A stretch of DNA of 37,338 nt, from the NCBI GenBank assembly GCA_028282325.1, contig JANQID010000082.1, positions 1 through 37,338 of the forward strand, given 5' to 3'. Shown in pieces: positions 1-37,338 of the stretch. The translations under genes and the position numbers were made by a program. Origin of the DNA: Chloroflexaceae bacterium (GTDB taxonomy: Bacteria; Chloroflexota; Chloroflexia; Chloroflexales; Chloroflexaceae). The stretch's first letter is position 1. The number at the start of each line of letters is the position of its first letter. Below the pieces are notes generated by a model. That model did not search any database. It was not told the origin of the DNA and saw nothing but the letters and a program-made list of their open reading frames with translations.

Positions 1-147
1 GCCTCCAACTTCAAACACTATGGGAGACACCGCATGGGGTCCTTCTGAGCGCAGCGAAGAATCTCAGATCCCCACAACGCCGAGACCCTTCCCCTTCGCT
101 TCGCTCAGGGTCAGGGTGACATGCGGCATGGGTAGCATCGTTTGGTA
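1..147 (+). repeat. Dispersed repeat, copy 1 (cut by window edge)
   Basis: This non-coding stretch contains the blocks TCTGAGCGCAGCGAAGAATC (47-66 region), CCCTTCCCCTTCGCTTCGCT and CAGGGTGACATGCGGCATGG, ending in CATCGTTTGGTA at 138-147. The same ordered blocks recur at 27374-27565 (inverted), 28804-29173 (three tandem units) and 37224-37338 (inverted). The end GTTTGGTA(GC) matches the inverse of the GCTACCAAAC that begins the inverted copies. The left end is outside the window. It encodes no credible protein. Confidence 0.85.
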
Positions 148-224
148 AAGGTCACTGTTAGATTAATCAAGATTGATTATACTGACGTAGCGGGATGTGT
201 GTCAACACGCGATTCGAAGCGTGA

Positions 225-1316
225 TCAGGCGCGATGGCGCTCGCTGAGTTCGCGGGCAGTAGCAACGATGTCGCCCAGCACGCCCGCGGCGGTGACATCA
301 ACGCCGGCGCCGGGACCGCGCACCACGAGTGGCTGGTTTGTGTAGCGATCGGTGGTGAAGCTGAACAGGTTATCGGTTCCGCGCAATGTCGCCAGCGGAT
401 GTTCGAGCGGCAGTTCGCGCAACCCTACGCTCGCGCCCGCGGGTTCCATCACGGCGGCGTAACGCAACGCCATACCCTTTGCTCTCGCCGCGGTCACGCG
501 CCCGGCCATATCGGCGTCAAGCTCGCCGACCCGCTGCATAAACTCATTCACGCTCACGACAGCCATCGGCGGCGGGAACCATGGTTCGCCTGGCACATCG
601 TTCATTTCCCACGCCAAACCGCAGGTGCGGGCGAGGATCAATGCTTTGCGGGCGACATCGGCGCCGCTCAGATCATCACGCGGGTCGGGCTCGGTCCAGC
701 CGTTCTCGTGGGCGATGCGGACAGCCGCCGAGAGTGGTCGTCCTTCTTCAAGGGCAGTGCAGAGATAGCCCAGCGTTCCGCTCATGCTGGCCTCAATGCT
801 CCTCACAACATCACCACCGTCGAGCAATGCCTGAAGGGCGCTGATGACCGGCAGCCCCGCGCCGACGGTCGCCTCATAGCGCGTGGCGCCGTGCTCGGTC
901 AACGCTTGGAATGCGTCCAGCCCGGCGGTAAGCGGGCGCTTGTTCGCCAGTACGATGCGGTGTCCCGCGGCGACCGCCGCCGTCAGCAGCGTTTCCATCC
1001 CATCGGCTGCGGTGACATCAACGATAATGATCGGGTGATCGGGCAACATATCAGCCAGGTTGATTGGACCGCGCTGCGCCTGGGGGAGTGTTGCCAGCGT
1101 CGCGCCTTGCTGCTTGGCGTCAAGCGCAGCCTGGATCGTCGCGCGGTCGAGCGATTGTTCGGCGACTAGCGCGCCGCTGCGATCGACCAGCGCCCGGTAA
1201 CACAGCGCAAAGCCGTAGCGCTGCTCCAGCGCCGCCTGGCAAGCAAGAACCTGATGTGTCAACGCTTGCCCGACGCCGCCCAACCCAAGCTGAATCATCG
1301 TAATCTCGCCGGTCAT
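225..1316 (-). CDS. hom: Homoserine dehydrogenase
   Basis: Predicted NAD(P)-dependent homoserine dehydrogenase, reducing aspartate semialdehyde to homoserine on the route to threonine and methionine. The N-terminus has a dinucleotide-binding glycine motif (LGLGGVGQAL), followed by VDVTAADG and LANKRPLT. The catalytic/dimerisation region shows ATVGAGLPVI, SGTLGYL and GWTEPDPRDDLSGADVARK, all typical of the family, and the C-terminus (RGPGAGVDVTAAGVLGDI) resembles the dehydrogenase half of ThrA/MetL. There is no aspartokinase domain and no C-terminal ACT domain. I chose the ATG at 1316 because AAAGGGG lies upstream; the open frame extends to 1424 but would overlap the permease. The gene follows the ABC permease by 16 bp and is probably its operon partner, an odd pairing. 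Confidence 0.9.
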   Translation of the reverse strand: MTGEITMIQLGLGGVGQALTHQVLACQAALEQRYGFALCYRALVDRSGALVAEQSLDRATIQAALDAKQQGATLATLPQAQRGPINLADMLPDHPIIIVDVTAADGMETLLTAAVAAGHRIVLANKRPLTAGLDAFQALTEHGATRYEATVGAGLPVISALQALLDGGDVVRSIEASMSGTLGYLCTALEEGRPLSAAVRIAHENGWTEPDPRDDLSGADVARKALILARTCGLAWEMNDVPGEPWFPPPMAVVSVNEFMQRVGELDADMAGRVTAARAKGMALRYAAVMEPAGASVGLRELPLEHPLATLRGTDNLFSFTTDRYTNQPLVVRGPGAGVDVTAAGVLGDIVATARELSERHRA

Positions 1317-1332
1317 ACACAGCCCCTTTTCA

Positions 1333-2472
1333 CTAGCTTCCCCAACCGCGCGAGAAGATCGTCTCTTCGCTGGGTTTGCGCGCGCGAATGCGATAGATCC
1401 AGCGCACAATCTGGTCAGCCGCAATAAACATAATAATTAAAGCCTGAACGATTTTGATCAGGTCGATCGAAAGCTCGGCCCGCACCTGCATCAACCTGGC
1501 GCCGGTAAGCAACCCACCCCAAAGCAAGCCGGACGCGATCATCGCAATCGGATTGCTGCGGGCCAGGAGTGCGACGGCGATAGCGTCAAACCCCAGACCG
1601 GCGAAAAAGTCGGCCTTGAGCGCGTGTTCGACACCCAGCACTTCGCCAGCCCCGGCCAGTCCCGCCAGCATACCGCTCAGCGCCATCGCCAGCACGATGG
1701 TTCGCGGCACGTTCATACCAGCGTAGCGCGCCGCCGACGGATTAGCGCCGACCGTTCGCAGCTCAAAGCCGATGGTTGTGCGATAGAGCAACCAGTAGAC
1801 CAGCAACGTCAGCGCGCCGGCCATCAAAATCCCGACGTGCAGATCGGTTCCGGGAATGGCCGGCAGCCTGGCGCTTTCGGCGATAAAACGAGTGCGTGCG
1901 CCGCTGGCATCTTTCGGGTCGCCCATCAAATAGGGCGTTTTGCTCTTAATCAGCCACTCGGTCAGGCGAATGGCGATATAGTTGAGCATAATCGTGTTGA
2001 TGACTTCGTGCGCGCCGGTGCGAGCTTTGAGAAAGCCGGGGATTGCTCCCCAGAGAAAGCCGCCCAGCGCACCCGCAATGATCACCAGCGGAATGTGAAT
2101 GATCGCAGGAATGCCCTGAATGCTGTAGCCGACAAAAACCGCGAACGTCGCCCCGGCGTACAGTTGGCCTTCCGCGCCAATGTTAAACAACCCGGCTTTA
2201 AACCCCAGCCCTACCGCCAGTCCCGCGATGATGAACGGCGTCGAACGTACAATCGTATCGATAATCGCGCCCGGAGTTCCGAACGATCCTTGCCACAAGC
2301 CGACATAGGCAGCGACCCAATCTTTGCCCGTAACCTGAATGATAATAGCGCCAATGACCAGCGCAGTAAAGACGGCGAAGAAAGGTATCAGCAACGGTGA
2401 CAGCAAGCGCCGGATAAAACGAAATATTCGCGAGCTGCCGGTCGGTTCAGGGGCATTGGCTGCGTCGGCCAT
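1333..2472 (-). CDS. ABC transporter permease, BmpA/nucleoside (YufP-like) family
   Basis: Integral membrane permease of the branched-chain amino acid/ribose superfamily, closest in character to the YufP/NupB permeases that work with BmpA-type lipoproteins for purine nucleosides. About 8-10 hydrophobic segments follow a polar N-terminus. Recognisable blocks are GLGFKAGLFNIGAEGQLYAGA and GAHEVINTIMLNYIA, typical of this family, and TVGANPSAARYAGMNVPRTI, the cytoplasmic loop that docks on the ATPase. The ATG at 2472 gives 379 residues; a GTG at 2544 would add 24 polar residues. The ATPase gene lies just upstream on the same strand. The usual second permease (YufQ-like) is not beside it; homoserine dehydrogenase occupies that position. 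Confidence 0.88.
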   Translation of the reverse strand: MADAANAPEPTGSSRIFRFIRRLLSPLLIPFFAVFTALVIGAIIIQVTGKDWVAAYVGLWQGSFGTPGAIIDTIVRSTPFIIAGLAVGLGFKAGLFNIGAEGQLYAGATFAVFVGYSIQGIPAIIHIPLVIIAGALGGFLWGAIPGFLKARTGAHEVINTIMLNYIAIRLTEWLIKSKTPYLMGDPKDASGARTRFIAESARLPAIPGTDLHVGILMAGALTLLVYWLLYRTTIGFELRTVGANPSAARYAGMNVPRTIVLAMALSGMLAGLAGAGEVLGVEHALKADFFAGLGFDAIAVALLARSNPIAMIASGLLWGGLLTGARLMQVRAELSIDLIKIVQALIIMFIAADQIVRWIYRIRARKPSEETIFSRGWGS

Positions 2473-2548
2473 ACGCTTCTCTTGTTGTTCCTCTCGTGAT
2501 TGCGCGCCCGATGCGACAAGCGTCGGGCGACGCACGCCAATCACATAG

Positions 2549-4105
2549 CTATGGTGCAGGGGACTCGGCCGGCGTTCCGCCGGCCATCAGCAAGCCCAAA
2601 TCTTTGCGCGTGACCTCGCCGGCATGCAAGGTAGCAATGATCCGTCCACGATACAGCACCGCAATGCGATCCGACAGCGACATAATCTCGTCAAGTTCTG
2701 CCGAAACGACCAGTACGGCGGCGCCTTCATCGCGTTTGCGCACGATTTGCTGATGAATGAACTCGATCGAACCGACATCAATGCCGCGCGTCGGTTGGGA
2801 CGCAATCAGCAGCTTGATTGGCCGTGTAAACTCGCGCGCAACGATGAGCTTCTGCTGATTGCCGCCGCTCAATGAACTGACGGGAATATGCACGCTTGGC
2901 GTGCGCACGTCGAATTCCTTGACCAATTTCTGAGCGTGCTCTTGAATGGCGCGCTCATCGCTGAATACGCCGTGGGCGAATGGCTCCTGATAATACATCT
3001 CCAGCACGCTGTTATCGGTTAACGGATAGCTCGTCACCAATCCCTCGCGCTGGCGATCTTCGGGAATATGAGCGACGCCAAGCTCGCTGATTTCGCGGGG
3101 CGACGCGCCGGTGATATTGTGTCCAAGCATGCGAATGCTTCCATCAACCGGCTTTCGCAATCCAGTCAATGCGGCGACAAGCTCGGTTTGACCGTTGCCT
3201 TGAACGCCGGCGATGCCCAGGATTTCACCGGCGCGAACTTGAAAATCAACGCCGGCGACGGCTTTATGCTGCCGATCATCAAGAACCTGCAAATTCTGCA
3301 CATCAAGGACGATCGATGTAGGTCGAGCGAGCGCTTTGTCAACATGCAGCAACACATCACGCCCGACCATCATCGCCGCCAGACGTTGCTCATCGGCCTG
3401 AGCGGGCGTGGTTTCGCCGACGACCTTGCCGTCGCGCAGAACCACGATGCGATCAGCCACGGTGAGCACCTCGCGCAGCTTATGCGTGATGAAGATGATC
3501 GATTTCCCCTGATCGGTCAACGTACGCATAACTCGGAACAGGTCATCGCTTTCCTGGGGCGTCAACACGGCGGTCGGCTCGTCGAGGATCAACGTATCGG
3601 CGTTACGATACAGCGCCTTGATGATCTCAACGCGCTGTTGGGCGCCGACGGGCAGGTCGGCGATGAGTGCGCCGGGATCGACATCGAGGCCATACTGGCG
3701 TGAGATCGTGCGAATCTGCCCGATTGCTTTCTCGCGGTCGAGAAACATCCCTCCGCGCAATGCTTCGGCTCCGAGCATCACGTTCTCGGCAACGGTCATC
3801 ACCGGAATAAGCTGAAAGTGCTGATGGACCATGCCAATGCCCAGATCGATGGCTTCATGCGGGCTTTCAATACGGGCTGGCTGGCCGTTAACCAGGATCT
3901 CGCCTGCATCCTGATGGTAGAGACCATAGAGGATATTCATCAAGGTCGATTTGCCAGCGCCGTTTTCGCCAAGCAGCGCCAGAATCTCACCCTTTCGAAG
4001 CATCAACGAGACGTTATCGTTGGCAATGACGCCGGGGAAGTGTTTGGTAATGCCGCGCGCCTCAAGAACGATCATCCGCGCCTGGTCGTTGTTCGTCTCT
4101 GCCAT
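2549..4105 (-). CDS. ABC transporter ATP-binding protein, duplicated, BmpA/nucleoside (YufO/NupA-like) family
   Basis: Cytoplasmic energy subunit with two fused nucleotide-binding domains (518 residues), the arrangement of RbsA/MglA and of YufO-type nucleoside importers. Domain 1 has Walker A GENGAGKST (residues 46-54), Walker B LILDEPTAVLTPQE and a weak signature LPVGAQQRVEI, which is normal for this family. Domain 2 has a degenerate Walker A (GVQGNGQTEL), a good signature SLSGGNQQKLIVARE and the characteristic ASQPTRGIDVG block in place of a normal Walker B. Upstream ribosome-binding sequence is weak (GGCGGGT). It heads the operon with the permease; no BmpA-type lipoprotein is adjacent, so the binding protein must be elsewhere or lost. 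Confidence 0.92.
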   Translation of the reverse strand: MAETNNDQARMIVLEARGITKHFPGVIANDNVSLMLRKGEILALLGENGAGKSTLMNILYGLYHQDAGEILVNGQPARIESPHEAIDLGIGMVHQHFQLIPVMTVAENVMLGAEALRGGMFLDREKAIGQIRTISRQYGLDVDPGALIADLPVGAQQRVEIIKALYRNADTLILDEPTAVLTPQESDDLFRVMRTLTDQGKSIIFITHKLREVLTVADRIVVLRDGKVVGETTPAQADEQRLAAMMVGRDVLLHVDKALARPTSIVLDVQNLQVLDDRQHKAVAGVDFQVRAGEILGIAGVQGNGQTELVAALTGLRKPVDGSIRMLGHNITGASPREISELGVAHIPEDRQREGLVTSYPLTDNSVLEMYYQEPFAHGVFSDERAIQEHAQKLVKEFDVRTPSVHIPVSSLSGGNQQKLIVAREFTRPIKLLIASQPTRGIDVGSIEFIHQQIVRKRDEGAAVLVVSAELDEIMSLSDRIAVLYRGRIIATLHAGEVTRKDLGLLMAGGTPAESPAP

Positions 4106-4482
4106 ATTGAATACCCGCCATACATTGCCGGCATTACGCTATCGCTGTGATGGGACTCGCGATTGGGCCTGATCTGGCTAAACCGGCGCGCAATCTGACA
4201 TTCCGCTCATTCGAGCAGAAACTGCGCGCACCAGATCCCCGACCACAATCTGGGGATGACACGCTATTTCCCGTCCTCTCGATGACGGCGCTATTGTAGC
4301 AGACTTGAGAGAGTTGTGCGAGTCACCCAAGCCTCGATAGCATCAGCAACATTTTGGAACAGCGAATCGGCGAACACATTTGACATTGCCAACATTTCGC
4401 GGCATGATCAAGAAAGATTCTCTATGGAGAACGCCCTGTTCAGGGCCGGACGTAGAGAGGCAATTGGCAGCGAGGATATGCT
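4106..4482. other. Divergent intergenic region, 377 bp
   Basis: This lies between the divergent ABC-transporter operon and the radical SAM gene. On the minus strand there is an extended -10-like TGCTACAAT (4301-4293) that could serve the transporter operon, but I see no good -35. On the plus strand there is a TTGACA/CATGAT pair (separate entry). No open frame here looks like a protein. Confidence 0.5.
4380..4408 (+). promoter_or_regulatory. Candidate sigma70-type promoter for radical SAM gene
   Basis: TTGACA at 4380-4385, a 17-bp spacer and CATGAT at 4403-4408 (4 of 6 matches to TATAAT). It is 75 bp upstream of the ATG at 4483. The -35 is perfect and the -10 mediocre, so this is a candidate only. 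Confidence 0.35.
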
Positions 4483-5262
4483 ATGCCCGCACTTATTATG
4501 TATCCTGGCATTATCTACGGCCCGGTCAGATCGCGACGTTTAGGCCTGTCGCTCGGCGTAAATCTGCTGCCGGTCGGTCGCAAAATCTGCTCGTTTAACT
4601 GCGTTTATTGCGAGTGCGGCGATACCACCGAATTGATTGATCAGGCGCGCGATGAACAGGGCAGACCAACAACGTTTCCGACCATCGCGGCAGTGCAGCA
4701 AGCAATTGAGCATGCGCTCCACCGCTATCCCAACCTGGACACCATCACCTTCGCCGGTCACGGCGAGCCAACGCTGCATCCGCGCTTTCCGGAAATCGTC
4801 CAGACTGTGCGCGACATGCGGGATCGAATCCAGCCGTATGCACGCGTCGGTGTGCTCTCATCGGCGGCATTGCTGACGCGACCGCGCCCCAGGGTCGGGA
4901 TCGATCTGTGCGACCTGCGTATGATGAAGCTTGATGCCGGCGACGAAGCGACCTTCGAGGCGATTGATCGCCCGGCAGCGAATATCCGCCTCGAAACGAT
5001 CATCGCTGAACTGTCACGAATGCCGAATATTATTATTCAAACATGCCTGGTGGATAGCGATAGGGTAAACAACGTGCGCGGCGAACCCTGGGAGGCGCTG
5101 GTGAATGCAATCGATCGGATACGACCTGATCTGATCCAGCTCTATGCGGTCGATCGTCCAACGCCCGAACCGTGGGCGCGCAAAGTGCCGTGGGATGTGG
5201 TGCAGTCCCGCGCCGACGAGTTGCAAGCGCGCACCGGCGTACTGGCGGAGCCGTTCGCCTAG
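4483..5262 (+). CDS. Radical SAM protein, TYW1-like (COG0731 type)
   Basis: A 259-residue radical SAM enzyme. The cluster motif is CSFNCVYC (Cys36, Cys40, Cys43), CxxxCxxC binding a 4Fe-4S cluster used to cleave S-adenosylmethionine, followed by an extra Cys45. The glycine-rich strand after it is TFAGHGEPTLHP, and the N-terminal block YGPVRSRRLGLSLGVNLLP is characteristic of the small proteins related to wyosine-tRNA synthase TYW1 that are widespread in bacteria. The bacterial members have no agreed substrate, and I do not assign one. GAGGAT precedes the ATG at suitable distance. It stands alone, convergent with the small membrane protein gene downstream. Confidence 0.85.
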   Translation: MPALIMYPGIIYGPVRSRRLGLSLGVNLLPVGRKICSFNCVYCECGDTTELIDQARDEQGRPTTFPTIAAVQQAIEHALHRYPNLDTITFAGHGEPTLHPRFPEIVQTVRDMRDRIQPYARVGVLSSAALLTRPRPRVGIDLCDLRMMKLDAGDEATFEAIDRPAANIRLETIIAELSRMPNIIIQTCLVDSDRVNNVRGEPWEALVNAIDRIRPDLIQLYAVDRPTPEPWARKVPWDVVQSRADELQARTGVLAEPFA

Positions 5263-5346
5263 TCTTCATCTTGAACAGCCCCAAAACACCGGATTATTTG
5301 ATTGACGCAGACAATGGATGGCTTCGAGCGTAGCGAGACCAAGACG

Positions 5347-5640
5347 TTACTCAACGCTATCAACCTGCTCGTACTCACCGGCAAGCTCAGCGAGTTTCGC
5401 CCGAAATTCGCGGCGCTCCAAAAGCTTCAGCACGATAAATGACACGATGACAGAAGCAAGCGCGCCCGGCCAGAGCATAACTTCGCGGTGGGCAAGAACG
5501 CTGAGCACGAAAGAGACGGTAAAGCCAAACAGGAAGATCGCACCGGTGATCATATACACTTCAAAGCTCGTGCTTGTCAAATAGCGAAAGTCGTGCGCAC
5601 TTAACTTGCTAATGAGTTGCTCAATAGCCGCCTGTGTCAT
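5347..5640 (-). CDS. Small membrane protein, two predicted TM helices, unknown function
   Basis: A 97-residue protein not assigned to a named family. The first 25 residues are polar and amphipathic; two hydrophobic segments follow (about residues 28-49, MITGAIFLFGFTVSFVLSVL, and 55-73, LWPGALASVIVSFIVLKLL), then a charged C-terminal tail rich in R, E and K that could form a coiled coil. Both termini are probably cytoplasmic. A strong GGGGAGG lies upstream of the ATG, which supports it being a real gene. It follows the J-domain gene region on the same strand but 166 bp separate them. Confidence 0.65.
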   Translation of the reverse strand: MTQAAIEQLISKLSAHDFRYLTSTSFEVYMITGAIFLFGFTVSFVLSVLAHREVMLWPGALASVIVSFIVLKLLERREFRAKLAELAGEYEQVDSVE

Positions 5641-5806
5641 AGCACAAACCTCCCCGGCACATTCATCAATGCCCGAATATTGCTCGCAATCTGTTGCTTA
5701 TCATAAAGATAGGCATATCCTATCATACATCGGCGCTTTGTTCCAGTGCGCAAAACGTTGCATTCTCTATCAAGTAAAGTGAATCAGAGCCGTACTATTG
5801 AGCAGA

Positions 5807-7174
5807 TTACGGCAACGCGCGGATTTCTAGTTTCGTAAAGCGGGCAACTGCAACGTCAGTTCCGGCCGCCGCAATCATTCCATACAAAGGCGATTTTGCA
5901 GCATCTTTGAGGAGGCTCGTCTCGACGAGCGCGTCGTTGATATACAGACGAACGGTATTGTCATCCAGATGCGCCACCAGGCGATTGCTTTTCCCTTTTC
6001 CAACTTTAATTTCATCGGCGCCGCCCTCGGCGATGATCTCAACGCTCCCGTTGCGATGTTGTTCGAGGCGGTAGCGAGCTTTGCCAGGATTAACAAAGAA
6101 AGCGGAATAATTGCCGGCGTCGATGTAGCGCAGCAGCAGCCCTGCATCGCCGCCAGCAACTGCAACATTGACGCCAATGCCGACTTTGTCTTCTTCCGGG
6201 CCGGTTTTGTAGCTCCAGATATTGCCGATACCCGGCAGGACGGTTATTTCATAAGCGTTGTCGTTGTAGCCGACGCTCCATGCGCTCTCCTGTACACTGG
6301 CCCAGTTAGACTGATTGGAAAAGCCGTCGACGAGCAGCAATTCCCCCTCCTCAGCCGGCGCCATCATCGGCGTGCTAACCGGTATGGGCGATGGCGTCGC
6401 CGACGGCGCTATCGTCGCCGACGGGGCTGCCGTCGCTGATGATTCCGGCGTTACCGATGGCGCCGACAAGGGCGGAATGCTTGCTTCATTTGCCGATGTA
6501 TCACTCACCTCAGCCGTCGAAGCATTGGCAGAAGCATTGGAAACGGTTGGTTGTTGACCCTGGCGTAACCAGAACCCAGCGGCTACCAATGCAGCAAGGG
6601 CAATGCCGCCGATGCCGCCGAAGATGATCCGTTGACGATTCTTGTTCGATACGGCGACAGGCCGGGTTGGCGGCGGCGGCGCCTTAGTCGCCTGCTCGTG
6701 ATCGCGTTGCAATGCTTCGGCTCGTGACAGAAGGGCCGCGCTGTCACGGTAAAAGGGGTCGATCTGCTGCAACCGCTGCAAAACGCCTATCGCCTGCGCA
6801 TAGCGTCCGGCATCGAGATGCGTCCGGGCCTGGTTATACAACGCAACTAGATAATCCGCCGGGCTGGCCTGATCGCGCTTGAGCGGCGCGGGGCGCTGAT
6901 GCACCGTACGACGAACCGACGCATTTCCCCGGGCAGACGCCTGCTTGAGGTTATAGGCATTTCGGCTGTTGGAATCGCTTAATACCTGATACGCCTCGTT
7001 CAAGCGTTGAGCGCGCTTGCTGGCATATTCTTTCTCTTCGGGAGAAGCATTGGCAAACCGGTCGGGGTGATAGCGCACCATCTGTTTGTAGTAGGCGCGC
7101 TTGATATCCTCAAGCGAGGCGTCGCGGGGCGCTCCCAGCAATTCATAGTAGTCGAGATGCGAGAAATCGTCCAT
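5807..7174 (-). CDS. J-domain membrane protein with extracytoplasmic C-terminal domain
   Basis: A 455-residue protein built of unusual parts. Residues 6-75 are a J domain with the HPD motif at 36-38, the segment that stimulates the ATPase of DnaK/Hsp70. Residues about 103-155 look like a pair of TPR-type helices. A single membrane span follows (about 183-203), then an Ala/Ser/Thr/Pro-rich linker (about 210-280), then a C-terminal domain (about 285-455) resembling the jelly-roll fold of LamG/DUF1080-type domains, as judged from patterns such as DAGLLLRYIDAGNYSAFFV and RLVAHLDDNTVRLYIND. The glycine/phenylalanine and zinc regions of true DnaJ are absent. The J domain is presumably cytoplasmic and the C-terminus outside. 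Function is unknown. Confidence 0.82.
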   Translation of the reverse strand: MDDFSHLDYYELLGAPRDASLEDIKRAYYKQMVRYHPDRFANASPEEKEYASKRAQRLNEAYQVLSDSNSRNAYNLKQASARGNASVRRTVHQRPAPLKRDQASPADYLVALYNQARTHLDAGRYAQAIGVLQRLQQIDPFYRDSAALLSRAEALQRDHEQATKAPPPPTRPVAVSNKNRQRIIFGGIGGIALAALVAAGFWLRQGQQPTVSNASANASTAEVSDTSANEASIPPLSAPSVTPESSATAAPSATIAPSATPSPIPVSTPMMAPAEEGELLLVDGFSNQSNWASVQESAWSVGYNDNAYEITVLPGIGNIWSYKTGPEEDKVGIGVNVAVAGGDAGLLLRYIDAGNYSAFFVNPGKARYRLEQHRNGSVEIIAEGGADEIKVGKGKSNRLVAHLDDNTVRLYINDALVETSLLKDAAKSPLYGMIAAAGTDVAVARFTKLEIRALP

Positions 7175-7181
7175 ATAAGCT

Positions 7182-7205
7182 CTAGGGTTTCTTGAACAAC
7201 CCTGG
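7182..7205 (-). promoter_or_regulatory. Leader hairpin immediately upstream of J-domain gene
   Basis: AGGGTT (7184-7189) and AACCCT (7198-7203) form a perfect 6-bp stem, extendable to 8 bp with one G-T pair, around an 8-nt loop. It lies 7 nt before the start codon on the minus strand, where a ribosome-binding site should be and where none is obvious. It could modulate translation. Confidence 0.35.
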
Positions 7206-7262
7206 AAATCCTCTTGTACTATGCAGAGGCGCGCTTGAAGCTATCTGTATCGCAACGTTGTC

Positions 7263-7271
7263 ATTATAGCA
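7263..7271 (-). promoter_or_regulatory. Candidate extended -10 promoter for J-domain gene
   Basis: The minus strand reads TGCTATAAT, an extended -10 (TGn followed by a perfect TATAAT). No good -35 is seen, which extended -10 promoters tolerate. Transcription would start near 7256 and give a leader of about 80 nt containing the hairpin at 7182-7205. Confidence 0.4.
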
Positions 7272-7287
7272 CAACGTGTCCTAAGCT

Positions 7288-7316
7288 TTGACAGGCGACT
7301 TACGGAACGTTACAAT
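7288..7316 (+). promoter_or_regulatory. Near-consensus sigma70-type promoter for EVE-domain gene
   Basis: TTGACA at 7288-7293, a 17-bp spacer, and TACAAT at 7311-7316. It lies 58 bp upstream of the ATG at 7374. It is only about 20 bp from the opposing promoter for the J-domain gene, so the two genes share a compact divergent promoter region. Confidence 0.6.
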
Positions 7317-7373
7317 CACCAATGTACCGGATAAAGCAGTAATGAGCGCTTGATAGCGCCCGTGCGAGGTCAT

Positions 7374-7787
7374 ATGTCCGCCTACTGGCTGCTGAAAACC
7401 GATCCCGACAGCTACACCTTCGCCGACCTGGAGCGCGAGGGGAAAACGATATGGGACGGCGTACGGAACGCTGCGGCATTGAAGCATCTACGCGCAATGC
7501 GTCTCGGTGATGTGGCGCTGATCTATCATACCGGCGCCGAACGCCAAGCTGTTGGGCTGGCCGAAATAACGAGCGCGCCATACCCCAATCCGCAAGTCGG
7601 TGATCCGAAGCTCGTGGTCGTGGATGTCCGAGCGTCCCGGCGCTTGCCGCACCCCATAACGCTGGCGGCGATCAAGGCTGACGCTTTCTTTGCGGATTTC
7701 GCACTGATACGCCAGGGGCGCCTCTCGGTCGTTCCGGTAAGCTCGGCGCAGTGGGAGCGGTTAATGCAAATGGCCGGCGTCGCTTGA
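7374..7787 (+). CDS. EVE domain-containing protein
   Basis: A 137-residue single-domain protein of the EVE family (COG2947, related to human THYN1 and to the PUA/YTH folds that bind modified bases). The diagnostic N-terminus YWLLKTDPDSYTFADLEREGKTIWDGVRN is followed by LRAMRLGDVALIYHTGAERQAVGLAEI, forming the base-binding pocket region in solved relatives. EVE proteins are thought to recognise modified bases in nucleic acid; the ligand here is unknown. I chose the ATG at 7374 because GAGGT lies just upstream and the family begins there; an upstream start at 7350 is possible. Confidence 0.9.
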   Translation: MSAYWLLKTDPDSYTFADLEREGKTIWDGVRNAAALKHLRAMRLGDVALIYHTGAERQAVGLAEITSAPYPNPQVGDPKLVVVDVRASRRLPHPITLAAIKADAFFADFALIRQGRLSVVPVSSAQWERLMQMAGVA

Positions 7788-7863
7788 TTGAGGAGACAGC
7801 GCCTATATCTGACTGCTATGCGGTCGCCGCACATGATCAGGCGCAGCAACCTATAAACCTATG

Positions 7864-7917
7864 GTATAGTTACGCTACCGATTTGGTGCTATACACAATG
7901 CTGGTGTACAGCGTAAC
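7864..7917. promoter_or_regulatory. Nested inverted repeats upstream of the two-component operon
   Basis: Two overlapping inverted repeats occupy the 200-bp gap before the response regulator: GTATAG (7864-7869) with CTATAC (7889-7894), and GTTACGCT (7869-7876) with AGCGTAAC (7910-7917). They could be regulator-binding half-sites or RNA stems. I could not identify a convincing promoter here. Confidence 0.3.
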
Positions 7918-7987
7918 ACACTCTTCGTCTGAGCCATCCCCAACCATATGACATTCGATTATACACATAGAGGTGAGAGGCGCCGCA

Positions 7988-8689
7988 GTGGAAGCAGCAA
8001 CGATCTTAGTAGTGGACGATGAGCAACCCATCGTCGAGTTGGTTGCCAGCTACCTGATCGCCGAGGGGTATGCGGTGCATCGCGCCTATGACGGCGAAAC
8101 GGCGCTGGCAATGGCGCGTACACTGCGTCCCGATTTGATTGTGCTGGATGTATTGCTGCCCGGCATCGATGGAATCGAGATTTGCCGAACATTGCACCAG
8201 GAAACTGCCGTCTATGTACTGATGTTGACGGCGCGCGCCGACGAGGTCGATAAGCTTATCGGCTTGTCGGTCGGCGCCGATGATTATTTAACCAAGCCGT
8301 TCAGTCCCCGTGAGCTGGTCGCGCGGGTGAAGGCCATTCTGCGGCGCAATCGGCAAGCGCCGGATAAGCCAATCGAACGCCCGGCGCTGCAATTCGAAAC
8401 GATCTCGATCGATCCGGAGCGGCGCGAAGTCCGGCGCAGCGACACCCTGATTGAATTAACCCCCCGCGAGTTTGATCTGCTGTATGCTCTGGCTCGTCAG
8501 CCCGGTCGCGTGTTCACGCGCGAAGAATTGTTGGAACGCGTGTGGGGTCGCGACTTTGTCGGTATTGATCGCGTTGTGGATGTGCATGTCGGAACGTTGC
8601 GGCGCAAACTCGAAGATGATCCGACCGACGCAGTGCTGGTGCAAACTGTGCGCGGCGTAGGATACAAGTTCGCCGGTAAACAACGATGA
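7988..8689 (+). CDS. Two-component response regulator, OmpR/PhoB family
   Basis: A 233-residue DNA-binding response regulator. The receiver domain has acidic pocket residues Asp10-Asp11, the phospho-acceptor Asp54 in LIVLDVLLPG, Thr81 and Lys103 in YLTKPFSP. The C-terminal winged helix (about residues 135-230) carries LTPREFDLLYALARQPGRVFTREELLERVWG and VVDVHVGTLRRKLEDDP and ends VRGVGYKF, all classic for OmpR/PhoB. I chose the GTG at 7988, which has GAGAGG 7 nt upstream; another GTG at 7973 adds five residues. Its stop overlaps the kinase start (ATGA), so the two are translationally coupled. Together with the downstream symporter it probably forms a sensing-uptake operon. Confidence 0.93.
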   Translation: MEAATILVVDDEQPIVELVASYLIAEGYAVHRAYDGETALAMARTLRPDLIVLDVLLPGIDGIEICRTLHQETAVYVLMLTARADEVDKLIGLSVGADDYLTKPFSPRELVARVKAILRRNRQAPDKPIERPALQFETISIDPERREVRRSDTLIELTPREFDLLYALARQPGRVFTREELLERVWGRDFVGIDRVVDVHVGTLRRKLEDDPTDAVLVQTVRGVGYKFAGKQR

Positions 8690-9906
8690 AGTGGTATCGC
8701 CAACTTCGCTGGAAGCTCTTTGTTTCACACCTGGTAATCGTCATCATATCCGGCGTGGTGATGATGGCGACGGCCAGCTTCTTGACAAGCGTCGGACTTG
8801 TGCAGGACATGCCGTTGACGCTGGGTGCCGCCGCAGCCGAGACAAGCGGCATTGATTCGGCCAATACGCCGACTGAACCATCACTTGAGCGACGCTTCCA
8901 ACTCGTGGTGCAGCAATCGTTGCTGGTGGCTGGCTTTGCCGCGATGGCGGCGGCGGTTGTGGTCAGTTTGTTTGTGTCGCGGCGCGTGGTAGAGCCGTTG
9001 CACGCAATTTCGATTGCCAGCCGTCGCCTGGCGCAGGGCTTTTACCGCGAGCGCACGATGATTGGCTCTGATGACGAACTGGCGGATTTGAGCCAGAGCG
9101 TGAATCAGCTCGCCGAAACCCTCGACCAGACCGAACGCCGCCGTCTGGCGTTGCTGTCTGATGTCGCCCACGAGTTGCGGACGCCATTGTCAACGATTGG
9201 CGGCTATATGGAAGGGCTGATCGATCACGTCATCCAGCCGAGCAATCAAACGTTTTCACTAATCCTGAATGAAACGAATCGCTTGCAGCGTTTGATTGAA
9301 GACCTGGGATTGCTATCACGGGTGGAAGCCGGGCAAGTGCCGATCTCCGCTCGACCGGTCGATCTCGCCCTGATGCTGAAAGACGTGTATGCCCAGTTCC
9401 AGCCGCAGTTCGACGCCGACGGCATCAGCCATCAACTCATTTTGCCACTCACGCTGCCTCTAGTCTGGGCCGACCCGGATCGGGTCAATCAGGTGCTGAT
9501 CAACTTGCTGGCCAACGCCTATCGGTATACCCCCAGCGGCGGTCAGGTGACGTTGCGAGCGACAGCGGAGCACGAGCGCCTGCTGATTTCGGTGGAAGAC
9601 ACCGGCGTGGGCATCGCGCCCGAACATCTGCCGCACTTATTCGAGCGCTTTTACCGTGTGGACAAGTCACGGGCCAGGGCCAGCGGGGGTAGTGGCATCG
9701 GTCTGACGATCGCGCGCCACCTGGTCTATGCCCAGGGCGGCGAGATCTGGGCCGAAAGCGCCGGACCGGGCAAAGGTGCATGTTTTCGCTTTACGCTGCC
9801 GGTTGCATTGCTGGTTCCATCAATCGGGACTGCGCGTGATTCCCGCTATGCATCGGCGCAGGAAGAGCGTGTGGAAAACTTCACGCCGTTTTCAAAGCAA
9901 AGCTAG
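8686..9906 (+). CDS. Sensor histidine kinase
   Basis: A 406-residue membrane kinase, partner of the preceding regulator. Two membrane spans (about 11-33 and 77-98) flank a short external loop of roughly 45 residues with no recognisable ligand domain. A HAMP segment (about 99-150) leads to the HisKA dimerisation helix, with phospho-accepting His162 in LSDVAHELRTPLST. The ATP-binding domain contains the N box NLLANAYRYTP, DTGVGIAPEHL, LFERFYRVDKS and GGSGIGLTIAR. The small external loop suggests it senses membrane state or an interacting transporter rather than a ligand by itself; the symporter gene starts 2 bp after its stop, which fits that idea but does not prove it. Confidence 0.93.
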   Translation: MKWYRQLRWKLFVSHLVIVIISGVVMMATASFLTSVGLVQDMPLTLGAAAAETSGIDSANTPTEPSLERRFQLVVQQSLLVAGFAAMAAAVVVSLFVSRRVVEPLHAISIASRRLAQGFYRERTMIGSDDELADLSQSVNQLAETLDQTERRRLALLSDVAHELRTPLSTIGGYMEGLIDHVIQPSNQTFSLILNETNRLQRLIEDLGLLSRVEAGQVPISARPVDLALMLKDVYAQFQPQFDADGISHQLILPLTLPLVWADPDRVNQVLINLLANAYRYTPSGGQVTLRATAEHERLLISVEDTGVGIAPEHLPHLFERFYRVDKSRARASGGSGIGLTIARHLVYAQGGEIWAESAGPGKGACFRFTLPVALLVPSIGTARDSRYASAQEERVENFTPFSKQS

Positions 9907-9908
9907 CT

Positions 9909-12173
9909 GTGCTCCAGAATCTCGCAACATTCAACTGGGGAGGATTTCTTCTTCTCATTATTATCTGGCTCGGCGTCGTATGGATAGCGTTGTGGCTCCT
10001 CGATGGCCTGTTTCCGCGGATTTCGCGCACCATCGATGAGCGCGCCAGCCTTCCCAGTACGGGAGAACGTCCGCCGATGACGCGCGTGCCGCCGCGTTCC
10101 CGGTCAGTTCCACCACCCCAGCCGCCTTCTGTCGAACGCACTGCGACCAACGCAGCAGCAGATGAGGCCCGCCCAATGCCAAGCTGGCTGCGCGCCTACT
10201 GGCATTCCTCACAACGGATCATCGCGCCGCTGCTGCTCATCTGGCTGGCGAGCGCCATCCTGCCCGCAATCCTTGCTCCCTGGCTCAACCAGATCGAGAT
10301 CCTCACCGGCTTTCCCCTGGGATATTACATGGGATCGCAGGGCGCCTTGATTATTTTTATCATTTTGATCTTCACATATGCCTGGCGGATGGCGCGCCTT
10401 GATCGTCGCTACAAGCTTGAGGCAGCGCCAGTCTCCACCGGCGAACGGCGCTACCGGCGCACGTTGTGGCGCTTCTACGCCATGTTCACGCTGGTCTTTG
10501 TCGCGATCGCCCTGTTCCTCGGCGTGATGGAAGTTGTGAACAATCTGGCTCCCGTGGTAATTGTCTGGACCTTTCTGTTTTTGACGCTAGGGGGCTATGC
10601 GGTTATCGGACTGCGAGTGCGGGCCAGAACGTTGGACGACTACTATGTGGCCGGGCGGCGCGTGCCGGGCATCTTGAACGGCCTGGCGACCGGATCGGAT
10701 TGGATGAGCGCGGCATCGTTCATCAGCATGGCCGGCGCGCTCTGGCTGCTTGGATACGAAGGGTTGGCCTATCTAATAGGCTGGACCGGGGGATTCGTGC
10801 TGCTGGCGTTGCTGCTGGCGCCTTACCTGCGCAAATTTGGCGCGTATACCATTCCCGACTTCATCGGCGCACGCTACCCCGGCACGCTGCCCCGCGTCGT
10901 CGCCGCGATCACCAGCGTGATTATCAGCTTCACTTATGTCACTGCCCAGGTGACCGGCGTCGGCATTATTATGAGCTACTTCTTGGGCACCAACTATATG
11001 TTCGGCGTGATCGTCGGTCTGGCGGCGGTGCTGTTCTGTTCATTCTTCGGCGGTATGAAAGCCGTCACCTGGACCCAGGCGCTGCAAGGCGTAATTATGA
11101 TTATCGCCTACCTCGTACCGGTGACCTGGCTGTCACTTCGGCTGACCGGCATACCGCTGCCGCAACTGATGTATGGCGAAGCCTTGCGCAACATTGCATT
11201 GCTGGAGGAAGCCCAGGGAATCGCGCAAAGCTACGTGGCGCCATTCAACGATTGGACATCGTGGAACTTCATCGCGTTGATGCTATGCCTGATGCTGGGC
11301 ACCGCCGGAATGCCGCACATCCTGGTCCGTTTCTATACTGTGCCATCGGTGCGCGAAAGCCGCAGCAGCGTGGGATGGGCTCTGGTCTGGATCGCCCTGC
11401 TCTATTTCACCGCGCCGGCTTATGCAGCCTTCTCGCGCTGGGAGATCCTGCAAGATGTCGTTGGGAGATCGGTCGCTGAATTGCCCTCCTGGGCAGAAAA
11501 TTGGGCAAGAACCGGCTTGCTGAATATTGCCGACGACCCCGAACAAGGCGGAAACGGCGATGACCGTTTGCAATTCAGCGAGTTACAGATCGACCAGGAT
11601 CTGATCGTTCTGGCGACGCCAGAAATCGCCGGCTTGCCTTCGACGGTCACCTCACTGGTAGCGGCGGGCGGTCTGGCTGCGGCACTCTCAACCGCCGACG
11701 GATTGTTAATGGTGATTGCCTCGGCGGTGGCGCACGACATCTACTATCGCACGCTCAACCCGCGCGCTTCGCCGCGCGAACGACTGCGCTTCGGACGCAT
11801 CATGGTGTTGATAGCCGCAATCCTGGCGGCGCTGACCGCGATCCAGCGCCTGGGGATTATCGTGCAAATGGTCGCCTGGGCGTTTTCGTTCGCGGCGGCC
11901 ACCTTTTTTCCGGTATTGGTTCTGGGCATCTTCTGGAAAGGCGCAAACAGCCACGGCGCGGTTGCAGGGATGGCCAGCGGTCTCATCGTTACAACCATTT
12001 ATATGGTTGCGAACTACGTTGATCCCGCTCTGAACCTGCTGGGCATCTCGCACAGCGCAGCGGGAATCTTCGGCATGGCGGTCAACCTGCTGGTTACCTG
12101 GAGCGTGAGCCGATTCGTCCCGGCGCATTCCCATACAGTCGAAGCGCTAGTCGATCGCTTGCGCCATCCATAA
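9909..12173 (+). CDS. Sodium:solute symporter with fused DUF4212 small-subunit domain
   Basis: A 754-residue membrane protein. Residues 11-34 form an extra N-terminal membrane span, followed by a Pro/Arg/Thr-rich linker (about 45-90). Residues about 92-170 match the small DUF4212 symporter subunit encoded separately at 12595 (PLGYYMGSQGALIIFIILIFTYA here against PLGFWFAQQGAIFVFIILIFTYA there). From about 190 the sequence is an SSS-family transporter of the acetate/cation symporter type, with DYYVAGRRVPGILNGLA, SDWMSAASFISMAG, LVAAGGLAAALSTADGLLMVI and HDIYYR. Start is a GTG 2 bp after the kinase stop, with weak ribosome-binding sequence, implying coupling to the kinase. The substrate is probably a small carboxylate, by family. 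The fusion is the odd feature. Confidence 0.88.
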   Translation: MLQNLATFNWGGFLLLIIIWLGVVWIALWLLDGLFPRISRTIDERASLPSTGERPPMTRVPPRSRSVPPPQPPSVERTATNAAADEARPMPSWLRAYWHSSQRIIAPLLLIWLASAILPAILAPWLNQIEILTGFPLGYYMGSQGALIIFIILIFTYAWRMARLDRRYKLEAAPVSTGERRYRRTLWRFYAMFTLVFVAIALFLGVMEVVNNLAPVVIVWTFLFLTLGGYAVIGLRVRARTLDDYYVAGRRVPGILNGLATGSDWMSAASFISMAGALWLLGYEGLAYLIGWTGGFVLLALLLAPYLRKFGAYTIPDFIGARYPGTLPRVVAAITSVIISFTYVTAQVTGVGIIMSYFLGTNYMFGVIVGLAAVLFCSFFGGMKAVTWTQALQGVIMIIAYLVPVTWLSLRLTGIPLPQLMYGEALRNIALLEEAQGIAQSYVAPFNDWTSWNFIALMLCLMLGTAGMPHILVRFYTVPSVRESRSSVGWALVWIALLYFTAPAYAAFSRWEILQDVVGRSVAELPSWAENWARTGLLNIADDPEQGGNGDDRLQFSELQIDQDLIVLATPEIAGLPSTVTSLVAAGGLAAALSTADGLLMVIASAVAHDIYYRTLNPRASPRERLRFGRIMVLIAAILAALTAIQRLGIIVQMVAWAFSFAAATFFPVLVLGIFWKGANSHGAVAGMASGLIVTTIYMVANYVDPALNLLGISHSAAGIFGMAVNLLVTWSVSRFVPAHSHTVEALVDRLRHP

Positions 12174-12594
12174 ACTTGTTTTCTTTATGACATAAAACCC
12201 CACCCGGAATCAGTAACTCGCAGCTATCTTTACCAAAACTTTACATGTTTCTTATCATCAGTTCAAACTCCTCGTTTAGAATATAACCATTATTAAACTA
12301 TGATCTTATAAGTATCGATCCGCGCTCTTGGCCGCAACTGCTTGGCGTAGTTGGCGATTGGAGCGTTCTCCCTGGTTAGCTTTGGCGGCGCCAAGGGTGT
12401 TTTGGCATATACAGCGACCGGGCATACGCGCCCGTGTCGGCTATATTGGCGTATGCTCATAAGCGCCGATTGCACTATGTTATCTACCTCTCAATGCCAA
12501 ACCTGAGCAACAATTCGTTTGCCTACAGATTGGCAGAGCAAAGCATAAGTCTGGCGGGTTCGGTCGGTTATTCCACAGTATGAGGAGGGAAGCA
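12174..12594. other. Intergenic region with hairpins, 421 bp
   Basis: The first 130 bp are AT-rich, unlike the neighbours, and probably contain a promoter, although no clear -35/-10 pair stands out. Two inverted repeats follow: TTGGCG-G-CGCCAA at 12382-12394, and GCATACGC (12422-12429) with GCGTATGC (12449-12456) around a 19-nt loop. They may be leader structures or binding sites for the downstream symporter operon. I see no gene here. Confidence 0.5.
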
Positions 12595-12885
12595 ATGCAA
12601 GGGTCTCAGCGAAAAATCGCATCCATCGAGGGAGGATCGGAAGCGGCGCAGCGCTATTGGCGAACCAACATTACGCTCATTCTCAGTTTGCTCGCAGTCT
12701 GGGCGCTCGTGTCATATGGCGCCGGGTACGCACTTGCCCTGCCACTGCAAAATGTGATGCTGGGCAATGTTCCGCTTGGCTTCTGGTTTGCCCAGCAGGG
12801 TGCTATCTTCGTGTTTATTATCCTGATCTTTACCTATGCGACTGTTATGGATCGGATCGATAGGCAGTTTGGCGTACACGAGTAG
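12595..12885 (+). CDS. DUF4212 family symporter small subunit
   Basis: A 96-residue protein with two membrane spans (about 26-47 and 63-82), of the DUF4212 family that accompanies acetate-type SSS transporters. The diagnostic end of the domain, PLGFWFAQQGAIFVFIILIFTYA, is followed by a charged tail. I chose the ATG at 12595 because GAGGAGG lies 6 nt upstream; an in-frame ATG at 12580 precedes that site. It lies 36 bp ahead of the large subunit and is almost certainly co-expressed. Its fused paralogous domain is in the gene at 9909. Confidence 0.88.
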   Translation: MQGSQRKIASIEGGSEAAQRYWRTNITLILSLLAVWALVSYGAGYALALPLQNVMLGNVPLGFWFAQQGAIFVFIILIFTYATVMDRIDRQFGVHE

Positions 12886-12921
12886 TTTTGCTTGCTTTTT
12901 AAGGAGAGATGAGGTAAACAT

Positions 12922-14616
12922 ATGACTGTTGCCGTTTGGACAACAATTCTGGTCGTATTGACCTTCGGCTTTTATCTGTACATTGGGTACGCCAGCCGCG
13001 TTCGCGATACGAAGGGTTTCTATGTTGCCGGTCAGGGCGTTCCCGCAATTGCGAACGGCGCGGCCACCGCGGCAGACTGGATGTCGGCTGCTTCGTTCAT
13101 TTCAATGGCCGGTCTGATCTCCTTTATGGGCTTCGACGGCGCGATCTATCTGCTTGGCTGGACCGGCGGCTACGTGTTGCTCGCACTGCTGCTGGCGCCC
13201 TACCTGCGCAAATTCGGCAAGTACACCGTGCCGGACTTTGTCGGTGACCGTTACTACTCCAAAACCGCCCGCGGCGTCGCTGCGGTCGCAGCGATCTTCG
13301 TTTCGCTGACCTACGTCGCCGGCCAGATGCGCGGCGTCGGCGTGGTTTTCAGCCGCTTCCTTGGGCTGGATGTGAACTGGGGCGTGGTCGTCGGTATGGT
13401 CATCGTGGCCTTCTTCGCCGTGCTCGGCGGTATGAAGGGCATCACCTGGACCCAGGTGGCACAATATACCGTTTTGATCAGCGCGTTCTTGATCACGGCG
13501 ATCGCGATTTCGATCACGTTAACCGGCAACCCAATCCCCCAGCTTGGCCTGATCTTCAGCGACATTGTGCCAAAGTTGAATCAGATTCAGGTTGACCTGG
13601 GCTTCACAGAGTACACCCAGCCGTTCCGCACCAAAGCTCCTATCGACATCATTGCGATCACCATTTCGCTGATGGTCGGAACCGCCGGTCTACCCCACGT
13701 GATTGTGCGTTTCTACACCGTTCCAAACGTGCGCGCTGCGCGCTATTCGGCGGGCTGGGCGCTGCTTTTCATCGGCTTGCTCTACCTGACCGCTCCGGCG
13801 CTGGCGATCTTCGCGCGCTACAACCTGCTCGATAGCCTGCATGGCAAGTCGCTTAACGATGTGCGCTCGTTGAACTGGGTAACGAGCTGGGAACAAACCG
13901 GCCTGCTTGGGTTTGAAGATAAGAACGATGACGGTCTCCTTCAGTTGACGCCGGATACTGATACAACCGAGATCACGATCGACCGCGACATCATCGTGCT
14001 GGCAACACCGGAGGTTGCGCAGCTTTCACCCTTCGTGATTGCCCTGGTGGCGGCGGGAGGTCTGGCTGCAGCACTCTCAACGGCGTCGGGATTGATGCTG
14101 GTTATTTCGAGTTCGATCTCGCACGATATTTACTATCGCCTGATCAATCCTGAAGCGACCGAATCCCAACGTCTGCTCGTCGGGCGTGTGGTTATCGCGC
14201 TCGCGGTGGTTGTCGCAGGCTGGTTCGGTATCAACCCGCCCGGCTTCGTGGCCGAAGTGGTGGCCTTCGCCTTCGGTCTGGGCGCGGCGAGCTTCTTCCC
14301 AATCATCCTGCTGGGCATCTTCGATAAGCGCACCAACAGCACAGGCGCGATCGCCGGTATGTCGGTGGGTCTGATCTTCACGATGGTGATGATTGTGTTG
14401 ATGCAATCGACGAAGGTGCTGGGAACCGCCGAACCGCTGATGGGGCCGTTCTTCGGCATCAGCGCCCAGGGCATCGGCACCATCGGTATGATCCTCAACT
14501 TCGTCGTCACGCTGGTCGTCTCGCGCTCGACGGCTGCACCGCCGGCTGAGATCCAGGAACTGGTCGAGTCGGTGCGCGTTCCGCGTGGTTCTGGCACCGC
14601 CGCCGCCCACGACTAG
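12922..14616 (+). CDS. Sodium:solute symporter large subunit (cation/acetate symporter type)
   Basis: A 564-residue SSS-family transporter with about 13 hydrophobic segments, expected to import a small solute with Na+. Motifs include FYVAGQGVPAIANGAA, DWMSAASFISMAGLI, GGMKGITWTQVAQY and LVAAGGLAAALSTASGLMLVISSSISHDIYYR. It is closely similar to the large part of the fused symporter at 9909. A loop encoded at 13918-13956 (DKNDDGLLQLTPD) has the spacing of a calcium-binding EF-hand-like loop; the same place in the fused protein reads NGDDRLQFSE. Ribosome-binding sequence (GAGGT) is good. A strong hairpin follows at 14641-14674, ending the two-gene operon. Confidence 0.92.
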   Translation: MTVAVWTTILVVLTFGFYLYIGYASRVRDTKGFYVAGQGVPAIANGAATAADWMSAASFISMAGLISFMGFDGAIYLLGWTGGYVLLALLLAPYLRKFGKYTVPDFVGDRYYSKTARGVAAVAAIFVSLTYVAGQMRGVGVVFSRFLGLDVNWGVVVGMVIVAFFAVLGGMKGITWTQVAQYTVLISAFLITAIAISITLTGNPIPQLGLIFSDIVPKLNQIQVDLGFTEYTQPFRTKAPIDIIAITISLMVGTAGLPHVIVRFYTVPNVRAARYSAGWALLFIGLLYLTAPALAIFARYNLLDSLHGKSLNDVRSLNWVTSWEQTGLLGFEDKNDDGLLQLTPDTDTTEITIDRDIIVLATPEVAQLSPFVIALVAAGGLAAALSTASGLMLVISSSISHDIYYRLINPEATESQRLLVGRVVIALAVVVAGWFGINPPGFVAEVVAFAFGLGAASFFPIILLGIFDKRTNSTGAIAGMSVGLIFTMVMIVLMQSTKVLGTAEPLMGPFFGISAQGIGTIGMILNFVVTLVVSRSTAAPPAEIQELVESVRVPRGSGTAAAHD

Positions 14617-14640
14617 TCTCCAACCGGTACATACTCGTAA

Positions 14641-14674
14641 CGCAACGGCGGGGCAGTTTTGCTCCGCCGTTGTG
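14641..14674 (+). terminator. Strong hairpin downstream of symporter operon
   Basis: Arms 14643-14654 and 14661-14672 pair over 12 positions with one G-T pair around the 6-nt loop AGTTTT, extendable by two more pairs. It is 25 bp after the symporter stop. There is no T-run after it on the plus strand, so it is a terminator-like or RNA-stabilising stem rather than a textbook intrinsic terminator. Confidence 0.55.
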
Positions 14675-14794
14675 CATGGCTAGCTAACCGATCTGCACAC
14701 CAGGCGCTTGTTTGATAGAGCGGCTACGTAAATGCGGCGGATCACCGATTGGCCTGGCTTTTACAAATAGCTCCAAAGAATACATAACAAAACA

Positions 14795-14823
14795 TTGACA
14801 TGACCTGTGCAGTGTGTTATACT
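14795..14823 (+). promoter_or_regulatory. Near-consensus promoter for the riboswitch-controlled exchanger gene
   Basis: TTGACA at 14795-14800, exactly 17 bp, and TATACT at 14818-14823. Transcription would begin at about 14830, exactly at the 5' edge of the yybP-ykoY aptamer. Confidence 0.75.
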
Positions 14824-14828
14824 TTTTG

Positions 14829-14930
14829 CCTAGGTTGGGGAGTAGCCACCTGCGAGCGCAGGCCGGTCAGCCGTCACTACGAGGATACCCTCCGGCTGGT
14901 CGTACGTGCATAGTCACTACTGGCGAGACC
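14829..14930 (+). promoter_or_regulatory. yybP-ykoY (Mn2+-sensing) riboswitch aptamer
   Basis: The leader has the hallmarks of the yybP-ykoY class: GGGGAGTAGCC at 14837-14847, a stem CCTGC-GAGC-GCAGG, the segment CCGTCACTACGAGGA, and the 3' element GGCGAGACC at 14922-14930, equivalent to the conserved GCAAGACC. In characterised members the two conserved segments dock and bind Mn2+ (and Mg2+/Ca2+ structurally). The last 8 nt of the aptamer are also the 5' arm of the downstream terminator, so aptamer folding and termination are mutually exclusive; metal binding should therefore switch the gene on. The controlled gene is a CaCA-type cation exchanger, a common partner for this class. Assigned by eye from the consensus. 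Confidence 0.85.
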
Positions 14931-14970
14931 ATCACGACATGATGTGCCGTGACGGTCTCGCTTTCTTTTT
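14923..14970 (+). terminator. Riboswitch expression-platform terminator
   Basis: GCGAGACC (14923-14930) pairs with GGTCTCGC (14954-14961), and TCACG (14932-14936) pairs with CGTGA (14948-14952) inside it, separated by one A-C mismatch; a T-rich run (TTTCTTTTT, 14962-14970) follows. This is a good intrinsic terminator placed between aptamer and start codon, sharing its 5' arm with the aptamer. Confidence 0.85.
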
Positions 14971-15011
14971 GTGCGATTCTTGGCGGTCGGCCAATCAAAG
15001 GAGCAATGTTT

Positions 15012-16118
15012 ATGGACCTGATGACGCCGGTAATGTTTGTCGTTGGCCTGGCACTTCTCATCGGCGGCGCGGAGTCGCTCGTACGCGGCGCGGCGCGTCT
15101 GGCAACGGCAATCGGCATCTCGCCGCTGATCGTTGGCTTGACGGTGGTGTCATTCAGCACCAGCTCGCCTGAGCTAGCAGTCGGCTTGCAATCGGCGCTG
15201 GCCGGTCAGGCTGACATCGCGTTGGGCAATGTCATCGGCAGCAACATTTTCAACATTCTCTTGATCCTGGGCCTCTCGGCGTTGATCGCGCCATTGTTTG
15301 TTGATCAACAGCTCATTCGCCTGGATGTGCCGCTGATGATCGGGGTGTCGGCGCTCCCGTTGATCCTCGGCCTGGATGGCGTGATTGGGCGCGGCGATGG
15401 GCTGCTGCTTTTCGCAGGCATCGTTGCATACATCGTCTTCGTCGTCTGGCAGAGCCGTCGCGAGAGCACCCAGGTGCAGACCGAATACGCACAAGAATAT
15501 TGCCAGGAGGCAGTGCAGGCGCGTTCTGCTCGCCAACTCGCGCTGAATATCGCGCTGATCGTGGTCGGATTGGGAATGCTTGTTCTGGGATCACGCTGGA
15601 TGCTCGAAGGCGCAGTTGCGTTGGCCCGCGCTTTCGGGTTAAGCGAGTTGATCATTGGCCTGACGATTGTGTCTATCGGAACCTCGCTGCCGGAGATAGC
15701 GGCCTCGGTCGTCGCCAGCCTGCGCGGCGAGCGCGATATTGCGGTGGGCAATATCATCGGCAGCAATCTGTTCAACATCCTGGCGATTCTCGGCATCACC
15801 GCCGCCGCCGCGCCTGGCGGAGTGGCCGTTCCGGCAGAGGCGCTGTCGTTCGACATCCCGGTGATGATCGCCGTCGCGGTGATATGTTTGCCGATCTTTT
15901 TTACCGGCTTCATTATCGAACGCTGGGAGGGTGCGCTCTTCCTGAGCTACTACATCGCCTATACCGCGTTCTTGATCCTGTCGGCCACAAGCCACGCGGC
16001 GTTGCCGACATTCGTCAATGTGATGCTGTTCGTCGCGATCCCATTGACTGTGTTGACATTGATAGCATCGAGCCTGCGCGCACTGTATGCGGGCCGCCGT
16101 AAGGCAGCGGCATTGTGA
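15012..16118 (+). CDS. CaCA-family cation exchanger (YrbG-like Ca2+/Na+ antiporter)
   Basis: A 368-residue membrane exchanger with the two inverted alpha repeats of the Ca2+:cation antiporter family. Repeat 1 has GLTVVSFSTSSPELAVGL and GNVIGSNIFNIL; repeat 2 has GLTIVSIGTSLPEIAASV and GNIIGSNLFNIL. The acidic Glu in SPE/LPE of each repeat ligates the ion in solved structures. A polar cytoplasmic stretch (about 150-180) lies between the halves. The ATG at 15012 has AAGGAG 8 nt upstream; another ATG six bases earlier is too close to that site. The riboswitch in its leader suggests it exports Mn2+ or Ca2+ when the metal is in excess. The gene ends 7 bp from the convergent cupredoxin gene. Confidence 0.92.
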   Translation: MDLMTPVMFVVGLALLIGGAESLVRGAARLATAIGISPLIVGLTVVSFSTSSPELAVGLQSALAGQADIALGNVIGSNIFNILLILGLSALIAPLFVDQQLIRLDVPLMIGVSALPLILGLDGVIGRGDGLLLFAGIVAYIVFVVWQSRRESTQVQTEYAQEYCQEAVQARSARQLALNIALIVVGLGMLVLGSRWMLEGAVALARAFGLSELIIGLTIVSIGTSLPEIAASVVASLRGERDIAVGNIIGSNLFNILAILGITAAAAPGGVAVPAEALSFDIPVMIAVAVICLPIFFTGFIIERWEGALFLSYYIAYTAFLILSATSHAALPTFVNVMLFVAIPLTVLTLIASSLRALYAGRRKAAAL

Positions 16119-16125
16119 AACGACA

Positions 16126-16497
16126 TTACGGCTCGATGAGTAATGTGCCGCGCATCTCTTCGTATCCAGGGATGTCGCAGTGGAACGGGAATTTGCCCGC
16201 CTCGCGCGCGGGAAACGCCAATACCGCATCGACACGGCGCTCGACAGAGACGCGGCGGTCGCCGTAGGGCAGTTCGATAACTAGCGTAACCGGGTTGTCG
16301 GTTTCGTTGTTCAGCGTGAGAAAGACCTGTTCGCCGACGCGGGCGGTGAGCGTTTCGGGCGTGAAACGGCCATCCGCCGCGGTCACGGTGAGCGAACGCT
16401 CGGGCGGCGGCGGCCCGCCGCAAGCGGCAAGGGCCAGAATCACGAGCAAGCCGAGCGTAACGATGCATGAGCGTAAGAGTAGCTGAATCTGAACCAT
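16126..16497 (-). CDS. Cupredoxin-like lipoprotein with degenerate copper site
   Basis: A 123-residue exported lipoprotein. The N-terminal 26 residues are a lipoprotein signal with lipobox LAAC, followed by a short proline run. The rest has the cupredoxin beta-sandwich pattern (FTPETLTARVGEQVFLTLNNE, then FPFHCDIPGYEEMRGTLLIEP), similar to the cupredoxin domain of EfeO and plastocyanin-like proteins. In typical sites the ligands are His, Cys, His and Met; here Cys and a following Met are present, but the first His is replaced (NNETDNPVTLVIEL) and the second is Tyr (PGYEEM). Copper binding is therefore doubtful. It sits convergent with the exchanger gene. Confidence 0.8.
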   Translation of the reverse strand: MVQIQLLLRSCIVTLGLLVILALAACGGPPPPERSLTVTAADGRFTPETLTARVGEQVFLTLNNETDNPVTLVIELPYGDRRVSVERRVDAVLAFPAREAGKFPFHCDIPGYEEMRGTLLIEP

Positions 16498-16677
16498 AGC
16501 TTTGCGTGAGAATGAGAAACTTTACTGACGGATTACCGATACATTCGGATGTAACTATACCATCAATCGGCAATTCAACAGACAATCGACGCGCCGATGC
16601 AAACCGGCGTACAAGCGTTCAAGCGATAGCATTCGTCATATATTGAATTGATTTGATATAACCAAGTAAGGTCGTCA

Positions 16678-19077
16678 ATGCTCTCATCAATGGTATTGCT
16701 ATCGCTGGCTTCTGCGCCAGCCGGATTATTCGTCCGGCGTCCGCACCGGCATCTGGGCGGATGGGCGCTGGCGCTGATTCCGTTGACGCTGTTCGCGCTG
16801 CTTTGTACGCAGATCCCTGCGATCATCGACGGCGCGTCCATTCGCGAAACCTACGCCTGGGTTCCCCAGATGGGCCTCGACCTGGCATTCACGCTCGACG
16901 GCCTGAGCCTGCTTTTCGGGTTGATCATCACCGGCATCGGCACATTGATCGTCCTCTACACGAGCTATTATATGGCTGAGGATACCGGGCGCGGGCGCTT
17001 CTACCTCTATCTGCTGATTTTTATGGGATCGATGCTCGGCCTCGTGCTGGCGGGCAATGTGATCACGATGTTTGTGTTCTGGGAGTTGACCTCGGTCAGC
17101 TCCTATTTGCTGATCGGCTTCAAGCACGATTATCCCGAAGTACGACGCGGCGCTCAGCAAGGTCTGCTGATTACCGTCGGCGGCGGTCTGGCGCTGCTGG
17201 TCGGCCTGATTATGCTGGGCGAGGCCGCCGGCTCCTATGCATTCGTCGACATTCTCGCGGCGGGCGAGACGCTCCAGGCGCACCCGTTCTACGTGCCGGC
17301 TGTGCTGCTGATCTTTCTGGGCGCATTCACAAAATCGGCGCAATTCCCGTTCCATTTCTGGCTACCCAACGCGATGCAGGCTCCGACGCCGGCCAGCGCG
17401 TTTTTGCACTCAGCGACGATGGTGAAGGCCGGCGTCTATTTGCTGGCACGCTTCTATCCCGCACTCAGCGGCACGCCGTTGTGGACATACGCCTTGACGG
17501 CAGTCGGCGCAGCCACGCTGCTATTCGGCTCGATCACGGCGTTGCGCCAATATGACCTGAAAGCGCTGCTGGCCTACAGCACGATCAGCCAGCTTGGCAC
17601 GCTGACGATGCTGGTCGGTCTGGGCGGCAAGTACGGCTATCAGGCGCTGGTTGCGACCATCCTCGCCCACGCGCTGTACAAGAGCGCGCTCTTCCTCGTG
17701 GCCGGAATCGTGGATCACGAGACAGGCACGCGCGATCTGCGCAAGCTCGGCGGGTTGCGTCGGTCGATGCCGGCGACCGCCGCGCTGGCCATACTGGCGG
17801 CATTGTCAATGGCCGGCATCCCGATTATGTTCGGCTTCGTGGCGAAAGAGATCCTGCTCAAGGCGACAATCGAGAGCGCACTGATCGACCCGGCGCGCTA
17901 CGCGGTTATCGCCGTGGTTGTTGTCAGCGCCGCGCTGGGTGTGGCCTATTCGTGGCGGTTGGTGCGCGGCGTGTTCTTCGGCTCGCCTGGTTCGGGTATG
18001 AAGCCGCATGTCCACGAAGCGCCCGTGGGCATGTTGCTTGGCCCCGGCATCCCGGCGACATTCTCGCTGGCGGTGAGCCTCGGTCTGTTGCCGCTGGCAG
18101 GCGAATTTCTCACCCCGGCGGCGACCACAGTGGCCGGCACAGCAGTGGCGGTTGATCTCAGGTTATGGTACGGCTTCACCCTGGCCCTGGGTCTCAGCGC
18201 GGTCGCGATCGGCGTCGGCGCGGCACTCACCCGCTTCGAGCGTCAACTGGTTGCGTGGCCTTCACCGCTGCCCGGCTGGCTCAACAGCGATCGCATCTAT
18301 GATGCGACCATCAACGGGCTGCTTGGCGGCGCGACCGCCTTCACCCGCGCAACGCAGAATGGCCGGATGCGCGTCTATATGCTGTGGATGCTGTTAGCAT
18401 TTCTGGCGCTGGTCGGCCCGGCGTTCACACTCTACGGTCTGGCTGACTTGCCGACGCCATCATTCGCCAATCTGCAAACCTATGAGGCGCTGGCGGCTTT
18501 GCTCATCCCGGTCGGCATCATCGCTGCGATCCGCGCGCGCTCCCGGCTGGGCGCGATTATCGCCGTCGGCGTAGTCGGTGCGATGATGGCCTTGTTCTTC
18601 GTGCTCTTCGGCGCGCCGGATCTCGCGCTCACCCAGCTTGTGATCGAGGTCTTATCGACGGTGTTTCTGGTGCTGGTCTTCGCCGTGCTGCCTGCACGTT
18701 TCGAGGAACTCTCGCGCAAGCTGACGCGCGCCCGCGATGCCGTGATCGCCACCATCATCGGCATCACGATGGCCGGCGTTACCTACGCCGCTGCCAGCAA
18801 TCGGCTCTTCCCCACGATCGCCGACTACTTCAAAGCCGAGAGCCTGTCGGCGGGCAAGGGGGCGAATGTGGTGAATGTGATCCTGGTCGATTTTCGGGGG
18901 CTGGATACGATGGGCGAGATTATGGTGCTATTCATCGCGCTGCTGGGAATCTATGGCATGCTGCGGCTGGGACGAGCCAGGCGGCGTGAAGCGGATGGGC
19001 AACCGGCTCGCTCGTACGTCGATGTCCCGACCGGCATCGTGCAAGATGTGGCCCCGGTTAATCGCGTTGAAGCATAG
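16678..19077 (+). CDS. mrpA: Mrp-type Na+/H+ antiporter subunit A
   Basis: A 799-residue polytopic protein, the largest subunit of the multisubunit Mrp (Mnh/Sha) cation/proton antiporter, related to NuoL of complex I. The proton-pumping core has FWELTSVSSYLLIGFKH (with its conserved Glu), GAFTKSAQFPFHFWLPNAMQAPTPASAFLHSATMVKAGVYLLAR, the strongest signature of the family, and DLKALLAYSTISQLG. The C-terminus contains the MbhD-like segment LALTQLVIEVLSTVFLVLVF and the MbhE-like segment VNVILVDFRGLDTMGEIMVL, the usual MrpA extension. AAGG precedes the ATG. It heads a seven-gene operon on the plus strand. Confidence 0.93.
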   Translation: MLSSMVLLSLASAPAGLFVRRPHRHLGGWALALIPLTLFALLCTQIPAIIDGASIRETYAWVPQMGLDLAFTLDGLSLLFGLIITGIGTLIVLYTSYYMAEDTGRGRFYLYLLIFMGSMLGLVLAGNVITMFVFWELTSVSSYLLIGFKHDYPEVRRGAQQGLLITVGGGLALLVGLIMLGEAAGSYAFVDILAAGETLQAHPFYVPAVLLIFLGAFTKSAQFPFHFWLPNAMQAPTPASAFLHSATMVKAGVYLLARFYPALSGTPLWTYALTAVGAATLLFGSITALRQYDLKALLAYSTISQLGTLTMLVGLGGKYGYQALVATILAHALYKSALFLVAGIVDHETGTRDLRKLGGLRRSMPATAALAILAALSMAGIPIMFGFVAKEILLKATIESALIDPARYAVIAVVVVSAALGVAYSWRLVRGVFFGSPGSGMKPHVHEAPVGMLLGPGIPATFSLAVSLGLLPLAGEFLTPAATTVAGTAVAVDLRLWYGFTLALGLSAVAIGVGAALTRFERQLVAWPSPLPGWLNSDRIYDATINGLLGGATAFTRATQNGRMRVYMLWMLLAFLALVGPAFTLYGLADLPTPSFANLQTYEALAALLIPVGIIAAIRARSRLGAIIAVGVVGAMMALFFVLFGAPDLALTQLVIEVLSTVFLVLVFAVLPARFEELSRKLTRARDAVIATIIGITMAGVTYAAASNRLFPTIADYFKAESLSAGKGANVVNVILVDFRGLDTMGEIMVLFIALLGIYGMLRLGRARRREADGQPARSYVDVPTGIVQDVAPVNRVEA

Positions 19078-19088
19078 GAGGACGCAAG

Positions 19089-19559
19089 ATGTATGACTCT
19101 ATTGTTCTGCGCACAGTCGCGCGTTTTATGCTGCCGCTGCTGTTTCTGCTCTCAGTCTTTATGCTGATCCGCGGGCACAATTTGCCCGGCGGCGGCTTTG
19201 TCGGCGGGCTGCTGGCCGCCTCGGCGATCATCTTGCAAATCATCGCCTTCGGGCCAGACTACGCGCGCCAGGCCATCCCGGTCAGCCATTTGCAGGTCGC
19301 GGCGACGGGTGTTGTATTCACCGCACTCTGGGGGCTGCCGGGGCTGTTAACTGGCCAGCCGTATATGACCGCGTTCTGGTTGCCGGAACCGATTCCGGGC
19401 ATTGGCAAGATCGGAACGCCGGTGTTGTTTGACATTGGCGTGTATTTGACGGTCATCGGCGTCACAACCCAGCTCGCGTTCATTCTGGCTGAAGAGCCGC
19501 TGTTCTATCCGATGCGCAAGAAAGCGACGCCTTCCGAGCCGGTTGCGCCGGAAGCATAG
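19089..19559 (+). CDS. mrpB: Mrp-type Na+/H+ antiporter subunit B
   Basis: A 156-residue subunit with four predicted membrane spans. RTVARFMLPLLFLLSVFMLIRGHNLPGGGFVGGLLAASAIILQ is the standard MnhB/MrpB N-terminus. GGAGG precedes the ATG, 11 bp after mrpA. The C-terminus is a short charged tail. MrpB is required for complex assembly. Confidence 0.92.
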   Translation: MYDSIVLRTVARFMLPLLFLLSVFMLIRGHNLPGGGFVGGLLAASAIILQIIAFGPDYARQAIPVSHLQVAATGVVFTALWGLPGLLTGQPYMTAFWLPEPIPGIGKIGTPVLFDIGVYLTVIGVTTQLAFILAEEPLFYPMRKKATPSEPVAPEA

Positions 19560-19569
19560 GAGAATCGGT

Positions 19570-19923
19570 ATGACGTTGATCTTATCCCTGGTGGTGGGAA
19601 CGCTCTTCGCCGGCGCAGTCTACCTTATGTTGCGCCGCAGCGTGGTGAAGCTTATTCTCGGCTTGATTCTGCTGAGCCACGGAGTCAATCTACTGATCTT
19701 CCTGATGGGCGATGGATTGCGCCGCGGCGAACCGGCTTTCGTCGACAGCGTCACCGGCGCAGTGTCAGCGAATGCGGCTGATCCGTTGATCCAGGCGCTG
19801 ATACTGACCGCAATCGTTATCAGCTTTGGTCTGATCACGTTCATTATGTCACTCGCCTACCGAGCTAATCAGGCGGTGCAGAGCGACGATTTAGACGATA
19901 TGACATTGACGGACAAACTCTAG
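19570..19923 (+). CDS. mrpC: Mrp-type Na+/H+ antiporter subunit C (NuoK-like)
   Basis: A 117-residue subunit with three membrane spans, homologous to NuoK of complex I. SVVKLILGLILLSHGVNLLIFLMG and DPLIQALILTAIVISFGLITFI are typical of the family. I chose the ATG at 19570, preceded by GGAG and located 10 bp after mrpB; the frame is open upstream into mrpB. A 52-bp gap to mrpD is the widest inside the operon. Confidence 0.92.
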   Translation: MTLILSLVVGTLFAGAVYLMLRRSVVKLILGLILLSHGVNLLIFLMGDGLRRGEPAFVDSVTGAVSANAADPLIQALILTAIVISFGLITFIMSLAYRANQAVQSDDLDDMTLTDKL

Positions 19924-19975
19924 AACTTTATAGCTATAGATTGCTACGCGAAATCATCATAAAGAAGTGACGCCT

Positions 19976-21505
19976 ATGGACAATCATCTGTTTTTACCCA
20001 TTTTGATGCCGTTGATCGGCGCAGCGCTGGCGGTGGTCGCAGGTCAACGCCGTATGTTGGCCCGCACGATCGTCCTGCTGGCGACGCTTGCCAACCTGGG
20101 GTACGGCACATGGCTGCTCTGGCTGGTCGATGCGGAAGGCCGCCAGGCGACGCAATCGGGCGATTGGGCAGCGCCCTTCGGCATCACGCTTGTCGCCGAC
20201 GGCCTCAGCGCCCTGATGTTGATCGTCGCGGCGCTGCTGATGCTCACGACGCTGATCTACAGCTTCGCCACGCTTGACGGCGATCAGGAACGCTTCTTCT
20301 ACTATCCGCTGTTGCTGGCGTTGCTGGCGGGCGTGAGCGGCGCGTTTATCACCGGCGATCTCTTCAACCTCTACGTCTGGTTCGAAGTGATGCTGGTAGC
20401 ATCGTTCGGTCTGTTGACGCTGGGCGGCTCGCGCGGTCAGCTTGAAGGCGGGCTGAAATATGTCGTGCTGAACCTGATCGGCAGCACCAGTTTTCTGATC
20501 GGCGCCGGGCTAATCTATGGCGTCGCCGGAACGTTGAATATGGCCCATCTGGGCGAACGCCTGACCACGATCCAGGAACCAAGTCTGGTAACGGCCATTG
20601 CCGGGCTGTTCCTGTTCGCATTCGGCGCGAAGGCGGCCATCTTCCCACTGTTCTTCTGGCTGCCGACCAGCTATCACACACCACCGGTCGCCGTCACCGC
20701 GATCTTCAGCGGCCTGATGACCAAAGTCGGCGTCTATTCACTCTACCGCGTGTTCGGGCTGATCTTCCCGAACGAACTCGCACGTTTTGCTCCGCTGATC
20801 CTGACGCTGGCCGGTTTGACGATGGTCATCGGCGTAATCGGCGCGGTCGCACAGACGGACATTCGCCGCATCCTCTCGTTCCACATCGTCAGCCAGATCG
20901 GCTACGCGATCATGGGGCTGGGATTGGCAAGCGTGGCCGGGCTGGCAGCGGGCATTCTCTTCATCGCCCACGTCATGATCGTCAAAACCGCGCTGTTCTT
21001 CATCGGCGGCGCCGCCGAGCGCATCTACGGCACGGCGGAGTTGAAGAAAATGGGTGGGCTGGCCAAGCGCGAACCGCTGCTGGCGACGTTCTGGCTGATC
21101 GGCATTCTGTCGCTGGCGGGCATTCCGCCGCTGAGCGGCTTCTTCGGCAAGCTGGCGCTGTTACAAGCCGGCGTGGCGCAACAGGCATGGCTAATTACCG
21201 GAGTAGCCGCAGGCGTTAGCATACTGACGCTCTTCTCGATGTTGAAGATCTGGAACGAAGTCTTCTGGAAAAAAGCCTATACCGACGTGAGCCAGTTGCC
21301 GCGCGTGCCGGCTGGCCTGATGATCCCCGGCGCAGTCCTGGCGCTCGCCAGCGTTGCGTTGGGGCTGGGCGCCGCACCGCTGGCCGATTACAGCGCACTG
21401 GCAGCCGGTCAGGCATTTGATGTCAGCGGCTATGTCGTCGATGTGTGCGGAGTCGCCGGTTGCGACGCGGCTGCGACGACCGTCCGGCAGGAGAATACGC
21501 AATGA
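19976..21505 (+). CDS. mrpD: Mrp-type Na+/H+ antiporter subunit D (NuoN-like)
   Basis: A 509-residue polytopic subunit, homologous to the NuoL/M/N proton channels. Core motifs include LFNLYVWFEVMLVASFGLL with its conserved Glu, GAKAAIFPLFFWLPTSYHTPPVAVTAIFSGLMTKVGVYSLYR with the essential Lys, and DIRRILSFHIVSQIGYAIMGL. The ATG at 19976 has AAGAAG upstream; a GTG at 19967 would add three residues. The stop overlaps the mrpE start in ATGA. Confidence 0.93.
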   Translation: MDNHLFLPILMPLIGAALAVVAGQRRMLARTIVLLATLANLGYGTWLLWLVDAEGRQATQSGDWAAPFGITLVADGLSALMLIVAALLMLTTLIYSFATLDGDQERFFYYPLLLALLAGVSGAFITGDLFNLYVWFEVMLVASFGLLTLGGSRGQLEGGLKYVVLNLIGSTSFLIGAGLIYGVAGTLNMAHLGERLTTIQEPSLVTAIAGLFLFAFGAKAAIFPLFFWLPTSYHTPPVAVTAIFSGLMTKVGVYSLYRVFGLIFPNELARFAPLILTLAGLTMVIGVIGAVAQTDIRRILSFHIVSQIGYAIMGLGLASVAGLAAGILFIAHVMIVKTALFFIGGAAERIYGTAELKKMGGLAKREPLLATFWLIGILSLAGIPPLSGFFGKLALLQAGVAQQAWLITGVAAGVSILTLFSMLKIWNEVFWKKAYTDVSQLPRVPAGLMIPGAVLALASVALGLGAAPLADYSALAAGQAFDVSGYVVDVCGVAGCDAAATTVRQENTQ

Positions 21506-22011
21506 TCATCCTTAATATCTTGTTTGCCATCGCCTGGATGGCGCTCAATAACGCATATACGCCGGTCGATTTCGTAGCCGGCCTGCTGTTCGGCTTCCTA
21601 GTGATCATCGTCTCGCGCCGCGTTTTGACTCGCGAGCCGCTCTCGTTGCAAAGCTGGTTCACATTCTCGGCCCGGCGCAACTATCCGCTTCTGGTCTGGC
21701 GCTGGGCCGCCTTCATCGTGTTTGGCTTTTGGAGCATCGTTAAGGCGAATATCGTGATGGCTCGGATCGTGCTTTCACCGCAATTGCGCCTCCAGCCCGG
21801 CATTATCGCCATCCCGCTGGACATCACGAGCGAAATCGGAATTACCATCCTCTCGAACTTGATCACACTCACGCCGGGAACGGTGGCGCTCGATGTATCG
21901 AGCGATCGCAAGACCCTCTATCTGCACGCAATGGACGCGCGCGACCCCGACGCATTGCGCCGGGAAACCAAGCAAGAGTTCGAGCGTCGCGTAATGGAGT
22001 TGCTGCCATGA
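21502..22011 (+). CDS. mrpE: Mrp-type Na+/H+ antiporter subunit E
   Basis: A 169-residue subunit, two N-terminal membrane spans and a cytoplasmic domain. LLFGFLVIIVSRRV, PLLVWRWAAFIVFGFWSIVKANIVMARIVLSP and SNLITLTPGTVALDVSSDRKTLYLHAMD are family signatures. Its start overlaps the mrpD stop and its stop overlaps mrpF, both by four bases, so translation is coupled. Confidence 0.92.
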   Translation: MIILNILFAIAWMALNNAYTPVDFVAGLLFGFLVIIVSRRVLTREPLSLQSWFTFSARRNYPLLVWRWAAFIVFGFWSIVKANIVMARIVLSPQLRLQPGIIAIPLDITSEIGITILSNLITLTPGTVALDVSSDRKTLYLHAMDARDPDALRRETKQEFERRVMELLP

Positions 22012-22277
22012 CCCTCTTTCAAACGATCATACTCGGATTGATGGCTGTGCTGGCTGTTTCAATGATACTGTCGGCCTGGCGGCTGGTGCACGGGCCGAGC
22101 ATTCCCGATCGCGTCATTGCGTTCGACACCTTGACCATCCACGTCGTCGGGCTGGTCGCGATGTTCGTGCTGGTGGTCGGCGAAGAGCTATTGCTCGACG
22201 TGGTGACGGTGGTGGCCGTGCTGGGCTTTCTGGCAACCGTAGCCCTCGCCCGTTATATCGAGGAAGGACGAAGCTGA
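22008..22277 (+). CDS. mrpF: Mrp-type Na+/H+ antiporter subunit F
   Basis: An 89-residue subunit with three membrane spans. WRLVHGPSIPDRVIAFDTLTIHVVGLVAMF and LLDVVTVVAVLGFLATVALARYIEEG match the MnhF/MrpF pattern. It overlaps mrpE by four bases and mrpG by one base. Confidence 0.93.
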   Translation: MTLFQTIILGLMAVLAVSMILSAWRLVHGPSIPDRVIAFDTLTIHVVGLVAMFVLVVGEELLLDVVTVVAVLGFLATVALARYIEEGRS

Positions 22278-22630
22278 TGAGCCTGTTGGAAATTGTCACT
22301 CTGGCGTTGACGGCGCTGGGCGTACTGTTTATCTTTCTCTCCTCGGTCGGTCTGATACGGCTGCCCGATGTGTATACCCGCGTCCATGCATCGGGCAAAT
22401 CGGCAACTCTAGGCGTTGTTGGCGTGCTGCTTGGCGTGGCGGTCTATTACGTCGATCTGCGCGTTGCACTGGAAATGTTGGCGCTGATTGTGTTTTTCTT
22501 CATCACCGCGCCTGTGGCGGCGCATATGCTCGATCGCGCCGCCTACCTCACGGGGGTCAAACCCGTGGCGGGTACGGCGCCAGACGATCTGGAGGGCGCC
22601 TACAACCGCGAAACGCGCTCGCTACGATAG
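22277..22630 (+). CDS. mrpG: Mrp-type Na+/H+ antiporter subunit G
   Basis: A 117-residue subunit with three membrane spans. LFIFLSSVGLIRLPDVYTRVHASGKSATLGVVGVLLG is the MnhG/MrpG signature. It closes the complete mrpABCDEFG operon. No U-run terminator hairpin is evident immediately after it, and the next cation antiporter is on the same strand, so some read-through is possible. Confidence 0.93.
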   Translation: MSLLEIVTLALTALGVLFIFLSSVGLIRLPDVYTRVHASGKSATLGVVGVLLGVAVYYVDLRVALEMLALIVFFFITAPVAAHMLDRAAYLTGVKPVAGTAPDDLEGAYNRETRSLR

Positions 22631-22638
22631 CACGTCAT

Positions 22639-22666
22639 TTGTGAATCGCTTGCAGTTGAGTATAAT
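22639..22666 (+). promoter_or_regulatory. Candidate promoter for the CPA2 antiporter gene
   Basis: TTGTGA at 22639-22644 (4 of 6), a 16-bp spacer and a perfect TATAAT at 22661-22666. It would start transcription near 22673, about 150 bp upstream of the antiporter ATG, and make it independent of the mrp operon. Confidence 0.4.
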
Positions 22667-22824
22667 GGTGCAAACGTTTTGCCAGCTTTCACCCCTCTTG
22701 TTTTTTCTTCAACTGGTTGATCTGATAGGCAACAAACCTGAGCCACTGTTTTAGCGCGGCTTTTTGTATAAATAACCGCAATGGCACAATTGGGTTGAAG
22801 ATTGAATAGCAGTCGGAGGAGACG

Positions 22825-24147
22825 ATGGAGGAGTTGCACTTAGGCTTTACGCTACTCTGGATCGTAGTCATCTTAGTCACCGCGAAGCTTGCCGGACTGA
22901 TAGAGCGAGTCGGGCAACCGGCCGTGCTCGGCGAGCTTGTCGTCGGCGTTGTTTTAGGAAACCTGGCCCTGGTCGGCTTTGGAATGTTCGAGCCAATCAA
23001 AGAGAATGAGTTCATCGCATTCTTGGCCGAGTTAGGCGTCCTGGTGCTGCTCTTCCAGGTCGGGCTAGAGTCGAACATCAATGAAATGCGCAAAGTCGGC
23101 GGGCGCGCACTTCTGGTAGCTATAATCGGCGTTGTTGCACCATTCACGCTCGGAACCTACGTCGTCGGGCCCTGGTTGCTGCCCGGTTTGTCAAACAACG
23201 CCTATATCTTTCTGGGAGCAACGCTCACGGCAACGTCGGTGGGTATTACCGCACGCGTCTTTCGCGATCTGGGTGTGTTGCAATCGAAAGAAGCCCGGAT
23301 CGTGCTGGGCGCGGCGGTTATTGATGACGTGCTCGGTCTGATCATTCTGGCGGTCGTTTCGGCGATTGTCACGGTGGGCGCAGTGAGCGTCGGCGGGGTG
23401 GTATGGATTACCGCCAAAGCGCTGCTCTTCCTGGTCGGCGCCATCGTGATCGGCATATTTGTCGCCCCGTTCATTGGCCGCGGCTTCTCGCGCATTCATA
23501 CTGGCATTGGTATGAAATTCACTCTGGCTGCAAGTACGGCTTTGTTCTTCGCGTTTATAGCTCAGCAAATCGGGCTTGCGCCAATCGTCGGCGCATTTGC
23601 GGCCGGCCTGGTGCTCGATGCCGTGCATTTCAAAGATTTCGAGGACTCGAGTCTAATCGCCGAACTGCGCAATGTTGTTCGCAATTCCACCAGCGAGTTG
23701 AAAAACAAAGTGCAGTCGGTGATCGATCGTCACGCCGATCATCATGTCGAAGAGTTAATCGAGCCGCTAAGCTATTTCCTGGTTCCGATCTTCTTCGTTG
23801 TGACGGGTATGCATGTCAATCTTGAGGTGCTCCTCGATCCCTCGATTGTGCTTGTGGCTCTGGGCGTTACAGTGATCGCGTTCATCGGCAAAGTCATTGC
23901 CGGACTCGTAGCCGGCAATGTGAACAAGCAAATCGTCGGCTGGGGCATGGTGCCGCGCGGCGAAGTGGGATTGATCTTCGCGGCGACCGGGCAGTCGCTC
24001 GGCGTGGTCTCCGAGGAAGTATTCGCCGTGATTGTGATAATGGTGATCGTGACGACGTTGCTCACCCCGCCGATGCTAACGTTCCTCATCCGGCGTTCGA
24101 ACGCGGCGAAGGACAAACAGCCCGTATTGAGCGGCGAGGGCGTGTAA
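22825..24147 (+). CDS. Cation:proton antiporter, CPA2 (KefB/NapA-like) family
   Basis: A 440-residue antiporter with about 12 membrane spans. Family marks are ERVGQPAVLGELVVGVVLGN at the N-terminus, LAELGVLVLLFQVGLESN, GATLTATSVGITARVFRDLG, and AAVIDDVLGLIILAVVSAI, which holds the paired Asp of the ion-exchange site. A long hydrophilic insert (about residues 270-310, with EDSSLIAELRNVVRNSTSELKNK) lies in the second half. The C-terminus is short, with no TrkA-N nucleotide-binding domain, so it is not regulated like KefB/C. GGAGGAG precedes the ATG. Na+/H+ or K+/H+ exchange cannot be told apart here; proximity to mrp suggests pH and salt homeostasis. Confidence 0.9.
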   Translation: MEELHLGFTLLWIVVILVTAKLAGLIERVGQPAVLGELVVGVVLGNLALVGFGMFEPIKENEFIAFLAELGVLVLLFQVGLESNINEMRKVGGRALLVAIIGVVAPFTLGTYVVGPWLLPGLSNNAYIFLGATLTATSVGITARVFRDLGVLQSKEARIVLGAAVIDDVLGLIILAVVSAIVTVGAVSVGGVVWITAKALLFLVGAIVIGIFVAPFIGRGFSRIHTGIGMKFTLAASTALFFAFIAQQIGLAPIVGAFAAGLVLDAVHFKDFEDSSLIAELRNVVRNSTSELKNKVQSVIDRHADHHVEELIEPLSYFLVPIFFVVTGMHVNLEVLLDPSIVLVALGVTVIAFIGKVIAGLVAGNVNKQIVGWGMVPRGEVGLIFAATGQSLGVVSEEVFAVIVIMVIVTTLLTPPMLTFLIRRSNAAKDKQPVLSGEGV

Positions 24148-24177
24148 CTGCGCATGATCGTATCGTAAAGATCAAAC

Positions 24178-24216
24178 GCACCGCTTGCCGACAAGAGAGT
24201 ATTCGGCAAGCGGTGC
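24178..24216. terminator. Perfect 14-bp hairpin after CPA2 antiporter gene
   Basis: GCACCGCTTGCCGA (24178-24191) pairs perfectly with TCGGCAAGCGGTGC (24203-24216) around an 11-nt loop. It begins 30 bp after the antiporter stop. No T-run follows, so the terminator call rests on position and stem strength. Confidence 0.55.
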
Positions 24217-24247
24217 ACCTTGGACACTGTCTGAAAAGGGACCGAAG

Positions 24248-24350
24248 GCAGACTGGGCCAGTCTTCTATGAAAACGTCTGCTGAAGTCATCAACGGAAAT
24301 TGCGCTCAAACGTTCATTGATATGCCGGTTTTGAGACTGGCCCAGTCTGC
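24248..24350. repeat. Pair of inverted palindromic 17-mers, possible MITE relic
   Basis: GCAGACTGGGCCAGTCT (24248-24264) reappears as its exact reverse complement at 24334-24350; each also contains the near-palindrome GACTGG-N-CCAGTC. Outside both, TGTCTGA recurs in inverted orientation (left near 24228, right within TCAGACA at 24351-24357). This symmetric arrangement of about 130 bp, with no coding content, resembles the ends of a small non-autonomous transposable element, or an unusual double regulatory site ahead of comB. Confidence 0.45.
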
Positions 24351-24416
24351 TCAGACATTTTCTTAGCCCATAAACCAGGTTCTGACCGGTCGAATATCGT
24401 TGGGAAGGAATGCCCA

Positions 24417-25106
24417 ATGGAGATACGCCGCGCCAAACTGGCGACGTGTAGCACCGCCAGGGGAGCAGTAGTCGTGATCGATGTTCTCCGTTCCTTCACG
24501 ACCGCCGCCTATGCATTTGCGGCGGGCGCTGTAGACATTTTGCCCGTTGATACGCCTGATGAAGCACGTACGCTGCGCACGCATTTCCCTAAAGCGCTCA
24601 CAATAGGTGCAATCGGCGGCGGCTGGCCTATACCCGACTTCGACTTCAGCAATTCGCCGGCTCAGGTAGCGAACCAGAACTTTCGCGGACGGCGGCTTAT
24701 CCAATGCACCGCCGCCGGAGTACGCGGACTGGTGCAATGTCATCAACGCGCCGATATCTTGATGGGCGCGAGCATGGTCTGCGCTCGCGCCACAGCGGCG
24801 TTCCTTTTGCGCCACAACCCGCCCGTGGTGACGCTGGTTGAAACCGGCGAATGGACCGACCGCGACGGCGACGAAGACCGTGCTTGCGCCGATTATATCA
24901 CCGCGTTGCTCGAAGGCCGCGATCCCGATCCCGATCCTTTCATCGTGCGGGTGCGAACCTCCGACTTTGGGCGACGCTTTGGCAATCCTGCGTACCCAGC
25001 TTTGGACAAAGCCGATCTTGACTATGCTTCCCAGGCCGACCGGTTTGCATTCGCACTGCAGGTGGAACGCAGCGACGGGATGCTTGTGATGACCCCGACA
25101 ACGTGA
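24417..25106 (+). CDS. comB: 2-phosphosulfolactate phosphatase family protein (ComB-like)
   Basis: A 229-residue protein of the ComB family, Mg2+-dependent phosphatases that convert 2-phosphosulfolactate to sulfolactate in methanogen coenzyme M synthesis; bacterial members often lack that pathway. Diagnostic blocks are VVVIDVLRSFTTAAYAFAAGA, GFDFSNSP in slightly altered context (DFDFSNSPAQV), RRLIQCTAAGVRGL, the GASMVCARATAAFL helix and DEDRACADYITALLEGR. GGAAGGA precedes the ATG. No other coenzyme M genes are nearby, so the physiological substrate is open. It is convergent with the ugpC-like gene. Confidence 0.85.
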   Translation: MEIRRAKLATCSTARGAVVVIDVLRSFTTAAYAFAAGAVDILPVDTPDEARTLRTHFPKALTIGAIGGGWPIPDFDFSNSPAQVANQNFRGRRLIQCTAAGVRGLVQCHQRADILMGASMVCARATAAFLLRHNPPVVTLVETGEWTDRDGDEDRACADYITALLEGRDPDPDPFIVRVRTSDFGRRFGNPAYPALDKADLDYASQADRFAFALQVERSDGMLVMTPTT

Positions 25107-25119
25107 TCACCGACCTGTG

Positions 25120-26226
25120 TTACACGAGCGCCTGTTCGTTTTCACGGTCGAAGATGTGCATCTTACCCATATCGAGCACTACTTCGATGGTGTTGCCGGT
25201 ACGCGCGTCGCTGCGCGGATCGAAACGCCCGATAAACTCTCTGCCGCCTTGCTCAACATACGCATAGATTTCGCTGCCCATCGGCTCAACCACGTTCACT
25301 TTCGTATGTACACGAGCGCTCTCGTCAACGCCGCGCGGCACAAAGTGCGCGTCGTGAATATCTTCAGGCCGAATGCCAAAGGAGACGCTTCTGCCGACAT
25401 GACCGCTTAACGATGCCGCCTTGTCGGGAGGAATCGGTACTGCAAACGAGTCTTCGATAGCAACCATCAACCGGCCATTGCTCTGGTCAAGCTTCGCCTC
25501 AAAAAAATTCATCGCCGGGCTGCCGATAAACCCGGCCACAAACATATTCGCCGGGTGATCATAGAGATTCTGCGGCGAGTCGATCTGCTGCAACACACCG
25601 TCGCGCATGACCGCGATGCGCGATCCCATCGTCATAGCCTCGGTCTGATCGTGGGTAACGTAGATAAAGGTCGTTTTGAGGCGCTGATGCAAGCGGCTGA
25701 TTTCGGCGCGGGTCTGCACACGCAGCTTGGCATCCAGGTTCGACAACGGCTCGTCCATCAAGAACACCGCCGGGTTGCGCACGATCGCCCGGCCCAGCGC
25801 CACACGCTGGCGTTGCCCGCCCGACAGCGCTTTGGGCTTGCGCTCAAGCAGATGGCCAATACCCAACATCTCGGCGGCTTCTTTCACTCGCGCGTCGATA
25901 TCTGATTTGGACATTTTGCGCAGCTTCAGGCCAAACGCCATGTTGTCATAGACGGTCATATGCGGATATAACGCGTAGCTCTGGAACACCATCGCGATGT
26001 CGCGATCTTTGGGCGGTATGTCGTTGACCACCCGATCGCCGATGTAGATGCTGCCGTCGGAGATCTCTTCGAGCCCAGCCAGGCAGCGCAGCGCCGTCGA
26101 TTTCCCACAACCCGACGGGCCAACCAACACCAGAAACTCCTGGTCAGGAATATCGATGCTCAGATCCTTCAAGACCGTCACTTCACCAAACCGCTTGTAA
26201 ACGTGGTCGAATTTAATCGCTGCCAT
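25120..26226 (-). CDS. ABC transporter ATP-binding protein, UgpC/MalK/MsmK type
   Basis: A 368-residue ATPase of carbohydrate importers (CUT1). Walker A is GPSGCGKST (36-44), the Q loop is in VFQSYALYPHMTVYDN, the signature is LSGGQRQR (134-141), Walker B ends at Glu159 in FLMDEPLSNLDAK, and the switch His is 192 in VTHDQTEA. The C-terminal third is a TOBE/OB regulatory domain. No permease or sugar-binding protein is adjacent; such stand-alone ATPases often energise several sugar importers. Its ATG, with AAGGAGA 10 nt upstream, lies inside the end of the DNA methyltransferase gene, which it overlaps by 14 bp. Confidence 0.93.
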   Translation of the reverse strand: MAAIKFDHVYKRFGEVTVLKDLSIDIPDQEFLVLVGPSGCGKSTALRCLAGLEEISDGSIYIGDRVVNDIPPKDRDIAMVFQSYALYPHMTVYDNMAFGLKLRKMSKSDIDARVKEAAEMLGIGHLLERKPKALSGGQRQRVALGRAIVRNPAVFLMDEPLSNLDAKLRVQTRAEISRLHQRLKTTFIYVTHDQTEAMTMGSRIAVMRDGVLQQIDSPQNLYDHPANMFVAGFIGSPAMNFFEAKLDQSNGRLMVAIEDSFAVPIPPDKAASLSGHVGRSVSFGIRPEDIHDAHFVPRGVDESARVHTKVNVVEPMGSEIYAYVEQGGREFIGRFDPRSDARTGNTIEVVLDMGKMHIFDRENEQALV

Positions 26227-27334
26227 ATGCGTGCGTCTCCTTTGCGTCAGATCGCTTCTGAAAAACCATCACGTATTCGTGCTTAAATACATAGAATCCA
26301 CCGACTAAAGCGCGGTAGCGCCAGAGTTCTTTCTGAGCGCGCTTGCCGCGGGTTTCGTCAAAGTTCTTGACGACAATGCTTTTCAGCAAATATCCGCGCT
26401 GTTGGATCGCCTCCATACAGCGAAAGCCTAGCGGAATCCACTCGCCTTTTACGTACTTGTCGCCGATGACCAGAACCAGATAGCGTTCGGACTGTAGCAA
26501 CGGCGTAATGTTGCTAACCACCTGGCCGAACATGTCCAGGAAGGCTTCGGTGTGCGGCGCATTAGACAGATCGGCTTCCTGCGCCGAAAACTTGATGATG
26601 TCGTGATACGGCGGGTGCAACACCGCCAGTTGCACCGCTTCGACGCCGTGGCTGTGCAGGATTGTCCGCAGATCGGCGACCCGGCTGTCGCCGGCATACA
26701 CCTCCGTCACCGCACCCGCGGCATTCGGTTCACAGGCAATGCGATCGCGCGCCTGCCGGGCTACGTCGTCATTCAGCTCGATGCCGACGCCGTTGCGCCC
26801 CAGCCGCCGGCATTCGATCAGCGTCGTGCCGCTGCCGGCGAAAGCATCGAGCACCCACTCGCCGCGCCGGGTGTAGCGCCGGAGCATCTGGTACGGAATC
26901 TGGGGAATGAAATTGCCCCAGTACCACGCCAGGTGCGCACCGGAATTGTCGCGCCGCGGTTCGATCCAGAGGCTGTCGGTCAGGATGTCGTCGTACTCTT
27001 TCCAGCGCGCCAGATTGATGTCGTTGATCGCGCCGGTGCGGGCGGCCAGCACGCCGGCTCGCAGCCGTCGCAGATAATATTGCGCGCGCTCGCACGTTCG
27101 CGCCGCGAGCATCTGGTCAAACTCGGCGCTCAACACATCGCGGCGCAGTTCGACGGTCTCCGCGTCTGCGTCCTCACGTATTGCAGGATCGGCGACATCC
27201 CATTCACCCGCAAGAATCGCGGCGCGTAGAGAAGTCAACGCATCGCGCAACACCTCCAGTTCATCGAGTGCATCGATCGCTTCAAGCGCATGCGCCAATC
27301 GCGCCCGATGCAACGTAATAACATCGTGCTCCAT
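26213..27334 (-). CDS. DNA methyltransferase (N4/N6 amino type), orphan
   Basis: A 373-residue site-specific DNA methyltransferase. The AdoMet-binding motif is DAFAGSGTTLIECRRLGRNGVGIELN (from residue 163) and the catalytic motif is HPPYHDIIKFS (240-243 HPPY), a known variant of DPPY/SPPY. The order (FxGxG before PPY, no space for a long recognition domain between) is gamma/alpha-like, with a helical N-terminal 160 residues that may supply target recognition. The C-terminus (HEYVMVFQK) matches the end of many such enzymes. The ATG at 27334 has GGGAG 5 nt upstream; a GTG at 27361 is also possible. No restriction nuclease is adjacent. It overlaps the UgpC-like gene by 14 bp. Confidence 0.85.
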   Translation of the reverse strand: MEHDVITLHRARLAHALEAIDALDELEVLRDALTSLRAAILAGEWDVADPAIREDADAETVELRRDVLSAEFDQMLAARTCERAQYYLRRLRAGVLAARTGAINDINLARWKEYDDILTDSLWIEPRRDNSGAHLAWYWGNFIPQIPYQMLRRYTRRGEWVLDAFAGSGTTLIECRRLGRNGVGIELNDDVARQARDRIACEPNAAGAVTEVYAGDSRVADLRTILHSHGVEAVQLAVLHPPYHDIIKFSAQEADLSNAPHTEAFLDMFGQVVSNITPLLQSERYLVLVIGDKYVKGEWIPLGFRCMEAIQQRGYLLKSIVVKNFDETRGKRAQKELWRYRALVGGFYVFKHEYVMVFQKRSDAKETHAYGSD

Positions 27335-27373
27335 ACTGCTCCCGAATCTGGCGCCATCCACGTAGAGATGACA

Positions 27374-27565
27374 GCTACCAAACGATGCTACCCATGCCGC
27401 ATGTCACCCTGAACGGCGCCGCAGGCAGCGTGGATAATGCACATACCGCATGTCACCCTTCCCCTTCGCTTCGCTCAGGGTCAGGGTCTCGGTGTTGGGG
27501 GAATCTGAGATTCTTCGCTGCGCTCAGAATGACCCTATGCGGTGTCTCCCATATTGTTTGGTAGC
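27374..27565 (-). repeat. Dispersed repeat, copy 2 (inverted)
   Basis: This copy is complete and shows the inverted ends clearly: GCTACCAAAC at 27374-27383 and GTTTGGTAGC at 27556-27565. Inside are the family blocks GCATGTCACCCT, CTTCCCCTTCGCTTCGCTCA and TTCTTCGCTGCGCTCAGAAT, here in reverse orientation to copy 1, plus an extra 50-bp block (27412-27445) not in the others. With the flanks it fills the 311-bp gap between the methyltransferase and LacI genes; nothing else is seen there. Confidence 0.85.
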
Positions 27566-27645
27566 GACCGTCGCGAACCGCGAACCGGATCAAGCTTTTC
27601 GACCCGGCTTGCGGAAACGCCCCGGCGAATAAAACACGCCGGCGC

Positions 27646-28716
27646 TCACATACCCGCCGGTTTCACGACCGGCCCGGACTTTGCCGGCGGCGCGGTCGAT
27701 TTCCGCACCATCAGGCGCATCTCCAGCAGCGTATGCGTTGGAACAGCCGCCCGCCCTTCAATCGCATCGATCAAGGTTTGCGCCATCTGCACGCCGAGAG
27801 CGTGGCGCGGTGCGTGCATCGCGGTGAGCGGCGGATGCACATACGCCGCCATCGGCACGTCGTCGAACCCGACCACCGCAACGTCGCGCCCAACTTCCAG
27901 ACCGGCGTCGCGCAACGCATGCATTGCACCAAAGGCCAGTTCATCACTGCACGCCAGCAGCGCCGTCGGCGGCGCGGGCAGTTCAAGCAATTCTTCGGTC
28001 GCGGTGATGCCGGTATCGCGCGCGGTTCCCGCCTCGACCATCAGCGCCGGGTCAATAGCATAGCCTGCCGCCGTCAGCGCATCGACATAGCCCTGACCGG
28101 CCCGATCGCTCGTCGCCAGGTTTGAAGGCGGCATAATCAGCCCGATGCGGCTATGACCCAGACCGAGCAGGTATTGCATTGCGACCCGCGCCCCTGCGCC
28201 GGCATCGACAGCCACGCAGGAAACCGGCGACCCTGCAGGCAACGGCCCGGCGCAGACCAGCGGCACACCGCACTCGTGCAGATAGGACGCTCGATCATCA
28301 TCAACCTGAATATCGAACAGCGCCACCCCATCGACGCGCCCGGTGCGCACCAGTTGCTCAGCCAGGGTCGCCTCGGACTGATCGGCGTTGGCCGTGGCGA
28401 GCAGCAGATAATAGCCCTGCGCCGCCGCGGCTTCGGTCAGCCCGGCGATTATTTCGGCCAGCGTCGGGTTGGAGAGACGAACATCGAGGGCCGGCAGCAT
28501 CAGACCAAGCGTGCGGCTGCGGCTGCGCAGGCTGCGGGCCGCGTAGTTCGGCTGGTAATTCAGATCGGCGATGGCCGCCAACACACGCTGCCGCGTGGCT
28601 TCCGTCACGCCGCCGACATCATTCAGGACATACGACACCGTGGCCGTCGAGACGCCGGCGCGCTCGGCGACATCTTTCATCGTCGCCATAGAAGGCTTTG
28701 GTTGGCGGTGATGCAT
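27646..28716 (-). CDS. LacI-family transcriptional regulator
   Basis: A 356-residue repressor-type regulator. The N-terminal helix-turn-helix is MKDVAERAGVSTATVSYVLN, followed by the hinge NYQPNYAARSLRSRSRTLGLMLP and a periplasmic-binding-protein-like effector domain ending about residue 335 (ACSDELAFGAMHALRDAGLEVGRDVAVVGFDD is diagnostic). The effector is presumably a sugar. The ATG at 28716 is used here; an internal ATG at 28689 would give the more usual short N-terminus, and neither has a good ribosome-binding sequence. A promoter and palindrome directly upstream suggest autoregulation. It may control sugar uptake through the UgpC-like ATPase, but they are in separate units. Confidence 0.92.
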   Translation of the reverse strand: MHHRQPKPSMATMKDVAERAGVSTATVSYVLNDVGGVTEATRQRVLAAIADLNYQPNYAARSLRSRSRTLGLMLPALDVRLSNPTLAEIIAGLTEAAAAQGYYLLLATANADQSEATLAEQLVRTGRVDGVALFDIQVDDDRASYLHECGVPLVCAGPLPAGSPVSCVAVDAGAGARVAMQYLLGLGHSRIGLIMPPSNLATSDRAGQGYVDALTAAGYAIDPALMVEAGTARDTGITATEELLELPAPPTALLACSDELAFGAMHALRDAGLEVGRDVAVVGFDDVPMAAYVHPPLTAMHAPRHALGVQMAQTLIDAIEGRAAVPTHTLLEMRLMVRKSTAPPAKSGPVVKPAGM

Positions 28717-28730
28717 ATTGGCTGGCGCTT

Positions 28731-28746
28731 ACTTAATGGATTAAGT
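28731..28746. promoter_or_regulatory. Putative LacI-family operator
   Basis: ACTTAAT-GG-ATTAAGT is a palindrome with perfect 7-bp arms, 15 bp upstream of the regulator's ATG. It covers the expected transcription start of the promoter at 28749-28777, where a bound repressor would block initiation. Confidence 0.6.
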
Positions 28747-28748
28747 TG

Positions 28749-28777
28749 AGTATAACACCAGCATTTTGCCCGGTCAA
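28749..28777 (-). promoter_or_regulatory. Promoter of the LacI-family gene
   Basis: On the minus strand TTGACC (28777-28772), a 17-bp spacer and TATACT (28754-28749): 5 of 6 matches in each hexamer at ideal spacing. Start of transcription is expected near 28742, inside the palindrome. Confidence 0.7.
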
Positions 28778-28803
28778 GGCTGTGATTGTTGGGAAGATGA
28801 CGC

Positions 28804-29173
28804 ACCAAACCATACTAGATGTACCGCATACGGTCATTCTGAGCGCAGCGAAGAATCCCTGGCTTCGAGACCAAGACCCTTCCCCTTCGCTACGCTCAGG
28901 GTCAGGGTGACATGCTACCAAACAATATGGGAGACACCGCATGGGGTCATTCTGAGCGCAGCGAAGAATCTCAGATTCCCACAATGCCGAGCCCCTTCCC
29001 CTTCGCTACGCTCAGGGTCAGGGTGACATGCTACCAAACAATATGAGAGGCACCGCATACGGTCATTCTGAGCGCAGCGAAGAATCTCAGATTCCCCCAA
29101 CGCCGAGACCCTGCACTCCGCCTGCGGCTCCGTTCAGAGTGACATGCGGCCTGTTCATTATCGTTTGGTAGCG
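28804..29173 (+). repeat. Dispersed repeat, copy 3: three tandem units
   Basis: The block GGTCATTCTGAGCGCAGCGA begins at 28832, 28945 and 29061, giving units of 113 and 116 bp; each continues with family blocks CCCTTCCCCTTCGCTACGCT and CAGGGTGACATG, the third with a diverged right part. ACCAAACAATATG separates the units and the array ends in CGTTTGGTAGC (29163-29173), matching the inverted ends of copy 2. It borders the diversity-generating retroelement. Unit length and absence of unique spacers rule out CRISPR. Confidence 0.88.
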
Positions 29174-29476
29174 TCGGGCGATGGAGACGGCAGCTCGCCA
29201 GATGCGGCGGAAGAGGGGGCCGGGCAGTGAGGACCGAGCGCGCCGGACGGTCCTCCCCCCCCGCGCCTGCCGCGTGCGGTGGGAGCAAGGGTTGGAGGAT
29301 AAAGGCCGCTCAGCCCCGGACGTTCCGGCCTAGTTGGGCCGTACTTGCTCGGAGCTGAACTCGCGCTTCGGCTGAATTGCTCCAGCCGGGCCAAACCCCG
29401 CGCTCGCGCTCATTGTGGCCGCGCCGCCGGCCCGTGAGCCGGGCGGAGTACTGACCGAACCCGTCGGAGCGCGATG
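29174..29476 (-). ncRNA. Structured region downstream of DGR template repeat (likely RNA spacer)
   Basis: About 300 bp that follow the template repeat in transcription direction and contain no credible gene. It is rich in inverted repeats: CCGCC-GGC/GCC-G-GGCGG at 29424-29446, CCGGA-cgt-TCCGG at 29316-29328, and GAGGACCG/CGGTCCTC at 29229-29255 followed by a run of Cs. In the Bordetella phage system the RNA segment 3' of the template is structured and serves for cDNA priming with RT and Avd; by position and structure this stretch is the candidate equivalent. The exact RNA ends cannot be read from sequence. Confidence 0.5.
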
Positions 29477-29548
29477 GACTGGATAACCCGAAATCCCCTG
29501 TTGTTGTTCCTGTTGTTCGGGTTGTTCCTGTTACGGGCGCCGCTGCTT
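29477..29548 (-). repeat. DGR template repeat (TR)
   Basis: This 72-bp sequence, read on the minus strand, aligns without gaps to the last part of the NACHT protein gene (31233-31304). In the protein's frame it is dominated by AAC codons (8 of 24), the usual DGR design because A-to-N changes in AAC give many residues but no stop codons. All 11 differences from the variable repeat are at template adenines; the final 17 bases or more at the 3' end are unchanged, as expected for the region that fixes the homing site. It lies 67 bp downstream of avd. Confidence 0.97.
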
Positions 29549-29549
29549 G

Positions 29550-29572
29550 CCGGCTCCTCCACACAGCCGGCC
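29550..29572 (-). promoter_or_regulatory. Hairpin at the 5' edge of the template repeat
   Basis: GCCGGCT (29550-29556) and AGCCGGC (29566-29572) form a perfect 7-bp stem with a 9-nt loop, beginning one base outside the region of template/variable identity. In the transcript it lies between avd and the template and could mark where cDNA synthesis stops. That role is inference. Confidence 0.4.
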
Positions 29573-29615
29573 CGCTACGGCGGTCACGGAGCGGCCCACG
29601 GACCAATCGGCCCGC

Positions 29616-29972
29616 CTACGATGGCGCGACGCCGCCCTTGCTACGCCACGCGCCCAGCAGCCGCCCGACATGCCCAATCTGTTCGGTCACGTGGGCGTAC
29701 TGGCCGGGGGAAAGCAGATGGAGATCATAGCCGAGCCGCAGATAGAGTCGCACCTTCTGCAGCTCGACGTCGGCCTGCTCCAGGCGCTTCGTCGTCTCGT
29801 CAGTCAGCGTTGCTTCGAAGATGCGCTCCTGGAAGCGCATCGCGGCCCGCACCAGTTCCTGGGTCAGCGTAAAGCGGTATTTGCGCGGCCAACCGCTGGT
29901 GTGCGGCAGAAGCCACTGCAGCAAGTCGTAGGTACGCGTGAAAATCGGCGATTGGCGGGTTGGCGTCGGCAT
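29616..29972 (-). CDS. avd: DGR accessory variability determinant Avd
   Basis: A 118-residue, basic, all-helical protein matching the Avd/bAvd family (four-helix bundle, S23-like), which forms a pentamer that binds the RT and template RNA and is needed for mutagenic cDNA synthesis. Characteristic segments are PIFTRTYDLLQWLLPHTSGWPRKYRFTLTQEL, EATLTDETTKRLEQADVELQKVRLYLRLGYDLHLLS and YAHVTEQIGHVGRLLGAWRS. The start is 6 bp after the RT stop with GAGGG before the ATG, so it is translated with the RT. The template repeat follows directly. Confidence 0.95.
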   Translation of the reverse strand: MPTPTRQSPIFTRTYDLLQWLLPHTSGWPRKYRFTLTQELVRAAMRFQERIFEATLTDETTKRLEQADVELQKVRLYLRLGYDLHLLSPGQYAHVTEQIGHVGRLLGAWRSKGGVAPS

Positions 29973-29978
29973 AGGCCC

Positions 29979-31082
29979 TCACAGTTTGAACTGCACTGCT
30001 GCTTTCGGCCGGCTCCCCCGGCGTAGCAACGGTTTGCGCAAGAGCGAGCGCCGCAGACCGAGGGTGTTACCCTGGCGCGCATGGCCGAGCCAGCCTTGCA
30101 AGCGCCGTCCGATATCGTCGAGCGTACAGCGTCCCGCCGCATACCGCGCACGCAAACGCCGGAAGCGGCGGACGAAGGCCAGCACATTGCGTCGCTTCAA
30201 CCGCAACCGGTACGGAAAGACGTGCCAGCCCAGGAAGGGTAGCCCGGTCTCGACCGGCGCAACCTGGGCCCGATTCTCGTGCAGCGTCAGGCGCAGCGTG
30301 GCCGCAAACGCAATCGCCTGCTCGCGCCAGCGGTGCAGCGTCGGCTTGTCGTCGGCGAAAAGGAGCAGGTCGTCACAGTATCGGACGTAGGCCCGGCAAC
30401 CCAGGTCTTGTTTGATGAACAGATCGAGCGGGTGCAACAGCACATTCGCCCAGAACTGGCTGGTCTGGTTGCCGATCGGCAGGCCGCGCGGGCGGTTAAC
30501 GGCAAAGAGGTCGTCGCCGGGGAAGTAGACCGGGGTATAGACCTCGATCAGTTCACCGGCGCCGCCGGCCAGGATGCGGTCGATCAGGTCGATCAGGCGC
30601 GCGTCGGCGATGTGGCGGGCAAGCAACCCGCGCAGAACGGCGTGGTCGATCGAGGGAAAGAACTCGCGCACATCGAGTTGCAGGGCATAGCGCTGGCCAC
30701 GGGCAAAGTGCTGGGCGCGCTTGAGCGCCGCATGGACGCCCTTCCCCGGTCGCGAGGCATAGCTGTCGTAGATGAAGCGTGACTCCCAGATCGGCTCGAT
30801 CAGCGCACAGAGGGCGTGATGGACGACCCGGTCGCGGAAGGGAGCTGCGCTGATCACCCGTCGTTTGCCGTTTTCCACCGCATAGAAGCGGCGGTAAGCT
30901 CCCGGCTGATAGCTCCCCGTGCGCAATTCGTCGTGCAAGCGCAGCAACTCGTCTTCGTAGCGAAACTCGAAGGCGGCCACGTCGGGGCGGCTGCGCTTGC
31001 CGCGCCGCGCCCGGCGGTAGGCTGCGAGCAGATGCTCGAAGTCGTAGATCTGGTCATAGAGCCGGCGATAGGTCTTTGGCAT
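29979..31082 (-). CDS. DGR reverse transcriptase
   Basis: A 367-residue reverse transcriptase of the diversity-generating retroelement clade. The N-terminus MPKTYRRLYDQIYDFEHLLAAYRRARRGKR is typical of DGR RTs. Polymerase motifs are LDVREFFPSID (first catalytic Asp, 137), GLPIGNQTSQFWANVLLHPLD (the DGR-type GNxxSQ motif, 203-209) and the catalytic YCDD box (235-238) in AYVRYCDDLLLF. The thumb region contains LPFLGWHVFP. There is no maturase, endonuclease or integrase domain. It copies template RNA with errors at adenines, in complex with Avd. The ATG at 31082 fits the family and has GGGAAG upstream; the frame is open to 31124. It follows the NACHT gene by 132 bp. Confidence 0.97.
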   Translation of the reverse strand: MPKTYRRLYDQIYDFEHLLAAYRRARRGKRSRPDVAAFEFRYEDELLRLHDELRTGSYQPGAYRRFYAVENGKRRVISAAPFRDRVVHHALCALIEPIWESRFIYDSYASRPGKGVHAALKRAQHFARGQRYALQLDVREFFPSIDHAVLRGLLARHIADARLIDLIDRILAGGAGELIEVYTPVYFPGDDLFAVNRPRGLPIGNQTSQFWANVLLHPLDLFIKQDLGCRAYVRYCDDLLLFADDKPTLHRWREQAIAFAATLRLTLHENRAQVAPVETGLPFLGWHVFPYRLRLKRRNVLAFVRRFRRLRARYAAGRCTLDDIGRRLQGWLGHARQGNTLGLRRSLLRKPLLRRGSRPKAAVQFKL

Positions 31083-31121
31083 AGGCGCTTCCCAACCCAA
31101 AAAACTCTTTACACACCCCTC

Positions 31122-31156
31122 CAAAAAAACATGCGCGGCTGGGGCTGCGCCCCAGA
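31122..31156 (-). terminator. Hairpin plus T-run between target gene and RT
   Basis: CTGGGGC and GCCCCAG (31139-31145 and 31149-31155) form a perfect 7-bp stem with a 3-nt loop. On the minus strand a run of seven Ts follows about 9 nt later (31129-31123). It lies about 60 bp after the target stop and 40 bp before the RT. It may attenuate transcription so that RT is made at lower level than the receptor, or be the inverted repeat that some DGRs carry downstream of the variable repeat. Confidence 0.45.
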
Positions 31157-31214
31157 CCCCCTTCAGGATTCAGAATCGCAGAAGCCAGAACTCAGAATTC
31201 AGCATCCAGAAGCC

Positions 31215-34200
31215 TTATCTATGAGCGCGCAGGGACTGGATAACCCGAAATCCCCCGCCGTCGTACCTGCTGAACGGGTTGTTCCTGTCACGGGCGCCGC
31301 CGCATAGCTCATCTGTGCTATCGTGAAACCAGGTATAACTTAATAGCGCGATCTCGTTAGGTGTAAAGTCTTTCTGAGGTGCGATAGCAGTCACGCTCTG
31401 GTCATCAGCATATGCCGTAGAAAGCCACTCCAGCACGTTCCCGATCAGATCCTCGGCCCCGCAGACGGCTCGCCCGGCCGGGAAGCAGCCGGCGGGCGAG
31501 GGGGCGCCGACATCGGCGGCAGCGTAGTTGGCCCGCTCCGGATCGGGCGCGGCGTCGACCCAGGGATAGGGGCGCCGGTCGGTGTGGCGGGCCGCGCGTT
31601 CCCATTCGAGCGAGGTCGGCAGGCGAATCTCCCGGTCGGACGGCAGCCAGCCGCGCTTGTGGCCAATGTCGGTGAGCCAGCGACAGTAGGCCGTCGCCTC
31701 GTACCAACTCACGCCGACGACCGGCTGGGCTGGGCTGTTATAGTTTTGATTGTCCCAGAGCTGAGGAAAACGGATCTGCTCCGGCTCACTGCTTACCCAG
31801 CGTTTTCCGCCGGGCAGAATATACCTCCGCCCCTCCTCCGTCCACCAGGGCGCGTCGGGGTCGTAGCCGTCGGGGCCGTTGGCCTCCAGGAAGGCGGCGA
31901 ACTCGGCGTTGCTGACCGGATAACGCCCGATCTTGAAGGCGTACGGCAGTTCGGCCCGCTGCAGCTGCGCCGGATCGAAACGCGGCGGGCGGGGTTCCTC
32001 GTTTGTCACTTCCTCCTCGTCGCCGTCCGCAGCGTCGCCGGCTTCCTCTGCTTCCTCTGCTTCGTCGTCCTCGTCGTCTTCTTCCTTGATCCGCTCGTCG
32101 CCGAACCAGAAGGGGCCGGCGTCGACCTTGCACCAGTAGGGCTCGACCAGATTGTACTCGTCGATGCCGAAGGCGTTCCCGGTTTTGGGGTTGAGCCGGC
32201 GCGGGTCGCCCAGGCGGCCGAGGACGTGCCCGGCCTCAACCCGTGTGGCGATCGGCGTCTCGCCCCGGCGCAGGAGGTTGAGCAGTGCAGTGATCACGCC
32301 CCGCCAAGCACGCTGGGTGGCGCCGTTGCGCCCGATATCGAGCAGGCATTCGCCGGCCAGCACCACCGGCCGCCCACGGGCCTGGGGATCGGTCGGCGCC
32401 TCGAGCAGCAGCAGCAGCAGGCGCGAGGCCTCGCGCTGGGTGGCCGAGGCGATTGCCAGCCGTAACACCTCGCGCCAGCCGGAGTCAACCGCGCGGCGGT
32501 GGATCTCGGCGTCGGGGTCGTCCAGCGTGGCCGACTCGAGCAACCCGCGGGCGGCCAGGTACTCTTCGAAGGTCAGATGCAGAAAGCTGTAGCGCCGGTG
32601 GCCGCGCTCCTGGAGCAGGCCGGTCTCGCGATTGACCAGGCCGATGAAGTCGCGCGCCAGCCGCCCGGCCCGACCCCGCGGCAGCCCATCGGTCTCGACC
32701 AGGGTCTCGGCCAGCCAGCGTTCAAGATCCTGCTCCTCAACGATGCCGCCCGGATTCTCGGCATGGATGCGCAGCGCCGCCGGGCCAAGCAGGTTGACCA
32801 CGAAACGTTCGTCGAGCTTCTCTTCACCCAGGTAGACATCGATCTCGCGCCCGGAGAGCGAACGCGCCCGGTTCCAGGTCTCGGCCAGGGCCTCGACGCA
32901 GAGCCGGTAGAGATCGACGCGGCGGTCGGGCAGACGCGCGCCCTGGTTGTGGATGATCGCCAGGATCGTCAGCAGGAGCGGGTTGCGCGCCAGGTCGGCG
33001 ATATGCCCGCTGCCGAAGATCGCCTGTTCGAGATCGGCGGCGCGGTCGGCGGCCCGCTGCTCCAGCAGCGGATCGGCGCCGGTTCCGCCGGACTGGCCGG
33101 CCCGCTCGAAGGCCCGACTCCAGCGTCCGGCAAAGGCGCGGATCTGCTCGTCATCAAAGGGCGCGATCGTGGCCCGCGCAAACAGTTCGGGGTCGAGCGG
33201 CGCGTCCTCGTAGCCGGCGATGCGGCTGGTGGCCAGAAAGCGGTTGCCGGGGGCGTCCCAGGCGCGGATGAAGTCTTCCAGGCAACGCACCACCGTCAGG
33301 CGATCCTCGCGCACCTCGTCGAGCCCATCGAAGAGCAGCAGCGCCCGCCCGGCCAGCAGCGCCCGCTCGAAGAGCGGCGTATAGTCGGGCTGGTTGCGCC
33401 CGGCGAAGTAGTCGCGCAGATAGTCGAGCGGGGCCAGGTCGCGCCGACCGGGGTCGCCGCGGGCCTCGGCGAAGGCGGCCACCGGAAAGAAGATCGGCAG
33501 CCACTCGTCGCTCAGGCCGATCTCCGCGCCGGCGCGGCCCTTCGCCAGCGCCAGCATAATCACCTTGACCAGCGTGCTCTTGCCTGTGCCGGGGTCGCCC
33601 AGGATCACCAGGAAAGGCGCATCGCGCACCAGAGTTTCCAGGAGGGCGGTCTTCTGAACATCACGGCCGGCGGCATCGCCAACCGCTATATCTCCGTGCC
33701 CCGCCATGTGGATAGCATCGAGTTCACGCAGATCGTCTGGCAGCGCCAGTCGTCCGCCAGTTTTGAGGTCTACCAATCGTCCTACATGTGGGTCATACAC
33801 CCTTCGAGAAGCCGGATCATTCGCACTACTCCCGGCCACCGATCCGCGCAGCGGCACATAGACCTCTTCCAATCGCAGGCGTACAACATTCTGCACCTGA
33901 GCGATCCCGCGGAAGTCGAGGGTGGCGTAGGTTTTGGCGATGAAATCGTGGTAACTCCGGAAAAGCGCATCGAGGTCGGGCGGGGGCGTTGCCGGCAGGC
34001 TGTAGGTCGTCTGGTTGCCCAGCACGATCGTGATCGGCGCATTGCGGACGCTAGCGCCATCGACGGCCTGAATGCCGGCCTGGATGCGCGGCAGGTCGTT
34101 CATATCCTGCAACAGCGCCTCGATCCGGCGCAGGCTCGCGGCGCTATCGGCAGTGCTGGCGGCGGTAGCACGGGCGGCGGCGAGGGCATCCAGCTCGGCG

Positions 34201-34700
34201 CGGTCCAACACGATCTCGCGCAGATTATCGTCCTTCAGCAGTTCAGCCGGGAGGAAGGCCTGGAACAACATCTGCAACACCGGCTGCACCTCGTTCCAGT
34301 GCGGTGGTTGCTCGCGGCGCAGCAGGGCGGCGAAGCGCAAGTTGCGGCGATACTCGTCGAGCACCCGACCGAGATCGGGCGTGTGCCGGAAGAGCAACTC
34401 TTCGACGGCGACGGCCCGAAAGCTGCGACCTTCGGGGCTGTCGTCGGTTAGCAAACCAAGCGCCCGCTCGACCCACTCGGGTCGTCGGTCGGCGCTCCGG
34501 CGCAACTCGGCGACGGCGTCGCGCACCGCCTGATCGAAGGCCGCGGCCATCTTGCGGCGCTTGTCCAAGCCGGCCCAGGCCGCCAGCTTGGCCTTCGCCG
34601 CAGCCCAGACATCGTCGCCGACGGCTTCGGCAATCCCGCCGGCGATAGCGCCGGCAGCGGCGGTGATTGTAGCGAGGAGGGCAGTGGTGAGTGGTTCCAT
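31215..34700 (-). CDS. DGR target protein: NACHT-type NTPase with C-terminal FGE/C-type-lectin variable domain
   Basis: A 1161-residue protein. An N-terminal helical region (with an Ala/Gly-rich hydrophobic helix at about 4-26) of unknown role leads to a NACHT-type STAND NTPase: Walker A GDPGTGKST (368-376), Walker B LLLFDGLDE (454-462), FLATSRIAGYED, LARNPLLLTILAIIHN and YSFLHLTFEEYLAARGLL. A helical, HEAT-like stretch follows (about 725-840). The C-terminus (from about 855) is a formylglycine-generating-enzyme/C-type-lectin fold: AGPFWFGDE, FKIGRYPVSNAEFAAFL, QPVVGVSWYEATAYCRWL, LPTSLEWERAARH and DLIGNVLEWLSTAY, ending in GGFRVIQS. A 30-residue Asp/Glu-rich insert (about 872-903) interrupts it. 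Residues 1133-1156 are the diversified segment. ATG at 34700 has AGGA upstream; an ATG at 34748 is possible. Confidence 0.95.
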   Translation of the reverse strand: MEPLTTALLATITAAAGAIAGGIAEAVGDDVWAAAKAKLAAWAGLDKRRKMAAAFDQAVRDAVAELRRSADRRPEWVERALGLLTDDSPEGRSFRAVAVEELLFRHTPDLGRVLDEYRRNLRFAALLRREQPPHWNEVQPVLQMLFQAFLPAELLKDDNLREIVLDRAELDALAAARATAASTADSAASLRRIEALLQDMNDLPRIQAGIQAVDGASVRNAPITIVLGNQTTYSLPATPPPDLDALFRSYHDFIAKTYATLDFRGIAQVQNVVRLRLEEVYVPLRGSVAGSSANDPASRRVYDPHVGRLVDLKTGGRLALPDDLRELDAIHMAGHGDIAVGDAAGRDVQKTALLETLVRDAPFLVILGDPGTGKSTLVKVIMLALAKGRAGAEIGLSDEWLPIFFPVAAFAEARGDPGRRDLAPLDYLRDYFAGRNQPDYTPLFERALLAGRALLLFDGLDEVREDRLTVVRCLEDFIRAWDAPGNRFLATSRIAGYEDAPLDPELFARATIAPFDDEQIRAFAGRWSRAFERAGQSGGTGADPLLEQRAADRAADLEQAIFGSGHIADLARNPLLLTILAIIHNQGARLPDRRVDLYRLCVEALAETWNRARSLSGREIDVYLGEEKLDERFVVNLLGPAALRIHAENPGGIVEEQDLERWLAETLVETDGLPRGRAGRLARDFIGLVNRETGLLQERGHRRYSFLHLTFEEYLAARGLLESATLDDPDAEIHRRAVDSGWREVLRLAIASATQREASRLLLLLLEAPTDPQARGRPVVLAGECLLDIGRNGATQRAWRGVITALLNLLRRGETPIATRVEAGHVLGRLGDPRRLNPKTGNAFGIDEYNLVEPYWCKVDAGPFWFGDERIKEEDDEDDEAEEAEEAGDAADGDEEEVTNEEPRPPRFDPAQLQRAELPYAFKIGRYPVSNAEFAAFLEANGPDGYDPDAPWWTEEGRRYILPGGKRWVSSEPEQIRFPQLWDNQNYNSPAQPVVGVSWYEATAYCRWLTDIGHKRGWLPSDREIRLPTSLEWERAARHTDRRPYPWVDAAPDPERANYAAADVGAPSPAGCFPAGRAVCGAEDLIGNVLEWLSTAYADDQSVTAIAPQKDFTPNEIALLSYTWFHDSTDELCGGARDRNNPFSRYDGGGFRVIQSLRAHR
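31233..31304 (-). repeat. DGR variable repeat (VR)
   Basis: The 72 bp encode residues 1133-1156 of the target protein. Compared with the template, 11 of 24 template adenines are changed: seven to G and four to T on the coding strand. Template AAC codons have become GAC, TTC, AGC, TAC, GAC and GGC, two AGC codons became TGC and GGC, and AGG became GGG. No other base differs. The unchanged 3' part encodes GFRVIQS, the structural end of the lectin-type fold. The gene continues only six codons past the repeat. Confidence 0.97.
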
Positions 34701-35051
34701 CAGGTCAGTCCTGGCCAGCTTCTGAGCGAAAGAGGAAGCAATGTTCATCAAGGGGCAGGCGAGATGTTCCGGCTATGGGTTCGGCGGCGGCGATATGTTT
34801 GGCTGATATTTCGCGCTGCTTAAACGGTAAAGTAGTAGCCTTCTAACCCGCAAGATCTCTCAATATCATTGCAGCCAACGCTTCCGCGACGGGATTCTTG
34901 ACTGCTAGCGCCAGCCGTAGTATATCACGCTGAAATGCAGGTTACAAGCTTCAATTGTGATCAGAGAACGCATATTACAGAGTGACACGGCTGAACGTAC
35001 GGTCTGCCAACATAACGAGAGGCATCGGCAAGATTCGGATGAACGGCGCGA
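34701..35051 (-). other. Upstream region of the DGR operon, 351 bp
   Basis: This contains the leader and promoter of the DGR operon (separate entry) and is less GC-rich than its neighbours. If transcription starts near 34911, the untranslated leader is about 210 nt, long enough to hold regulatory structure, but I see no riboswitch or strong stem. No gene is supported here. Confidence 0.5.
34919..34947 (-). promoter_or_regulatory. Candidate promoter of the DGR operon
   Basis: On the minus strand TTGTAA (34947-34942, 4 of 6), a 17-bp spacer and TATACT (34924-34919, 5 of 6). It is the best promoter-like pair upstream of the NACHT gene. Confidence 0.45.
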
Positions 35052-35255
35052 TCACGCCCGCAGCAGCGCCGCCTCGGTTCGCCGGGAGCCGATCAGCGCC
35101 GCGCCCAGGCCGATCACGACGAGGGTGATCATGCCCGCTCACGCCGCATGCGTTTGAAACCGGTAGTCGCGCCCGCCGAACAGATCCACGGCGACCAGCG
35201 ACGAGGTCGCGCAGAGCGCCGAGTCGAGCGTCGAGCTCAGGCCGGACAGCAGCAT
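35052..35255 (-). pseudogene. Relic of a sodium:solute symporter
   Basis: The minus-strand frame reads MLLSGLSSTLDSALCATSSLVAVDLFGG, which resembles the SSS-family segment LLSTADSALLAASSLITRDIY, then meets a stop at 35139-35141. In the same frame beyond it, MITLVVIGLGAALIGSRRTEAALLRA looks like the following membrane span, ending at a second stop (35052-35054). Nothing before or after the 200-bp stretch matches the rest of a 500-residue transporter. It is therefore a decayed fragment. The match is short and by eye, so moderate confidence. Confidence 0.5.
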
Positions 35256-35287
35256 CACGCTAATTTGATATATCGAACGTTTCACAA

Positions 35288-36739
35288 TCAAATCTCTCGG
35301 TTCGCCGAGATGCGACGACGCAACTTGAACATCAAAGCCCATCCCAGCACGACCGTTTCCAGGGCCGAGGTGACAGCAAACGCAACCGGGATCGCCAGCA
35401 CATCAAAGCGCTCCAGCAGCGGCGGGATCAGCGCGATACGGCCCGCCAACTGGAGCGTATTCGTCAACAATGGCGTGCGCGTATCATGCAGGGCGATCAA
35501 GCCGCGTGTGAGCACTTCGGTGGCGATGTAGGCCGGAAGGGCGACCGCGTAAGCCGCCAGCAGCGTATAGGTGAGCGACCCGGCAGCCGCATCGAAGCGA
35601 CCGCGCTCCAGGATCAGCGCAATCGTCGGGCGTCCCAGCACAAGAATCGCCAGCGTGGCCAAAAAGCCAAGCAGCAGAGTCACGCCCAGCGTCTGGAGCA
35701 TAATCCGGCGCATATCGCGCCAGCGGGCGGCGGCGGCATAGGCTGCAACGCGCGGAAAAGCCGCCTGTCCAATCGCGATGCCCAGCAAACGGATCGGCAG
35801 CCCGATGACCAGAAACGCGTTGTGAACCGCCGACAGGCCCATAAGGCTGCGGGACAACGAGGCATAAGCGGTATCGACAATGCCGCCCGCATAGTTGACC
35901 GCCCCGGAGAGTCCGTTGGGAATCAGCAGGCGAATGACTTCACGCAGCCGCCGGTCGGCGAGATTCCAGACCGGACGATAGCGCCAGCGGTTGCGCCATA
36001 GACCCGGCGCGAGTACGGCGACTTGCAACACGGCATCACCGACCGCGCCGACAGCGGGACCGTAGATGCCAACGCCTGGCACAAACATTGCCGCGACGAT
36101 GCCGCTAATCAGCGTAATGTTGCGAATAGCAATCGAAATCGCCGGCAGGACAAACTGATTGCGACTGATGAGCAGCGCCTCCGCAACGCCGGTCGCCACG
36201 GCAAGCGCCAGCTCAAACAGCATCAATCGGGTCAGGATAATCGTCAGGCGGCTGGTTTCGGCATCGAAGCCGGGGGCCAGCAGGAAATGCACAAACTGGG
36301 GAGCCAGCAGCGCTCCCAATGCAATGGTGATCGCCGCCGTGGTCAGAAGGACGGTCAGTGTCAGGTTGGCCAGGCGATGCATCGCTGCTTCGCCTTCGGC
36401 GCGAGCGACGCCGAGCAAAACCGGCACCATCGCGTTGGCCAACGTACCGCCGGCAATCAGCGTTGCGATGGTATCGGGCAAACGAAACGCGGCATAGTAG
36501 GCGTTCGCCTCGACGCCGGTACCAAACTGGGCGTTGAATAGTACCTGACGCACAACGCCCAGCGCCGCTGAAATTAGAAACGCGACTATCAGTAGCGCCG
36601 AGCCTTCGGTAATGCTCGACTCGCGGGTGATCAGATCGGCGAAGCGCAGCCGCAGCAGCCTCGGCAAACGCGGTGCACGAGCGCCGCCGAGTGAAGACGG
36701 AGGAGACGGGTTGGACGGGCCTTGTTCGGATTCAGTCAC
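35288..36739 (-). CDS. murJ: MurJ/MviN-family lipid II flippase
   Basis: A 483-residue membrane protein of the MOP superfamily with about 14 spans. A disordered Ser/Pro-rich N-terminus precedes SALLIVAFLISAALGVVRQVLFNAQFGTGVEANAYYAAFRLPDTIATLIAGGTLANAMVPVL, a strong MurJ signature; other marks are GLPIRLLGIAIGQAAFPRVA and DTRTPLLTNTLQLAGRI. MurJ flips the peptidoglycan precursor lipid II; paralogues also export other lipid-linked sugars, so which one this is remains open. The start is a GTG with weak ribosome-binding sequence. The gene is monocistronic as far as can be seen. Confidence 0.87.
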   Translation of the reverse strand: MTESEQGPSNPSPPSSLGGARAPRLPRLLRLRFADLITRESSITEGSALLIVAFLISAALGVVRQVLFNAQFGTGVEANAYYAAFRLPDTIATLIAGGTLANAMVPVLLGVARAEGEAAMHRLANLTLTVLLTTAAITIALGALLAPQFVHFLLAPGFDAETSRLTIILTRLMLFELALAVATGVAEALLISRNQFVLPAISIAIRNITLISGIVAAMFVPGVGIYGPAVGAVGDAVLQVAVLAPGLWRNRWRYRPVWNLADRRLREVIRLLIPNGLSGAVNYAGGIVDTAYASLSRSLMGLSAVHNAFLVIGLPIRLLGIAIGQAAFPRVAAYAAAARWRDMRRIMLQTLGVTLLLGFLATLAILVLGRPTIALILERGRFDAAAGSLTYTLLAAYAVALPAYIATEVLTRGLIALHDTRTPLLTNTLQLAGRIALIPPLLERFDVLAIPVAFAVTSALETVVLGWALMFKLRRRISANREI

Positions 36740-36848
36740 GCGAGGCTCGTGTTCGACGAAACGGCTTTCATCGATGACGCATTGTACCAGATCAGAAGCT
36801 ACGATGTGGCGTATTACTCCGCCACGACATCATAAAAAAGCACAACGA

Positions 36849-36896
36849 CTGTCAGGTGCAGCAAGCAGCACGCTACACAAAGGCTGCATCTGACAG
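36849..36896 (+). promoter_or_regulatory. Leader hairpin upstream of PKS-like gene
   Basis: CTGTCAGGTGCAGC (36849-36862) pairs with GCTGCATCTGACAG (36883-36896) over 14 positions with a single G-T pair, around a 20-nt loop. It ends 16 bp before the GGGAGGA of the following gene, so it could be a translational control stem or a terminator for incoming transcripts. Confidence 0.4.
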
Positions 36897-36927
36897 GTTT
36901 AGCATAGCATTAGGGAGGAACGTTATT

Positions 36928-37104
36928 TTGACTACACAACCATCGCAACCACGGGCAGCATTGCTTTCGTTCGGCGCTTCCACACCTCAATATAAAGTCA
37001 ATCAGAACGATGTCGCCAACTGGCTGATCGAAGCCTACGGCAACCAGCCGGGACTGAGCCGCTGGCTGAAGTATCTCTACAGGGAACCGAACGCGAGAAG
37101 CTGA
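36928..37104 (+). pseudogene. Truncated type III polyketide synthase-like N-terminus
   Basis: A TTG start with GGGAGGA 8 nt upstream opens a 58-residue frame: PRAALLSFGASTPQYKVNQNDVANWLIEAY and LSRWLKYLYR match the beginning of type III polyketide synthases (chalcone synthase family), normally about 350-400 residues. The similarity stops at LYR near 37083; the catalytic Cys-His-Asn region is absent and the frame ends at 37104. The downstream sequence continues in another frame with unrelated content, so this looks like a deletion or rearrangement rather than a simple frameshift. Confidence 0.55.
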
Positions 37105-37223
37105 TCGTTCATATTCCGCTCTATGGAGGTATGAACTCGTTCAACTCCTACTGGGATCGCGACGAGGGGCCAATTGGCGCACTGGCGGAACCGCCACCGA
37201 TTGACTATTCGACTCTGGTTGTC
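37077..37223 (+). pseudogene. Protein-like fragment fused to the broken PKS gene and interrupted by a repeat
   Basis: In the frame +2 relative to the PKS fragment the sequence reads EREKLIVHIPLYGGMNSFNSYWDRDEGPIGALAEPPPIDYSTLVVA, with normal composition for a folded protein. I do not recognise the family. It has no start of its own with a clear ribosome-binding site and runs straight into the repeat at 37224, where it becomes repeat-encoded. It is probably an internal piece of a gene whose other parts were lost. Confidence 0.4.
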
Positions 37224-37338
37224 GCTACCAAACGATGCTACCCATGCCGCATGTCACCCTGAGCGAAGCGAAGGGGAAGGGTCTCGGCGTTGGGGGAGTC
37301 AGAGATTCTTCGCTGCGCTCAGAATGACACTATGCGGT
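37224..37338 (-). repeat. Dispersed repeat, copy 4 (inverted, cut by window edge)
   Basis: It begins with GCTACCAAACGATGCTACCC (37224-37243) and continues with the family blocks GCATGTCACCCTGAGCGAAG, GGGGAAGGGTCTCGGCG and TTCTTCGCTGCGCTCAGAAT in the same orientation as copy 2. The right end is outside the window. It interrupts the protein-like frame before it. Confidence 0.85.

Follow-up and report, generated by a model that had tools for sequence, protein, structure and literature searches.

How cDNA enters the variable repeat (VR) of the target gene is the least understood step in the action of diversity-generating retroelements (DGRs), and the cis-requirements that are known come mostly from one phage. 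The DGR analysed here raises the question of what marks such a target in a bacterial chromosome. It lies in a stretch of 37,338 nucleotides (hereafter the window), which is a single contig from the 4.6-Mb genome of a Chloroflexaceae bacterium, and its neighbours are ordinary chromosomal genes (an Mrp antiporter, symporters, ABC transporters and MurJ). The element occupies the minus strand; it begins with the target gene, the 3' end of which holds VR, and continues with the reverse transcriptase (RT), Avd and the template repeat (TR), as listed in Table 1. Judged by RT, its closest relatives are those of Candidatus Viridilinea mediisalina, Chloroflexales bacterium ZM16-3 and other Chloroflexaceae/Oscillochloridaceae. 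The core of this DGR is ordinary for Chloroflexales, and its VR is flanked on both sides by an inverted repeat, below called the bracket, which is shared across the order. The genomes used for comparison were sampled as one assembly per species, and an Rfam search of positions 28700-35400 gave no match.

Table 1. Features of the DGR and its target gene in the window
Feature	Position	Strand	Details
Target gene	31215..34700	-	1161 aa from ATG 34700; N-terminal helical domain, NACHT, FGE/C-lectin with VR at end
NACHT NTPase domain	33117..33611	-	P-loop GDPGTGKST, Walker B LLLFDGLDEV; Pfam PF05729, E 4e-14
FGE-sulfatase (C-type-lectin-type) domain	31239..31970	-	Pfam PF03781, E 4e-35; model
Upstream bracket arm AAGACTTTACA	31362..31372	-	Within target gene
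VR, 71-bp core	31233..31303	-	TR/VR alignment
Downstream bracket arm AACTCTTTACA	31103..31113	+	TGTAAAGAGTT on gene strand; between VR and RT
DGR reverse transcriptase	29979..31082	-	367 aa from ATG 31082; upstream TTG 31124 possible
Avd accessory protein	29616..29972	-	118 aa; NF033474 and PF22296 above cut-off
TR, 71-bp core	29476..29546	-	No adenine changed in 3' block GGGGATTTCGGGTTATCCAGTCC (IMH*-like)
Structured non-coding RNA	29308..29489	-	From TR end onward; covariation and fold z

An earlier note, made from the sequence of the window alone, had described a complete DGR with target, RT, Avd, TR and VR, and all of these parts passed independent tests. The RT is intact and carries the motifs GNQTSQ and YCDD. 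Among solved structures, the closest to it is that of the DGR RT 8ub7 (E 2.7e-45), ahead by 21 orders of magnitude of the next match, a group II intron RT (4.6e-24), and the PHROG family 'Reverse transcriptase' matches it with an E of 5.5e-120. The NCBIfam models of the group II intron maturase (TIGR04416) and of the retron St85 scored it at 136.7 bits and 44, below their cut-offs of 300 and 235, respectively. The Avd protein was recognised by NCBIfam NF033474, 'diversity-generating retroelement protein Avd' (90.5 bits, cut-off 80), and by Pfam bAvd (PF22296), and it matches bAvd of PDB 4dwl. The assignment of both proteins to the DGR type is upheld by 8ub7 and PHROG for RT and by NF033474 and PF22296 for Avd, and both reading frames are intact.

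The start of the target gene given in Table 1 fits a 64%-identical N-terminus in genome G004; ATG 34748 and TTG 34751 are the alternatives. A model of the FGE domain built from 35 sequences had a pLDDT of 84.5 and its fold search led to FGE/EgtB folds, solved DGR variable proteins being absent among the best 50 matches listed. Pfam, the model and the fold search place the VR in a C-lectin-type ligand-binding fold at the C-terminus, and the target combines this variable C-terminal sensor with a NACHT domain. Its first 200 residues form a helical domain, and no Pfam or PDB fold match to the N-terminus was found that would identify an effector; PADLOC returned only weak P-loop matches for the protein. 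We did not assign the target to the antiviral STAND or bacterial NACHT defence proteins, as it has no recognisable N-terminal effector. N-terminal domains like that of the target head other large family proteins, some of them on contigs without a DGR RT.

Alignment of the 71-bp cores of TR and VR revealed 10 mismatches, all of them at TR adenines, for which the hypergeometric p is 2.5e-6 (23 adenines in 71), and all 12 differences fell on TR adenines when the comparison was stretched to about 75 bp. The statement that TR and VR differ only at template adenines is thus borne out. A search of the 4.6-Mb assembly gave no second VR that belongs to this TR. The 3' constant block consists of 23 nt identical in TR and VR, followed by a TR A to VR C difference (positions 29475 and 31232, respectively). 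In 32 of 53 TR/VR pairs the first difference 3' of the constant block is likewise TR A to VR C; this difference is nearly always uniform within a lineage, TR A to VR G prevailing in the lineage that resembles the DGR on contig C54 of the same genome (see below). Judging from these pairs, the boundary difference is a fixed one, like that between IMH* and IMH. The possibility that the short TR (71-81 bp) is missing its 5' half was raised because WFHDST before the VR looks diversified; no truncation is claimed, since the TRs of close relatives are short as well and Viridilinea has kept DSTDELC. The VR stop codon is followed, in the window (31160-31230) as in the majority of Chloroflexota loci, by TTCTGAA-like, T-rich repeats with a length of about 7-8 nt, and the G+C content is about 43-50% on either side of the VR and about 67% in it.

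The adenines of the mutable stretch of TR are largely kept in four related elements, the VRs of which differ from the VR of the window at 12-19 TR-adenine positions and at 3-8 positions elsewhere. From these comparisons between related elements we infer, with good support, that the DGR is probably active, in agreement with the earlier view that the element appears functional: the TR adenines are kept and the related VRs differ mainly at TR-adenine positions. It is improbable that the DGR is intact in sequence but silent, recently frozen with a VR that no longer changes. Signs of DGR decay are frequent here: an RT remnant lies on contig C73 of the window's genome, another remnant adjoins the orthologous target in Oscillochloris sp. 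ZM17-4, and no Avd or TR was found near the RT of ZM16-3 (L026/L144). In the window, however, all parts are intact, including the spacer RNA and both arms of the bracket, and zero non-adenine differences have accumulated between TR and VR in 71 bp.

The order target-RT-avd-TR, which had been pointed out as differing from that of the Bordetella phage, is as stated but not remarkable, being common in Chloroflexota. RT-Avd-TR was the order in all 43 related loci where all three were located, and 34 of these have the exact VR-RT-Avd-TR layout; the only locus to deviate belongs to a Bacillota element, in which no Avd was detected. The claim that TR stands at the very end of the unit did not hold, as TR is followed by about 180 nt of covarying structured RNA. 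A region of 170-200 nt 3' of TR is conserved among six related elements, and RNAalifold predicted 57 pairs for it, 23 of which have two-sided changes. The corresponding counts in the controls were 9.0 +/- 1.8 in column shuffles and 2-5 with the partner slid; the structure was derived from the same sequences, which biases the comparison with the slid versions in its favour and does not likewise affect that with the shuffles. The fold z of the window's own sequence in this region is -4.2. The BPP-1 spacer, which follows TR, serves both to recruit RT-Avd and to prime the synthesis of cDNA (PMC12875486), and by analogy the RNA after TR is likely to be the counterpart of this spacer. Since this RNA covaries and the order avd-TR-spacer is retained, only the RT has moved relative to Bordetella; that is, avd-TR-spacer stays one unit even when the RT moves. 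Just past the end of the element (28830-29150) there is an intergenic repeat in three copies, in which GGTCATTCTGAGCGCAGCGAAGAATC is paired with CTTCGCTACGCTCAGGGTCAGGGTGACATG.

The earlier description of the surroundings of the VR proved incomplete, for an inverted repeat that brackets it had gone unmentioned. The VR is flanked by inverted copies of AANNCTTTACA, and CTTTACAC occurs twice in the whole 37-kb window (expected 0.27), both copies flanking the VR in mirror orientation. In a ranking of every 7-mer from the sequences flanking 47 VRs, CTTTACA was the top upstream 7-mer, setting aside the k-mers that encode a conserved VWEW peptide, and its reverse complement was tied first among the downstream 7-mers. 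Each was present at 13 of the 47 VRs and at 0 of 47 in two control regions, and together they lead the joint inverted count in the VR flanks.

We then scanned 82 Chloroflexales genomes for CTTTACA-gap-TGTAAAG, using three gap windows picked from the ranked loci. The 3' ends of FGE genes accounted for 47 of the 81 classified matches, a count in which related loci are not independent and for which the gap windows had been set after some loci were seen, about 35 of the 47 having had no part in the choice. The gaps at the FGE matches were 117-119, 192-206 and 236-253, and the stop codon of the FGE gene lies within the bracket or a few bases from its end in all but one of the 47. AA at -4/-3, outside the query, was found in 93 of 94 arms at the FGE matches, compared with 12 of 68 elsewhere, and the full site is therefore AANNCTTTACA. 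In the window's own genome, the VR of the window has the sole pair at these spacings. Two FGE genes of this genome look like decayed targets: one on C73, at about 26523-30580 together with the RT remnant, keeps only the upstream arm, and one on C140 (19643-20258) keeps only the downstream arm. A role of AANNCTTTACA as a general host-wide site was considered and dropped; it is weakly over-represented in the genome (28 versus 18 for the reversed pattern).

The bracket was found in three separated RT clades, all of Chloroflexales, and the motif was absent from all 55 TR flanks. Neither the bracket nor an equivalent of it was found in the tested elements of Ktedonobacterales, Anaerolineae or the C54 DGR lineage; the absence of the bracket from these other working-looking DGRs means that it is no general requirement. 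In the open-access literature we came across no account of such a bracket. The bracket looks like a lineage-specific target-site element that is probably bound by protein. In a tentative but plausible reading, Chloroflexales DGR targets would be defined by inverted AANNCTTTACA...VR...TGTAAAGNNTT sites that lie about 118, 195 or 248 nt apart, and a protein of the host or the element would recognise these sites and aid cDNA integration, three separate RT lineages being served.

The bracket might instead act by base pairing of its arms, which would hold the VR in a large DNA stem-loop like a displaced BPP-1 hairpin. BPP-1 can dispense with the sequence upstream of VR, but a hairpin immediately downstream is important (PMC3240598), and this stem-loop is believed to hold the target open (PMC12875486). 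The arms are always inverted, and those of the window pair in both the minimum-energy and the centroid single-strand DNA folds. However, this fold is unexceptional (z -1.3), the NN positions and the flanks match between arms no better than in shuffles, the motif sequence is nearly fixed, and the degenerate arms (TGTCAAG in L027 and L031, CCTTACA in L079) are uncompensated. Protein recognition is favoured over base pairing, which we consider unlikely, because of the host-linked distribution, the lack of arm co-variation and the uncompensated degenerate arms.

That the bracket is a by-product, namely of a conserved K-x-F-T peptide upstream and of an RT promoter or terminator downstream, is more doubtful still. 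While 37 of the 47 upstream arms read K/E-x-F-T and the downstream arm of the window directly precedes RT, the other 10 arms use another frame and read E-x-L-Y, and a 10-position inverted match at fixed spacing would be unexpected. Because the upstream arms are read in two frames and the downstream arm is mostly non-coding, the comparison indicates that the bracket is constrained as DNA. The downstream arm also follows VRs without an RT behind them (L072 and L067), so the bracket is not an RT promoter; no consistent -10 element was seen by eye at the expected distance. Least probable is that the arms are the terminal repeats of a mobile cassette that shuttles VR segments between genes. Cassette and target have been re-paired relative to Viridilinea and two targets in the window's genome share identical sequence 5' of VR, as such a cassette would allow, but the similarity of paralogous targets continues through the arms and does not stop there (L072, L067), and no target-site duplications were seen by eye; given the paralogue alignments, we rejected such ends. 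Being conserved and recognisable from sequence alone, the bracket offers a way to approach target recognition and a possible host factor, and targets far from their RT can be located with it as well.

Taken as a whole, the locus is very probably a chromosomal DGR of Chloroflexales type that introduces variation into the ligand-binding tip at the C-terminus of a receptor-like NACHT/STAND protein. By analogy with BPP-1, the avd-TR-spacer transcript would fold, RT-Avd would copy TR with errors at adenines, and the cDNA would replace VR, guided by the constant 3' block and the boundary difference. Less certainly, the inverted AANNCTTTACA sites, most likely bound by protein, would mark or open the VR for cDNA integration in Chloroflexales. 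The domains and the published relatives suggest that the FGE/C-lectin tip may sense a ligand, perhaps derived from an invader, and that the ligand-bound tip may trigger the NACHT module and the N-terminal helical domain. A role outside defence, such as neighbour recognition or the tuning of signalling, is a less probable alternative, although one to be taken seriously. The ligands of FGE/C-lectin folds are diverse, the target has no gene for a peptidase, nuclease or other effector next to it, and cyanobacterial DGRs have been suggested to tune regulatory proteins (PMC7517822). On the other side, an anti-phage function is established for NACHT proteins that have a variable sensor at the C-terminus, and DGR-NACHT pairs have been put forward as hypothetical antigen sensors (PMC10907252).

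The element resembles the BPP-1 DGR (mtd-avd-TR-spacer-brt) in its DGR RT and Avd, the adenine-specific TR/VR change, the VR at the C-terminus of a C-lectin-fold protein and the order avd-TR-structured RNA. It differs from BPP-1 in that RT precedes avd rather than following the spacer, the target is a cellular NACHT-FGE protein, and the VR has inverted AANNCTTTACA sites on both sides. A GC-rich hairpin 4-34 bp after VR is a phage-type feature, the requirement for which is known only from phage elements; by eye there is none at this distance in the window, the first clear one being CTGGGGCGCAGCCCCAG, about 76 nt away. NACHT/CLec DGR targets have been described in multicellular bacteria, with filamentous Chloroflexi among the named hosts (Dore et al. 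2024, PMC10907252). Like DGR 3 and 6 (clade 5D) of Thiohalocapsa PB-PSB1 in that work, the target has a central STAND NTPase (NACHT or nSTAND1) and a DGR-diversified C-terminal FGE/CLec domain; unlike them, the window has one target and no adjoining peptidase effector, and the bracket is undescribed there. Sensor diversification by DGRs is thus already known (PMC10907252), and the bracket is a lineage-specific variation worth testing.

The DGR of Viridilinea mediisalina (L025) has an RT 82% and an Avd 86% identical to those of the window, a TR with 66 of 71 bases in common, the same order, a covarying RNA after TR, and the upstream arm at one of its two VRs. In contrast, the downstream arm is degenerate or missing, and its two VR targets each have 33-37% protein identity to the target of the window. 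With RT and Avd at 82-86% and targets at 33-37%, cassette and target are not strictly co-inherited. In ZM16-3, an RT 84% identical to that of the window lies among four NACHT-FGE genes, all four of which have the upstream motif near the 3' end. In Oscillochloris sp. ZM17-4 (L064, L139; G032:C112), a protein with an N-terminus 49% identical to that of the window target adjoins the RT remnant, which comprises 31 residues and is 94% identical to the RT of the window. A bracketed FGE gene end is also present in a complete single-contig genome (L188, G029:C1 1245988-1246193), for which no close DGR RT came up in the RT search, and is possibly a frozen target. The window's own genome contains a second, distinct DGR on C54 (L065), with an RT 53% identical, one VR beside this RT and another on a different contig. 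C54 and C60 (1-260) end in the same sequence just 5' of VR, which accounts for the assembly breaks there; C53 contains it as well (84569-84646), and this sharing suggests gene conversion between targets.

Follow-up and report, generated by a model that had tools for sequence, protein, structure and literature searches.

A cellular DGR with a NACHT-FGE target gene in a Chloroflexaceae bacterium

The window analysed here, a stretch of 37,338 nucleotides that forms contig 49 of the draft genome (4.6 Mb, 140 contigs) of a Chloroflexaceae bacterium, carries a pair of closely similar repeats, TR and VR, which raises the question of whether the differences between them were made by mutagenic retrohoming and, if so, which protein is being diversified. 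The locus is very probably a complete cellular DGR, in which mutagenic retrohoming diversifies the lectin domain of a NACHT/STAND target that itself probably senses an invader. Every part is on the minus strand, the target coming first, followed by RT, Avd and TR:

31215..34751, minus strand: target gene, read from TTG, a putative start, with Pfam NACHT and FGE-sulfatase domains
about 33117-33611, minus strand: NACHT domain of the target (Pfam NACHT, 4.1e-14)
about 31239-31970, minus strand: FGE-sulfatase/C-type-lectin domain of the target (Pfam FGE-sulfatase, 4.3e-35; fold matches)
31233..31304, minus strand: VR, with 11 of 11 differences from TR at template adenines
31233..31255, minus strand: invariant 3' segment of VR (IMH-like), identical to TR 29476-29498 (23 bases)
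31232, minus strand: VR side of the TR-A/VR-C step, C in VR and A in TR (29475)
31139..31155, minus strand: terminator-like hairpin, a 7-bp GC stem with a GCA loop followed by a T-run, about 77 nt 3' of VR
29979..31082, minus strand: DGR RT, from ATG (reading frame open from TTG at 31124), with motifs PIGNQTSQ and YCDD (RVT_1, 9.5e-18)
29616..29972, minus strand: Avd (NCBIfam NF033474, 90.5 bits, cut-off 80; Pfam bAvd, 1.3e-17)
29476..29547, minus strand: TR, by gap-free alignment to VR
29308..29475, minus strand: structured RNA 3' of TR (z -3.4; covariation), a probable spacer RNA for RT-Avd

The two repeats align over 72 bases without gaps and, as the earlier note had described, all 11 differences are at template adenines of the coding strand, seven being A-to-G and four A-to-T in the coding orientation, while template C, G and T carry no substitution. 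The coordinates given there for VR are correct, and those for TR (29477-29548) are one base too high, the aligned TR being 29476-29547 (offset 1757). TR has 24 adenines, the last three of which, located in GGGGATTTCGGGTTATCCAGTCC of the 3' segment, are indeed unchanged in VR; random placement of 11 differences over 72 bases would put all of them on these 24 adenines with P = 8.3e-7. The claimed absence of gaps and of A-to-C changes holds within the 72 bases and ends there, as the very next template base, the adenine at 29475, corresponds to a C in VR (31232), and a one-base indel comes after it. A search of the genome with the invariant 3' segment returned TR, VR and one site with three mismatches; no copy of TR besides VR was found in the contigs of the genome, nor was a second VR for this TR. 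The A-only differences, the invariant 3' segment, the BPP-1-type RT, the Avd and the position of VR at the 3' end of an FGE/lectin domain together support mutagenic retrohoming, the origin that had been proposed from the repeat pair.

VR lies within the last 30 codons of the target gene, which stops 18 bases beyond VR. The N-terminus of the target is helical, and a Pfam search of the protein gives NACHT and a C-terminal FGE-sulfatase domain. A Pfam scan of the N-terminus revealed no known effector domain, so the downstream response of the target is a guess, and PADLOC assigned no named NACHT system to it. The fold predicted for the last 279 amino acids (19 aligned homologues, mean pLDDT 74, moderate confidence) matches the structures of EgtB, PvdO and FGE, and the C-terminal domain is predicted, with moderate confidence, to have a C-type-lectin-type fold. 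Among nine related targets that were scanned, FGE was present in all nine and Pfam NACHT (E < 0.001) in eight, two of these eight being below the curated cut-off. The closest clade has SYTWF or a similar sequence in place of the usual RGGSW motif ahead of VR, and its TR is short and starts after this altered motif.

The best match of the RT among all solved chains is the BPP-1 bRT (8ub7, E 2.3e-45), aligned through PIGxxTSQ and YxDD. The Avd scores above its curated cut-off, and its direct structure matches, PDB 4dwl and 8ub7_B (Bbp7/Avd), are weak. The same DGR anatomy occurs in many relatives.

Compared with shuffled sequences, the region 3' of TR folds better, forming an outer helix that starts directly behind TR, an AGTAAT-type internal-loop stem, a hairpin and a long branched stem. 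In a thin alignment of five sequences from five genera, from which the structure itself was derived, the helices of 29308-29475 keep their pairing through two-sided changes in 20 of 35 pairs (one set) and in 9 of 26 (core set), counts that exceed those of all shuffles and, by a wide margin, those of slid structures. A covariance model (R1) gave strong matches in five genera, which are the loci used to build it, plus their copies in a second collection; the core model gave no further strong match among 61 genomes, and weak matches were located at the TR 3' ends of the second DGR of this genome (L031), L061 and L064. A phylum-wide family of RNA behind TR is only suggested by these matches, and Rfam contains no family matching this RNA. 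In BPP-1, cDNA synthesis is primed by the folded spacer that follows TR, which also recruits bRT-Avd (PMC12875486), and the RNA of the window is probably the counterpart of that spacer. Further along, at 28758-29102, a 116-bp repeat is present in three tandem copies (60-93% alike), which contain TCATTCTGAGCGCAGCGAAGAATC and end about 370 bases from TR.

By analogy with BPP-1, the TR transcript with its flanking structured RNA would be bound by RT-Avd and reverse transcribed, RT-Avd misincorporating opposite template adenines. The mutated cDNA would then replace VR at the 3' end of the NACHT-FGE/C-type-lectin gene, from the TR-A/VR-C mark upstream; a start upstream of this mark would leave TR intact and VR still a target. 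In this way a handful of residues would be rewritten in the lectin domain that binds the ligand; the protein carrying this domain, a STAND (NLR-like) protein, probably detects an invader and sets off a response via its N-terminus.

A DGR that was once active and has since fallen silent, leaving only the marks of past retrohoming, would look similar, and decay is indeed seen nearby. In Chloroflexales bacterium ZM16-3 (L035, 8001-12143) an RT 84% identical to that of the window has a NACHT-FGE gene immediately after it, and a TR pair, the RNA element and an Avd reading frame were not found at the locus, whose cassette looks decayed or rearranged. The genome studied here also has a 43-residue RT fragment (G000:C73:26523-26648), a probable relic of a third DGR; an FGE-domain gene (29708-30580) lies some 3 kb away. 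In the window, however, RT, Avd, target, TR and RNA are intact, and the catalytic motifs and covarying helices are retained, which makes a silenced element unlikely.

A second DGR of the same genome has an RT 53% identical to that of the window and a TR of its own; of its two VR-like matches, one lies close to a contig end (repeats at L031 (G000:C54) 3119-3179 and 4914-4974, and at G000:C53:84569-84646). Several FGE genes of the genome also stop at contig ends, and such positions of VR and FGE genes suggest that the assembly breaks at shared VRs. It might be argued from the 140-contig draft and from the contig-end VR of the second DGR that the window VR is an assembly consensus of strain variants, the exact 11 positions being partly an artefact. 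This VR, though, is internal to a 37-kb contig, its frame is open and its pattern is A-only, a specificity that mixed variants could not produce, and such an artefact is accordingly very improbable.

Adenine specificity was compared over 40 loci of GTDB genomes that encode a related RT and over Avd loci from 61 genomes, collections that have some genomes in common, so that the loci are partly non-independent. The search was for ungapped repeats with mismatches confined to one template base, and yielded 53 A-only pairs (equivalent to T on the other strand) in 41 loci against two C-only or G-only pairs in a single locus; since it admits only one kind of mismatch, the evidence is the contrast between the bases and not the matches themselves. 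Repeat pairs that differ only at C of one strand occur at a single locus, L066.

For the error spectrum, only adenines 5' of the GFR motif were counted, in 49 pairs. The 530 changes of the lineage comprise 44% T, 44% G and 11% C, with A-to-T (236) about as frequent as A-to-G (235). Finding no A-to-C among the 11 changes of the window has P of about 0.22 at a rate of 13%, and 0.01 if the three outcomes were equal; thus the absence of A-to-C, considered as a possible surprising feature of the pair, was rejected as such, being expected from the rarity of this change lineage-wide. The second adenine of AAC codons became C in only 8 of 241 cases in the lineage, and these codons turn mostly into Y, D, G, L, F, S and V. 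In Escherichia coli, the BPP-1 bRT shows 26.8% G misincorporation opposite A in the NAC context (PMC12875486). As the compared VRs have already passed selection, the rarity of A-to-C could reflect either enzyme bias or a choice of residues. A pair of merely diverged repeat copies, shaped by another adenine-directed process such as a deaminase or by ordinary mutation and selection, deserves almost no credence: A-to-G is the commonest change in the window pair, as a deaminase would give, but A-to-T makes up 4 of its 11 changes and equals A-to-G across the lineage, C, G and T are unchanged between the repeats, and DGR genes adjoin them.

The edges of the repeats differ from their interior. The 5'-most difference (TR 29547 A, VR 31304 T) codes for Cys, and at this edge each of the five closest-clade VRs (window, L034 twice, L036 and L068) carries T opposite a template adenine. 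Because five independent draws would rarely agree, this A-to-T change is probably a fixed edge difference; all 11 adenines listed earlier as changed do differ from TR, but the randomised sites in the window would then number 10.

At the 3' end, 23 identical bases are followed by the TR-A/VR-C difference and an indel, which constitute an IMH-type feature: beyond the limit TR reads ATC and VR CTGC (one-base indel), and then GCGCTC is common to both. Of 35 Chloroflexota pairs that could be scored, 26 have TR A/VR C as their first mismatch after the invariant segment, a step that reads GGATGA/GGCTGG in Ktedonobacterales, and in L034 the identity of TR and VR resumes for six bases past the step. 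This prevalence is seen even though A-to-C is the rarest change inside VR. At the equivalent position in BPP-1, the direction of transfer is set by 21 bp that include five mismatches (PMC3240598), and the TR-A/VR-C step would, by analogy, be the mark that protects TR from overwriting and keeps VR from the role of a template. A BPP-1-type hairpin or cruciform is absent within about 24-35 bp behind the IMH, the nearest inverted repeat of at least 6 bp being at 77 nt.

With the BPP-1 DGR (mtd-avd-TR-brt), the window element shares A-only mutagenesis, an invariant 3' segment with a TR/VR mismatch after it, and a structured RNA 3' of TR; its RT and Avd are homologues of those in the solved bRT-Avd complex. 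It differs in its order (target-RT-Avd-TR), its cellular NACHT-FGE target, its TR of 72 nt, the lack of a hairpin directly behind VR, and the rarity of A-to-C in its lineage, as seen at the second adenine of AAC, against the NAC figure cited above. It is possible, although rather doubtful, that Chloroflexota cellular DGRs share three lineage-wide rules: a covarying RNA scaffold behind TR, a fixed TR-A/VR-C start mark, and a suppression of A-to-C even in AAC, unlike BPP-1. That these rules are without counterpart in Rfam or the compared literature is an equally tentative proposal.

DGRs diversifying NACHT/STAND-CLec proteins are known from multicellular bacteria, including filamentous Chloroflexi (Doré et al. 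2024, PMC10907252), and DGR FGE domains have been linked to conflict systems (Kaur et al. 2020, PMC7159879); it is from this literature that activity in the host and an immune role may be presumed for the window element. A literature search for Roseiflexus DGRs gave no result. By target architecture, the element resembles the clade 5D-type DGRs of Doré et al. in its NACHT STAND NTPase with a C-terminal FGE/CLec domain carrying VR, in an N-terminal extension without a known domain, in the presence of more than one DGR per genome, and in the multicellular or filamentous hosts, Chloroflexi among them; in contrast, it has one target with one VR, and no adaptor or peptidase gene was recognised nearby. 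With the FGS/FGE effectors of the ternary conflict systems of Kaur et al. it has in common an FGE domain that is diversified by a DGR and belongs to a conflict protein presumed to be NTPase-dependent, whereas no vWA-MoxR-VMAP genes were recognised alongside and the target is a single NACHT protein. The window element is a further case of a published type of DGR, and the by-products of the comparison carry modest novelty.

The locus provides a clean example of a bacterium that can alter the sequence of an NLR-like protein at its sensor end, and the lineage is suited to testing the idea of hypermutable bacterial immune receptors. The RNA behind TR, the A/C mark and the error spectrum constitute testable rules for cellular DGRs beyond the phage model.
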